Shown in pieces: positions 1-64,000 of a stretch of 64,000 bases of DNA (positions within the stretch are counted from its first letter, which is position 1; each line of letters starts with the position of its first letter). Source of the DNA: Hysterangium stoloniferum (lineage: Eukaryota > Basidiomycota > Agaricomycetes > Hysterangiales > Hysterangiaceae); contig WHVD01000033.1 of the NCBI GenBank assembly GCA_015178975.1, positions 434,001 to 498,000 on the forward strand, given 5' to 3'. The notes beneath the pieces were generated by a model that was not told the origin of the DNA, ran no database searches, and worked only from the letters and a program-made list of their open reading frames with translations. A program made the position numbers and the translations under genes.

Positions 1-253
1 CCACTTGCGCAGCCTCCTCCGCCTCACGTTCCCTCTCCTTTGTGGCCTCTTCCTCCGCGGCCAATGCTTCCTGGTACTCTCTGTCCAGGGCCTCCTCAGC
101 CTCCCTCGCCTCTCTCTCTGCTGCTTCACGAAGCTGGCGCTGCTCTTCTCACCGCGCCAACAATTGGGCTGCCGTCCACGGCGCCCGATACGGAGTGCCC
201 GTGGAGGGCCCTGCTGTCGGCATTGGCTTGCGTGGTGTTGGTTTTGGTCCCAT
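1..253 (-). mobile_element. antisense coiled-coil reading frame inside the family B element
   Basis: On the minus strand a reading frame begins at 253 with MGPKPTPRKPMPTAG, followed by a Pro/Thr-rich head and then a highly charged Glu/Arg/Ala segment of coiled-coil type that runs off the window. It lies opposite to the element, between the presumed end of pol and the 3' LTR. I do not recognise the protein. It is part of a fossil element and is broken (about one break in the visible part). It could be an accessory antisense gene carried by the family, or an unrelated gene caught next to the LTR. Confidence 0.4.
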
Positions 254-460
254 AGTGACGAAGATGGGGGTAAAAGAAGAAGAAATTTCTAATTTTCAAT
301 TTTTTATATAGGCTCGTCGCGTTTGAACCTTACCTTCCAGATCACATGACTCTTTGACACATACGTGTAACCGACATGACTTTTGACACATGCGCGTAGC
401 CGACAAGAACCTTATTTAGGTCTAGAGCCTCTTTGGGACTTCGGCATAAAGGAAGGATAC
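1..460 (+). mobile_element. 3' internal end of an LTR element (family B), running off the left edge
   Basis: This is the last internal stretch of a Ty3/gypsy-type element whose body lies outside the window. A polypurine tract (AAAGGAAGGA, about 449-458) directly precedes the LTR that starts at 461, which fixes the element on the plus strand. The rest of the stretch is non-coding on the plus strand; an antisense reading frame is listed separately. The element is a fossil. Confidence 0.7.
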
Positions 461-1279
461 TGTTACGACCGGACAAATCCCGCCGGACTCCGGGCACTAA
501 CTCGTATGCCCCCACGCGCTACAAGCACCAATCGTCTGTTTATAGGATTTCCCGCCCGGACTCCGTTACGTCAAGACTCGTTACGTTCGACCTCATTAAG
601 ACACATATCAGTCACCGGACTTCCCCTGGACCCCGTCTCTGTCTATGTCCGTCTTCGTCCCACGCATCAGTCACCGGAACCCGCTTAGAATCCCGTCACC
701 ACTCTAATCGAGCCCCGTTCCCGTTTTAGTCAAATGACCTGTCACGATTTAGGACTCCGCTCCCGCTCCGTTTCCCGTTATGGGCTATGCTTTGTCACGA
801 TTCGGACTCCGCTCCGTTCCGTCCCGTTCCTAACACCAATTTGGTGTTTACTATTCCCGTTTTATGTTTTGCTCGTTTCGTCTCATTATTACTGGATTCG
901 GTATGTCATGCATTCCACGGTCTATATAAACTGGCAGATGTTGTACATACAATCCAGTCAGAAAATTAGCTTAGATTCCCCCCAGTAATCTAATACATTT
1001 TCCTCTCTAAAACCCTACTCTTATCAGACCGCTCGCACTAGTCGGAGCCCACGGGCTCCGGCACATCTATCTCTCTCGATTATCTCGATTCATGACTCAC
1101 GACTCACGACCTACGACTCACGACCCACGAACCCCCGCCTGGACTCCCCGGGATTCCCGTCCGCCTGTCTGAAATTGGACAATACGATCTAGCGAGGGCG
1201 CAGCCTATAAGCTGAAGCCAAGTCCTACCGATATCCCGCGGGTTTCTCCGGAAACCCGGCCTGAGTGTGTATCCTAACA
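461..1279 (+). mobile_element. LTR, family B (3' LTR)
   Basis: An 819 bp LTR with inverted termini TGTTA...TAACA, preceded by a polypurine tract. Related copies lie on the minus strand at 35705-36046, 37925-38440, 51161-51310 and 55246-55992. This copy keeps many CpG dinucleotides, so it looks like the youngest of the five. It ends flush against a family A LTR remnant at 1280, which suggests that the family B element inserted into an older family A LTR. Confidence 0.8.
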
Positions 1280-1831
1280 TCAGACACTTTTTACCTTGTA
1301 ACCACAACTTACCCAGACACCCTTTCTAGTGTCCTGTAAATCATGACTGGGGTATCATCTCAAGCCATCTTTGAATGGCTTCCAACTTGAATCTATGACA
1401 ATTATTTAGCTTTGAACTGTATATGTAGTTAAAGCTAGAACTACTATCGACTTCCACTCACATCTCGTGTCACTTGAATCATCTTTCCTCCCCTCAACTC
1501 ATTACTTTGTTGACTCATTCTAGGGAATTGTACTGCAAGGTCGATCCCATTTCCCCTTAATCTTCTCAGTAGTCCTACTGCTAAGATCAACTGAAACTAT
1601 TTACTTTCTATATTGCACTTCAACAGTCAATATATTGTTATTAGGGAATCATACTGCAAGCTCGATTCCATTTCTTTAGTTGTCTTAGTTGTCTTCCACC
1701 ACTAAAGTTGACTAAAGTTATTTACCTTCTATATTGTACTTTGATAGTCAATACTGTATATAGTCATGTCATACCTAAATGGTCAATATTCTTCATACAT
1801 AGAATGGTTAGAACTTCCATGACTCTTACCT
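1280..1831 (+). mobile_element. LTR remnant, family A (plus orientation)
   Basis: The reverse complement of 1280-1831 matches the LTR at 35075-35704, from its conserved block with a GTTGTGGTTACAAGG core to its end near 1827. It is old and truncated on the left by the family B element. It contains an internal tandem duplication of about 115-120 bp (about 1522-1640 and 1643-1760; each copy carries a GGGAAT..TACTGCAAG motif and ends in a TTTCTATATTG-like block). Confidence 0.7.
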
Positions 1832-2153
1832 TCCCTCTTTGGCTTAGATATTAACATGATATTAACACAATCATAACTTTGATCCATCTCCTAAGTTTTG
1901 GGACAATATTGATCCTGATACTGGGCTCTGCAGGGCCCATAACCTATTGAGATTAACCACACAGCTCTAATATAAGACTCTCAGTGAGTGGTAACTCCAC
2001 TGAGAGGTTACACTGGTATGTGCTAAGCTAAAATACCTTGTACATCCATATTCCTGAACTGTACAGGTGCATTAGCCTGTTACTACATTCCTGATTACAC
2101 ATAATGTAAACATAATATAACAATACACTCCCTAGGGAGCTGATTCCTTCACA
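1832..2153 (-). mobile_element. Copia LTR with primer binding site, remnant
   Basis: On the minus strand an LTR of about 209 bp (2153 down to 1945) is followed by GGTTATGGGCCC, the same primer site used by the copia element at 57491. About 110 bp of internal sequence follows before it runs into the family A LTR. No coding sequence remains. Fossil. Confidence 0.6.
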
Positions 2154-2487
2154 GAAGTTTGAATTTTAAATAATAGGTAATAAGACATTTTGAATAAATG
2201 AATATTGCTCCATATATAAATGTATTAAATACAAAGTGTCATGTCTTATTTCCCTCTCTTTATGGAGTTACATGGCAATTACTTTTGAGATCCAAAGCCG
2301 ATTTTTTTATTGATTTTCAAACCGGCACAACGGTTTTACGTCACATAGTCGGTTTACCGATTATGCAACACCGAGCACCTGGTTGGCCCATGGGGCGGGA
2401 AGTCCTTAAATAGCTCATTTTTCAGGTCATGGAATTTGATCCCGTTCCCGACAATTGGTTACACCATCAATAATCTGCTTGCTCACC
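2154..2487 (+). promoter_or_regulatory. upstream region of the aldehyde dehydrogenase gene
   Basis: About 330 bp between the copia LTR remnant and the start codon at 2488. A TTAAATAG element about 80 bp upstream of the ATG could serve as a TATA-like box. I see no other clear element. Confidence 0.3.
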
Positions 2488-4628
2488 ATGTCACCTCGTC
2501 ATGTACCGCTATTTATCAATGGACAAAAATGCGACTCGAGTTCTGGCGAAACGTTCAATACCTATCATCCTGGAACCAAAGAACATACAGGGATAGTAGA
2601 ATCCGCCTCTTCAGCTGACATTCGAGAGGCCATTGAAGCGGCCCAGGCTGCATTTCCCGCTTGGGAACGCGTTATGGCTGGGGAGAAACGGAGGATATTA
2701 AACAAGGCGGCCGATATCCTCGAATCACAAGAATATATCAAGAAGTTTTCTGAGTCGGTTCCTCAGGAAGTAGGCTCGGTGTCATATGGAGGGGGTATTG
2801 AAGCGCATGTGGCAGCGACACAGCTTAGAGAAGGTAAGATTCTCAAGTTGTCCAAAAAATTCTTTTCTCCAGTAACTATTCCTATTTAATACCCCAGCTG
2901 CGGCACAGGTAGCTCAGATCGTAGGAGAAACATTCCCATCCGGTAGAGTTCCAGGAGCTACTGTTATCATACAAAAGCGGGCGTATGGTGTGGTAAGTTT
3001 GATTACCTTCAATATATCGAGTTGAACATTGTTTTACATGTAATCCGCTGGGGGCCAGATTCTGGCCATAGCACCATGGAATTCCCCTGTCAATTTGGCA
3101 GCAAGAGCTACAGCTATCCCGCTTGTTTGCGGAAACGCTGTTATATTGAAATCGTCGGAGGTCTGCCCAAGGACTCACGAATTGTACGTTGATGGTTGGT
3201 CTCTTTATTGCATGTGAAAGCTGGCTCTGTGTTCATCGTGATTTTGTAGCCTTACATGAGGTGCGCTTTCAGTGAATGCCAATAAAAGGCTCTAAAGCAT
3301 GGTTTAACTTTTTTTTTATCAGGCTGGTTTGCCCAAGGGTGTCCTTAATCTTATTCACATATCACAAGAAAAAAATCCGGAGCGGGTCCGAGAGATAATA
3401 GCTCACCCGCTCATTAAACATGTGAATGTAAGATATTATTTGTGCCTTTTCTTGTGTATAATCAGCCAATCGTATGCCATGACCCTCAGTTCACTGGCAG
3501 TGATCGTGTCGGAAGAATCTTGGCCGCCGAAGCAGGCAAGCATCTTAAACCATGTGTCATGGAGCTAGGGGGCAAAGCAGCTGCGGTGGTGAGTAGCTAT
3601 ATTCGATTCCTTCTCTATTTATGATCAATTCGATAATATACTGCTTGATAGGTCCTGAATGATGCTAATATCAAGATGGCGGCAAGGGCTATTATTTCTG
3701 GGGCAATGCTGAGTTCAGGACAAGTACACCTGCCTCTCTTCAACTTACCCGAAGACAAAAAATGATCAACGACCCCTTTTTCAGATCTGCATGTCTTCAG
3801 AACGAGTAATAGTCCAACGGGGTGTTTCTGAAGCCTTAATCACAGAACTCACTACTTTGGCCAAGAAGCTCAAAGCCGGTCCCAACGGGACTGATTCACA
3901 AATATCGGGGGTATTCAACGCATCGGCTGCCGAGCGTATCATCGATATGCTAAGAGAGGCTGAAAACGACGGGGCTAAGATATTAGTGGGTGATCTTAAG
4001 AATGATGGACCATATGTCCAGCCACATGTCGTACTTGGCTATACAAAGGAGATGCGCGCTTGGAAGCAGGAGACGTTTGGTCCAGGTAATGAATCTTGCT
4101 TTTTTATTTCTATCTCCACTCAAAAGTCCATCAACATACAGTATTTGGCATTACAATTTGCGATACCGTTGATGAAGCCATTGACCTGGCCAACGATACT
4201 GACTTTGCGCTGACGAGTTCATTGTGGACTACTAGCCTGAAAGGTCTAGAGATTGCATCTCGCATCAGGACTGGTCTGTCGAACTTTTGAGTATCTCTCA
4301 CGTTTATTGCTGACAATACCCCACGTTCCCGCTTCATGAAGGGTCTGTAATGATTAATGGTAGGCAGTATTTGCACTCATAGCTGTTTAAAAGAATACTG
4401 ATCAAATTGACAGGGAGCACTTTCCACCCGGAGCCTAGCATTGAAATACATGGAGTTGGGTAAGTCTGGAATATAAGCGGGGCATTAGCGATCATTGATT
4501 GCATTCATTCACATAGTGGAAGTAGTGGATGGGGGAGGTACGATATCGATAATTTTACTCAGCGACGTATCATCATCGTACATCCTGAAGAGGTCAAGTT
4601 TCCTCTAGTCGATGATCTAAACTTGTGA
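2488..4628 (+). CDS. NAD(P)-dependent aldehyde dehydrogenase (salicylaldehyde/vanillin dehydrogenase-like)
   Basis: Oxidises an aldehyde to the acid; by similarity of the motifs it belongs with the aromatic (salicylaldehyde, benzaldehyde, vanillin) branch of the ALDH superfamily. Seen directly: the cofactor loop APWNSPVNL, the general-base motif MELGGK, the catalytic cysteine in GQICMSSERV, and the late QETFGP and GWGRYDIDNFTQRR motifs, in the usual order and at the usual total length (about 480-490 aa). My exons are 2488-2833, 2898-2992, 3059-3183, a short exon I could not settle at about 3250-3285, then 3323-3427, 3490-3588, 3652-3723, 3785-4085, 4142-4273, an 18 nt microexon 4342-4359, 4414-4459 and 4518-4628. 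The start is the ATG before SPRHVPLFING. The substrate is an inference. Apart from the unsettled exon, the gene looks intact. Confidence 0.88.
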
Positions 4629-6429
4629 GGTTGGACGAGTGTCAAATCTATCCTGTAACCCCTCATTGAATCAACATAGTTTTATATGTACTCTTGCCAT
4701 AGTATGCATTATGGACTAAAATCGCTTTTGCAAGTCGCATTCGTTCCTCTCTCGGCTTTAACATGTCTGGTAAGAAGATTGCATCCCATGCTATTTCAGT
4801 TTCGAAAGACCCACTATAAAATTGACGAGATAAAAAGCAGTTAGAAACGCTATGCTCTAGTAATATAAAATCTATAATCCAGGTAAGTCCGTATGTTATG
4901 AAAACCTCCTTATCAAGGTGTACGGCGAAGAAAGTTAAATGCTCCTTCATATCCAAGCTGCGTGGTGGTCGGCGTCATTGTGTCTTTCCACCGTCCCACA
5001 AAACTCCCACCACGAAATAACCGCGGTATAGCTAAGTACCATAGTTTTCCTAATAATAATGATGATAACAAGAGAAGTGAGTGGTCTATTCTCGGAATGA
5101 AACTAATGAGAATGAAGACTGACATAATCATTCAAGACCGTTATCATGGCATCAGCTGCCCTGATCCGATCTTTAAGCTTAAATTCACCGCAAGAATAAT
5201 GCTCCTATACGATGAGCTGTGAAGAACAGTACAACATCATTGTCAGCCAGACGTACCTCTCCCAGTAAAATAACATCACGGAGCACATGCTGGACTTGAT
5301 TCTTATTTGACCTTTGAATCGATTATATATCGTTCTTTGAGACTTAATGGAGTATAGTAGCTTTGTCGTCCTTCTCCTTTATAAGCGTAAACTTGCGAAA
5401 GAATTCATTTCGTGGTGGCCCAGTTTCCAAAATTGACACTTCAGGTGACAATTCATCATCCAAAATGGAATATAAGTTGTATTCTCAGAGTTGCCATACT
5501 TGTAAATTTTGGCCTATCGCACCTTCATGAATGATATGGTGAGATTTCCCGGATACATCAGGAAAATAGATCAGTAAGTATGCCGTCTATATTGTCTAGA
5601 GCCATCTAGGAGCTACTTTCGCGAGATCCCTATTTACTAGTCGGTATAAAAGCTTACTATAGATCTAGGGAGTCTACATAATGGGTGTAGACATTCCCAA
5701 ATCCCTGATGTAGGTTTGTAACCAAGAATCAAGTCTGCCGTAGTCTTTCAATTGCATCGAATTTTTACCATCATTCTGAAAGATATTGGTATCTTTATAC
5801 CAGTATGCGGGTCGAATAACTTGCCTCCGGAAACATGGTTATAACTGTGCAAAGGTCACTCTGGCGGTGGGATACATCAGACAAAGATGTACGGCAGCCC
5901 ATCCCAAGCTTCAACCGCCTCAAAGTTACGAAGCGTCGGCGTAGCTCTGCAAGCCAGGTTGTTGAGAGATGTTCCATCTTGAACCTACGATTCGGAGCCG
6001 CAACATTAAATTTGAAACAGAATATCAAGGCATAGAGCGTGGGATTCTTTGACGAGGCTAATGCATCATTCAAGGCCCTCGATGTTGCACATGGCGACAT
6101 AAGATCTGTCGGTGGTCCCTTTAAGTGTCAAGTTGAAATTTACACGGGACTAATTATAACTCAAATCTACAAAGGAAATGGGACCTAACAACTTGCAGCT
6201 TGGTGTCTCCATCCTTTTCTCACAATTGAAGTTGACCAGTTTCCAAACTATTCCAATAAAGATTTCGTAAATGTCATATCTCTTCGTGAATCATTAGGTC
6301 ATACAACAGGTCGTCAACAGTAGGAAAGGCGAAATAATCGATAAGATGTAATGATTAAGAGACTCCTGGCGAGCGAATTTTCTGATTTAGTATTATAGGT
6401 CGTGATATCTAGGTATATCTCCCGGCAGG
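4629..6429. other. intergenic, no convincing intact gene
   Basis: 1.8 kb between the convergent aldehyde dehydrogenase and secreted-protein genes. It carries only short open frames on both strands. The one stretch with protein-like character is listed separately (5780-6100). Confidence 0.5.
5780..6100 (-). pseudogene. possible remnant of an F-box/leucine-rich protein gene
   Basis: The minus strand reads an amphipathic segment (WLAELRRRFVTLRRLKLGMG and then SLSDVSHRQSDL) that resembles the spaced-leucine C-terminal part of the F-box-like proteins that are very numerous in Agaricomycetes. There is no F-box and no intact flanking exons, and the frame breaks up toward 5700. The family call is an inference from a leucine pattern alone. 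It may be chance. Confidence 0.22.
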
Positions 6430-7210
6430 TTATAGTAGGAGTGTAGAGCCAAGGAAAGCGACCGTTAAGGCCATCCCAGAACTGATCAGGACGGCGAGGT
6501 GGGAAGAAATAGCACTGCTACTGCTTGGCGTTGGGGTGGGGGTTATCGGGGTCCCATTAACCTGTTAGGAAATAAATACATAACATGCGATGATCCACTT
6601 CAAAATGTGACATACTTGTTCCCCATTTGTTGCAGTCACATTACCCAGCAGGGTCGATGCCAAAGCACAGACCGAACGCAGACCCGACAGGATAGAGGGT
6701 AAATCAGCGCCTTGAGAAGCTATCACAGCCGTTTGGTTGGTTTGCTGGAAGCAATCCACACACTATTATCCAGTTGCCGTTGACCGCTCAGTCTGAGACG
6801 TCAGGTGTGCGCAGTGATAGTATCTCACCTGTGGGAATGCACTCTGAAATGTGTCTGTACATGAACATTCGATGATGCTTATGAATGCGCCTGGATTGAA
6901 TATGATCTGTAGGTGTTGCGAAACTGAGGGAATTAAGCTGCTCCTTTGAACACAAGCACAGTACCTGAGAGAAATTAGCAAGTACAGGCGATGCTGCGGC
7001 GCAGCTACTGATACTTGGGTAACTCTGTGCGCAGATAGGACACGATGGTGGTGACGCAGGAAACGTAGGGTCCGTGCGTTCTACCAAAGTCCTGGTGGGT
7101 GTAAGCATCTCGGTTAGCCCATTCTCTCTGCGAGTCGGTGTCGAAACAGCAGGCGACCCGGCTACGATTGTGGAGAAAACGAGAATAAGAACGACACAGA
7201 CAAAGGACAT
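6430..7210 (-). CDS. small secreted Cys-rich protein with GPI-anchor-type tail
   Basis: Four exons (7210-6965, 6906-6829, 6762-6616, 6561-6430) give about 200 aa. Residues 1-18 form a signal peptide (MSFVCVVLILVFSTIVAG). The mature part has paired cysteines: CPICAQ, SSC, ECSCTD, CVDC and a later SVCAL. A Thr/Pro/Ser-rich linker (TPITPTPTPSSSS) follows, and the last 20 or so residues are hydrophobic and end the protein, which is the layout of a GPI-anchored cell-wall or plasma-membrane protein. All introns have GT..AG ends and keep the frame. The cysteine spacing is not a textbook CFEM domain, and I do not know the function. Agaricomycetes carry families of secreted proteins of this kind. Confidence 0.78.
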
Positions 7211-7529
7211 GGTGGGCTGTGGGAGAGAAGCCTAAATATTACTTAAGGTGATCGACGTCGGTCACGAGGTGTAGGATTTAGCGATAATTTATTACCTTCG
7301 GTACCAATAGACCAAATGCAGCTTGCAGCTGCACCCCATTGTAACTAATCAGTTTTCACAATGCAATACGTTTAGAACCTCAGTGAATTTGAAGTACAAA
7401 GCAGGGACTTCTTGGGTCTTTAAGAAGCCATGAGTATTTGAATTGTTGGCACAACAATTTTAAAATAACGTTTGGATTACTGCTGTTAGAGATGTTATAT
7501 GTATTGTTATTACAAAGCAGACAATGAGC
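7211..7529. other. intergenic
   Basis: About 320 bp upstream of the secreted-protein gene and downstream of the DUF4238 gene, both on the minus strand. I see nothing beyond AT-rich sequence. Confidence 0.4.
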
Positions 7530-9359
7530 TCAGAGAACTAGAGGTGCGGTTAACTCCCCTGTAAGGAGGTTGAGCCCGTCATGCCTGTTCCTGGCCACCC
7601 ACAACAGAAATCCGATGATGCTAGCGTCAAAAATAATCTCACAGAGCTCCCCCTCTCCTGTTACTATGCCTAATTTTGTTAGAAACTCCCCACCCACTGC
7701 CATGATAAAATCAGAGTCGCGTACTGAAAGGGTCTTTACCAGCCTTGCGTCGGGTCGTGGTTTAAAATCGTCAGGCGGCGGTAACATTAGAGACCGAAAA
7801 CGATCGGATGCTCCTGAAGATAACCTTTCGATTGATGACGACACGGGATTTTCAAGGGGAGGGATTTTCACTGCGCAATGGTAAACGGCGTGGGCTTGAT
7901 CATATCTTGTTTTAAAAGTGACGGTCCCGCTCACGATTCCTTGCATAAGACCGACCAATAACGTTTCACGGCTAACCTCGGATTTTGAAGTGCTTGATGT
8001 TGGCGTCGGGGATGGGGATAAAGGCGGGGGAGAAGACTTGGGCTCTTGGGGAGACAATGGTTTTGGCTTTACTTCAGTCGGGAGAAGGGTATGGACTAGC
8101 GGTTCGAACTTTGATTTGTCCTGGAGAACGTAGATATCACCAGAACAAACATACGAACAAAGCATATTGAGCATGTTATCTTTTGATGAGAAGGTTATCG
8201 CTCCATTTTTTTTCACGTTCAATAGAATGACCTCATTAACAAAGTAGGTCTGTGATGGTGATAGTGTCGTGATTTTGAAAGTAAAAATGTCCTCTTGGGC
8301 TTGTGGGGTCGTTCTATATTTCGCCATAGCTATACCGCGTAAAGTAGAATCACTGTAGTCCGATTCAGTGAAATTGATGTACTGCGGCGCAATTCCCACG
8401 ATAGGAATGTCAGAAAGAGAGCTGTGGATCGCGACTTTGGGGAGGGGAAGCTTGGTCGAGACATTCCGGAGTACCAACGCTAGTCGCGGGCTAATAATAT
8501 ATAATCTGTGCACGGAAGGTGATCCATATAAAAGACCTTCCCACAAGCCAAAACCGTTATCTCCCAGAACAAATTCAGAGCCTTCGGGAGCCTCCCAGAT
8601 TCCCAGGAAATACGAATTGGCGACGTTTACATATTCAACAGCATGCCAATTCTCCAAAGTGGCACTCTTTGTGAGTTTCGCGATTTGACTGAGATCGCGG
8701 ACATTGTACTTCCCCTGAAGAGCTTCGCCTTCTGCAACGGCCATGTGATGTGGTGTGTCCAGGTGATAGCGGAGACCGTGTAGCCACACTTCTATATGGC
8801 TGTCTAAGCCTTTAGCTTCCTTGTATTTCTGTATCCAGTCGCGTAATGGTGCATTTTCTGGATTATCCTCGAAGTATGTGAGCGAACGTGCGGCCGATCG
8901 GTAATGCATCAAGAAGAGAAACTTCCGCAATGCTTCAAGGGACTTCCGTTTCATATGGAATTCTCCTTGCTTCAACGAAGCGTGAAGATCATTGATAATG
9001 TCTGCCGCATGGCTCTCTAGAGCAGAGAACTTTTCTTCGACATAGTTGACGTCTGCCACATTCTTAATATCCTGATAAAGGTTGACCTCTCCGTACACTT
9101 TCCCAATTGGTTTGCTTTCCAGCGTCCCTGTCGCTATATCATATACCAACACGGTTTCATTGAAAACGCCGGTCTTTCTAGACTTCCAATATGCTTTATT
9201 CTTCTCTTTTTTTGTTCTGAAAGAGAGCTGATCAGTTGGACCAATATGAAGGGTAATTGTCATTTACTTTACATGACCAGGATTCTCCTGGAATCGTCTC
9301 AGGATAAACCGTGGTATATAGTGTTGATATTGAATTTGCGATGGTCGTCGTGGGTCCAT
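7530..9359 (-). CDS. DUF4238 family protein
   Basis: Two exons (9359-9268 and 9216-7530; intron of 51 nt with GT..CAG) give 593 aa. The short first exon supplies the family's N-terminal signature QYQHYIPRFILRRF, so the true start is the ATG of MDPRRPSQIQ and not the internal methionine at 9263. Other family-like blocks are KRKSLEALRKFLFLMHYRS, EVWLHGLRYHLDTPHH, NVANSYFLGIWEAPEG, ISPRLALVLRN and the late VNEVILLN. The last 170 residues, after a Pro/Ser-rich linker (about residues 410-435), are not typical of the family as I know it. DUF4238 has no assigned activity; similar proteins occur in bacteria and in large fungal families. No signal peptide or membrane segment is evident. Confidence 0.82.
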
Positions 9360-10672
9360 AGTCGGAAGGCGCTGATGTGGTGCTGTCTGTATCTGGTAAT
9401 AACGCTGAGTTCAAGCGGGCCAAATGTGTCACATCTCATAGAAGGCTTTAATATTTCTAAAAGAGTGTTAATTCCATGCTCTCCGGGGGGATATGATTCG
9501 GGCTTACCTCCTTTAAAGCACTCAGCCAGTTCATCACAGGCGATCCCACGACTCGACATTCAAAGTCGACAATCATTAACCCCGCTATCTGCCCATGTTT
9601 TTCTTCTTCTTTTTTTTAAAAAAAAAAAAAAAGGAAAAAGAAAGAAAAGGGCAACATAATCTCATCAATGACATCACAATAAGGGTCATAAGCTTATTAA
9701 ATTGAGCTCCGCCGTCAACCAGTCAAGCCTAAGTGGCCGTGGAAAGGAAACGATAAAAGAGCCGAAATATGTACGGGAGAAGGCGTGAAAAAAAAAACGC
9801 GGTGTGATAGAGGAGACCTTAATTAAGAAAAGGACCTTTTATTATGCAAGCCTCGTTTGAGGCATTGAATAGTAGTACTGTAAAAGGGAGATATTGAGAC
9901 TCCGATATTGACCAAATGCAGTTCACCCGTAGTGATTTCGGGATGACCGCCCAGGGTTCGTGCTGGTCCGAGACTTGGCACCCCATCCCTGAACTGGTCA
10001 TTATCGATGCCACTATTCGACTATAAATCATGTGTACATGTGCCCCCACTATCGCTCAGAAAATAATAATCAATGGCGGATCCTTGAAATTAGAGTATGC
10101 TGCATGCATAGTCACAGCACCTACAGTGGTGTGATCGGAATCGGCGTCGAAATATTGACGATCAAATTGCCTTTTTAAGACCGCTTTGTTACTGAATCCA
10201 GAAATAGTTTTTTTATTAAAACACAAATTTATAGACCGTTAAGAAGAATTACGAGTTTGGGTGGTATATACCTGAGCATTACTCTTAGTATTCTAATATT
10301 GAAGGCTCTCCTATCTGTCAACCGCCGCATTCGCTCCGATCCATAATCATTCAGAAGGACCTACCTCGTACTTGTCATGTGTAAGGTACACTGTGATAGC
10401 CATCACTTACTGTTTGTTAGATATTCGCGCAGTGATCCCTTCAACAACATGTAATCGCGCATCTGGTGCACCGCATTAACACGCCCGCAGCGCCAGGCCA
10501 GTGCAACACAGGCACTGCACTGATGTGACGTGCTGGGAAAGTCCTGGAAGCTTACTGGCTTCCCTGAATAAACTAACATAAACATCAGCCACACTTCCTA
10601 CCTCGCAGAAGTGACCGTGACAAAGTGCGAGGTTCAGACACCTTACCCTCGCCCGTTCCATTTATCACACCG
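9360..10672. other. intergenic between divergent genes
   Basis: 1.3 kb between the start of the DUF4238 gene (-) and the start of the kinase-KH gene (+), so it should hold both promoters. A run of T followed by a run of A at about 9607-9632 forms a small fold-back. Short open frames in both directions show no family motifs. Confidence 0.45.
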
Positions 10673-13600
10673 ATGAACACTCCTCCTCCTGATAATCATA
10701 CTCTTTGGGATAAAGAGAAAGTTGTAGCTGCTGCTACATCTACCAGTCAATGTCGGAAAACGATCCTGTCTCTTCAAGGCGATACTGCTCGGAAGGCGCT
10801 TACTTGGCTTCAAGAGGTGGGAACGAGAAATTAGCCCCTGATTGCTTTTACAATTGCGCACTATGTAGGAACTCGACGCTGGTCGAAAATCTGATCGACA
10901 TATCATTATCAAAGTTATGACGCATCTCGCTGGGGAGTCCAACCAACTTCCAGCAAACATCTGGCTAAAAAACGTCGATTATAATCCTGAGCTCCCAGCC
11001 GACGGGTCATTAGACGCTGTCTATAGAGGATCGTGGAACACGTTAGACGTAGTTCTAAAGATGCAGCGTCATCAGAACACCACGCTGGTGGACAAGGTAT
11101 TGTGATATATTATTCTTCCACCTGTTCAAACCCACTTGGCATTTTCAAGAAATTTTGCAGAGAAGTACTACTATGGCGTCAACTAAGGCACGATAATGTT
11201 CTTCCTTTCCTGGGATTATTTCAGCCACCCGATAGGTCTGGTGTCGCAATAATTTCCCGGTGGAAACCTCGAGGCAATCTTATGGACTACATAAAGGACG
11301 TACGGAACCCCGATAGGTTCAAGCTGGTAGTATATCATGTTTACCTGTTCTTCAAAGAAATTTCATACCTTCCCATAGATGATGGGAGCGTCTGCTGGAT
11401 TGACTTACCTCCACGAGCACGAACCCGTAGCGATCCATGGAAATCTAAAGCCGGCAAGTGCACACCATTATATCATGCCTGTACCAAGTTAATGTTAGGT
11501 CATTCTTAGGAGAATGTCTTGGTCAATTACGACGGAAAAGCTTTACTAGCAGACTTTGGATCTTCCCAAGCACAACCGGAATTGTCAAACATACATTCTA
11601 GTACGGAGACCGGCGAGAAATACTGTTACACGGCTCCCGAGCTTATCGCGGATTCTGGGAAACCAACCACATTTAGCGATGTATGGGCCCTCGGAATGAT
11701 TATATACGTAGCATTTACGGGAAAACGGCCATATGCCGAACTGAACAAGGGACAGGCCGTTACAGCCATACAGCGAGGGCAGAAACCTCAACCGCCGACG
11801 TTTTTGGCCACACAAAGGGGTCTATCCAGCGAGTTGTGGAGCTATTTGGAAGAATTCTGTTGGGCGAAAGAACCTGGCGAACGGACGCTCGCGCGGAATT
11901 GCCGCGCAAGTTTGAAAGCCTTCGAAGAGCGCTGGCTTGAGAATGTGGATCTGACTTCACCTCGTGTATGTGTTATCCTTGTTTCTGGGATTTCTTAAAT
12001 AGTAAAGCGACTGGGCGAATCATCAGGAAGTGACCGAGGTCAGGACTGCGTTGACTGTTTATAAAAGCTCGCAATAATGCTTGGGGCTGCTCTTAGATCT
12101 TACAGGTTCCACTGACTTATATTCATCACACCGACACTTTGAAATCCTTGGAGGAACAGTTCGGAGTTACAATCGTGAAAGAAGGCACTGATGGATTGAA
12201 GGTTTGACCAAATTAGATACCTGCACCTTTGACCCATGGTTTTCATAGGTTATGGGCAAAGAGTACAACGTTGCTATGACACTGACCGAAATACGACGAG
12301 ATCCCCAGTTCTTGGTGCGCCCCGTACCATTGGCTTTGAAATTGCTTTTCCGTTTTTTTAATTGTTTATGCTGCCAGGTTAAATGCCCGATCACTGTTGT
12401 CGAACACCACACAATTCCTACTCGATTTCATAACCGACTATTATCTTCAACCATAATAGATGAAATTAGTGCAGAACTCTCAGTGACGATTAAGTTTCAA
12501 CCTAATACTGCAATCCTGGAAGGAACTCATGAGAATATCCAAGAGGCAGTTTCACGGATAGGCTCTGTATGTATCAATGTACCAAACCGCCCCAAGGGCC
12601 GTTTTATGCTCTAAACGTCTGACTGTTTCATGTAATTGACTAATATAGACCGTTGGGAAACTTAGGCATCGCAATAGTGGCTTGGACTCACACTTCAATC
12701 AGATATTTCGGGGATCGCAGCTGCGACAGGACATTTCACACTCGGCGAACAGTGCTGCTGATGTACGTTGATCTAAGAAGTTGAAAGCTGACCTAAGATA
12801 CGCTTCCTCCTAGTCTGTTAGGGCAAGTGTTCTGCGAAATGAAGTGCCTGACCCTCCTCCCCTCCCGGAGCCTGTACCTCCTAGGTAGTGCTTCACTTTT
12901 GATGGCGGTTGCCATGTGTTCCTCATTTGGCTGGCGTTTTCTTTGCAGATCTGATGAACCAGACCCGGAACGGCGGTCTCGTGCCTTTGATAAAAAGGCC
13001 ATTGTAATCCCAGAGAGCGTACCAAAGAAAAAATCACAGCTTCAGCTCAAACCTCCAGAAGCTGAAGTCGTATTATGTGGGATGCGCATACCCAATGATC
13101 TACATCCAGACCTGCTAAGAGAAGGAAGTGTCCAGCAATTAGAGGATAAAACGGGTTCTCGGATCTATTTCCCTCGACACATTCTACACAGCACCTTTGG
13201 CATTCCAGAAAACCAGACGGAGCTACGAACGGTTAAACGGGAAGATCTTGTATTTATACATGGAACTCGCGAAGTTTGCGAAACTTCACGGCGAGAATTG
13301 GAGGTATATATTATATATTCTGAGGAAAGCCGCCACGGTAATGTTGACGGGGTCTTCTGTCATCGATAGGCGATGGTCAAGAAATTGGATGCAAGTTTGC
13401 ACCAAATAGCCCGGTTTGGTGCAAAATACGTATGTAGAGTTTCATGTAACACACACCCCTCTTACCCATTTCTATTATCTGTGTAGCATTACGAAGTTCA
13501 TGGATTAGTTTATGAAGAACTACGGCGTATGGACATCCAAGTTGAAACCTCTTCTAATGTCTGGCCCCTTCAACCCGCCAGTCCACCAACGCCTCCGCTC

Positions 13601-14048
13601 CCACACTTGAAGAGCGACGAGTATGCATGGTCAGTCGTTCGAAGGTTCGACCGTAGCGACGACGAGGACTGCGCATGGCATCTTCGAGCCAAGTCGGTCG
13701 AAGAGCTAAAGGCGGGATATCGTATTTTATCCAAAGCTGTCCAGGCGGTGTCTGCCGCAAGCTACGTCGGGCGACTGTTTTTCCACAGAAGCCATGCATT
13801 TTCGCCTCCGTCGGAGATAAAGAGGCAGGTGCTTCAGCGGTTACAGAAGGACTTTAGTGTGAAGATCGTGCTCCCTCACGGGGACAACATCGTCAGGATT
13901 ATTGGTACATTGTGATACGATTCTCCGCGCTCGTGCTGTTTCTGACTAATTTTAACCAGGGTCGAAAAAGAGGGTGGAGGCAGCCAGAGGAGATGTTGTG
14001 AAATTTCTTGACACAAATTGGATGACCATGCTGGACATGACGCTGTAG
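10673..14048 (+). CDS. kinase/pseudokinase fused to KH-like RNA-binding repeats
   Basis: Spliced in frame, this gives a protein of about 850 aa. First half: a TKL-like kinase domain with the Gly-loop region SLDAVYRGSW, the Lys in DVVLKMQ, a Glu in KFCREVLLWRQLRHDNVLPF, the catalytic loop IHGNLKPENVLV (Asn where the base Asp normally stands), LADFGSS and YTAPEL. Exons 10673-10816, 10869-11096, 11150-11326, 11379-11453 and 11510-11965 are all phase 0. A strong 61 nt intron (GTATGT..CAG) then joins 12027-12056 and 12106-12201. The second half holds several KH-like folds without a GxxG loop, best seen at VQQLEDKTGSRIYF plus LVFIHGTREVCETSRREL, and at IKRQVLQRLQKDFSVKIVLP plus GSKKRVEAARGDVVKFL. 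A proline-rich linker lies near 12860-12890. The KH part resembles vigilin/Scp160 in style. Two adjacent genes remain possible, but I see no stop and no promoter at the joint. Confidence 0.68.
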
Positions 14049-14895
14049 GACTGTTAGAGAATTGTTTTAATGTTGTTGGACGTTTGTTGTAATGCCATCG
14101 ATGTATTATTAGTCGCGTACAAAGCACTCGACACTGACCACCGCTTGAGATTGCCGATTGTTCACACGGTGGGAATTTTTGTTCTATTTTGGCTCTTCAG
14201 AATTCTTTTGTTGTGGTCCGAGTCGATGGCGACGATGCAGAGAGCTGGACAAGTACACGTGCGGGGCACAGCTCGAGCTCGAGTCGTTTACACCGGAAAA
14301 AGCCCCGGATCCCAAATCTCAAAGGATCCTTGGTGGTGGAGGCTGGATCCTTGACCGATCTTGATTCGGTCAAGGATCTGACCGGTGATTCGCCGAGTTT
14401 ATATCACACTCAGCCTCCATCAAGGATCCTTTTGAGATTTTGGATCCGGGGTGGTATACGAACGTTCAACATTTTAGAAATAACCACATGTTTCATTGGG
14501 AGACGCTGATTTTCTCACTCCTTAAGGGACCGCGACCATCACGCGGCCTCCCACATTCGCTACCAGCCTTTTTCGGTGACTCGTGGCATTACTTTGAGGG
14601 AACGTGCTTGTCGGGAGGTGTCAGATTCTCCCACTGGCAGCAAGGAAATTTCTATTAAAATCAAACAATAATTCAGAGATACTGTGATGTATATTATTGA
14701 GTTAAATAAAATAGCAACCCACAATAATGATGCGAACTTACAACTATAATAAGAGACTTCTGCTTTCAGCAATTTGTAGTAGACGCCGGAAATTCCCGAA
14801 ATGGATGGACACCGGCAATTGCTTTGTGAGTGATACCAGTTACAATTTACCGGCTCCTTTCACATTTAATCGCCTTGACACTACCTGTTTAATAT
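14049..14895. other. intergenic with a fold-back element
   Basis: About 850 bp between the kinase-KH gene and the SET5-like gene. It holds the inverted repeat listed at 14283-14465 and, just before the next gene, an AATATATG stretch at the start codon. No gene is evident. Confidence 0.45.
14283..14465. repeat. fold-back (inverted repeat) element
   Basis: Outer arms of about 42 bp (14303-14344 and 14411-14451; CCCCGGATCC at the tip, with AAATCTCAAAGGATCC inside) enclose a second, perfect hairpin with 12 bp arms ATCCTTGACCGA and TCGGTCAAGGAT around a 7 nt loop (14347-14377). The outer arms extend loosely to about 14283 and 14465. This is the form of a small MITE or of a structured transcript precursor. 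I see no transposase and no clear target duplication. Confidence 0.6.
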
Positions 14896-16530
14896 ATGAC
14901 TGCTATATCTGCTCCAATCTCTCCAAGTGACGAGGAGCTCATCGCTGCTCTACGCCCTCTACGTCTCGAGAATCCGACGCTGGGGTTAGCCAAGTTTCAT
15001 GCTCTGTTATTGAAGAGACAACCGTCATGGACCGTCTCGGAGAAAAGATTCCGGAAGGTGGTGCAGAACAATGGGCTGAGTGCATTGAAGGCAGCGGAAT
15101 CTGGTTCACATGAGGTTGAGAGCGAGAGCGAGAGCAAGATATATCCGACGTTCAGGATTAATGAGGGGCTTGATGTGACAAAGTGGACGTCGAAGGTCGA
15201 GGTGAAATACTTTGGGAGGAAGAAAGGAAAGGGTCTCGTGGCGAAGGGTGCAATTGCGAAAGGGGAGACTATTTGGAAAGAAGGTGAGATATGAGCTTTC
15301 GGGAGTCGTCGGTTTCATTCACGCCGCCTCGCTCTGTAAGATCCATGGATTATTGCCCCTGAATGGTATGCTATTCTGTGCCCCTTCTTTACCTTTGTAA
15401 AAAAACCATTCAAAGGGTTATATACCGCGGTCAAGAACATTCCCTATCATGCATGCACTGTACCACACCCCTCTCTGAGTCCCGAATGGTCGTCTCATGC
15501 CCCACCGCTCCTTGTGTCGGAAGATTCTGCAACCGCCTGTGTCTAGCTAAATCTGCCATGGTCCACCCATACCTGTGCCGCGGCCAGAACCCTGGTGCAG
15601 CCGCTTTATTGGATTTAGCTAAACGCAGTTCATGGATAGGCCTCCATGCGCTCGCTCACCAGACGGCCAAAGTCCTCGCTGGGAATGAAAAGAGTGACGG
15701 AGAACGAGAGGGACAGTGGCGGATTGTTCGGGGATTTGCTGAGATGGGTATGGAGGACAGGGTGAAAGAAAATGGGTAGGCTGTTGTAACAGGACTTTTG
15801 TCTCTAAAACTTCATTTATTCTATGTTTTCTAGTCAAACAGCAACGCCCAGGGATCGTGTGGCATGGGAAAATGCTCATAAAGTATTTATGCAGGCATTT
15901 CGCCGTCCCATCGATGAATCACACCAGAAGAAACTCGCAAAACTCACAAGGCTGGCTCTCCCCGATGATATCGAGAACGAGCTTTTCTCGTATGAGGGTT
16001 TCCTACGGGGACTTGGCCGTATGAATTTAAGTAAGCCTCGCATGAATTGTGAGCAATACTCCCGATCGACTCATGAATTATTTCAGACCTGGAAGCTCAT
16101 GGCGGACTCTATATCCTCCACTCTCATCTTAATCACGCCTGTGGACCTAATGTATCGGTCCGACATCTCGATCAGCGTTCGGCTCTCGGTCGAATTACCC
16201 TCATAGCGCTCGAAGATATCGAGGTGAGCTCAAACTACCTTTCTTGAGAAAAGTAGTCGCTTACCCCTTATCGGTCCTGCACAGCCTGGTCAAGAGCTCT
16301 TGATCACATACGTGAACCCTGACGCGGGCGTTCGTGAACGAAGACGCCTCCTCCGCGAGTGGGGCTTTGGCGAGTGCAACTGTAAACAATGTGAGAAGGA
16401 GGCTGCTGAACTCACACCGGAGGCGGGGGCGGAGCTTATAAAAAATGGGGAGAGTGAAGGAGAAGGAAGCTCTTTGCCCATTGATCACCCGGATTTGGAG
16501 CACGAGTTGAGGGAGGGTTTTGGGTTGTGA
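14896..16530 (+). CDS. set5: SET5-like SET-domain protein methyltransferase
   Basis: A lysine methyltransferase of the Set5/SMYD type; yeast Set5 methylates histone H4 tails. Exon 1 (14896-15281) encodes an N-terminal head and the SET entry VEVKYFGRKKGKGLVAKG. A 26 nt microexon (15340-15365) supplies DPWIIAPE. The next exon holds a Cys-rich insert (CMHC..SCPTAPCVGRFCNRLC) of zinc-binding type in the place of the MYND insert of SMYD proteins. Later exons give the core LNHACGPNVSVRHL, ITLIALEDIEPGQELLITYV and the post-SET WGFGECNCKQCEKE. The protein ends at TGA 16528-16530 after a Glu-rich tail; total about 440 aa. All introns are short with GT..AG ends. It looks intact. The substrate is inferred from the family. 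Confidence 0.82.
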
Positions 16531-17082
16531 GCTATAAAACATTGACTTTTGAAATACGGGGATATTACGTGGTTTTTATTTGTGTGGCTATAATATTAGA
16601 CAAGATATAGTTTTTGCAAATTCCCGAATCGTCTCATCTGGTGGTTTATGGCGAGCCTCTGAAAATGATATGCATGTATAGTTTGATCCCACGCTTGCAC
16701 ATGCATAACTGGTGAATCTATTTATATAGTTCAAGTGTATTTGTTGGTTCGTTTCAAAAAAACAATAAAACAATTTTGAAAAGAAGGGACCGAGCTGTAT
16801 TAAAAACGAGTTAGGAAAAAAAGTTGCGAATACCACAAAACCCCCAAAAACGGTAGTAAAGGGTACGCTGTAAAAGGAAGTGGTCCGTGCACCCAAATTA
16901 AAGCGGCGCCTCGGCTGAATTCACTACTGTCAGCCACTCTACAAAAAGAGCGTCACGTGTCTTGTGCGTGCGGCGTGTCTTGTCACGTTACCCCCATCCC
17001 CTGCGCGCTCGGTACAGTGGTGTAGCGCAGAAGACCATTGTCTTTCCCCTTTCACCATAAGCATCGAAGCCTGCAACTCACC
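16531..17082. other. intergenic, promoter of the bHLH gene
   Basis: 550 bp between the SET5-like gene and the Cbf1-like gene, both on the plus strand. The part near 16952 holds a Cbf1-type E-box (listed separately). The first 300 bp are AT-rich with nothing recognisable. Confidence 0.5.
16952..16959. promoter_or_regulatory. Cbf1-type E-box (GTCACGTG)
   Basis: GTCACGTG fits the CDEI/Cbf1 consensus RTCACRTG exactly and lies 124 bp upstream of the start codon of the Cbf1-like gene. An eight-base match can occur by chance; the placement is what makes it notable. Confidence 0.5.
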
Positions 17083-18665
17083 ATGTCTCAGCTTATCCCC
17101 CCCAACATCCCAGAGCTACAGGGACAGCCACCTCAATCAGATATCCACCCCCACGCACGGCAGAATCACAACCAGCCTCCTCGACCAGGTATGGGACCTG
17201 GGCCTGATCCCAATCTCGACCCAAAGCTTAGCGGAGAGCAGCTGCAACTTGCGGGACTCGATCCGAACCAGATTTTGAGCCTGTTAAGGCATTTACCGGG
17301 TATTTTTAATAAGGTGTGTGGCGGGGGTTGGGATACATCTCATCGTGCTGTCGCTTTTTGGATTGGACCATCGCTGATGGGCGAATGTTTCTGAACAGGA
17401 AGGCGGAAATATGACGGCTACGGAGCAGATACAGCAGCATCTTGCGGCGGGGTGAAGTCGTCCATCTTATCTTCGCAGTTCTACGCAGTCTTACTCTGAA
17501 TGTCGTTATTCCGTTATCAGCGCCCGCCCGATGCCCGGTCCTTCAAATTTCACATTCACAACGACACCTGGTCCCGAGCTCCCGTCGACCTCTGTCCCAC
17601 CACCTGGACCGGTGCGATATTATACATGGCCAACTGATAAGGGCGCTGACAGTGCAGGTGGTCCACAGAACGGAAAACCTAACAAACGCAAGCGTGGGGG
17701 CAAGGCTCCTGGGAGCGGCGATGATGCTGAAGGTAACGAGGAGGCAGAGGACTGGACAAGACAAAGGAAGGACAATCACGTGAGTGCCATGTCATGCGCC
17801 ATGCGCTCTCACGTTGACATGTCTTTGTTACCGATTGTAGAAAGAGGTGGAGCGGCGTCGTCGTGGAAATATTAACGAGGGAATCAACGAGCTTGCGCGA
17901 ATTGTGCCCAACGGGAGCGGCGAGAAAGCTAAGGTGAGCTTTTTTTTATAGCATATCCCATCCTGGAGTCATGGCTAATCTCGGATTGAGACGCAGGGAG
18001 CTATTCTGAACCGTGCAGTTCAATACATCCACCATCTGAAGGAAAATGAAGCAAGGAATATCGAGAAATGGACGTTGGAGAAATTGCTTATGGATCAGGT
18101 ATTTGTCAAGTTGTCAGGATGTGACGTCCTGGCGGGGACTAAATTTTTGTCTCAAGGCAATGGGCGACTTACAGGCACAGCTCGAAGAAATGCGTCGCCT
18201 GCTAGACGAAGAACATCAAGCCAAGGAACGTGCACTCATTGAACTCGACGTCATCCGCGCTGGTGGCCGTGCAGCGGGCGTGCACATGGCTCGCATGGCC
18301 GCAGGGACAAACTCTAACTCCCCCGCTAACCCGACCCCTAATGCGTTCGATACGCGCGACAGAGCGTACCATCCCTCAGACCGACATCACCATATGCAGT
18401 CCCACGATGGTTAGTTAGCCACGTTTGACTTGACTTCGTTTTTAGCTGTAGACCCTGTCTGACGAATGAGAGTATAGATAGTGAAGATACGAAGCTAGAC
18501 GAAGAAAATCAGGCTCCGGGCGACAGTGATGGAGGTGGAGGTGGAGCACTGAGAGAACCGGACATCGCAGAGGATCATGCGAACTCGGATCATGACGCGG
18601 AAGGCGACGGCGAGGAGGAGGGCGGCGGGGAGGGGCCGGATGCGAAAAGACGACGGGTTGAATGA
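17083..18665 (+). CDS. cbf1: Cbf1-like bHLH transcription factor
   Basis: A nuclear DNA-binding protein of the Cbf1 class, which binds RTCACRTG at promoters (sulfur amino-acid genes in yeast) and at yeast centromeres. First exons (17083-17313, 17399-17451, 17521-17779) encode a Pro/Gln-rich, low-complexity N-terminal half. The bHLH domain begins at the next junction (DNH|KEVERRRRGNINEGIN) and continues with ELARIVPNGSGEKAKG and AILNRAVQYIHHLKENEARN. The stretch IEKWTLEKLL followed by a long heptad segment (MGDLQAQLEEMRRLLDEEHQ) is characteristic of Cbf1 orthologs. The last exon is acidic and Gly-rich and ends in DAKRRRVE, a likely nuclear localisation signal. The start is the first ATG in frame. 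The gene looks intact. Role in centromeres cannot be inferred here. Confidence 0.85.
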
Positions 18666-19257
18666 ACCTGTATTGTTTGATTGTGTGGTTAGTATCGTTT
18701 CTCCCTTCCCTCCTGTTCTGGACCGTTGTGTATCCTCCATATGCTTTGTTGCAACGCTTCTCCCCCCCCTCCATGTGCATATTTAGGTATCGCATGTTGT
18801 GATTGTTCTGTTTTTCTTTTTATGTTTTTGAAATGTATACTAGATTGCTGGGATTTTATTTCCGGGAATATCTAAGTCGAGCCAAGGTCATTTAGGCGTG
18901 CATCCTGGGTTTGATCTTCGAGCTATGCAAGAGTCTCTTTTTTTTATGATTTTCCGCATCTCCCCTGTTCAAACAGGAGGTGGTAAGCCAACCGGTAGAC
19001 GCCCGTCTCGAGCCAGAAGTCAACTTCAGCACCACCCTTCCTTGGATATTCTGTAGGAGTCTTCCAAAGGAAACAAAGTTATTTTATATAATAACAAACG
19101 CTCCTAACGGCTGTATACTGTACGGACGACCGGGGCGCCGAAGGACACGTTTCCATTCAGGCTCCACTTGACCTTGTACGGGCGGGGAAGCGCAACCACA
19201 ATATATTTCTTCAGAGCTTGTTTCGAGTAGCCATAGCGGCCAGTGCAGCAGCGTACA
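18666..19257. other. intergenic
   Basis: 590 bp between the Cbf1-like gene and the exchanger gene on the same strand; it should hold a terminator and a promoter. I see no repeat or further gene. Confidence 0.45.
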
Positions 19258-21645
19258 ATGTCAACCTCGACCATAGGCGCGACAGAGCCCCCTGGGCCGA
19301 CAGGCATCCCTGCTCCGACGGTAAGCAGTTGTTGTCTCTAAGCACGTCGACATCATTAACGTGGCAGCCTCTGTGTGGTGTGTGCAGATTGAAGAACATT
19401 ATTCGTCGTGGTCGCTGTTCATCGTCTGCATACTGCTCATCATTTCGCTATGGACGTCGTATTATTTGCAAATCAAGCGCATTCGCGTTGTACACGAGAC
19501 TATTATTTCGATTTTTGCCGGTATGGCGGTTGGCCTTGTCGTGCGGCTTGCGCCGGGGACGCTTATCAGGGAGATGTTGGTGCGTGGACAGTGTCATCGC
19601 GCTGTCGCTATTCGTAGTAAACCTTTCCTCAGACCTTCAAACACACGCTTTTTTTCAACCTGCTTCTGCCGCCTATTATTTTGAACTCGGGCTACGAGCT
19701 GAAGCAGGAGAATTTCTTCCGCAACTTTGGCAGCATACTCACCTTCGCCTTCGTGGGCACATTTATCTCTGCTGTTGGTCTCGGCGTGCTTGTGTATATA
19801 TGGTCCTTCCTGGGGCTCGAATCACTCAAGCTATCCCTCCTTGAATGTCTTATTTTCGGCTCCACGCTCAGCGCGACAGATCCTGTCACCATCCTTGCCA
19901 TTTTTACTCAATACAAGGTTGACCCTAATCTCTACAGCGTTATTTTCGGCGAGTCGATCCTCAATGACGCCGTTAGTATTGTAATGTACGACACGCTCTC
20001 CCAGTTTCATGGAGAGGAGATTTTTGTCTCCTCGCTCTTCCGCGGTATTGGCATCTTCCTTCTATCATTTTCGACTTCTATGGCCCTAGGCGTGTTCTTC
20101 GGCCTACTCGTGTCCCTCACGCTCAAACATTCCCACCTATCCTTCTACCCCTCCATCGAATCCTGCCTTGTTGCTCTCACGGCGTATACTTCCTACTTCT
20201 TTTCCAACGGGCTTCAAATGTCCGGAATTGTCTCCCTCCTTTTCTGCGGGATCACATTAAAGCACTACGCCTACCACACCATGTCCCGCCGCACGCAGCG
20301 CACCACAAAATACATATTCAGCATGCTAGCCCAGCTCTCCGAAAATTTCATCTTTATCTACCTCGGCCTCTCGATCTTTACCACCCCGCCGCGGGAGAAC
20401 AACCTCACGACATACATCAAGCCGCTTTTCATCGGTATCACGGTCGTCAGTGTTGTGTTTACGCGTTATGCGTCCGTATTCCCTCTCGCGGAGGCCATCA
20501 ACTTCTTCCACCGCCACGTCCGCGGACAGCGCCAGGACGAGCTGCCGCACTCATACCAAATGATGCTTTTCTGGGCTGGACTGCGCGGAGCAGTCGGCGT
20601 CGCGCTCGCAGCGGGCTTTCAAGGCCCCAACGCGGAAATACTCCGCACGACCGTCCTCGTCGTCGTCATCGCGACCGTCATCCTCTTCGGCGGCACGACG
20701 GCACGCATGCTCGAGGTGCTTGGTGTCCGCACGGGCGTGGAAGACGACGAGATGAGCGAGAGCGACGAGGGGGAGGCGGAGCGTGCGTTCTTCGGCCGTC
20801 CGTCGGCGGCGGCATCGGCAGTGCGCAGACGCTCGCTCCGCCATTCGCGCGAGTGGGGGACCCAGACGTACGGGTACACGGACGACCCGCACCCGGCGGC
20901 GCCCCATGCCACCCCTGCCGGGCCCATATTCTCCGCCCCGTCCTCGTCCGCGTCAGACTCGGACATTGGGGAGGTCCTCCCGATGTCGTCGCCGGTGCAC
21001 ACGCGGGCGGGCTCGCAGTCGCCGTTCCCCCCGCCGCAGCACCACGGGCGGACCAGCAACGAGCACGAGCACGAGCACAGCGCCGCAGACTCCCGGTGGT
21101 TCCAGGCGCTTGACGAGCGGTATTTCCTTCCGCTGTTCTCGAACGCGACTGCGAGCCGGACGTTCCATGCGCGGCGAAGGCGCGGAGATATAGAAGAGGA
21201 AGATTTGGAAGAGGGGGATGATCTCGGTGCGGGAGCTGGCGTCGAGCGGCGGCTGGGGGAGGACGGCGGCCTGGGACATGGCAATGGATACGGACAGGAA
21301 CGGCGGTGGGAGAGTCCGGGGGCGGCGGAGGGGAGTGGTGGTTCGCACGCGCAAGGGGGATCATCCGCTGCTGCCCGGAACTTCTCTGGGACCCTGGGTG
21401 AATTTTTTGACCATTTGCGGTGGGGGCGGGATCGGGACAGGGGCGAGCGGGATCGGGAGCTGGATGAGGCGCTTCCGCTTAATGACCAAGGGGGGAGTGG
21501 TCCTAATTCGCCGCCTCATCAGCAGCCGGAACGGGCGTCGTCGTTGTCGATAGGACGGGGCATGGCGAGTCCGTCGTTACGGGGGCTGGGGAGTCCGGGG
21601 TTGAGGGGGACGGGGGTTGGTAGTGGGAGTGCGGGGCGGGGGTGA
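19258..21645 (+). CDS. NHX-type Na+(K+)/H+ exchanger
   Basis: A CPA1-family antiporter of endosomes/vacuole (yeast Nhx1 type), exchanging luminal H+ for cytosolic Na+ or K+. Three exons (19258-19320, 19388-19579, 19633-21645) give about 755 aa. The membrane domain has about 11-12 hydrophobic segments. Family motifs are FFNLLLPPIILNSGY, LSATDPVTILAIF, the ion-binding VIFGESILNDAVSIV, and FWAGLRGAVGVALA. After the last membrane segment a cytosolic tail of about 290 residues is Ser/Gly/Glu-rich and low in complexity. That tail is unusually GC-rich (about 20.75-21.65 kb), which creates long but meaningless open frames on the opposite strand. The gene looks intact. Confidence 0.9.
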
Positions 21646-22800
21646 AGGAGGAGTCCACGTTTATTGATGCAGATATAGATAGATCACAGTAATGTAGTTT
21701 CTTTTGCCTTCCATAGAATGGGAGATTGTTTGTCTTATATGAGGTGATAAACAGTCGCAGATACCCATAGTTGGGTGGCGGTAACCTAGTGGAAAGTTAT
21801 CCTATGACGCTATCGAGTGGCAATAATCAAGGGACGCCCGAATCCCAAATGAGAATTAGTAATACTTAAAGTTTGGATGGTTGAACACTGCACAGTTTAC
21901 CGCTCCCGAGATAATCATCTGAGTTATAATAATAATTTGCAAGCCTACGTGTAGGCTGCACGAGAGCCACTTTGTTTGACTAAAATGGTTGTTCCAGGGA
22001 ATGAAAAATGGGAGCTCAGCCGGTATATATGGATGTGGGTCACATGCTTAGATATAACGCCACCGACCAGTACTGGGAATAATGGAGACGGATTGATGGG
22101 GGATGGGAAAAATTGAGGGAGCTTGTACACATTGGAACAATGTCCATTAGATCAACATAATTTTATAGCATGGTCTTAAGGCTGCATATTAGTGTCAAAT
22201 GCTACAGGGCTATTCATGTTGGCGCGAGAAAAAAACGCTGAGCAAATGGAAGTCCCTTACTTTACTGAGATTAAAATATGCAAGAGATGTGTCAAGGATA
22301 TGATGTTTCCGATTGTCAATGTCTGTATGTGCGGCGCGCCAGTGGCGCGAGGGAGGAAGGTACATGACGATTGCTAATGCCAAGTAATGGGCAACTTTTA
22401 TTGCCCTATGGGATACGATTGAGAAGGGCGAAACGGCCCAAGGCCAGCGAGATTGTAGTTGCCTCAGTGTCATGGAGATGGGGGAATGGGAATGGTCCAC
22501 GATTTGTAATGCTACAGGCAGACCAGACCCATGCTATAACAGCAGTGCCGTCTTGTCGAACGTGGCATTATGGTCTCTCATGCAGGGCAGAACCCAACTT
22601 CTATCTGCCGAGCCTGCCAGCGAGATATAATACTAGTCACAGCACTAATTTATTGTCTATGAATTCAACTTCATGTCAGTCACAAATAGCGTTAGGCTTT
22701 ATGTGTAATTAACATCGGAATGTGGGACGACAGTCCTTCCTGCAGCTATTTTGAATGGAGGGCTCATCATTGGATCCATGGAGGCGCTATGTCGGGAAGT
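21646..22800. other. intergenic
   Basis: 1.15 kb between the convergent exchanger (+) and WD40 (-) genes. Short open frames here have no family motifs. Confidence 0.45.
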
Positions 22801-24754
22801 AATTCTGAATTGGACTCAGACCTCAATTGCTGCGCGCCACGAGCCTCGCGCCTCCTGGCAGAAGTAAGTAACAAATAATTACCAACGAAGCAACACTCAC
22901 GACTCTGCTCGAGGAGTAAGGTCTCGTCAGGTGTAAAGACAGGGGTGAAGTCCAACACAGTAATGCGTCCATCACGGCTCCCAATTGCCACATAACCATC
23001 ATATACTTCAAATACATTTGCACAAAGATCCTGACGTAAATAAAAAAAATTGGGCGCAGCCGACCCAAACGAGATCTTTGGTAGAGGTTTTTCATTGTAT
23101 CGAAAGTTGTGGAACACGGGGAACGTCTCTTTCAGGGCATTATCGAGTTTCTCCCCAATAACTGGATCAGGCGGTTTTACGGAGAGGTCCCAGGCTTGAT
23201 ATTGGCAACAAATGTACTTGCCGATGGGATGATATGCCAGATTGAAACTCGAAGGCACCTTACATTATAGGGAGAATTCTACCGTGATAGCGGTGCTTTA
23301 TGGACCGCGGAGTTCCACGAGCACTAATGTGTCTTGCTCACAGTCTTTGTAGTTTTCCACAACGAAAGCCAGTGTCAAGTCGTCAGGAGAAATTGCCATT
23401 GCGTGGATCATGGGTGGCCGACTCCCTGCTATTGGATATCCTCGTGGTGGTTCAAGGGTAGATCCCATCCATAATTTGATATTCCAAGGTACAATGTTTC
23501 TATTGCCTTCTACGACTGTGGAAACAATGGAACAGTCAGAGGAGAATGCGATGCAGTCTAATGCACCTTCATATATCGCGATGGGATCATTAATCAGGCT
23601 CCCCGTTTCAATGTCCCACAAACAAACAACGCCATCTATGTCATAAGATGCCATACATTTGCAGTCGGGTGTGAAGGCCACGTGGATGATTGGTGATTGG
23701 TGACGCCGTGATGTCTATAAGTCCGACATCGGCGAGATTGTGAATGCGCAGAGTGTGATCGTGACTCCCACTGACAAAATGCTGTCTGTCAGGGGAAAAT
23801 GCCAACGTCGTAATAGGAAGTATACGTTCCGTTTCAAAACGGATGGCGTCGCTCCCTTTATCCTCGTGTGTAAAAAGCGTGATATACATTTCATCCTCCC
23901 CCAGGACGGCGATGTATTTTCCGTCGGATGAGTAGCTAGGGGTGGGGTAAGTGTGCACCGAGCCGCGATCAAATTGCCATTGACGACGTTGCGGATATAT
24001 AGATATTCTCCGACAATAGCGGCGAGAGGTTAGGGCTTGTTGGACAAAATACCGCGCCATTGATATGTTGGCCTTCAGGACGCCAAACAAAGTTTGGGCC
24101 CGTGATATCCTGTGAACTTCGAGTCCATGTTTTGAACGAGTTGTCGTCTGAAGCACTGACTATCGGGAGCCCGTCGGGAGAAAATGAGAGGGCACTGATT
24201 CTGCTGTCGTGTGCCAGTAAAACCTTTCCCACCGGGGTCGCATTTGCCCACGGAGAAGCGAAACAGGCAACTTCACTCCAGTCTGGAAAGAAATTAGCAC
24301 AGGTTACCAGCTCTAGTCCTGGGAGTGTCTGAGGTGGACAGACCGGTCCCACAATCCAATTGATATAGCTGACAGTTAGGGACTGCTGCAGTGCGGCTCC
24401 AGACAGAGATGATGCTTTTGTCCCAGGCAAAAACCCAATTCTATAGCAGTGGCGGACACGGAGCTCCTTAAATTTATATTGCATGAATCTTGTCCCTGTT
24501 TGAACGTCCCAAACCATGATCTCTGCAGGACCTACATAGTTATCAACAGCAGCGGATGCAATAAGACCACCATCGGCTGAATAACCAATGCGGGTGACCC
24601 GCGAATTATGTCCACGAAATACCACAGATCGTGATTCTTTTGAAGGGCATCCAACCACGAGCTTAGGGAGTCTCGTTCGAAGGCGCCTCACTGACTGTGG
24701 GTCAAGCTCCACGGCAGTTGCCATAAGATACAAAAACTTTGATCGTAGAAACAT
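22781..24754 (-). pseudogene. WD40-repeat protein gene, apparently damaged
   Basis: A host gene for a beta-propeller protein: repeat-like blocks include VVFRGHNSRVTRIGYSADGG, IMVWDVQTG, LLAHDSRISALSFSPDGLPI, TTLAFSPDRQHFVSGSHDHT, VCLWDIETG and IHAMAISPDDLTLAF, read from the ATG at 24754 downward. The reading frame shifts twice: near 24000, after ENIYISATSS, and near 23690-23703, where a 7 bp tandem duplication (ATTGGTG twice on the plus strand) lies exactly at the break. A stop near 23281 may be avoided by a short intron. The C-terminal part (about 23258-22800) continues with VFEVYDGYVAIGSRDGRITV and then a probable GTGAGT..CAG intron near 22902. Ligand unknown. Sequencing error is the alternative to true damage. 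Confidence 0.6.
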
Positions 24755-25099
24755 CTTTATGCTACAATATTACAAACAAGAGAGATTATCATCTCGAATA
24801 AAAAGAACATCGCACCTACGTACTCAGTGCTAGAAGAAATCATTTAGCAAGGTTGTTTGACTATCGTCACCGACGCAGACTGGGAAAAAAAGAAGACATT
24901 TCTCTAGACATAAAGCGAACAGCCTATTGGCAGGCCACTCTGCCTAAGTTCGAACTTCAACGTCGGCTATAGATTTGTGATATGGAACTTAGGTATGTAC
25001 TGACTTGCAGATGAGCAGGGGCACTAGTACTTGACAGAAGAGATAAACTCGGGCAGATATACGAGATAATAATTCGATTTCTTTCAGAATACATGTCGT
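24755..25099. other. border between host genes and repeat island
   Basis: About 345 bp upstream of the WD40 gene, AT-rich, with no recognised gene. The retroelement debris begins at about 25.1 kb. Confidence 0.4.
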
Positions 25100-26350
25100 C
25101 AAATAGCATATCTAAGACTTTGACTCAACAAGAAATTATATTCCATCCTCATTGCTTATCACTGGCGAAACTATGGAGACGGGGGCGGCGGCTGAACGGG
25201 GGGGAAAGAGAAGCCCGGGACGGGGTAGTATACGAGTTGGAAAACTACGTCGTTCTGATGGAAGTCGGCAGTTTTCGTCGTTGGTTAGGGTCACTCGTGA
25301 AGAAGTGGATGGTGTCAGGGAGTAGAAAACCTTCATGGCAGTCAGCGCCAAGGTACTTGCTGTCATAGGTGGGGTAGCGTGATTGATCGTCCTCTGAATC
25401 GGATGAAATATCACTGGGCCCCATCCGGTAGGTCCATTCCTGAGGTCCACGGTGTGAAGGGGGTCTGGGAGGTAGTGCAATTCCATCCCCACGTCGCAAT
25501 ACAATGTTTTGTAGTTTGATCCTTTGCACCTTGTCCCAATCGTAGAAGGTGACTCCATCTTTTCCTTTCCTGCTTTTCTGTCCTACACTCCAAATGCAAG
25601 GTGTGCCCCCATCACTGCAATCTGTCTCAGTGAAATCTGTCCATTTATGACCCAAAGGGGGAGTGATGATTGAAGGGTTGTTGTGTCCTTCCATTCTCCT
25701 CCATTCCTGTTGTGTCCACCTCAAAGGGACATTATCCCTAGCACCCATCTTCCACTGTCCTTCTAAGTACTCCTCCCATCTCTTCTGCTTGAGCGTTTTC
25801 AATTCCTCTTGGACTTGTGCAGAGAAAGCCTCGGACTGCCGTTTTTTCCTGATCTCCTCTTCGGTAGAAGGGAAAATACTATGAGAAGGTGGGGGGGTTT
25901 CACCCCATGTTCCCGAGGGAACCCCCCAAGTATCAGGGGACGGGGGTGTAGCTTTTGAAATGGAGTCCGTTCACGTATGGTGCGTGGACAATGAGGTCTC
26001 CTCCACATGCTCAACAATTTCTGTTCGAGGGGGTGGGGAAGGAGGAACTGTCGTTTGGGGTCAAGGTACTCTTTTGAAATTGGGAAATCGAGGTCTGGGG
26101 AGAGGAGCATATGGAGTAACGTTCCCTGAGTTGGTGGACGTTCCCACCATGTTGTCCTGCACGGCAGAGGGAATTGACGAAGACCTTCCAGAATTATCTG
26201 TGGAGTGCTCAACTTTTTCAGTACGAGATGATGTGGTAGAAGTATTAATAGGTTGGGGTCACAGTATTCTTTTGAAATTGGGGAACTTGGGTTTGGGTTG
26301 TTGCTCCTGCGACATAGTGTACTGATTTGAGAGGTTGACGTGGAGGAAAG
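25100..26350 (-). mobile_element. C-terminal extension of the gypsy polyprotein region
   Basis: Two overlapping minus-strand frames, one proline-rich (about 25800-26212) and one with the blocks RWTQQEWRRMEG and GVTFYDWDKVQRIKL (25245-25802). The position downstream of the chromodomain suggests the extra tail seen in basidiomycete gypsy elements. Function unknown. Fossil. Confidence 0.5.
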
Positions 26351-26509
26351 AGATAGGGGGATGAAAATTTTCTTTAGTGGATTTACGTATTTTATATTAA
26401 TTTCAAACTCCGCTCAGTTATTGAGGTAAAAGCCCGAGGGGGATGAAAGTGAGAGGTAGAGCTAGAAGTAAATAAACATTGTTGTCATTGTGAGAATGTG
26501 AAATGATCA

Positions 26510-26706
26510 TTAGATTTGATAAATAACTTTGTACGCTCTAAGAAGAGCGGGGGCGTTACGAAGGTCATTGCTGTTTAACCAGGTGTCCTCCTCAGGTCCA
26601 TAACCTTTCCATCGAACTTGGAAAAGGAGTCGATTTTGATGCTTTTTGTGCCCTACTATAGCTTCTACTTCGTACTCCTTGTTGTTACGATTGAGTTCCC
26701 GAGGAT
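26510..26706 (-). mobile_element. chromodomain of the gypsy element
   Basis: YEVEAIVGHKKHQNRLLFQV followed by RWKGYGPEEDTW is a classical chromodomain, as carried at the integrase C-terminus of chromoviruses; such domains bind histone marks and steer integration. Fossil. Confidence 0.8.
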
Positions 26707-27253
26707 TCTCGCAAGAACAAAACACTGAGATCTTCGACAACCCCAAGTAGTTCAAAACCTCGTCAAAGACCTGCTAGTCTGGAACCACCCTGTAATGTCA
26801 CCATGAGGAAGTCTTTATTGACTTTTCAAAGACCAGTTCCTCCTGGGAATTCCCCCAGAGCAGCAGCTGGACTGTCAACGGATACTCCCCCTGATCCACA
26901 TGAGAAGTGTCCATCAACCAGGCAGTTGAGCACTCCTGGAGCCAATGTTGAGCCTACCCGTGCACTTGAACCTGTTCTCTCATTCCCACCAAGGCAGGTC
27001 ATCCTCAAGCAGTTCTTTGGGGGTCATATGGTTTACACTGAGCCTATCGATTTGAAATGGGACATGTACTACACTGATCGAATCTCCACGGATCAGATTA
27101 CTCTTTTTGTGGAGGAGTACAATACAGATTACCCTTCTTTACCAGTGACTGTAGCAGTCTGGTTAGGTTGTTATCAGGCCATCTTATCGGCACAGGACTT
27201 ATTCATGTGACCAGGAACCCTTGAGGATCTGACCTGCTCAATTCCTGAAGTAG
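26707..27253 (+). mobile_element. inverted gag fragment inside the gypsy element
   Basis: About 545 bp on the plus strand match the gag start found at 34998 and 39779 on the minus strand (shared blocks KPRQRPASLEPP, QVILKQFFGGHMVY and VAVWLG.YQAILS.QDLFM). It interrupts the minus-strand element exactly between the integrase tail and the chromodomain. No clear target duplication is visible. Confidence 0.75.
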
Positions 27254-28906
27254 CTCCCTGGATCCGAATTCCTTAGGAGAGAGGTGGTACCTTTTAAGAT
27301 GGTCTCGGTTGATCACTGGATGCAATTGATTTTCTGAGGGAATGCAAAGTCGAAAGACTTGAGAATTGATCTTCTCCAAGACCTCAAATGGCCCTAACGG
27401 TCTTTGTATAAGTTTCCTTCTGGGCCCTTTGGCTTCGACGAGTTTGAGGGAATGGGGATTGATCAGAACATAATCTCCCTCCGAGATATCTTCCACCAAT
27501 CTCCTTCTCTTATTGTAGCTGCAGGCTTGCGTTTCTTGTGCTCACGCAATCGAATCCCGTGCCACCTGCTGATGGTTTTCCAATTCTAAGATCCATTGGT
27601 CAGCTAGAGGGCTATCTGATAATTCTCTGGGAACCACGGGGTCATCCCCTCCTAGACAGTGAGACATTCCTCTTGGTAAGTATCCCATCAGCAAAAAGGC
27701 TGGCATGTAGCTTGTTGAACTTTGAACTGTTGAATTGTAGGTATGCGCCACCACTTGAGTCCATTTAGACCATTCCTCCTTTGAAGAAGGGCAGTACGCT
27801 CTGAGCATTTGCTCAATGATAGCATTGGCATTTTCCATTTGACCGTCAGTTTGAGGATGGTGGGACAAGGATACCGCAAGGGCACTTCCGTATACCTTGC
27901 AGACCTCTCTCCAGAATCTACAGGTCCACCTCTTGTCTCGATCACAAATTATCCTCGAAGGTAGGCCGAAAGGAGTGGCCACTTTATTCATGAAGATTTG
28001 TGCGAATCCTTCTGTGGATAGATCTGAAGTTGTGGGCTCACAAATTAAAAAATGCATGAGTTTATCCACAGTGACGAAGATGGCTGAGTAACCGCTCTCT
28101 GCAGAAGGAGGCAATCCCATAATCAGGTCCATCAAGACAACCTCAAATGGCCTTAAGGGTACATCTGTGGGTCGAAGAGCTCCTTGTCGAGCAGAATGAT
28201 CGACTTTAGTTTTCTGGCATATGTCACAGCTGCGAGCGTACACCACGCTGTCATGCAACATCCTCAGCCAGAAGAAATGGTCCTTCATCAGCTGAAAGAG
28301 TCTGTGACCGCCTGCGTGAGCTCCTTCAAAGGGGTTATCATGTATCAACTTGAGTATGGTTGACGTCATGCTGCTAGGGATGCAGATTCGACTTTTCCAG
28401 TCTGAATCTCGAAAGAACAATAGCTTATTCTTGCCGATGAAATAATGCGAAGGGGTAGCTACCATGTTCGGAGAAATAGGATCGGCAGTGTAATGATTTC
28501 TGAAAGCAGGATCCTTCTGGTATCCATCACGAAGTTCCTTAGCATAATTTTCGTCAATTTCTATAAGCAATTGGGGATTTGAGAGAGTAAAATTTGCCTC
28601 ACCGAGTTCATCATTCCTGGGGAGGTTGTGTAAATCCCATTTCATTTGGGGGACCTCTTCCATCATTCTGACTGGTTCAACTAACTCATGGTGAGTGAGA
28701 AAGATGGCCTTTTCCACTGGTTTGTTCTCCCATAACATCTTGTTGTCAGTCCAGTTGTAAGAATCTGCTACGATTGGTAAAAGGTCGTGTCTCACGGGGC
28801 TAGCACAATCAGGCACTCGGGGAAGTCTAGACAGTGGGTCAACATTGCTGTGTATCTGTCCTGCTCTATGTAAGATTTCCAGACTGGGGTATGCAGCGTA
28901 TACCAC
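27254..28906 (-). mobile_element. integrase of the gypsy element
   Basis: The minus strand shows the zinc-binding HHCC region (HAGGHRLFQLMKDHFFW and CDICQKTK), the catalytic core (VVLMDLIMGLPPS, IICDRDKRWT, HPQTDGQMENAN) and the C-terminal DYVLINPHSLKLVEAKGPRR barrel region. The end of RNase H (HRAGQIHSNVDPLSRLPR) precedes it. Fossil. Confidence 0.85.
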
Positions 28907-29245
28907 CCCCCATGTGGCCAGTTGACGATTGGTATTCTCGTACGATCTGGCCCATTGTAACGCCGCATGGTCAGTGATCAGGAGGATATGTTCTCCCTCG
29001 ATAAAGGGCTGGAAATGGACTAGTCCCTCTTTAGCAGCTAATGCCTCGCACTCTGTGGCGGAGTAATTACACTCTGATTTCTTGAGCGTACGGCTCCAAA
29101 GGCGATGACGTGCTTGACCGTGACACTGGTGTCATCAAAATCTGAGGCCCAGGAATCCGTCCAAGTAAATTCCAGCTCCTTGGTTTTATAACGAGTGATG
29201 AAAATGGGCACGTCTTGTGATTGATCAAAGGCTGCTCTTGCTTGG
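28907..29245 (-). mobile_element. RNase H portion of the gypsy element
   Basis: Degenerate minus-strand sequence corresponding to the RNase H domain and the ITDHAALQWARSYEN type motif, ending at the solo LTR insertion point. Fossil. Confidence 0.55.
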
Positions 29246-29889
29246 TGTGAAGAGTCGATAGATTCTGACTGTTCAATATACGAAGAATAGTGTTTATTCA
29301 ACTACTATTAGTAGGTATTGACCGTACAGTACAATACCGTAGATTACTAGACTGGCAGTACTAGTAAGGAGACACACTATGCGTCACAAGAGCAACTGTA
29401 CAGTTGCTCTTGACAGCTAGAATGAGAGAAGGAAAGAGTTGACCTTCACAGTACAACTCGTAGCTAGATGTAAGATAGATAATCAACGAGAAGCTGAATA
29501 TCTAAAGTAAAGATATAGTAGCGTGAGTCGACTATAGTGTCGACGAGCGCAAAGACCTTAGAGAAGAACTCGACCTTCGCGGTTCGAGTTCAAAGTATGT
29601 TAGTATGCGAGAGAACACTACCTTTTATAGGTAGTTGAGACTTTACCCTTGACACCTCTCACTATTCGACGTCTGGGTCGTTTACAAGGTGGTGTCTGCT
29701 GGGTGAAAAGTGTCTATCGTTTGGCGCCGAGAGCGCCCATATGTATACACAAAGCTTCGAACTACAAAATAAGGGTATGCTCGAAATATAGAAAGAATGT
29801 AAAGCAAGAAAATAAAAGATAAATAATAAAATACTATAATCCAACTATTATTCCTTAGTCCAATTATGCATATATGCATACCCTTCACA
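29246..29889 (-). mobile_element. solo LTR, family A1, inserted in the gypsy RT-RNase H region
   Basis: 644 bp with inverted termini TGTGAAG...CTTCACA, flanked by the 5 bp target duplication CTTGG (29241-29245 and 29890-29894). The interrupted coding region resumes on the other side. A perfect 16 bp palindrome TATGCATATATGCATA lies near its outer end (29865-29880). Confidence 0.9.
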
Positions 29890-30870
29890 CTTGGGCATAA
29901 ATTTTTGTATCCTTTAGGTCCTTAAGTGTCATCCTCTGTATTTGTTGAAGACAACTTCCCAGCATGAAATCCAAAGCGTCCGTGTATAACTGATAAGGCA
30001 TACTGCTCACGGGGTGTCCGAGTACAGGAGCAGAGCTCAACATGACCTTAATGTCTTCAAAAGCTCGGGCATGTTTGGAATCCCAGGTCCAACAAACTCC
30101 CTTTTTTAAGAGGTTGAAGAGCAGAGCAACTGTCCAGGAGTAAAATGGTATGTACGCAGAAAAGTACCAGACCATTCCAAGAAAACGTTGAAGATCTGCT
30201 ATCCTAGAAGGTGTAGCTAGTTCTGGTATAGTGGCGACTTTTTCTTGATGGGTCGAAAAACCGAGTCTAGACACCTTATGTCCTAGTAATAAAATCAAAT
30301 TATACCCAACATAGCACTTTTTAGGTGAGAGAGTGATTCCCACTGCAATTATGGCTTGCAGAACCTGATCTAAATGCTCTAGATGATCATCCCATGTCTT
30401 AGAAAAGATCATGATGTTGTCAATATAAACTAGGCAGAATATCCATAAGTAAGGTGCAAGTACAGTCTGCATAACTCTTTGGAATATAGAAGGTCCGTTA
30501 CGAAGTCCAAAGGGCATTCTCCTGAATTGCCACAGTCTTCAATGGGATCTGAAGGCGGTCTTCAGTTTGTCTTCTTCTAACATCTCAAGTTGGGTAAAGC
30601 TGGCTAGTGCGTCAAAGGAAGATAGGACGTTGGATCCTGAAAGCGCTTGCATGATTTCCAATTGGCGTGGCAGTGGGAATTCGTCGGAAACTGTTAGACT
30701 GTTCAACTTCCTATAGTCAATTACCCCTCGTGGTTTCCCGTTGCGGTAAACGACAAAGGCCCAAGGACTCTTGGACTGTTCGATTACTCCCTGTTGAAAC
30801 CAAGTATCCATTTGTTCATCAATGACCTTCCTATTAGCTGGGGAGGTTGTAAACATTGACATTGAGATAG
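29890..30870 (-). mobile_element. reverse transcriptase of the gypsy element
   Basis: Minus-strand blocks GKPRGVIDYRKLNSLTV, MPFGLRNGPSIFQRVM and CLVYIDNIMIFSK mark the RT fingers and palm; the trailing part (SPKKCYVGYN, LQRFLGMVWYFSAYIP) is the thumb/connection. Fossil. Confidence 0.85.
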
Positions 30871-31521
30871 GTTGTGTGCCTTCCTTTAACGGAACATTGA
30901 CTTTGACATCTACTTGTCCTAAACATCTGTCTACTCCAAAGGCTTGACATTCTTAGTTAATACCGACTCCAAGCGGGAGGAGGTGTCAGTAGGAATGTCA
31001 GGTCCTAAATTAACCAGTTTATGCAGGTCCTCCGCACGAAATGTTTCCATGGTGGCCACCTCTGACGTTTTAGGGCCTGCTGGGTCGAAATCATCTGCGA
31101 ATTCCCGTTCTGGGTGCTGTCCAAGAGATCGAGGATTAAGGACATGCTCCTCTTCTATTCTTGAGAAGCTTTCTACTAGGTGAGCAATCTTGGTCACTGT
31201 TGACTGCATCGATGCCTTCTCAGTCGGAGACCTAGGCATTTGGGCCCATTTGTTCGTGTCGTGAATTAATCCAACAGTTTCCCTTCCTCTAATGATTCTT
31301 GGTGTCAGAGAGGGGTTAGCGAGAGGTATCACAGTGCTTTCCCTAGAGATAGCAGTAGTGGGAGCGGCTAATATACTTCCATCGTCATTCTGCAAGACAA
31401 CTCCCTCGACTATCCATTGGTCACCGATAAGTCTCCGACATGTGACTCTTTCAGTACGCACCCCTTTGTCTGGTTTGGAAGTCAATTCACGTCATTGGCT
31501 AATTCCTCAAGGGGGATCTTG

Positions 31522-32026
31522 CTAATCGAGAAGGCTAAAGGCTGCAGTTCCTTGGAAGAACTGGCTGGGATGGACCATCCTCCCTGGTAGAATCAATCTA
31601 GAGCCCAGCGGTTGGTCTTGTAGTGTCCTGAGCTCGTAGTTCACGTGAAAGTCCTCTCCGAGAAGAATCAGAACGGTCATGCCTCGGACAACGTACATTT
31701 CAGCGGTACATAAATCTAAGGAGCACACTGGTGTCGTCTTCAAGATAAATGGGGAGACTGACGTATCCTAATACTTTAGCATCACTGGTAAGTTGTACGA
31801 GGCGCAGCTTGAGTCCTTGCTTGAGCTTGGGGCGGTCCTCTAATTCCTTATAGAAATCCTCCGAAATTAAGGAGAGGTCGGCCCCAGTGTCCAGCCTAAT
31901 TTTAATAGGATTAGAGGCTTCTGAGTTTCCTATGCATCCGTAGACATGTAATGCTGAGATCCCAATACTGGAATATCCACTTGGGGGGTCCCTTCTGCGG
32001 TAAATAATGGTCGAATCCTCCTTCAT
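31522..32026 (-). mobile_element. aspartic protease region of the gypsy element
   Basis: IRLDTGADLSLISEDFYKEL is the retropepsin active-site region (DTGA). Linker sequence toward RT continues to about 30931. Fossil. Confidence 0.75.
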
Positions 32027-32288
32027 GAGTCGACTGGATCGAGGGTATTGAACTCTGGTCTTTTGCTTTCTTTTCTTGTAGCCAGTTTGATGTTCCTCCT
32101 GACGTGTCTATCGTTAGGTATCTCAGACGTAGCATTCAGAAGGGAGTCATCCGCTTCAGAGTCTGACTCGTCACAAGGAATTAAGTTGGATAATTGTCCT
32201 GGATCGAAGGGGAAGTTCTCCTCCTCCAATCCCTCTGACTTAGAGGGATCCTCGATAACATAGGTCTGACTTATTTCCTTAGATCGGT

Positions 32289-32783
32289 TCACAAATACTT
32301 CCTCGTTGATGATTTCCTCAATGGTGGGGGGTTCAGGTTGTGCTCAGTCAGACCTTTCCAGTTCTGATGATGAGCACCTAGCCAATCTCCTTTCTCGAGA
32401 AAATCACAGTCTGATATAGAAATATAGACTTGCAATGCTTCGTTCTCATTTGAAGATGGGTTCATGTCTGAAACAACTTCATCCTCTGTTTGAGAAAGGT
32501 AGACAGAAATGAAAATCGATTCCTCATCAACATTATGTACTTGTCCCTGTATGCCTAATCCATAAACCATTTCATAAGCTGTCTGATCCTCCACCTCCTC
32601 AGTTGGGTTCTGCGCGGAGCATTTGTTAATAGAGACATAATGTGACATCCTACCAGCATGAGGGCAGTCAATCTTAAAATGCTCTAAACTCCTGCAAATC
32701 CAGCACTCTTTTGGAGGTTTAGTGGTGCTTTTCTTGTCACTTCGTTCGAAAAAGAACTTGCTGTGCTTCTTACCCTGTTTCAT
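32289..32783 (-). mobile_element. nucleocapsid zinc-knuckle region of the gypsy element
   Basis: CWICRSLEHFKIDC is a CX2CX4HX4C knuckle of a retroelement nucleocapsid, in a Lys/Ser-rich context. Fossil. Confidence 0.75.
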
Positions 32784-32837
32784 GTTTGTTCTCCTAAGGA
32801 CAGTTTTGTCTTCGACTTCGCTGAGAAGGATGTGGCC

Positions 32838-34998
32838 TTAACTAATGGGGTCGATTCCCCCAGAGTATTCTTCCTCATGCCAGGGATCCGACTCTTCCTG
32901 TTCGGTGATCATGACTCTGGGCTTCTGAAACCAGTAATGCTCTCGATGTGTTTGGACCCAAGCATTGATCAGAGCCTCTTGCAGATTGTTAGCATAAGTC
33001 TGTAAGCTCATGATGTCATCAATGGGTTGTCCTTGTAGAAGGTAAAGCCATTCCGTGGGTAGTGTGAGGATGAGTCTACATGTTTTGTCCTTTTGATTTT
33101 GGTGGAAACCATACAAGAATCGATAAAGCTTAATTCTCCATTGAATATAGTGAACAGGTGTCTCTCAATCGTGGCCAACTTGTCGAAATTTCATGGCTTC
33201 CCATTCTAAGGCTAAAGACTCGCGCTAATGAGTTCCAAGTAATCCCTCTACGATACCCCAAAGGAACGATCCGTGAGATCGACTGAACTCAGTGCGATGT
33301 TCACGGTCTAAGGTGCTCCACCAGATCTTGGCATTGCCGGTGAGTCATCTTGGCAGAGCGACTCCTAACAATGTGCTCATGGAGTCTGAGATCTCCAAAA
33401 GACTCATGATATGCATGATATAGTCCAAGGCCTTGGATTGAGTTCCATTGTATTCAGGAAGGTCAGACCATTTTATCTTGATGTCGTTGGTGTTCAGAGA
33501 GATCCTTTTCTCCTTAGGTAAGTCATCGATAAGCGGGCTGGCTCGAGATTGCATCGGAGTTCAAAAGGGAGGGTTAGGTACTCCCCCATGATGCCCCCCA
33601 CATCCCGAATTCCCTCCATAGCCTGAACTACTAGGGGGTCCTCCTGGTGGCAGGAAGGGATTTGAGGAGATTGGCAGGGAATGGCGGGGATCGTCTGGGT
33701 TCAGATCCTCGACCAGCGACCTGACCAGCTATGCCCTCAGTGAATGCAGTAGAGAAGGACGGTTGACCCCTATTGGCAACCGATCTATGTCTAGTCGCGG
33801 GTATCTCATCACCGAGGTTAGGATGATCTGAGATTCGTTCAAAAGTGACACGAGAATGATGAGTCCCCTGAGGAGGTGCCGGGCTGGGTTCCTTCAAAAT
33901 TTCTCTCTCAATCTCAGTTGTATTCAAAGGCTGATGAGGCTGAGGTTGATAGAGGGGAGTGCAGATTTCCATTCCCTTTTCCTGAAGATGGTCTGCAATT
34001 TGCATCCTCATATCTGATGGGAAGTCTTGCAAAATAATGGGACGATTGAGCAAATGAAGGAAACGAGTGTCAGGAGACCCATTCAGGGTACGAACGAACG
34101 AACTAGTTGTGGAGATGGGTGAATCGGGTACCTGGATGGAATCACCATAAGGGTAGAGCACTTCCAAAACCATCTTATCGAGTCTCCTCTGATTTCGCCT
34201 TAACCGACCCCTTAGAGTAAAATACGCAAATGAAGAATTCCGAGTAATCCCGTTAAGAGATTCCTCCAACATCCAGATGTATATATACTGGTAGTCAACC
34301 TTGGGGATAATGTGATCCCCACCGAGTAGGACATGAAGGATTTGCAACGCATCATCGTGTGCGCGGAGCGCTTCGAGAAATAAAGAGAACACCTCTTGCT
34401 TAAGAATCATCCTTCCTCCTTCCATAACAGAAGTAACCTCACTCGACCATTCGGGAATCGAGTGGGTCAGATCCTCAAGGCTTCCAGGTCACATGAATAG
34501 ATCCTGCACCGATAAAATGGCCTGATAATGACCTAACCAGACTGCTATAGTCACCGGTAAAAGAGGGTAATCCATATTGTACTCCTCCACAAAGGGAGTA
34601 ACCTGATCCGCAGGAATTCGATTGGTGTAGTACGTATCCCATTGTAAGTTGATGGGCTGAGCGTAAACCATATGACCCCCAAAGAATTGCTTGAGGATGA
34701 CCTGCCTAGGCGGGAATGAGAGAATGGGCTCAGGAGCACAGGTAGTCCCAACATTAGCTCCAGGAGTGCTCAACTGCCCAGTTGGTGGACATTCTTCGTG
34801 TGGGCCTGGGGGAGTATCCGTTGACGGTCCGGCTGCTGCTCCAGGGGAACTTCCAGGAGGAACTGGTTTTTGAAAAGTCAACGAAGACTTCCTCATGGTG
34901 ACATTACCGGGTGGTTCCAGACTTGCAGGTCTTTGACGAGGTTTTGAACTACTTGGGGTCATTGAAGATCTCGGTGTTTGGTTCTTGCCAGTGGTCAT
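32838..34998 (-). mobile_element. gag region of the gypsy element
   Basis: Starts at 34998 (MTTGKNQTPRSS) after the primer site and runs to the knuckle region. It has a Pro/Ser-rich head, then the block QVILKQFFGGHMVY, then a helical capsid-like part (GRLRRNQRRLDKMVLEVLYP). The same protein occurs in the fragments at 26707-27253 and 38432-39779. Fossil. Confidence 0.75.
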
Positions 34999-35074
34999 TT
35001 ACGTGCTTAGAAGCTAATAGTCATAAAGTATTGTTTTCTTCATAGGGAAAGAGCAGTCCGGCCTGGATCACCAC

Positions 35075-35704
35075 TGTGAAGAGTGGTGGAAGTTCTAACC
35101 GTTCTATATATGAAGAATATCAACTGTTTAGGTACGACACGTAGTTATATTGACTATCTAAGTTCAATACACGCCGACAAGTATCAACTATTTAGTTCGA
35201 TACGTCCGAGTAAAGTAACTATCTAAGTAGAGTAGATAGCTACAACGAAATAAAGGAATCGACCGTAGGTACGATCCCGAGTGACTGCTCAAATGTAGAA
35301 ATGAATAATGAGAGTTGAACGATAGAGTAGCACAGATGTCGTCCACGCGGATTGAGATATAGATAAGGTTTCGACTGGTACAGTTCAAAACCAAGAATGC
35401 ATAGATAGTTGAAGCCCATCTGTGATGGTCAAGACGATACCTCAATCACGACTTACAGGACACTTACTGTGTGTCTGGGTAAGTTGTGGTTACAAGGTAA
35501 AAAGTGTCTGAGTTTTAACTACAGGTGCTAGAATACACAAGTCTGGTGTGTATGCACCCACAAGAGTCAATGTACCACAAACATAGGTTGTTGAACTAAT
35601 TATAAGTGTATAATAAAATAGAGAGAAAATAGAAATAATAAAGGAAATATAGTATGAGCTTATCCGACTATATTTCCTGAGTATATTTCGCCGTACCTCT
35701 CACA
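35075..35704 (-). mobile_element. 5' LTR of the gypsy element, family A1
   Basis: 630 bp. In element orientation it ends in CTCTTCACA and is followed by the primer-site region TGGTGATCCAGGCC. Near its outer end it holds a perfect inverted repeat with 12 bp arms AGGAAATATAGT/ACTATATTTCCT around a 13 nt loop (35642-35678). Confidence 0.85.
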
Positions 35705-36046
35705 CTGAATAGTGACAAATCATAAACCATAACGGGAAACAGAGTGGAGGCGGAGTCCGAATTGTGACAGGTCATTTGACTAAAATGGGAATGCAGCTCT
35801 GTTAGAGGGAAGATGGGTTTACTGAATGGGGTCCAGCAACTGACACGCGGGATGAGGTCGGACATAGACATAGACGGAGTCCAGTGGGTTTTCCAGTGAC
35901 TGAAACACAACGTAACGGAGACGAATGTAGACAAGTTTGACATATGGAGTCCGGTGGGAATTCTGGTGAACTGATAATGGGTGCGTATAGGGCACGGGTG
36001 TGTATAAGTTGGTGCCCGGAGTCCGGTGGGTTTTCTGGTCGTAACA
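35705..36046 (-). mobile_element. LTR, family B, interrupted by the gypsy element
   Basis: The reverse complement matches the first 340 bp of the LTR at 461-1279 (TGTTACGACC start at 36046). The match stops exactly where the family A LTR begins, so the gypsy element inserted into this LTR. There is no polypurine tract before its start, so it was probably already a solo LTR. Confidence 0.75.
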
Positions 36047-36739
36047 AAGGCACACCCATGTTAGCTGATCATGAGTGGCTGTAAATTGCAAATTATGTAC
36101 AAGAATGAATCGAGCGCATCTAACACACAGTCCATCTGATATGCCACTGTGTTTACTATGCCATTTAACTTTGATGAAGGGGTGTTAGGCATTCCCAAAA
36201 CTCTGGAATGAATGTAATAAATTTTCAGTTGTCAATGAACACCAAATGCTGAGGTTTTGGTTTTTTTTTAAGAGGTGGATGTAGTGGGACATTGATTTTG
36301 TTATCATGAGTACATTCAGTTTGGCTATCTATCTTAAAGTATATATATGGGGCTCAATTTTGTGTCCCAAGATGTAGTTCTTCTCTGAGGTTTTCTCTCT
36401 AATATTTTGTGTGATCAGGAGGGTGTGACTAAAAATTGTCAATCATTTTAAAACAAAGATAGGTTCATGTGTACAAATGATACATCACATGAAGAGTCCT
36501 CATTTGGGGCAGTGCAAAAAGTATTGCATTCCTGGATAGTAGTGGGATATTCTTGTCATCATTACATTGTTGTAATATGCTGTAGCAATGGGACTCAGTC
36601 TGCAATAATACAAGAACTGAGGGAAATTTTTTTAACTCAGACTTACAGCATATATATGTAAGTCTTTTCAATAGTGATCATTTTATGCTATTGCTGTGGA
36701 CTGTAGTGGACCCAAACACCATCATAGACACATCATGCT
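36047..36739. other. AT-rich sequence without recognised features
   Basis: About 690 bp, CpG-poor, with only short open frames. No family motif seen. Confidence 0.4.
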
Positions 36740-37015
36740 ATATTCCAACATAAAGTAAAGTCCGACCTGAAGGTCAGTAGTAACTCCCCTATGACCTGTT
36801 TTAAGGCCAGTAGCCAATGTTGTGTGTGGGCCAACTAGATATTAAGTAATTATTATCCCTCTTAAGGCCAAATACAAGTTATTTTGCCACTTATTTTGGG
36901 CTTCAAACTATTGGTATGGGCAGGGATTGAACTCATGACCAAGTGGGGTCTTCAGAGTATTGGAGTTTACTTTATGTTGGAAACCACTAAGCCAATGTTG
37001 GCTTAGTGGTTTCAA
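36740..37015 (-). repeat. tRNA-derived (SINE-like) short element
   Basis: On the minus strand TGGCTTAGTGGTT (A-box-like) is followed about 75 nt later by AGTTCAATCCC (B-box-like), the internal RNA polymerase III promoter layout of a tRNA gene. The body then ends with a copy of the motif TTTACTTTATGTTGG, which is the inverse of the motif just after the A box (36743-36759 and 36966-36982). A perfect 14 bp hairpin flanks the head (AACCACTAAGCCA arms, about 36982-37013). It does not fold as a plain tRNA as far as I can tell, so a tRNA-derived SINE is the better reading; a MITE with 17 bp terminal repeats is the alternative. Confidence 0.5.
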
Positions 37016-37047
37016 CAGTTCTGAATCTGTTGTTAAAGTGGATGCTA

Positions 37048-37222
37048 GATAATGAAGTTATCTCAGTGTTTGCACATGAGAGCAGGGCTAAGCAGCTGAT
37101 ATTTACAGATAATGAAGTTATCTAGATGTACATTTATGAGTACAAAAAGGTAGAACATATGTATATATATAGGTAACCTAACTCACCTCAGTGTTTGCAC
37201 ATGAGAGCAGAGCTAAACAGCT
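37048..37222 (+). repeat. short dispersed direct repeats
   Basis: Two motifs each occur twice: GATAATGAAGTTATCT (37048 and 37105) and a block with TGTTTGCACATGAGAGCAG (37065 and 37189). This suggests a partial local duplication. Confidence 0.5.
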
Positions 37223-37427
37223 GAGGTGAAACTAACTACTGAACAAGTATTTGTAAGATTTGGAACTATATGGCTCATGATACTACAAGTATGTAAGTTC
37301 TGTAAATAAGCATGATCATTATGTTGAAGATTGAATAGACCAACACTTTGCAACTTTTTGTGACACTTTGTGACTTTGGGACAGTTGTTTTTTTTTGTGC
37401 AAACAGTAGCACAGTGTCACAAAAACT

Positions 37428-37802
37428 CACACCGGAGGCATCCCAAGGTTTGTGGAGTTTGAAAACCTTTTGAAAATCCTAATATTTGGCCAAATTTTCT
37501 AAGAATTCTTTGAACTGATAAATTATTTGAAATTTTTAAGTTTTAGTAGGATCTTCCAAAGTAGAAAACCATATCTGAAAAACTTTAAATATTTTTATCA
37601 GAAAATCTGAGAAAGCATCATTAGTCAGAGTTTTTTAATACAAATATTTAAAAATTTCAGATCTGATTTTCCACTGAAACTCCTACTAAAACTTAAAATT
37701 TTTAAATAATTTATCAGTTCAAAGAATTCTTAGAAAATTTGGCCAAATATTAGGATTTTCAAAAGGTTTTCAAACTCCACAAACCTTGGGGTGCCTCCAG
37801 TG
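37428..37802. repeat. long fold-back element (MITE-like)
   Basis: 375 bp made almost entirely of one inverted repeat. Outer arms of about 122-124 bp (37428-37551 and 37681-37802) are highly similar, and weaker pairing continues inward to about 170 bp per arm, leaving a small centre near 37615. Tips are CACACCGGAGGCA and the inverse of TGCCTCCAGTG. There is no coding sequence, which is the form of a non-autonomous DNA transposon. A target duplication is not clear. Confidence 0.75.
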
Positions 37803-37924
37803 TCGCATCATTAAATTTTAAATTCATTATGGTTTTCCTCCTTGACATAACTTTAAGAAAACTTTGTCTTGTCACCAGATTTTTTCAGACAAGAAATCAC
37901 AGTTTTCACTCAATTCCCTGAGGG

Positions 37925-38440
37925 TGTTAAGAGTGCGTACACAGAGGGTTTCCAGAGAAACCTGCAGGAAAGCCAGTAGGACTTGGCTTCAGCTTATGGG
38001 CTGTGCCCTCGCGAGATCATCTTGTCCAATTTCAAATGGGCAGACGGGAATCCCAGGGAGTCCAGGTGGAGTTCGTGGGTTGAGAGGTTGGGGAGTCAAG
38101 ATAGATAAGTCAGAGGTCGAGTGATAGATGGGTCGGAGCCCATGGGCTCCAACAAGTAAAAGCAGTGTGTTTCAAAGAGGAGTTTAGAGTGGAAAATATA
38201 CTAAGATTACTGGGGGGAATCTAAGCTGATTTTCTGACTGGATTGTATGTACAACATCTGCCAGACTACATATATAGACTGTGGAATGAATACTGTAACA
38301 TACCAAATCCAGTAATAATGAAAACTAAACTAGCAAACATGAAACGAGATAAATAAACACCAAACTTGGTGTTAGGAATGGAACGGAGCAGAGCAGAGTC
38401 TGAATCATGACAGGTCATAAAACCATAACAGGAATGGATT
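37925..38440 (-). mobile_element. LTR fragment, family B
   Basis: The reverse complement matches the 3' two thirds of the LTR at 461-1279, with most CpG sites changed to TpG or CpA. The match stops near 38440 where gypsy gag sequence begins. Confidence 0.7.
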
Positions 38441-39845
38441 TGAGGTGACTGGCTGAGAATGGCAGGGATCGTCTGGATTCAGTGATCCTCAACCAGCAAC
38501 CTGACCAGATATACCCTTGGTGAATGTGGTAGAGAAGGACAGTCAACCCTTGCTGGCAACTGATTCGTTCCTAACTATGGGCAGTTCATTGCAGAGGTTG
38601 GGGCTATTCAAAGCTCTTTTGAACATGAGAGCAATGAATCCCCTGGTGAGGTGTGGGGCTGGGCTCCATCATGATTCGTCTCTCAATTTTGGTCGTATTC
38701 AGAAGTCAATGCAGCTGAGGCTGATGAAATGGAGTGCAGACTTTAATTCTCCTTTCCTGAAGGTGATCTATCACTTCCATCCTCATATCCAATGGGAAAT
38801 CCTCCAAAATTACAGGACAATTGGGTGAACGGAGGAAACAAGTGTCAGGAGACCCATTTAAGTTGCAAATGAATGAATTAGTCATGGAGAGAGGCGAATC
38901 GGGTACTTGAATCGAATTATTATAGGGGTGGAGCACCTCCAAAACCATCTTATCGAGTCTTCTCTGATTTCGCTTCAACCGACCCCTTAGAGTGACGTAT
39001 GTGAACGATACATTTGGCATGACTCCATTAAGAGACTCCTCCAACATTTGAATGTACATGTACTGGTAGTCAACCTTGGGCACAATGTGATCCCCACTGA
39101 GCAGGACATGAAGGATTTGCAGCGCATCATCATGTGTGTGAAGCACTTCAAGGAATAGAGAGAACACTTCCCACTTGAAAACCATTCTTCCCCCTTCCAT
39201 AGTGGATGTAACATTGCTCAACCATTCAGGAATCGATCGGGTCAGATCCTCAAGGGATCCTGGTTGTGTGAATAAATCCCACACTGATAAGATGGCTTGA
39301 TAATGACCTAACCAGCCTGCTACCATCGCCAATAAAGAAGGGTAATCTGTTTCGTACTCTTCCACAAAAGGAGTAAGCTGATCAGCAGAGATTCAATCGG
39401 TGTAGTATATGTCCCACTTCATATCAATAGGCTCGGCATAAACCATATGACCCCCAAGGAACTGCTTAAGAATAACCTGTCTCAGTGGGAACATGAGAAT
39501 GGGCTCAGATGTTTGGGTAGGCTCGATATTAACTCCAGGGGTGCTCAACTGCCTGGTTGGTGAACATTCCTCAGGTGGATTGGGGAGGGTATTCATTGAC
39601 AATCCAGCTGCTACTCTGGGGGAATCTGCAGGAGGAGCTGATCCTTGAAAAGTCAATGAAGACTTCCTCATGGTGACATTATGGGGTGGTTCCAGACTAG
39701 CAGGTCTCTGATGAGGTATTGAACTGCTTGGGGTTGTTGAAGACCTCAGTGTTTGGTTCTTACCCATGGTCATTTGCATGCTTAAAAATTAACAGTCGAA
39801 CAGTAAGGTTTTCTTCATAGGAAAAGAATGATCTGGCCCAGATCG
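38432..39845 (-). mobile_element. gypsy family A gag and leader fragment (second copy)
   Basis: Minus-strand gag starting at 39779 (MTMGKNQTLRSS), closely related to the copy at 34998 and running to about 38432. Only gag remains. Broken, with several breaks. Confidence 0.75.
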
Positions 39846-39849
39846 CCAC

Positions 39850-40349
39850 TGTGAAGAGTTGCTAGATTCTGACTGCGCAATATACGAAGAATACTATTTA
39901 AGCACGACGAGCAAGTATTGACTATTGAGTACAATACTATAGCTTACTAGACTAACAGTACTAGTAAAGAGGCACAATACATGTCACTAGAGTAACTGTA
40001 CAGTTGCTTGTGATGGCTAGTAAAGAGAATAGGGGAGTTGACCATTCTGGTACAACTCACAGTTGTGAGAAAGGAAAGATAACCAACAAGGTATCAGTTT
40101 TCTAAGGAAGAGTAAGAGCAGTGTGAGTCAGTAGTGGTATCGACAAGCACAGTAGTGGGAGTAAGGGACTTGACCTTCATGGTTCAAGTCTGGAAGCTGA
40201 CAGTACATTAAGTAATGCTACTTGCTTAGTAGCTGAGACGTTACCCTTGACACCTCTCACTGTTCGACATTCTGAGTCATTACAAGGTGGTGTCTGTTGG
40301 GTAAAAAGTGTCTATCTCCTTGGCACTGAGCGTGCCCACAAGTATACAC
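39850..40349 (-). mobile_element. LTR, family A1, first part (interrupted)
   Basis: Starts TGTGAAGAG at 39850 next to the gag leader and matches the LTR at 29246-29889 up to the GTATACAC block at 40349. The LTR resumes at 44331, so about 4 kb of other sequence is inserted in it. Confidence 0.75.
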
Positions 40350-41391
40350 TGTTGATAAAGCATGAGGCAAAGATAGGACACAGAGGCTCACGAATAAATA
40401 AGTTGAAGAAAGGCTCGGAAAAAGTTCGACGATTATATAATACAGTAATAATATAATATAGTACAGGTTTTCTGACTGACTTCCTTCATTCCTATCATTG
40501 CCCTTATATATGTATATATCATTTACCTATGATGATAATATGATATCAAAGTGAAATCATCAATGACATCAACCTGAGACCAGTCGAAGATATTCGAGAT
40601 TGTTGAAGATATTCGAGATTGTCAAAGATATTCGAGATTGTCGAAGATATTGTCGAAGAAGAGTTGAGTTGGAAGTCAAGTTGGAAATTGAGTCGGAAAG
40701 TTGAAGGAATGTCAAAGAAATGTTGAAGAAATATTAAATTGAATATTATTGAAATTTGAGCTTGTACGTTCATGACAGTATTCCCCTTTTATGACTGAGC
40801 CCACGAGGTTGAATTGCAATTGAATTAATAGTCCCAGATTTCACTTGAATATCGATTTGATCAAGAAAATCAAATAATCGGAAATATTTGAAAGTTGAAA
40901 ATCTTCAATAGTCAGAAATATTTCAAAGTCGGAAATATTTGAAAATCGGAAATCTTGACAAATTCGAAATATACTGTCACGAATCAATTATTCTTCAATA
41001 AAGTCAAATAATATTCTACTAATCGAACTCGAAAGCCTTTTTGATGAAGTATATATTCGCCCTGTCGATGAAGTAAGAGGCTATTAGCAGTCGTGAGAAC
41101 TCACAGAAGTATTTGTCAGACAAGATAGAATTACTAGTATCACTAATTTACAGATATTTCGACTGACTTCCCTCACTCCTTTCGTAGCCCTTTTCTTTGT
41201 ATTGTTATGACTATGTTATGAACTAATAATGAAATCATACATGACGTCAAAATGAGACATGTTGAAAGAGATTTGATGTTGTCGAATAATGTTCGGGTTT
41301 GTCGAGTCAAATTCGATGTGTCGAAGAGTTGTTGAATATTACCTTTGATTGTTTGTGACAATGTTGTGACTTGTGATGGTTGTGACAGTAT
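40350..41391 (-). repeat. tandem pair of family C LTRs
   Basis: Two related sequences, about 40350-40787 and about 40980-41391, share a block with GACTGACTTCCYTCAYTCCT and a region of CGAAGATATTCGAGATTG-type repeats. The spacer between them has many GAAATATTTGAAAGT-like short repeats that recur at 43810-43935. Confidence 0.5.
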
Positions 41392-42408
41392 CCTCCCTTT
41401 GTGACCGAGCCCACGAGGTCGGAGTTTGAAAAGTTTTTCATTGTCTATTTTTGTGTTCATCAATCAATGTCTGACATAGAAGTCGATCAACTCAAATCAG
41501 GATCCGAGTTTTTGGGTTTCGAGGATAGAGATGTAGTTGTTGATGCGATTGGTAAGTCGTTTTCTGGGATTTCTTTAAATTAGTTAATTAGTTATTTTTT
41601 AGAAGAAATTCCCAAAAAGCGCATAGTGGATTGTGAAGAACCGTTCAACAAGGCAACTCGTAAGGGAATTGGGATGCAATGGGAATTTGAGGCAAAATTG
41701 GAAAATTTGTAATTTTTCGGTTTTGTTGAATTTTTGTTGAATTTTGCTAATTTGTTTTTTCCAGTTGCACCATGTGTTTTAACATGAATTTTGTGTGCAA
41801 GAAAAGTAACACGTCGTCAAATTGCGATCGGTGTAATTGATTGCATCGGGCCTGTTATTGGACCGTGGATAGGCCAGCCGGAAAACTGCATTGAAACCGA
41901 AAAAAGAGTCAAAACGTGATCGAAGAATTGGAAAATGAAAGTGAAGATGGTAGTCCAGGGATTCGCAAACTTGGGCAAAGGAAGAATGTCCATCGCAACA
42001 TTATGTCGAGAATGTCAAATTTTTCTAGATGGTTGAGAAGGTCGGAACATCGGTCGGATAATCACTTGGAGAAGGAAATAAAATCGATCGGTGATAAGAT
42101 GTCGAAATTGGAAAAAACTATGGAGGATTTAATTGGTGAGGTCAAAGCGTTTAGAGGGGATTTTTCGATTTTGTCGAAGAAATTGGTCGAAAATGGCGAT
42201 TTTAGTGAGGAGACTGATATTAGTGTTAATAGTGGAAGATTTAGAGGGGCATGATTTGATAAGATGGTGGAACTGAGAGAGGAAGGAATTGAGGATTTGT
42301 AGATACTTAAAATTTTCATATAATTGATGTTTTTGGCGTTTTGATTTGTTTTTCAATTTTGTCGAATAGATGTCGAAATAAATGTCGAAAGATAGTTGAA
42401 TGAAATTT

Positions 42409-43272
42409 TTAATGTTGTGGAAGATTTGGATATTTTTGATGAAATTCTTCGATAAGGTTGAAAGCCTGTTCGAGATCTTGAGATCCTAACCAGGAAGTTT
42501 CTTCGTCTGTTCCTTCGTAACCTAACCAGGAAGTTTCTTCGTCTGTTCCTTCGTAACCTAACCAAGCAACTAAATATTGTAATGAATCTTTATATCTTTT
42601 ATTGAATTTTGAATCCAAAATTTCTCAAATTTCATATTCGGGTTCTTCTTCAACATAAATTGGTGGAGGAGGAGGTTGTTTTCGATTTGGGAAAGTATTG
42701 GGATAAAACAGTTCTAACATTGAGACGTGAAAGATGGGATGAATTCCTTTGAGATGATTGGGAAGTTTTAATGTATATGAATGAGATCCTGGTCGAGCAA
42801 TGATTTCGAATGGGTCTAGTAATTTTTCCGATAATTTTTTCGATGGTCGAGTTGTTCGAATGAAGTTGGATCGTACAAAGACTTGAGAATGGATTGGAAA
42901 GTCAAATGATTCTTTTCGATGTATGTCGGAATATTTTTGATAACGTTTTTGCGCTTTCTGGATATTTGATTTGAGATGTTTATGTAGAGCTTCGAGATCT
43001 GTCATATAATCACGAGCTACAGCGGAAGCTAGATCTTTTTCAGGGTGAATTTCTAACAATGGATGATAACCTTTATTAGCACAAAAGGGTGTTTCACCAG
43101 TTGTTTCGGAAGGTGCATTGTTATAAGCGAATTTGGCTAAAGGAAGTAATTCGGCCCAATTGTCCTGTTGATAATTGGAATATATTCGTAAATATTGTTC
43201 AAGGGTTTGATTGACTTGTTCAGTTTGTCCATCGCCTTCAGGATGGTATCCTGATGTGAAATGTAATTTCAT
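42409..43272 (-). mobile_element. integrase and chromodomain-like end of gypsy element C
   Basis: The minus strand reads the end of the catalytic core (FTSGYHPEGDGQTEQVNQTL), the C-terminal integrase domain (HSQVFVRSNFIRTTRPSKKL) and FHVSMLELFYPN, then LVAWLGYEGTDEETSWLG, a chromodomain-like fragment in which a 36 bp unit is duplicated (42493-42565). Fossil. Confidence 0.75.
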
Positions 43273-44160
43273 GTTGAGTGCTGTTCCGAGAGATCGAAAG
43301 AAATGCGATACGAATTTGGATCCTCGATTGGAGGTTACATGACTTGGGACTCCATGTTTTGAAAAGACATGTAATATGAAAAGTCAAGCGAGTTCGGGAG
43401 CGTTGATCGTAGTATAAGTTGGAATGAATATTGCTTGTTTTGAAAGTCGATTGACAATTACAAGTATTGAGTCGTAACCATTCGAGGTCGGTAATTGTTC
43501 AATAAAATCCATCGAGATTGAATGCCATGGTCGAAGAGGGATCGGAAGTTGCTTAAGTAATCCAACAGGTCGATGTCATGGAGTTTTCGATTTTGTACAC
43601 GTTGTCGTTCATTCTCTCACATCCAATAGTAAGAATCGAGTCGAAGGGCAGCCGTTTGAAGTCGATCCAAAAGATCAGGAATTAAAGGGAGTGGATATCA
43701 GTTTTTTCGTGTGATTTTATTAAGTCCTCAATAGTTGACGCAAAGTTGTAGGCTTCCATCTTTTTTCTTAATGAATAAATTCAGTGCACCGGCGGGAGAT
43801 TGCAACGATTGAATAAACTTCTTCAAAAGTCGAAAGTTGAAAAGTCGAAATCTTCAAAAAAGTCGAAAGCTTCAACAATCAAAATATTTAAAAGTCAGAA
43901 ATCTTCCAAAATCAGTAACCTTCGAAAGTCGGAAAAAAGAAGTCAGAAGATAATCGTGTGGTAGAAGAATTGAAAAGTCTTGGATTTTGATCTTGGATTT
44001 TGATTTCTTGTAAATCTTCTTGGAAATAATGATTTGACTTGCCCAGATTGAAGCATGCATCTCTTTTTCCAATAAAGTCATGATTGACATTTGAATCAGA
44101 TTCGGAATTCTTGAAGATTGTTGAAGTAGGTTTGAAAAATGTAATGGCCAGATCGCTAGT
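43273..44160 (-). mobile_element. degraded pol sequence of gypsy element C
   Basis: Traces of the upstream part of integrase and of RT (for example at 43280-43560 and 43720-43800) with no long open frame, then short AT-rich repeats. Fossil. Confidence 0.45.
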
Positions 44161-44330
44161 CAATCTCAGGATTGTATTGCTTCAGCTGATTGGGTCCTAA
44201 TACCACTTGACATGACGAGTCCAGATAATGTGGTCATGGGAATGATGGATGAAGGGGATGTGAAACGAATTGGATTTGTGGTATGTGCTCAGAGTGTCCT
44301 ATGCTTCATCAACAGTTGGCAGTCAGAAAT

Positions 44331-44472
44331 ATACAGGGCTTCAAACTAAAGAAATAGGGCTATACTCAAAGAGTATAGAAAATAGGAACATAAAGATAAA
44401 ATATAGAAAATAGTATTGAGTAATATGTGTATTATTCAATAGTCCAACCATAATATGTGCATACCCTTCACA
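44331..44472 (-). mobile_element. LTR, family A1, second part
   Basis: Completes the LTR interrupted at 40349 and ends with CCCTTCACA at 44472. It contains an imperfect fold-back (about 44414-44441; ATTGAGTAATA against TATTATTCAAT) at the place where other copies carry their palindromes. Confidence 0.7.
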
Positions 44473-44540
44473 GGTAGACTGTGGAAAAGGTGATCCAAAA
44501 GAAATATGACCAATAGAGAAATGACAGTGAAAAATTGTGC

Positions 44541-44715
44541 TCAGAGGCAATAGTAAGATGATGGTGCAGAATGGCACACTAAAGGTTTACTCAGAGGCAA
44601 TGGTAAAATAACAGTGCAAAATGGCACACTAAAAGTTTGCTCAAAGGCAATAGTAAGATAATGGTGCAGATTGGTACACAAAAGATTTTACTCAGAGGCA
44701 ATAGTGAGATGGTGG
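44541..44715 (+). repeat. tandem repeat, period about 50 bp
   Basis: About 3.5 diverged copies, each starting TCAGAGGCAATRGTRARAT (44541, 44591, 44641, 44692). A related single unit lies near 45306. Confidence 0.7.
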
Positions 44716-45700
44716 AAAGTGGGGAGGATGGTCACACTTTATTGAATATACAAAATTTTACTGATAATCCTCATATTTTTTAAGTGAGACTATTCCTTCT
44801 GGCCATGACAACTTATTCTATGAGTTTATATTTAATTACCTGAATATGCATGCCCTTTTAAAATACACACAAATGACATAGTTACACAAAATTATTTAGG
44901 GTAACCTAGATTATTTGGTTAAACAAGATTATTTGGGTTATGACTTAATCTTTAGGTTATGATGTATTCTCTTGTATGTATACAAGCAAACTTTCAAATA
45001 TATTTCATATAATTTAAATTTAGTTGGCTTAGAGAGTTAACCAGAACTATCTGGGGTACCAATTCCCATTGTGCAATTTATTCCAAAAGAATAATCTACA
45101 GACTAAATTTTGTCAGATATGTATAGGATAAATATTAATATTTTTGCATTCTTCAGAGTGATACCTAATCCACTGAATTTGATTAAATATTAATTCTACA
45201 GCAAACAATATGAATGTATACTTTATTGAATAAATAGTCTTTAAAGTTTTGGGTTATCCTCCTGGCACCAAAAAATTCTTCATGTTAGTGGTGAGATAAA
45301 GATGTGCCCAGAGGCAATAGTGAGATGATGTTTACACATTGCAACAGAATTTTGAAATTGATGCCACCAGTAATTGATCGCAGGTGAGATTGTATTGCCA
45401 ATGAATAGGACAGATAAGGCAACAATGCCAAGGATGTTGAGTGCAGATGCAACACATGTGGTGGCTGGCAATGAGACAATGAAGTGGATGCAATTACATG
45501 CTGAAGTAAGTTGAAAGAGGTGTTGAAGGATGGTGGATATGATGCACATGTGATGAGTGTGGTGAATGTTGAGGATATGCTTCAAAAACAATGAACATTC
45601 AAGATTATATCTATTTTTAGAGCACACAAAAGAGTGGACTCTATGGCCACTCCCCTGGTTCTACCATGATTGGGATCATAAGTCACATTGTCTCATCTTT
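44716..45700. other. AT-rich, CpG-poor sequence without recognised genes
   Basis: About 1 kb. No family motif on either strand. Confidence 0.4.
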
Positions 45701-46307
45701 GGTCCAAATTAACATACATATATACATACTTGTAACTTTCTATAATAAACCTCAGTCCATTATACTAATATCAAGACTGAGGTGAGTGGATTCAATTATA
45801 GTATGTAACATTAACGTATACTTACTGTATACTAGGTATACTTTTAGGTACATTAAATATAGTGCATTATATGTACCAACATCAAGACTGAGTTATACTT
45901 TTAGAGTTACCTTTTTAACAGGTTATGGGCCCTGCCTCATCTGTATCAGCCAACTATACTTTTGTGATGAATTAGACTGTAACTCTGATATCTATTCGAC
46001 ATGGCTTCTTCTACAACAGCATCTATGGACAATGTTGCCCCCTCTATCATGGCACTCTGTACCAATGTCATTTATTCTGGGCCAAAGTTAGACAAGCTCC
46101 AATCCAAATTATCAACCATGGCTTCATGTCACCACATTATTTCTCACTCTCACCAATTGCCAGGACTATGTCAAGGGAACAATTCCCCAACCTGGCATTG
46201 ACCACCCTTGTGCTCAAACTAATTGGGCAAGTAACAATTCCCTAGCTGTCACCCTCATTGCCTCCACTCTTGAACCCTCTGAATGGGAATACATCAGCTT
46301 GGCTAAG
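45701..46307 (+). mobile_element. copia element remnant: LTR end, primer site, gag start
   Basis: An LTR end at 45920 (TTTTTAACA) is followed by GGTTATGGGCCC. A gag-like start follows at 46001 (MASSTTASMDN), and traces such as LIASTLEPSEWEYI precede the minisatellite at 46308. Broken. It is a different family from the copia element at 57186. Confidence 0.6.
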
Positions 46308-46481
46308 GTTTTGTTCACGTTCACCTTTTGTTCACGTTCACCTTTTGTTCACGTTCACCTTTTGTTCACGTTCACCTTTTGTTCACGTTCACCTTTTGTT
46401 CACGTTCACCTTTTGTTCACGTTCACCTTTTGTTCACGTTCACCTTTTGTTCACGTTCACCTTTTGTTCACGTTCACCTTT
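46308..46481 (+). repeat. 17 bp minisatellite
   Basis: About ten near-identical head-to-tail copies of TTTTGTTCACGTTCACC. It lies inside the copia gag remnant. The unit is not a multiple of 3. Confidence 0.9.
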
Positions 46482-46599
46482 AGTTTTGTTGCACATGATC
46501 ACAGCCTATATAGCCCAGGTAGTTTTCCATCTTCACCACATGTCAATAAGGCATCTTAAGATTCTGTGTATTAACTGATGGAAATGGGTCAGTATATAG

Positions 46600-47045
46600 G
46601 GAGCTCACATAAATGTGATTTCTGAGATTCTTAGGATAGATACATAGGATGTAATATGCAGATTATAGCAGTATTCACACAGAGGTGATTCTTAAGATTC
46701 TGGATGTATATACACAAACCATGATATACAGACTATATGGGTACCCACACTGAGATGATTCTTAAGATTCCTGGGGTAAATACATCCTACATGCTATGCA
46801 GAAAATAGATGTACTCACACAGAAGTGATTCTTGAGATTTTTAGGGTAGATACATACACAGCAAGTGATATACAGATTATAAGATAATTCACACAAAGGT
46901 AATTCTTGAGATTCTTAATGTACATACACAGAATATGATATACAGATTATATAGGTGTCTACACTGAGGTGATTCTCAAGATTCCTAGGGTGAATCAAAT
47001 ACAGCTGATCTAGAGATATTTAAGCAAATACGTAGAGTAAAGCCT
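46600..47045 (+). repeat. tandem repeat, period about 70 bp
   Basis: Six diverged units, each with GTGATTCTTRAGATTC, a TAGATACATAC-like block and ATATACAGATTATA. The last unit is part of the inverted structure: its reverse complement recurs at 50530-50640. Confidence 0.7.
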
Positions 47046-47049
47046 TATG

Positions 47050-47945
47050 GGAATTAGGGAGATTGGGAGGATTGGGAGGATTGGGAGGATTAGGGGAATT
47101 AGGGAGATTGGGGAGATTGGGTGGATTAGGGGGATTGGGTGGATTGGGGATTGGGAGGATTGGGGGGATTGGGGGGATTGGGGGGATTGGGGGGATTGGG
47201 GGATTGGGGGGATTGGGGGGATTGGGGGATTAGGGGATTGGGGGGATTAGGGGGATTAGGGAGATTGGGGAGATTGGGTGGATTAGGGGGATTGGGTGGA
47301 TTGGGGATTGGGAGGATTGGGGGGATTGGGGGGATTGGGGGGATTGGGGGGATTGGGGGGATTGGGGGATTGGGGGGATTGGGGGGATTAGGGGGATTGG
47401 GGGATTAGGGGGATTAGGGGATTAGGGGGATTAGGGGGATTAGGGGGATTAGGGGGATTGGGGGAATTGGGAGGATTAGGGATTAGGGGGATTAGGGGAT
47501 TGGGAGGATTGGGGAGATTGGGGAGATTAGGAGGATTGGGGGGATTGGAGGGATTGGGAGGATTGGGGGATTGGAGGGATTGGGAGGATTGGGGGGATTA
47601 GGGGGATTGGGAGGATTGGGGAGATTGGGGGGATTAGGAGGATTGGGGGATTGGGGGATTGGGGGGATTAGGGGATTGAGGGGATTGGGGGATTGGGGGG
47701 ATTAGGGGAATTAGGGGAATTGGGGAGATTAGGAGGATTAGGGGGATTGGGATGATTGGGGTGATTGGGGCCATTAGGGAGATTAGAGGGATTAGGGGGA
47801 TTAGGGGATTGGGGAGATTAAGGAGATTGGGGAGATTGGGGAGATTGGGGGAATTGGGGGATTAGGGGGATTGGGAGGATTGGGGGATTGGGGGATTGGA
47901 GGGATTGGGGGGATTAGGGGGATTAGAGAGATTGGAGGAATTGGA
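47050..47945 (+). repeat. G-rich array (GGGGGATT/GGGGATTA)
   Basis: About 900 bp of 8-9 nt units: runs of three to six G separated by ATT or ATTA. The plus strand has dense G-quadruplex potential. Open frames through it (GGLGGLGG...) are by-products. Confidence 0.95.
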
Positions 47946-48185
47946 GAGAGTTGAGGAATAATTCAACTCAATCCTAAACCTAATTCCTCTGTCCAACTCC
48001 TTGATATATTTCCCTCCACCTTTCTCTCAATACTCCCATCCCAATGTCCTCAATCACTCTTCCAATACCTTCAATATCTCTTCTAATGCCTTCCAAACCA
48101 TTCAATCAACTTCCAATACCTTAATACCTCTTCTAATGCCTTCTATCTCTCTCTGCCAGTACCTCCAACCTCCTTCCCAATGTCT

Positions 48186-48656
48186 AACCTCCCTCTTAAT
48201 ACTCCCAACCTCCCTCTTAATACTCCCAACCTCCCTCTTAATACTCCCAACCTCCCTCTTAATACTCCCAACCTCCCTCTTAATACTCCCAACCTCCCTC
48301 TTAATACTCCCAACCTCCCTCTTAATACTCCCAACCTCCCTCTTAATACTCCCAACCTCCCTCTTAATACTCCCAACCTCCCTCTTAATACTCCCAACCT
48401 CCCTCTTAATACTCCCAACCTCCCTCTTAATACTCCCAACCTCCCTCTTAATACTCCCAACCTCCCTCTTAATACTCCCAACCTCCCTCTTAATACTCCC
48501 AACCTCCCTCTTAATACTCCCAACCTCCCTCTTAATACTCCCAACCTCCCTCTTAATACTCCCAACCTCCCTCTTAATACTCCCAACCTCCCTCTTAATA
48601 CTCCCAACCTCCCTCTTAATACTCCCAACCTCCCTCTTAATACTCCCAACCTCCCT
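48186..48656 (+). repeat. 21 bp minisatellite
   Basis: About 22 near-identical head-to-tail copies of CCTCCCTCTTAATACTCCCAA plus one base. Because 21 is a multiple of 3, every frame without a stop in one unit stays open throughout, so the long open frames on both strands are by-products. Confidence 0.95.
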
Positions 48657-48659
48657 CCC

Positions 48660-50049
48660 AACACCCTCAATCTCCTCCCAAAGACTTCTAATTTCCTCCC
48701 AATACTTCCATATCAATAATGCTGTAATGTGTAATCATGTCTATCCACATTTCATCAATTGTATAATTCTATCTGTTCCATTATGCTCATAGTATCCCAA
48801 TGTATACTCAACATTCTTAGTGACATCTGTTCTATTCCTCTGTATTGTCCTCCTTAGTATCAAATGCATTCTACATCTAGAAGTTTCACTAAAAGTAGTC
48901 AATATTTGAATACCCAGAATGTGTAAGGTAGTGACACACCATACACTGTGAGGTAGTAATAGGCTCTCATCATTCTTCTCTTTCCATTATTCTCCAAATA
49001 TATATGTACTTTACATGTGGTTTGCATAAAGTAGTGGTTTATTCCCCCTTATCACTCAATCTATTAGCTGTTTTTATTTGCAGCAGATATTAGTCCTACA
49101 CTATTCAACTGTTGCACTGTTGAAACATGGCAAAGCACAACCAAACTAAAAATTGCTACTAATGTGATTCAAATAACAACTGCATAACAGCTAGAATAAT
49201 TGCTATCTGAGGGATGAATGTGCAGAAGGTTCTGTTATAAACAATATCATTTTTGTGATGATCTGTATCATAATCTTATAATGGTTATCACCATTCTCTT
49301 TAGTTGTGTAGAATATATGTAAACTATTGTAGTAAGATAAATTCCTATTACTATTAGAATGATATTTCCTTCTCTTGATATATATTTCATTGGTTAATAG
49401 AGCACTTTCTGGTATACTCCATTACAATAATTCAGAATTCCAGTCATGGTCTTTATAGTCTTTGTGGCAGTAGGATAATATATAAAAAGAGTACAAGGCA
49501 AACCTTGTTTCCAGTGGAATAACATTTCTTCCTTACTTGTATGACATGTTCATTTATTTAGAACTGTTTCAATGGTGTAGTAGTTCTACAGCTAGACCAG
49601 TTGAACAGTGTAGAACTAATATCTGCAGGATATGCAAATGGCTAATAGATTGAGTACTGAGAGAGAAAAAACCACAGCTTTTGTGCAGCCACATGTGAGC
49701 TTGTTGTGAACTGAGATTTAAATGTACCTGAGAGAGTGGTGGAGTTGGAGTGTCCCTGAGAATAATAAGAAAACCCTTGATCATGTATCACATCATTTAT
49801 CAACCTTCCTTTATTCCACATCTTACCACCACTTAATCTTTACTTCAATTGTTTTTTTTTTTCCTATCATTACCCCCTTTTAATCTTTCATATGTACCTC
49901 AGTCAATTTTCCCTATCATGTGGACTAAGGTACATTATTCACAACTTAGTCTATTTGTTACATTAGCATACTAATTCTTAATTGGTAGTAATGCTATTTG
50001 TTATAGAGAAAAATAATGAGACCCTATTTGAAAGTCCCTACAAATCTCA
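48660..50049. other. spacer of the inverted structure
   Basis: 1.4 kb of AT-rich, CpG-poor sequence without recognised gene, transposase or repeat. Confidence 0.45.
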
Positions 50050-50311
50050 GAGAGAATAAACAGGGGGTATTGGGAGAGAGGTTAGGAGTATTGGGAGAGA
50101 CATTGGAGGTATTGGCAGGAGAATTGGAGGTATATGGAGAGAGAGATGGAAGGCATTAGAAGAGATATTGGAGGTATTGGGAGAGTGATTGAGGACATTG
50201 GGATGGGAGTATTGGGATGGGAGTATTGGGAGGGAGATGGAGGGAAATATATCAAGAAGTTGGACAGAGGGATTAAGTTTAGGTTTGAGTTGAATTATTC
50301 CTCAACTCTCT

Positions 50312-50530
50312 CCAATTCCTCCAATCTCTCTGATCCTCCCAATCCCCCAAATCTCCCCAATCTCCCCAATCCTCCCAATCCTCCCAATCCCCCCCAATCC
50401 CCCCAATCCCCCAATCCCCCCAATCCCCCAATCCCCCCAATCCTCCCAATCCCCTCAATCCCCTCAATCCCCTCAATCCCCTCAATCCCCTCAATCCCCT
50501 CAATCTTCCCAATCTCCCCAACCCTCCAAA
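50312..50530 (+). repeat. C-rich array, inner
   Basis: About 220 bp of CCCCCAAT/CCTCCCAAT/CCCCTCAAT units, the inverse of the G-rich array at 47050-47945. Confidence 0.9.
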
Positions 50531-50635
50531 TTCTCATAAGACTTTACTCTATGTATTTGCTTAAATATCTCCAGATAAACTGTATTTGATTCACCTCAGG
50601 AATCATGAGAATCACCTCAGTGTAGACACCCCTAA

Positions 50636-51160
50636 TTCTCCCAATCCCCCCAATCCTCCCAATTCCTCCAATCCTCCCAATTCCCCAATCCTCCCAATCC
50701 CCCCAATCCCCCCAATCCCCCAATCCCCCCAATCCCCCCAATCCCCCCAATCCCCCAATCCCCCAATCCCCCAATCCCCCAATCCCCCAATCCCCCCAAT
50801 CCCCCAATCCCCCCAATCCCCCAATCCCCAATCCCCCAATCCCCCAATCCTCCCAATCCCCCAATCCTCCCAATCCTCCAATCCTCCCAATCCTCCCAAT
50901 CCTCCCAATCCTCCCAATCCTCCCAATCCTCCCAATCCTCCCAATCCTCCCAATCCTCCCAATCCTCCCAATCCTCCCAATCCCCCTAATCCCCCTAATC
51001 CTCCCAATCCTCCCAATCCCCCTAAATCCTCCTAATCCTCCTAATCCTTCTAATCCTCCTAATCCTTCTAATCCTTCTAATCCCCCAATCCCCAAATCCC
51101 CCAATCCCCCTAATCCCCCTAATCTCCCTAATCTCCCTAATCTCCCTAATCCCTCTAATC
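50636..51160 (+). repeat. C-rich array, outer
   Basis: About 525 bp of the same C-rich units (CCCCCAAT, CCTCCCAAT, CCTAATCT toward the right end). It ends exactly at the TGTTAAG start of a family B LTR fragment. Confidence 0.9.
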
Positions 51161-51310
51161 TGTTAAGTGCCATGTCGGGAACTTATTCCAGAACTATCAG
51201 AAAGTCACCAGGAAGTCAGGAACTAGTGGATAGGGTCAGGACGTCGGCTTCAGCTTATGTGCTGCACCTCTACACAAACACTCAATGTCCTTAATTTCAG
51301 AAGTAAGGCT
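51161..51310 (-). mobile_element. LTR fragment, family B
   Basis: Begins TGTTAAG on the plus strand like the copies at 37925 and 55246 and shares the GGCTTCAGCTTAT block. Short and diverged. Confidence 0.55.
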
Positions 51311-51326
51311 TACGACGGAAGATATG

Positions 51327-51731
51327 TGTGAAGAGTGGTAGAAGTTCAGACCGTTCTATATACGAAGTAATGAATAGAATGGGAAGAAGGATGATTCGAG
51401 TGGAGGCCTCGACTGCTATAGTTCAAGGTCTGAAGTGTTAGATAGCTCAGATAATGCTACCTATGTGGTAGCTGACACATTACCCTGATCACCCACTCAC
51501 TGTAGACCTAGTTTATGTCTTACAAGTGGTGGTGCTTGGGTAAAAGTGTGTCCAAGTTCTATTTGGTACCGAGTGCACCCACAAGTATACACAAAGCTTT
51601 GAACTAATGAAATGGTGCAATATTCGAAGAATATAAAGGATAGAAAAATATGAATAAAATGTGTAAAATATAAATAAAATAAAAGGAGTGTTTTACCACA
51701 ATGAAACTGTGGTAAAAGCATACTCCTCACA
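51327..51731 (-). mobile_element. solo LTR, family A2
   Basis: 405 bp, TGTGAAGAG start and CTCCTCACA end, closely related to 61706-62179 and 62808-63282. It contains the hairpin TTTTACCACA/TGTGGTAAAA (51691-51717). GGAAG occurs on both sides but is 5 bp away from the left end, so the target duplication is uncertain. Confidence 0.8.
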
Positions 51732-51955
51732 GGAAGCTAGAGAAAGTTTGGATAGATTCGTCAGGATGCCAAGCTGTAACATCACACACTGGGCATAATT
51801 ATGTTATGAATATCATTGACAACTATACAAGTGTTGTCTGGACCACTTTATTAAAAGTCAAAAGTGATGCCTTCTCTCAACGTAAAGCATGGGAGCTAGC
51901 ACTTGGAGGTGAAACAGGACTAAAAGTTGGAATCTACCACACTGATAATGGTGGC
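51732..51955 (+). mobile_element. copia integrase fragment
   Basis: The plus strand reads HTGHNYVMNIIDNYTSVVWT, LLKVKSDAFSQRKAWELA and IYHTDNGG, the start of a copia integrase core. It is adjacent to the solo LTR and passes directly into host-like sequence at about 51956. Fossil. Confidence 0.65.
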
Positions 51956-52371
51956 TCTGTACGTCACTGACAAAGATCGAAAGGCCACCAGGCACGACTG
52001 GGCCCAAGTGGATCTTATAGAGCAATATCGATACAAGCCTATCAATCCGGTGGCCACCTACACGGCCTACAACAGTATTTGCTTACCTAAAGGTCATGGG
52101 ATGTTTACCTCCGGATGCTGAGAAGATGAAGGAGATCTGTACCTCCATCTTCCCTGGTGGTAGTAAACCATCAGTCAAAGAAAATCGCCAGGCAGGCATG
52201 ACTTGTCGGACATGGTTGCTCCAGGTTCTGAAGATTCTTGAAGCCGAGGGGTTTCTGGTCAGGCAGAATGGTATCGAAGGGATTGAGAAAACAGTCAAGA
52301 TGATAAGTGAGGAACAGGAAAGCAAGTCTGCGGCGGGTACCTTTGTCATCTCCTTTGTTGGGGAGATCTGA
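51956..52371 (+). pseudogene. 3' part of an unrecognised host gene
   Basis: From about 51956 the sequence becomes CpG-normal and codes for YVTDKDRKATRHDWAQVDLI, EQYRYKPINPVATYTAYNSI and, after a one-base shift of frame at about 52086-52096, for a 91-residue end (MGCLPPDAEKMKEICTSIFP ... AAGTFVISFVGEI). I do not recognise the family. The 5' part is missing, cut by the copia fragment. The frame shift may be a real mutation or an intron I cannot see. Confidence 0.45.
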
Positions 52372-52911
52372 ACGGTGCGGTCGATATTCAATGGCAATTA
52401 TTGTTGTCCGACTAACCAGAAGTCCCGCAGAATGTGCCTTTGAATGTTATTCTAGATTTCCAGAACCTGTAAATTTACGAAAGTCAATGTGATCTCATAG
52501 CAGCTTAATCCTATGTCGTCTTTCCCTGAGATATAATCAAGGCTATGCCCATAGCCAGACGGGTAACCATTCAGCAACCGTTGAGTATGGCTAAAGAGGA
52601 GTCGGAATAAGCTAGACCTGCAGCCAACATTCAAACCTTGGACTGATATACCACACTTTGTAAAAACTCGTTTTACCGATCGGTTTAAGTTTTAGGTTAT
52701 GAATCCTACTTGCATTCTCTTCGCTGCCACCCCAGTCAGCTCTTGAAATCGCAACACCTAATGGGATTTATATCATTGCGAACGATATAAAGATTCAAAG
52801 GCAAGCTGGCTGACCGAAATTACATACAAAAAAAAGAGCCCTCTCGATTACTGTAAATATGACACCACATGGTTCACGTCCAAAAGGAGCAAATGGAGAT
52901 ATCACACTAAC
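52372..52911. other. intergenic
   Basis: 540 bp between two convergent host features; nothing recognised. Confidence 0.4.
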
Positions 52912-53754
52912 TCATAAGTTATAATACAACAACGGTTTAGACTCCTCATATGCTGCTTCCGACGCAGACGGACCCTTCATGCTGTCGACTAACTTCCGAA
53001 ATTCGCCGCGTGTGCTTGCACAGGGACGCCGCAGAACATGAAGCTGCCAATGAAGGGGCAGCCAGCCCGAATTTTCCCAATCTATAATTCCGCTCAATCG
53101 ACCGTCTTTAACGAGAATGTTGTGGCTTCGAAGGTCGGCGTGCACATATACAATGGTGTCGGACATAATGGTCTGGGAAGCGTTGGGCTGTAGCTCCTTG
53201 AACTCCTCCACAGAATCGAATAGGTGACGAGACAGATGGACGAAGCACTCCAGGATATTGTCAAAAGGACCCTCGCGGTCCTCAAAGAAGAAAACCGGAC
53301 TTGGCATACCATGGCCGCTTGCACTAAGCATGACCTTGCCTGCGTCTTGCTCGGGCTGAGGGAGAGTCCAGAGACTGCGGAGGACCGTGAAGACGTCTTC
53401 AACGATGAGGCGCATGTCTTTATCTGACGTCGTGTCAAGTTTATCAATAAGCAGATCTCCGTCAATCCTCGTCATCACAGTGTATGTATTTCCGCCCACA
53501 ACAAAGCTATCAACGATGCGAGGGATTGGCAAACGAAGACCGCAACTGTTGAGGAATCGCAAAGCATCAGCTTCGGTGCCGATGGTTCCTATCGAGCATT
53601 TCAACACCAGAGGAATGCCAAATTTAAAATAGCGAATGTTGTGAAAACCTGTGGCTGTGGATAGGAAACGGTATACGGAGAGTCGGATGTGGTTCAAGGG
53701 CAGTAGTAATAAAGATCGAAGACGCTGTAACATTACGATGCTGTTCGGGTTCAA
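52912..53754 (-). CDS. APH-fold phosphotransferase (aminoglycoside phosphotransferase family)
   Basis: A single-exon gene of 280 aa. The protein-kinase-like APH fold is shown by the catalytic loop VHADLRSHNILV (Asp as base, Asn as metal ligand) and the metal-binding GIIDWENSGW, plus the upstream hinge region YTVMTRIDGDLL. In fungi these proteins are numerous and mostly of unknown small-molecule substrate; antibiotic resistance should not be assumed. The N-terminal glycine-loop part is short compared with family members, but the frame is intact. A CTCACGTG E-box lies 13 bp upstream of the ATG (53767-53774). Confidence 0.82.
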   Translation of the reverse strand: MNPNSIVMLQRLRSLLLLPLNHIRLSVYRFLSTATGFHNIRYFKFGIPLVLKCSIGTIGTEADALRFLNSCGLRLPIPRIVDSFVVGGNTYTVMTRIDGDLLIDKLDTTSDKDMRLIVEDVFTVLRSLWTLPQPEQDAGKVMLSASGHGMPSPVFFFEDREGPFDNILECFVHLSRHLFDSVEEFKELQPNASQTIMSDTIVYVHADLRSHNILVKDGRLSGIIDWENSGWLPLHWQLHVLRRPCASTRGEFRKLVDSMKGPSASEAAYEESKPLLYYNL

Positions 53755-55245
53755 ACTCTCGGCTTCCTCACGTGCAATTCTCGGCTCAATCCGTAAAGGC
53801 GCGCAAATGGTGCATCACGCCTAGTCACTGGCCGCTACTTTTGTACAATAGAAATAGTCGATTCACCTTTATTCCTTTGGTAGAAATGTTCCTTTTAGCA
53901 ATGCAGACTCATCCTCACAGATTTTGGATCGAAATTAGCGGAGATATAAATTTTTGTGACACGTCAAACAATCGGTTATAAACTCTCTTTCAGAATGAAT
54001 TCCACTCCAGCGTCGACTATTACGGACTAGACAGTGAAGAGCTGAGTGGTTGGGTAGAGGAAGAGCGTTAGCTCTCTGCGTGTGCGTGGGAAGACTCGCC
54101 GCTCGGGAGGGCGGGTAATCATAATGCATTAACAGCTCTCGTTACTGTATAATCCGCTAAATATGGTAAATATATCACATCGAAATATTGATACTTGATT
54201 ACTGCTGCAGTCTAAAGAAAGGGCTAGGGTGGGTGGGTAAATTAAATGTGTAGATATGTAGGAATAAGGATCAGAAGTCAGTGATGAGAAAAACAGGAAG
54301 GACTGAGGGTCGACAGCGACGTCGTACGAGAACACAAGGCGTGCGAATCCTACATATGCTCAGCTGGACGTTGAGTGCCGAACTACTCTCAGCACGCCAG
54401 GGATCGTGCGGCACTCGACACTAAACATGGTTTGGTAGGCCAGATAATTATGGTTATGTTTCTGAATCAAATAAGGTTGAATTATGCAAATTATTTTTAA
54501 AAGTCACAGATACCAGAGAAGTAATATAGAATTTAACTGCTACTAATAATATATTAAATTCAACTAATACTAATAATATAGAATTTAATTGAGACTTCCG
54601 TAATTAGGATTCGGCAAGATTTGTTGAATTGTATCTACTAATATTGATATTAAATGCTACTGTTCGTAATTAGGATCCTGAAAAATGTTTGGTGTGTATC
54701 ATCTCTTCGCTCATCCGCATCCTTTCGCTTGAGTTGACGGAGTTCAGTCAACAAAGATGCTAGATGCGATAAGAACTAAACTCTATTAAACTCTCTGTAC
54801 TAATCTCGTCAATAACCTAATTAGCCGCCCACTCAAATATATGAAGATTTTTCATTAAAATGTTTAACATTGAAGAAGTGTGACCTTGTCTTATTTCCTT
54901 ATTAGAAAATCATTGTTCTTGTTTTGTAGTACAAAGACATTATAGTATAAATATTCCTCTCCCTTGTAGTTAGAAACCAGTTTGAATATTAGTTTAATTT
55001 GGTCCTTTTCTGTCTCTTTGTCTCTCATATCTTACTTGATAACCTGCACTCCTCAGCCTCCAGTTATCCCCTATGTCTGTTTGTCTCAGATTTCCCTTCA
55101 GACCCACCCCAGACATATCCTCAGAATCTGAGAATATACCAAGTACCTGCTAGTCTGAAATTAGGACTTGACTTTCAGACCACTCTTAAGGATATCATCT
55201 ATGTAAACAGTGCAATTTACAACTGGATGAGGTGTGCTTGCACAA
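53755..55245. other. AT-rich intergenic sequence
   Basis: 1.5 kb without a recognised gene. Around 54500-54600 a motif with CTAATAATATA-type repeats occurs several times, and 54364-54418 holds a small hairpin (GTTGAGTGCCG/CGGCACTCGAC). Confidence 0.4.
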
Positions 55246-55992
55246 TGTTAAGAGGCAGGCAGCCTTAACAGATGGTTTCCAGAGAAACCCACAGATAATC
55301 CAGTAGGACTTGGCTTCAGCTTATAGGCTGCACCCTCACACAATTGTGGTGTGCAATTTCAGACTGGCAGATGGGAAACCTGGGGAGTCTGGGGTGATTG
55401 ATAGGTATAGTTGTTGAGCAGTTGATAAGTTGGGAGGTCAGAGAGTTGATATGGGAAACCCTGTGGAGGTCAATAGGTCAGATGGTGAGTCAGGAAGGCC
55501 CATGGGCCCCAAGATAATGATGTTGTTGTTCTGAGAGGTGGGATATAGAGTGGGATATATGCTAAGTTACTGGGGGAGTTCAGAGTTGATTCAAAGTTGA
55601 TTTCTGAGCAGATTGTATGTACAAACATTAGCTAGACTACATACATAGACTGTGGAATGTATGCAAGACCAAATCTGGTAATAATAAAGCCTAAACAAGT
55701 AATCATGAATCAGGATGAGCAAACACCCAAATGGGTGTTAGGGATGGAACAGAATGGAAGTGGGAAATGAAACACAACAGGTCATTTGACCATAATGGGA
55801 ATGGGGCTCAGTTAGAGAGCTGATGGGTTGTCTGGGCAGGTCCAGTGGCAGGTGCATGAGGCAGAGTCAGATATAGACAGGTTGACATGTGCAGGTCCCA
55901 GTGGAGTCTGGTTAACTGTAACCTGGTGGGTATAGAGAGTCGGGTGTATATAGGGTGGGGTCCAGGTCCCAGTGGGTTTTCTGGTTGTAACA
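55246..55992 (-). mobile_element. LTR, family B, old copy
   Basis: 747 bp from TGTTAAG to GTTGTAACA on the plus strand, the inverse of the LTR at 461-1279. CpG sites of that copy appear mostly as TpG/CpA here. A GGTGGGTATAGAGAGT unit is tandemly repeated across and beyond its right end (55924-56010). It lies directly upstream of the decayed oxidoreductase. Confidence 0.75.
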
Positions 55993-56062
55993 GTAGCCTG
56001 GTGGGTATAGAGAGTTGGGTGCATGTAGGATGGGGTACAGAGCCCAGTAGCAATATGTGAAT

Positions 56063-56890
56063 CCTAGCTGATCACACCACTCTCAAACACAGCAATATTG
56101 ACTTTTCACAAGCTGCTGGTATTGCCATGACAGCCCTCACTGTCTATCAAATATTAGAGTGTGAAAGCTCAAGGGTGCATTGTTGTTGCAACTTGGTCAA
56201 TGCCAAATGTGGAATTTGTGAAGAATCTCAGTGCATATCAGGTGTGCATCTGTTTCCTCTTGATATAATTCACTGTTGCATATGCCTGTCAAAGGTCATC
56301 AATTATAAGGTCACACCACTTCTTCCTCACTTGAAGGAGAGTCCCCTTCTCCCAAATTTCACACCAGTTTTGGTAAGTGTTATATTGCTCTTAAGTACCT
56401 GCACACCCACTTGAGACTTTGAAGACACTGTAGGGTCATCTAGTGGATTATTCACAACTTCTCCCACATATTTCACTCCAAATGGTACATTTGTCAGTGT
56501 TGGCACTTTGATAGGGATATTGTAGATATAGTCACAACATATGTGAGAGCTGAATTCTGGCCAGTGTGGTTGGGCATAGCAAACACATAGAAGTGAATAA
56601 TTAATACATCCTATTCAAATTACATCACTCACACAATATAATCTCAGATATATTGTTGTGGTCAATGGGAAACCTGATCTGGATGCATTGAGTAAACCTA
56701 TCAGTGAAGGTCCATTGATTTATTAATTGAATATTTCCTAGAGTAGAGTAGCTCAAGTTTATTTGAGAGGGAAAGTTATTCTATTGGTTGATTCAACATT
56801 CTCTTTCAAGGATGTGCATAAGGCATATGAATGCATTTTGACCAGCCATGTCAAGGGTAGAGTTGTTGTGAATCTGATACTTTATGGAGT
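56063..56890 (+). pseudogene. decayed quinone oxidoreductase-like (MDR family) gene
   Basis: Host gene remnant. Pieces of a medium-chain reductase appear in order on the plus strand: ADHTTLKHSNIDFSQAAGIA then MTALTVYQ (56065-56150), CIVVATWSMPNVEFVKNLSA (about 56177-56236, other frame), VVVNGKPDLDA (about 56653) and the C-terminal TFSFKDVHKAYECILTSHVK then GRVVVNL (about 56791-56876). The N-terminal part is absent, cut by the LTR, and the pieces lie in different frames separated by AT-rich sequence. The active form would have used NADPH to reduce quinones or enones. Confidence 0.55.
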
Positions 56891-57185
56891 TCTTCATGCT
56901 CTTGTGAGATACGAAATCAGCAGGAATATGGTCCTGGGCCAGATAGGGCTTGTGATTGATATCCCTGAGAGTGGTATGTATGACAAATGTTGGATTTTTC
57001 CAAGCTAGTGGTGAAATCAAAGGAGATGATAACATTAGGAAGTAATACAGTGACCCAAAAAAGCATCCAGATGTTTGGTGAAATTGGAAAGAGTGGTTCA
57101 CAGCTCCAGAAATAAAATAGATAAAAATCTGAAATAATCAGAAGTAAGAGGTACATATACATCTGACCTATATGATGACATAAGC
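56891..57185. other. intergenic left flank of the copia element
   Basis: About 295 bp; nothing recognised. Confidence 0.35.
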
Positions 57186-57490
57186 TGTGAAAGTATGATA
57201 TTACAGCTCTCACATAATCTATGATGTTCCCTATATTTTTCTGATATTTGTAGTATTTTTCCCAGCACTGTAGGTGCAGTATTGAGTGAGTTACCTAGTA
57301 AGGTAACTGATTTGTAGATGCTTAGGTAAGCACCCTGTAGCATACTCCATTGTGGGTGTGGGAAAGTCTCCTTAGTGTTTACTTTCCTCACACTCACAGG
57401 TATGTAGTTATTTCACAGTTGAATGCATTTAGTGTTTACTTTCCTCACACTCACAGGGTGTTTGTCAAGAGTTATTCAACTGTTTCAACA
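57186..57490 (+). mobile_element. 5' LTR of the copia element
   Basis: 305 bp. It is 54 bp longer than the 3' LTR because a 57 bp segment is duplicated (the block TAGTGTTTACTTTCC at 57373 and again at 57430). The duplication arose after integration or in the template of this LTR only. Confidence 0.9.
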
Positions 57491-58090
57491 GGTTATGGGC
57501 CCCGGCTTCTAAACCGGTACATCCAGTTGTCATCTGTGCAATCCATCACTTTGCACATCTTTTCTGACAACTTCTACTTGTCCAAAACACTCTACATTGC
57601 ATTTGGATTTTATTTTGGTTATATCTCCTTGGATTTTGGCCCAATTTAGTCACTTTTTGGACTCACATCTCACACCTGTGATTGTGTGCATTTTTCGCCC
57701 ATTTAGGCGCCTGTGTCCATAAAGGGAATATATTCCCATGCTCCAAATTGCTTGTCATCGCTCAATTTCGCTTTTTTGGGCAACTTCATTTTTATCACTC
57801 TTGTGACTCACCCTGTCACACTCTGTCACCTCTCTCTCTCCAGTCACACTCTTCCCTCACACCTCAAGCACTTCACAGTATCATCTGGGTCTGTGCCACA
57901 TCATTTTACCTTTTAACATGGTCTTTTAGATACATTGAACTTGAACTGTTGGCATTGTGCTCTTCAGTGGGCCTTTGTTTTTACCTTCCTTGCAATATCA
58001 TGGTAACCCTGTTGAGCAAAGCAGGGTTACAACTGCTTGTCCAATTACTTAGTTCTTTTAAGTTAAATTCTTGGTGGATATTGACATGTC

Positions 58091-58760
58091 ATGGCATCCA
58101 GTGATACTTACAAATGTAGTGTCATATTGGGAGAAAATAATTATGAGGATTGGAGACATGGTGTAATTGGTCTTTTGTGTATGGAGAACTGTCTCTCTAT
58201 TGCCACTGGCAAAGAAAAACAACCTAGTGATACTAGTTTACAGTCTGCCTGGTTGGAACGCTCCAATAAAGCAGCTGGTATCATATGGCACTCTCTTGGA
58301 GCGCACCTATGTTGACATTGATGATGGTCCTGATCATATGTAGTCTAAAATTGAAAAGGCACATAATAAACAACTCCCTGCACTTCGTTTTAGTGTCTAC
58401 AATGACCTCTTTAATATTCGGAAGGAACCTGATGAATCTCTGACTTCATTAATGAGTTGTGTTGACAAGGTTTGTGCATGTGTCCAGAACTTATGTCCAA
58501 AGGTGTACACTCTTGCCATACTGGATGATGAGCTTGCTGCTCTCACTTTACTTTGTTCTCTGCCTGAATCTGACTCTGTGTGGACTTCATCTTTAATGAT
58601 GAATACTGCTACATATCACATTCTCTGATGTCAAAACTCACTTTGTATCACAAGAGAGTCTGCAGTCTGCCAGAAGTTTAGAGACGGTGAACAAGATTGT
58701 GTTAAAGACTTCCAACACTTCTGGTAAAGTTCCTTGCACATTCTGCAATGGTTCCAGCCA
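58091..58760 (+). mobile_element. gag region of the copia element
   Basis: Begins at 58091 (MASSDTYKCSVILGENNYED), a typical copia Gag start, and leads to the zinc knuckle CTFCNGSSHTQDNC near 58738-58780. Fossil. Confidence 0.75.
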
Positions 58761-59649
58761 CACCCAAGACAATTGTTACAAGTATGCAAATGCACAGAAA
58801 CAGGCAAAGGCCAGAGTTGAACAGAAGAAAAAGGAGTATAAAGAAAGAAAGGCTGCTAAGGCTGACAAAGCTGATGCATCTGACAAGGTATCAGAGGAAA
58901 AGAAACCAGAGAGTGCTGGAAATGCAAGTGTTTCTATCCCTGACTCTACCAATCCATCTTGTGCTCTCCTTGTCAATGCTAGTTCTGACTGGACTGCTGA
59001 CACAGGTGCTTCTTTGCACATGACTCCCCATCATCATTGGTTTTCAAGTTATACACCATTTCAAATACCTATCCAAGTTGCAAATGGACAAATAGTTATG
59101 TCTGCAGGGATAGGAGCAGTGTGGTTTAAGCCTAAAGGGAATGCAAATGTAATAATAGAGTTTGAAAGGGTTCTCCATGTTCCCCATCTCACAAGGAACC
59201 TTCTTTCCATCTTATATTTGACAAAGAAAAAGAATTTCCATGTCTCTATCTTTCGTTTGCCCATGTCTTTCTATTTGAGAAAAGTCTTGCATTTCACTGC
59301 TACAGTCAATGAATATAACCAGGCCTATTTGGATGGAATGATGGTACCTATGATGGATTATGTTGGTCTTGTTACAACCTGTCCCTTGGACTCCACACTT
59401 TGGCATCGTCACTTTAATCACCTCAATCATGCTGATATCCAGAAGCTCCTCAAAGGTGATTTGGTTGGTGGGATAAATATTGACTCTCACACGTCTCCTG
59501 ATTCTATTTGTGAACCTTGTTTGGCTGGAAAACAGAACAGAGTAATTAATAAAATGGCAACAACATGCTATACTAAACCACTTGCACTCATTCACAGTGA
59601 TGTTCATGGTCCCTTGCCTACACAAACTGTGGAAGGGTTTCACTACTAG
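58761..59649 (+). mobile_element. protease and pre-integrase region of the copia element
   Basis: SDWTADTGASLHMTPHH is the protease active site; LWHRHFNHLNHADIQKLLKG and CEPCLAGKQNR form the zinc-binding head of integrase. Fossil. Confidence 0.85.
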
Positions 59650-60700
59650 ATCACTTTCATTGATGATGCCTCACACTATGCTTTGATTGCATTACTCAAA
59701 AATAAGAGTGATGCCTTTCAGGTATTTAAGCAATATAAGGCTAAAGTGGAAAACTTGCTTGGTCAGAAGATCAAGATATTCAGAGATGACAAGGGTGGAC
59801 AATATATGTCTAAGGAGTTTGATGCCTTCCTTTCCACTGCTGGCATCAGCCAGCAGCATACTGTGTGGAATGAACCACATCAGAATGGGGTTGCTGAACA
59901 CTTCAACAGAACATTGGAGGAAGGGGCTACTTCAATTATGGCTGAATCCCACCTCCCTCCCTCATTCTGGGGACATGCTGTCATTGCCATTACTCGTGTG
60001 TGCAACTGCTCACCTACCACTGCTCTTAAGCATTCTGTGCCTTATACTGTCTGGCATAGTAGGAAACCAGAAGTATCACATCTTAGGGTATTTGACTGTA
60101 CTGCTTATGTGCATGTACAGAAGGACCAACATATCGGACTTGGCTCTCACACACAGAAATGTGTCTTTATTGGATATCCTCCAGATTATAAGGGTTGGAT
60201 GTTTTACACTCCCTTGACTAAGAAGACTATTATCAGTAATAATGCTGTCTTTGATGAGAGAGTCTTACCAGGCTTGTCTAAACCTGCCATACCTTCTACT
60301 CCTACTGCTCCTGATGTTCTTCCTGATAATCCACAATTTGTTGATTTGTTTATTCCTGGACCCTCTATGTCTATTCAGGTAGGAGCCCAGCCTAATCAGG
60401 TGGAAGCTCCACAGGAACCAAATCAGGTGGGAGATGGTCAGAATAATGCTTTGCCTCCTGGTTCTAGTTCCAACTGTGATTCTAACTCTGAACATTCTGA
60501 ACGTTCACCGGTCCTCCTCCTCAACCACATCACAATCCACCCAGAAACAGAGTTCCTCCTAAGCATTTCTGGCAAGGTGACCCTGCTAACATCCACAACT
60601 ATAGAGAATCTACTCCTGTAGTTGAGTCCAGTGATGAGGCAGAGGATTCTCCACTACATTCTCCTCCTCCAGTTGAGTCTGAGGAAGAAGCCCTAGCTGC
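59650..60700 (+). mobile_element. integrase core of the copia element
   Basis: TFIDDASHYALIALLKNKSD, FRDDKGGQYMSKEFDAFL, NEPHQNGVAEHFNRTL and the C-terminal HLRVFDCTAYVHVQKDQ and CVFIGYPPDYKGWMFY blocks. A Pro/Ser-rich linker to RT follows. Fossil. Confidence 0.85.
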
Positions 60701-61705
60701 CAGTGAGAGAGATCTTTACATTGGTGTGGATGAAGCCCTTGAGTTTGCCTACAAGGCCAGTGCTCATGATGATGCACCGAGAACTCTCAAAGAGGCCTTA
60801 CAAAGTTCTGATGCTGACAAGTGGTATGACGCTGCATATACAGAAATGCAATCCCTGCTTGAAAATGGTACTTTTCGCCTTGCTAAACTACCTGAGGGTC
60901 GTAAAGCCATTGGCTCTCGTTGGGTGTTTGTGATCAAGCGTAAGAAGAATGGGTCAATTGACAAGTTCAAAGCTCGTCTTGTTGCAAAGGCTATGCACAG
61001 CGACCAGGGTTTGACTTCACTGATACCTTTGCTCCTACTGCCAAATGGGCCACTTTGCGTGCTGTCCTAGCATTGGCTGCACTGGAGGACATGGAACTTG
61101 AGAGTGTAGATATCTCCTCTGCATTCTTGAATGGTGAACTTGAAGAGGAAGTATACTTGCAGCAGCCTGAAGGTTTTCACCAAGGTGCTCGTGATGAGTT
61201 CTTACTTCTTCTGAAAGGACTACATATATGGTTTACGCCAGTCACCTTGTATCTGGAATAAAACATTGAATGCTGTCCTGCTCAGTTTGGGTTTCAAACA
61301 AGTGCTATGTGATCATAGCATTTGGGTCTTCCAAAAGGGTGATGTCAAAGTCATTATACCAGTATTTGTAGATGACATAACTATTGCATCTAAATCCAAG
61401 GAGGCTATCACAAAGCTCAAAGATGATCTAAAGAGCCACTTCAAATTGTATGATCTTGGTCCTACTTCTTACTTGTTAGGTGTTGGCATTGAAAGAGATA
61501 GGACAAAGTGTACTATTACTCTATCACAGCGTCAATACATCTTGGACATGTTACAGTGTTATGGTCTTGCTGACTGCAATCCCATTGGTACACCTATGAT
61601 ACCTAACTCAAAATTGAGTAAAAACCAGGCTCCAGTGTCTCCTGAAGAGATTGCATACATGAAGGACATTCCATACATCCATGCTGTTGGTTCTCTTATG
61701 TATTT
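60701..61705 (+). mobile_element. reverse transcriptase of the copia element, 5' part
   Basis: RT_copia blocks EALQSSDADKWYDAAYTEMQ, IGSRWVFVIKRKKNGSIDKF, ISSAFLNGELEEEVYLQQPE, VIIPVFVDDITIASKS and YLLGVGIERDR, ending at HAVGSLMY where the first solo LTR is inserted. Fossil. Confidence 0.85.
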
Positions 61706-62179
61706 TGTGAAGAGTGGCGGAAGTTCTGACCGTTCTATATATGAAGAAATGAGTAGAAAGGAAGGATATTGACCTATTCAGTGCAATATAAGAGAAAGTG
61801 AGAGAAAGAGAACAAGATGATGAAGGAGTCAACGAGTGCAATGGTTCGAGTGGAGGCCTCGACTGTTATAGTTCGAGGCCAGAAGTATTCAGTAGTTCAG
61901 ATAATGCTACCTATGTGGTAGCTGACACGTTACCCTGATCACCGCTCGTAGTAGACCTAGTTTGTGTCTTATGAGTGGTGGTTCTTGGGTTAAAGTGTGT
62001 CTGAGTTCCATTTGGTGCCGAGTGCACCCACAAGTATACACAATGCTTCGAACTAATGAAATATGCAATATTCGAAGAATATAAAAGATAGAAAAATATA
62101 AATAAAATGTGTAAAATATAAATGAAATAAAAGGAGTGTTTTACCACAATGAAACTGTGGTAAAAGCATACTCCTCACA
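61706..62179 (-). mobile_element. solo LTR, family A2, inserted in copia RT
   Basis: 474 bp, TGTGAAGAG to CTCCTCACA, flanked by ATTT on both sides (61702-61705 and 62180-62183). The RT sequence continues directly beyond it (LAVATHPDIAYTVG). It carries the hairpin TTTTACCACA/TGTGGTAAAA (62139-62165). Confidence 0.9.
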
Positions 62180-62807
62180 ATTTGGCTGTTGCCACTCATC
62201 CGGACATTGCCTATACTGTTGGAGTATTAGCCAGATTCAATCACAATCCAGGAAAGGCTCATTGGCTAGCAGTACAACATCTCTTTCAATATCTCAAAGG
62301 CACCCTTGACTTGGGCTTGACCTTTGGCCCTAGTAATGACAAGGAATTGTTTGTGTCTTATTCAGATGCTGACCATGGAGGTGATAAGTCAACTGGAAAA
62401 TCTACTAGTGCATATGTGGTTAAGATGGGTACTGGAGCCATTAGCTGGCAGAGCAAACTCCAGACTATTGTAACTCTCTCTACTACTGAAGCAGAGTATA
62501 TTGCAGCAGTGTCAGCTGGTCAGGAAGTGCTATGGTTGCAAAACTTATTTGAGGAATTGGGATATCCTCAAACAACTGCATCCACTTTGTATCTTGACAA
62601 CCAATCTTCTATTGCAGTTGCCAGAGATCCTGAACATCATGGCCGTACAAAGTATCTGGACTTGAGAACATATTGGTTAAGGCAGGAAGTTGATAGTGGG
62701 AAGATCAAAGTTGTTCATCTCCCTACTTCAGAGATGCCTGCTGATTTATTGACAAAACCATTGGCTAAGCCAAAGGTAGAATACTTATGAAAACTACTGG
62801 GACTAGC
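62180..62807 (+). mobile_element. RT end and RNase H of the copia element
   Basis: VATHPDIAYTVGVLARFNHN, SYSDADHGGDKSTGKSTSAY, TTEAEYIAAVSAGQEVLWLQ and HLPTSEMPADLLTKPL are the standard copia RNase H blocks. Fossil. Confidence 0.85.
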
Positions 62808-63282
62808 TGTGAAGAGTGGTATAAGTTCTGACTGTTCTATATACGAAAAAATGAGTAGAAAGGAAGAATATTGACCTATTTGGTGCAATATAAGAGAAAG
62901 TGAGAGAAAGAGCACTAGATGACGAAGGAGTCAATGAGTGTGATGGATTGAGTGGAGGCCTCAACTGTTATAGTTCGAGGCCAGAAGTGTTCAGTAGTTC
63001 AGATAATGCTACCTATATGGTAGCTGACACGTTACCCTGATCACCGCTTGTAGTAGACCTAGTTTATGTCTTACGAGTGGTGGTTCTTGGGTAAAAGTGT
63101 GTCTGAGTTCTCATTGGTGCCGAGTGCACCCACAAGTATACACAATGCTTTGAACTAATGAAATGATGGAATATTCAAAGAATATAAAAGATAGATAAAT
63201 ATGAATAGAATGTGTAAAATATAAATAAAATAAAAGGAGTGTTTTACCACAATGAAACTGTGGTAAAAGCATACTCCTCACA
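62808..63282 (-). mobile_element. solo LTR, family A2, inserted near the copia 3' LTR
   Basis: 475 bp, flanked by the perfect 5 bp target duplication CTAGC (62803-62807 and 63283-63287). Nearly identical to the copy at 61706-62179. Hairpin at 63242-63268. Confidence 0.92.
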
Positions 63283-63312
63283 CTAGCATAGAGCTGTCTC
63301 ATCAGGTGGGAG

Positions 63313-63563
63313 TGTTAGAGTATGATATTACAGCTCTCACATAGTCTATGATGTTCCCTATATTTTTCTGATATTTGTAGTATTTTTCCCAGCACTGTAA
63401 GTGCAGCAGTATTGAGTGAGTTACCTAGTAAGGTAACTGATTTGTAGGTGCTTAGGTAAGCACCCTGTAGCATACTCCACTGTGGGTGTGGGAAAGTCTC
63501 CTTAGTGTTTACTTTCCTCACACTCACAGGGTGTTTGTCAAGAGTTATTCAACTGTTTCAACA
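63313..63563 (+). mobile_element. 3' LTR of the copia element
   Basis: 251 bp, TGTTAGAG start after the polypurine tract AGGTGGGAG and TTTCAACA end, followed by the target duplication TAAGC. Confidence 0.92.
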
Positions 63564-63785
63564 TAAGCATGACATCATAGCTTTCCTTATCAGGGGAGTA
63601 GGAGATGAACAATGGCCATGGTGCATCCAGACACTTTTTTTAGCTCTGTCAACTGATACATGAAACTCAACTAAGGTTCATATGACTGTGGGAATTTCTG
63701 GTTAGGTTCAACAAGGTCATGTGACCACATGTTTAAATAACACATTTATATGAACCTTTGCCTCATTTCACCCTCCCACCACATT

Positions 63786-64000
63786 ATGAAGATGCACTCT
63801 GCTGAAACAAGACTCTCTGTCAGTTCTCTTCTCCAAAAGGGTCACTCCTGCAGAACAATTGCTTCTAAACTCTATATTGGGCACTCTACAGTATCATAAA
63901 TCCACTCCCAACTCCCTGGTGCACTTCCAACACCTTCCAGAGGTTGTCCTCCCAAGCTCTCCCCCAGGGATCATCATCTGTTGGATAACACCGTAGAAAT
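63786..64000 (+). mobile_element. Tc1/mariner transposase, N-terminal part, running off the right edge
   Basis: From ATG 63786 the plus strand reads MKMHSAETRLSVSSLLQKGH then SCRTIASKLYIGHSTVS, the first helix-turn-helix of a Tc1-type transposase, a stop codon (TAA), and in the same frame IHSQLPGALPTPSRG and PPKLSPRDHHLLDN, matching the linker and second helix-turn-helix entry (family pattern STVSRI..., GRPSKLSPRD). So one premature stop is visible in a DNA transposon that is probably inactive. Catalytic DDE residues lie beyond the window. Confidence 0.7.

Follow-up and report, generated by a model that had tools for sequence, protein, structure and literature searches.

A TKL-like kinase gene with an HGN catalytic loop and a vigilin-related KH tail in Hysterangium stoloniferum

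Introduction

Kinases that are combined with an RNA-related module include PKR, GCN2 and KIS/UHMK1, which use other RNA-binding folds and have no KH array of the vigilin type, and pseudokinases of the HGN type, with Asn for the catalytic Asp, are found in JAK JH2 and among plant receptor-like kinases. For vigilin itself we know of no kinase domain. The protein is conserved from yeast to vertebrates and has been described as binding both mRNA and the ribosome (PMC10011833, PMC9117268), with about 14 KH domains in vigilin/Scp160 (PMC10011833); in the human protein many of the KH domains are reported to bind mRNA and contacts are made with the 40S subunit (PMC9117268). As to fungal kinases, many of the TKL type are reported for Laccaria bicolor (Kosti et al. 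2010, PMC2838846), in an article whose main text does not contain the words 'KH domain', and FslK is described as a fungi-specific kinase lineage close to the tyrosine kinases (PMC3937382).

The gene that concerns us here lies in a stretch of 64,000 nucleotides of the Hysterangium stoloniferum genome (the window) and has a kinase domain of the same type as the fungal TKL kinases, followed in frame by a KH tail. It resembles vigilin/Scp160 (HDLBP; at C301 in this genome) in the order of the C-terminal KH units, in an insertion within unit v and in a unit vi that has no GxxG, and some vigilin introns lie at the same places as introns of the fusion tails. Vigilin, however, is a long KH array with GxxG motifs, whereas the fusion loci correspond to its C-terminal part only, to which the window gene adds an N-terminal kinase; with this kinase and no more than seven unit positions it is not a vigilin in the sense of about 14 KH domains and no kinase. 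PKR, GCN2 and KIS/UHMK1 share with it the pairing of a kinase with an RNA-related module but not the vigilin-type array, and JAK JH2 and the plant receptor-like kinases share its Asn but have unrelated accessory domains. FslK is likewise fungal and near the TK/TKL groups, and no KH part is mentioned for it in the text available to us (PMC3937382).

An earlier note on this DNA knew of no described family with this domain order, and we too found no kinase-KH or kinase-vigilin family in open-access papers. We regard the kinase-vigilin fusion as a real new accessory-domain variant of a known kinase type, present at three loci of the source genome. Our preferred reading, to which we assign a probability of roughly 0.55, is that this genome contains a small set of genes that combine a fungal TKL kinase with the C-terminal half of vigilin/Scp160, and that the window gene belongs to the set in eroded form. 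The set would then illustrate how the expanded TKL kinases of fungi can gain a new accessory part.

Results and Discussion

The gene occupies positions 10673-14048 of the forward strand, from the first ATG of its ORF to the end of the stop codon, and its 15 exons, listed in Table 1, join into a single open frame of 855 codons. The 14 introns are 47-82 nt long, 13 of them GT-AG and one GC-AG. Both of the junctions that the earlier note had proposed, 11965/12027 and 12056/12106, are used in this model and the gene coordinates given there are also right, but the tail comprises 495 residues and not about 430; the start of exon 3 has been corrected as well. If an intron is retained, the frame runs into a stop for 12 of the 14 and is shifted for intron 3. 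Retention of intron 8 (12315-12377, 63 nt) causes neither, so that its splicing is not imposed by the frame.

Table 1. Features of the kinase-KH gene (window positions; aa, residues of the spliced protein).
Feature	Position	Strand	Counterpart or remark
Exon 1: start codon and pre-kinase leader, aa 1-48	10673..10816	+	Matching exon ends in L051 and L050
Exon 2: kinase N-lobe, degenerate Gly loop PADGSLDAVYRG, VVLK lysine, aa 49-124	10869..11096	+	
Exon 3: helix C including Glu KFCREVLLWRQL, aa 125-183	11150..11326	+	
Exon 4, 75 nt: catalytic loop IHGNLKP	11379..11453	+	
GC-AG intron, donor gcaagt	11454..11509	+	gtgagc in L050 and gtgagt in L051 at the same place
Exon 5: EN, DFG (LADFGSS), APE (YTAPELI), kinase C-lobe, aa 209-360	11510..11965	+	
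Kinase/tail junction intron, 61 nt, phase 0	11966..12026	+	56-nt phase-0 intron ends the kinase in L051
Exons 6-9 with introns: tail units i and ii, aa 361-487	12027..12566	+	KH-like by position
Exons 10-11 with intron: short proline-rich stretch, aa 488-548	12649..12884	+	KH units iii and iv here in relatives
Exon 12: KH unit v with vigilin-type insertion FPRHILHSTFGIPENQTEL, aa 549-667	12949..13303	+	
Exons 13-14 with intron: KH unit vi and most of unit vii, aa 668-826	13370..13904	+	
Exon 15: rest of KH unit vii and stop codon, aa 827-855	13960..14048	+	

The kinase domain is recognized by PK_Tyr_Ser-Thr (Pfam) over residues 94-341 (E = 3.2e-31, 109 bits, cut-off 23.1), and its best solved relatives are plant CTR1 and then B-Raf, in keeping with the TKL-like assignment made previously. 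The proposed exchange of Asn for the catalytic Asp is present in the spliced translation (IHGNLKPEN), from which the VVLK lysine, the REVLLW glutamate, DFG and APE can all be read. The gene thus lacks the Asp in HRD/HGD by which an active kinase is recognized, and the label pseudokinase likely fits the window copy, as judged from its residues. Catalytic loops were read in 43 loci, a sample made up of the best-ranked results of two kinase searches and five refetched places rather than of the whole kinome. Five of these loci are the window gene itself; among the other 38, several of which overlap, 37 have readable loops, each with at least one Asp reading. At one of them, L039 on C105, a YGN loop (YGNLRP) occurs beside an HGD loop, and Asn at the base position is therefore not unique to the window gene; L049 also shows YGY.

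Evidence that the tail is composed of KH units comes from the spliced protein, in which KH_1 (Pfam) gives E = 3.5e-10 (39.9 bits, cut-off 21.5) over two stretches, the best being residues 801-838. When pieces are examined singly, unit vii scores 23.1 bits against the same cut-off of 21.5 and unit v 16.9, which is under it, and KH_1 matches are absent from the other four tail pieces so tested. None of the 17 hits of an exon-by-exon KH_1 search of the genome is the window gene; the spliced protein is thus required for detection of the KH domains. Searching the 111-Mb source genome with the tail retrieved the tail itself (9 matches) and a single distant place, C301 (25% identity, E = 1.4e-8), and did not retrieve the two relatives described below, L050 and L051. 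C301 is the vigilin/Scp160 of this genome: KH_Vigilin is over its cut-off in an N-terminal piece, which makes C301 the sole locus over that cut-off among the matches listed, and two overlapping C-terminal pieces contain 3 and 5 KH_1 stretches. In a two-sequence blastp comparison the window tail matches the C-terminal half of this vigilin with E = 2.7e-18, and a profile built from the tails of L051, L050 and vigilin gives 98.2% for window residues 593-843, the best of five shuffles giving 0.4%. The insertion in unit v reads FPRHILHSTFGIPENQTEL in the window gene and FPGSRSYHHVGEPENASDL in vigilin. Both the KH nature of the tail and the kinship with vigilin to which the earlier note had pointed are borne out, and homology of residues ~593-843 to the three KH units at the end of vigilin/Scp160 can be considered secure at the level of sequence.

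The remainder of the tail is less well placed. Units i and ii (residues 361-487) taken by themselves have no significant sequence match, and residues 361-548 on their own are matched neither by a Pfam KH model over cut-off nor by the profile of the L051, L050 and vigilin tails, hhalign giving 0.5% for residues 361-487 and 0.4% for 361-548, with shuffles of 361-487 at 0.1-0.3%. Two single-exon AlphaFold2 models computed without an alignment are of low confidence, with mean pLDDT values of 52.8 and 49.1. The KH-like segments proposed before stand by sequence for the last three units, the earlier ones being assigned only by position and, in some alignments, by introns; that residues 361-548 are without a significant match counts against our preferred reading. 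A sequence search of the PDB returned one chance match for the window tail (E = 3.8) and, for the vigilin pieces, KH entries including IGF2BP, Nova and vigilin. An SLS1 identity was rejected (KH_SLS1_1, 22.4 bits, below the cut-off of 24.1), and a viral collection scanned with tail alignment A1 yielded 43 pattern matches and no relatives.

Inspection by eye shows GxxG in 6 of the 7 vigilin units of the corresponding stretch, once in L051 (GEKG) and, as had been stated for this gene, in no unit of the window tail, including units i and ii, and units iii-iv of its at most seven unit positions are reduced. This bears directly on the proposal of an RNA-binding pseudokinase. Were that proposal right, RNA would still be bound by the KH tail, and the HGN domain would work as a switch of the allosteric or ATP-sensing kind. 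The kinase half of the proposal agrees with an HGN loop in which Lys, Glu, DFG and APE are retained, and a vigilin-derived tail would suit the RNA half: in human vigilin the five KH domains nearest the C terminus are reported to bind RNA, more weakly than the whole protein (PMC9117268), one of the seven vigilin units compared is likewise without GxxG, and in FUBP1 a single glycine change in GxxG was judged insufficient to account for altered binding (PMC7417555). Against it stand the absence of GxxG from every window unit, the reduced units iii-iv and a report on FUBP1 in which four KH domains, once mutated to GDDG, no longer shifted single-stranded DNA (PMC7417555). The lack of GxxG weakens the RNA-binding part of the label; going by the residues of the units, RNA binding by the window tail is doubtful, and we hold the switch proposal as a whole to be a tentative one that is probably wrong.

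That the order of kinase and tail is no peculiarity of one gene is indicated by two further loci, L050 (C257:730160-733577) and L051 (C257:734869-738219), which were found where kinase and KH_1 hits adjoin. They are neighbours, lie on the same contig and strand as the window gene, 282 and 287 kb from it, and bear out the in-frame fusion that had been claimed. L051 has an open core of 918 aa, the first exons not included, with a kinase (PK_Tyr_Ser-Thr, E = 9.5e-44) that reads HGDLK, DFG and APE and a tail with KH_1 at E = 8.4e-17. The kinase of L050 reads HGDIK and DLG and is separated from the tail by an in-frame TAA (L050:2014-2016, C257:731513-731515), both parts being otherwise open; its tail extends over 541 residues, the 475-residue main part of which matches KH_1 with E = 8e-12. 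The kinases of all three loci share the leader exon and several intron positions. The end of exon 1 reads THLQK before and IL after the junction in L051, and DNIHR and FL in L050, and the counterpart of exon 4 is again 75 nt in both (HGDIKG in L050, HGDLKG in L051). Since both relatives keep HGD, a dead kinase is not the defining trait of the family, and since one of them keeps GxxG as well, the HGN loop and the missing GxxG motifs look like later losses and not like the founding design; the window gene lacks what its relatives have and retains an intact reading frame.

At the six other TKL places inspected in this genome (C516, C45, C453, C12, C515 and C67) tblastn with the tails found no KH tail, nor did it in the flanks of the pair on C257 (720000-729600 and 739400-749000). 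One weak tail hit at C12 (E = 0.069, internal stops) was taken as chance. At L057/L058 (G000:C67:124000-140999) several copies of a TKL kinase (HGDIKG), some of which contain stops, have ORFs between them that were recognized by eye as calcineurin-like phosphatases.

Intron positions were compared in twelve alignments of the tails, made from protein sequence only (six sets, each in two modes). Intron E lies where unit v ends and intron F close to the end of unit vii. Each of them keeps its column and phase in 8/8 alignments, namely all those with at least two of the fusion tails, and neither has a counterpart in vigilin. With introns placed at random in three genes, two three-way matches did not arise in 400000 trials. 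The window gene and L051 share further introns, A and B, in one of the four alignments that hold both, making four matches (0/400000 random trials), and two matches are found in the remaining three (287/400000). Vigilin and L051, held together by six alignments, share intron C in all of them and A in four; random trials gave two such matches in 178 and one in 13766 of 400000. A phase-2 intron of vigilin also lies near D, in a splice form picked after the likeness was seen. The simplest reading is that genomic DNA of vigilin was duplicated onto a TKL kinase and that the fusion was later duplicated.

The match of four introns varies with the alignment used, and the window tail is closer to vigilin than it is to the tails of L050 and L051. 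We have therefore also considered that a vigilin tail was gained separately, once by the window gene and once by the L050/L051 pair. In two-sequence blastp the window tail, so close to vigilin (see above), gives 1.7e-7 with L051 and 1.7e-5 with L050, the values being 6.5e-28 for L051-L050, 1.3e-15 for L051-vigilin and 3.2e-8 for L050-vigilin, and it is 19-23% identical to its relatives. A rough kinase tree, assembled from stitched BLAST pieces (20 rows and 200 columns, after 4 of 24 rows with at most 130 filled columns had been dropped), likewise leaves the three kinases ungrouped: that of L050 sits with the C67 kinases, and that of the window gene beside C517 on a long branch (0.951), a placement that we do not trust, and nothing that we say about the number of fusions depends on the tree. 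The closeness of the window tail to vigilin, the alignment-dependent match of four introns, the ungrouped kinases, the grouping of L050 with kinases that have no KH tail and its TAA all count against our preferred reading. Introns E and F, on the other hand, are absent from vigilin and common to the three tails in every joint alignment, and all three loci lie on one contig and strand, so that separate fusions appear rather unlikely to us.

A decaying gene without function would account for the loss of the catalytic Asp and of GxxG, for the single GC donor and the short units iii-iv, and one relative does contain a stop. Yet the 855 codons run without an internal stop and splice sites are usable at 14/14 introns; in the 495 codons of the tail there are no internal stops, against 24 and 29 in the other two forward frames. 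Unconstrained drift of a tail to 19-23% identity would be expected to have left stops, and we consider a pseudogene improbable. That the intron model has mis-joined two adjacent genes, one for a kinase and one for a KH protein, is very improbable, given that L051 has the same order, orientation and phase-0 intron ending the kinase with a frame that is open throughout and that the first Met of the window tail comes at residue 404, within the first unit, even though L050 has its TAA between the parts and retention of the junction intron would end the kinase after 10 further residues.

Under our preferred reading of an eroded kinase-vigilin gene, the vigilin-derived tail of the ancestral fusion would have held the kinase near mRNA, ribosomes or the partners of vigilin, and the tethered kinase would have directed phosphorylation at those sites. 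L051 could, from its motifs, be an active kinase of such a tethered sort. The window protein, which has Asn in place of the catalytic base and is devoid of GxxG, is most likely non-catalytic and may provide a scaffold or compete with its HGD relative, its KH units acting perhaps as protein-interaction modules rather than as RNA clamps. It is conceivable, if speculative, that the two form a pair in which the HGD-type L051 phosphorylates mRNA- or ribosome-associated targets linked to translation and the window pseudokinase fusion regulates or competes with it; were this true, the pair would be a fungus-made counterpart of the RNA-directed kinases. A kinase on the C-terminal half of vigilin would provide direct access to signalling at mRNAs under translation. 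Related copies within a single genome, some with and some without their catalytic and RNA-contact residues, make a natural comparison for the origin of pseudokinases.

Elsewhere in the window, recognizable genes include a DUF4238 protein (7533-9263, minus strand, 5.8e-22), a Na/H exchanger (19621-21642, plus strand, 1e-64) and an APH-type phosphotransferase (52915-53814, minus strand, 1.4e-15). Pieces of retrotransposons lie at 27545-29131 and 42628-43383 on the minus strand and at 58603-59646 on the plus strand, with domains of RNase H, integrase zinc-binding and, under cut-off, integrase core; of Tf2-type SH3; and of Pol_BBD and gag_pre-integrs. Tandem arrays are found within 46309-51153, comprising about 102 copies of the 9-nt unit GGGGATTGG (47049-47944), 22.5 copies of a 21-nt unit (48186-48657) and about 93 copies of a 9-nt unit (50333-51153). 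Just 3' of the kinase-KH gene, at 14303-14451, are nested inverted repeats with arms of 21, 19 and 13 nt that are 95, 89 and 100% complementary, possibly a small fold-back element.
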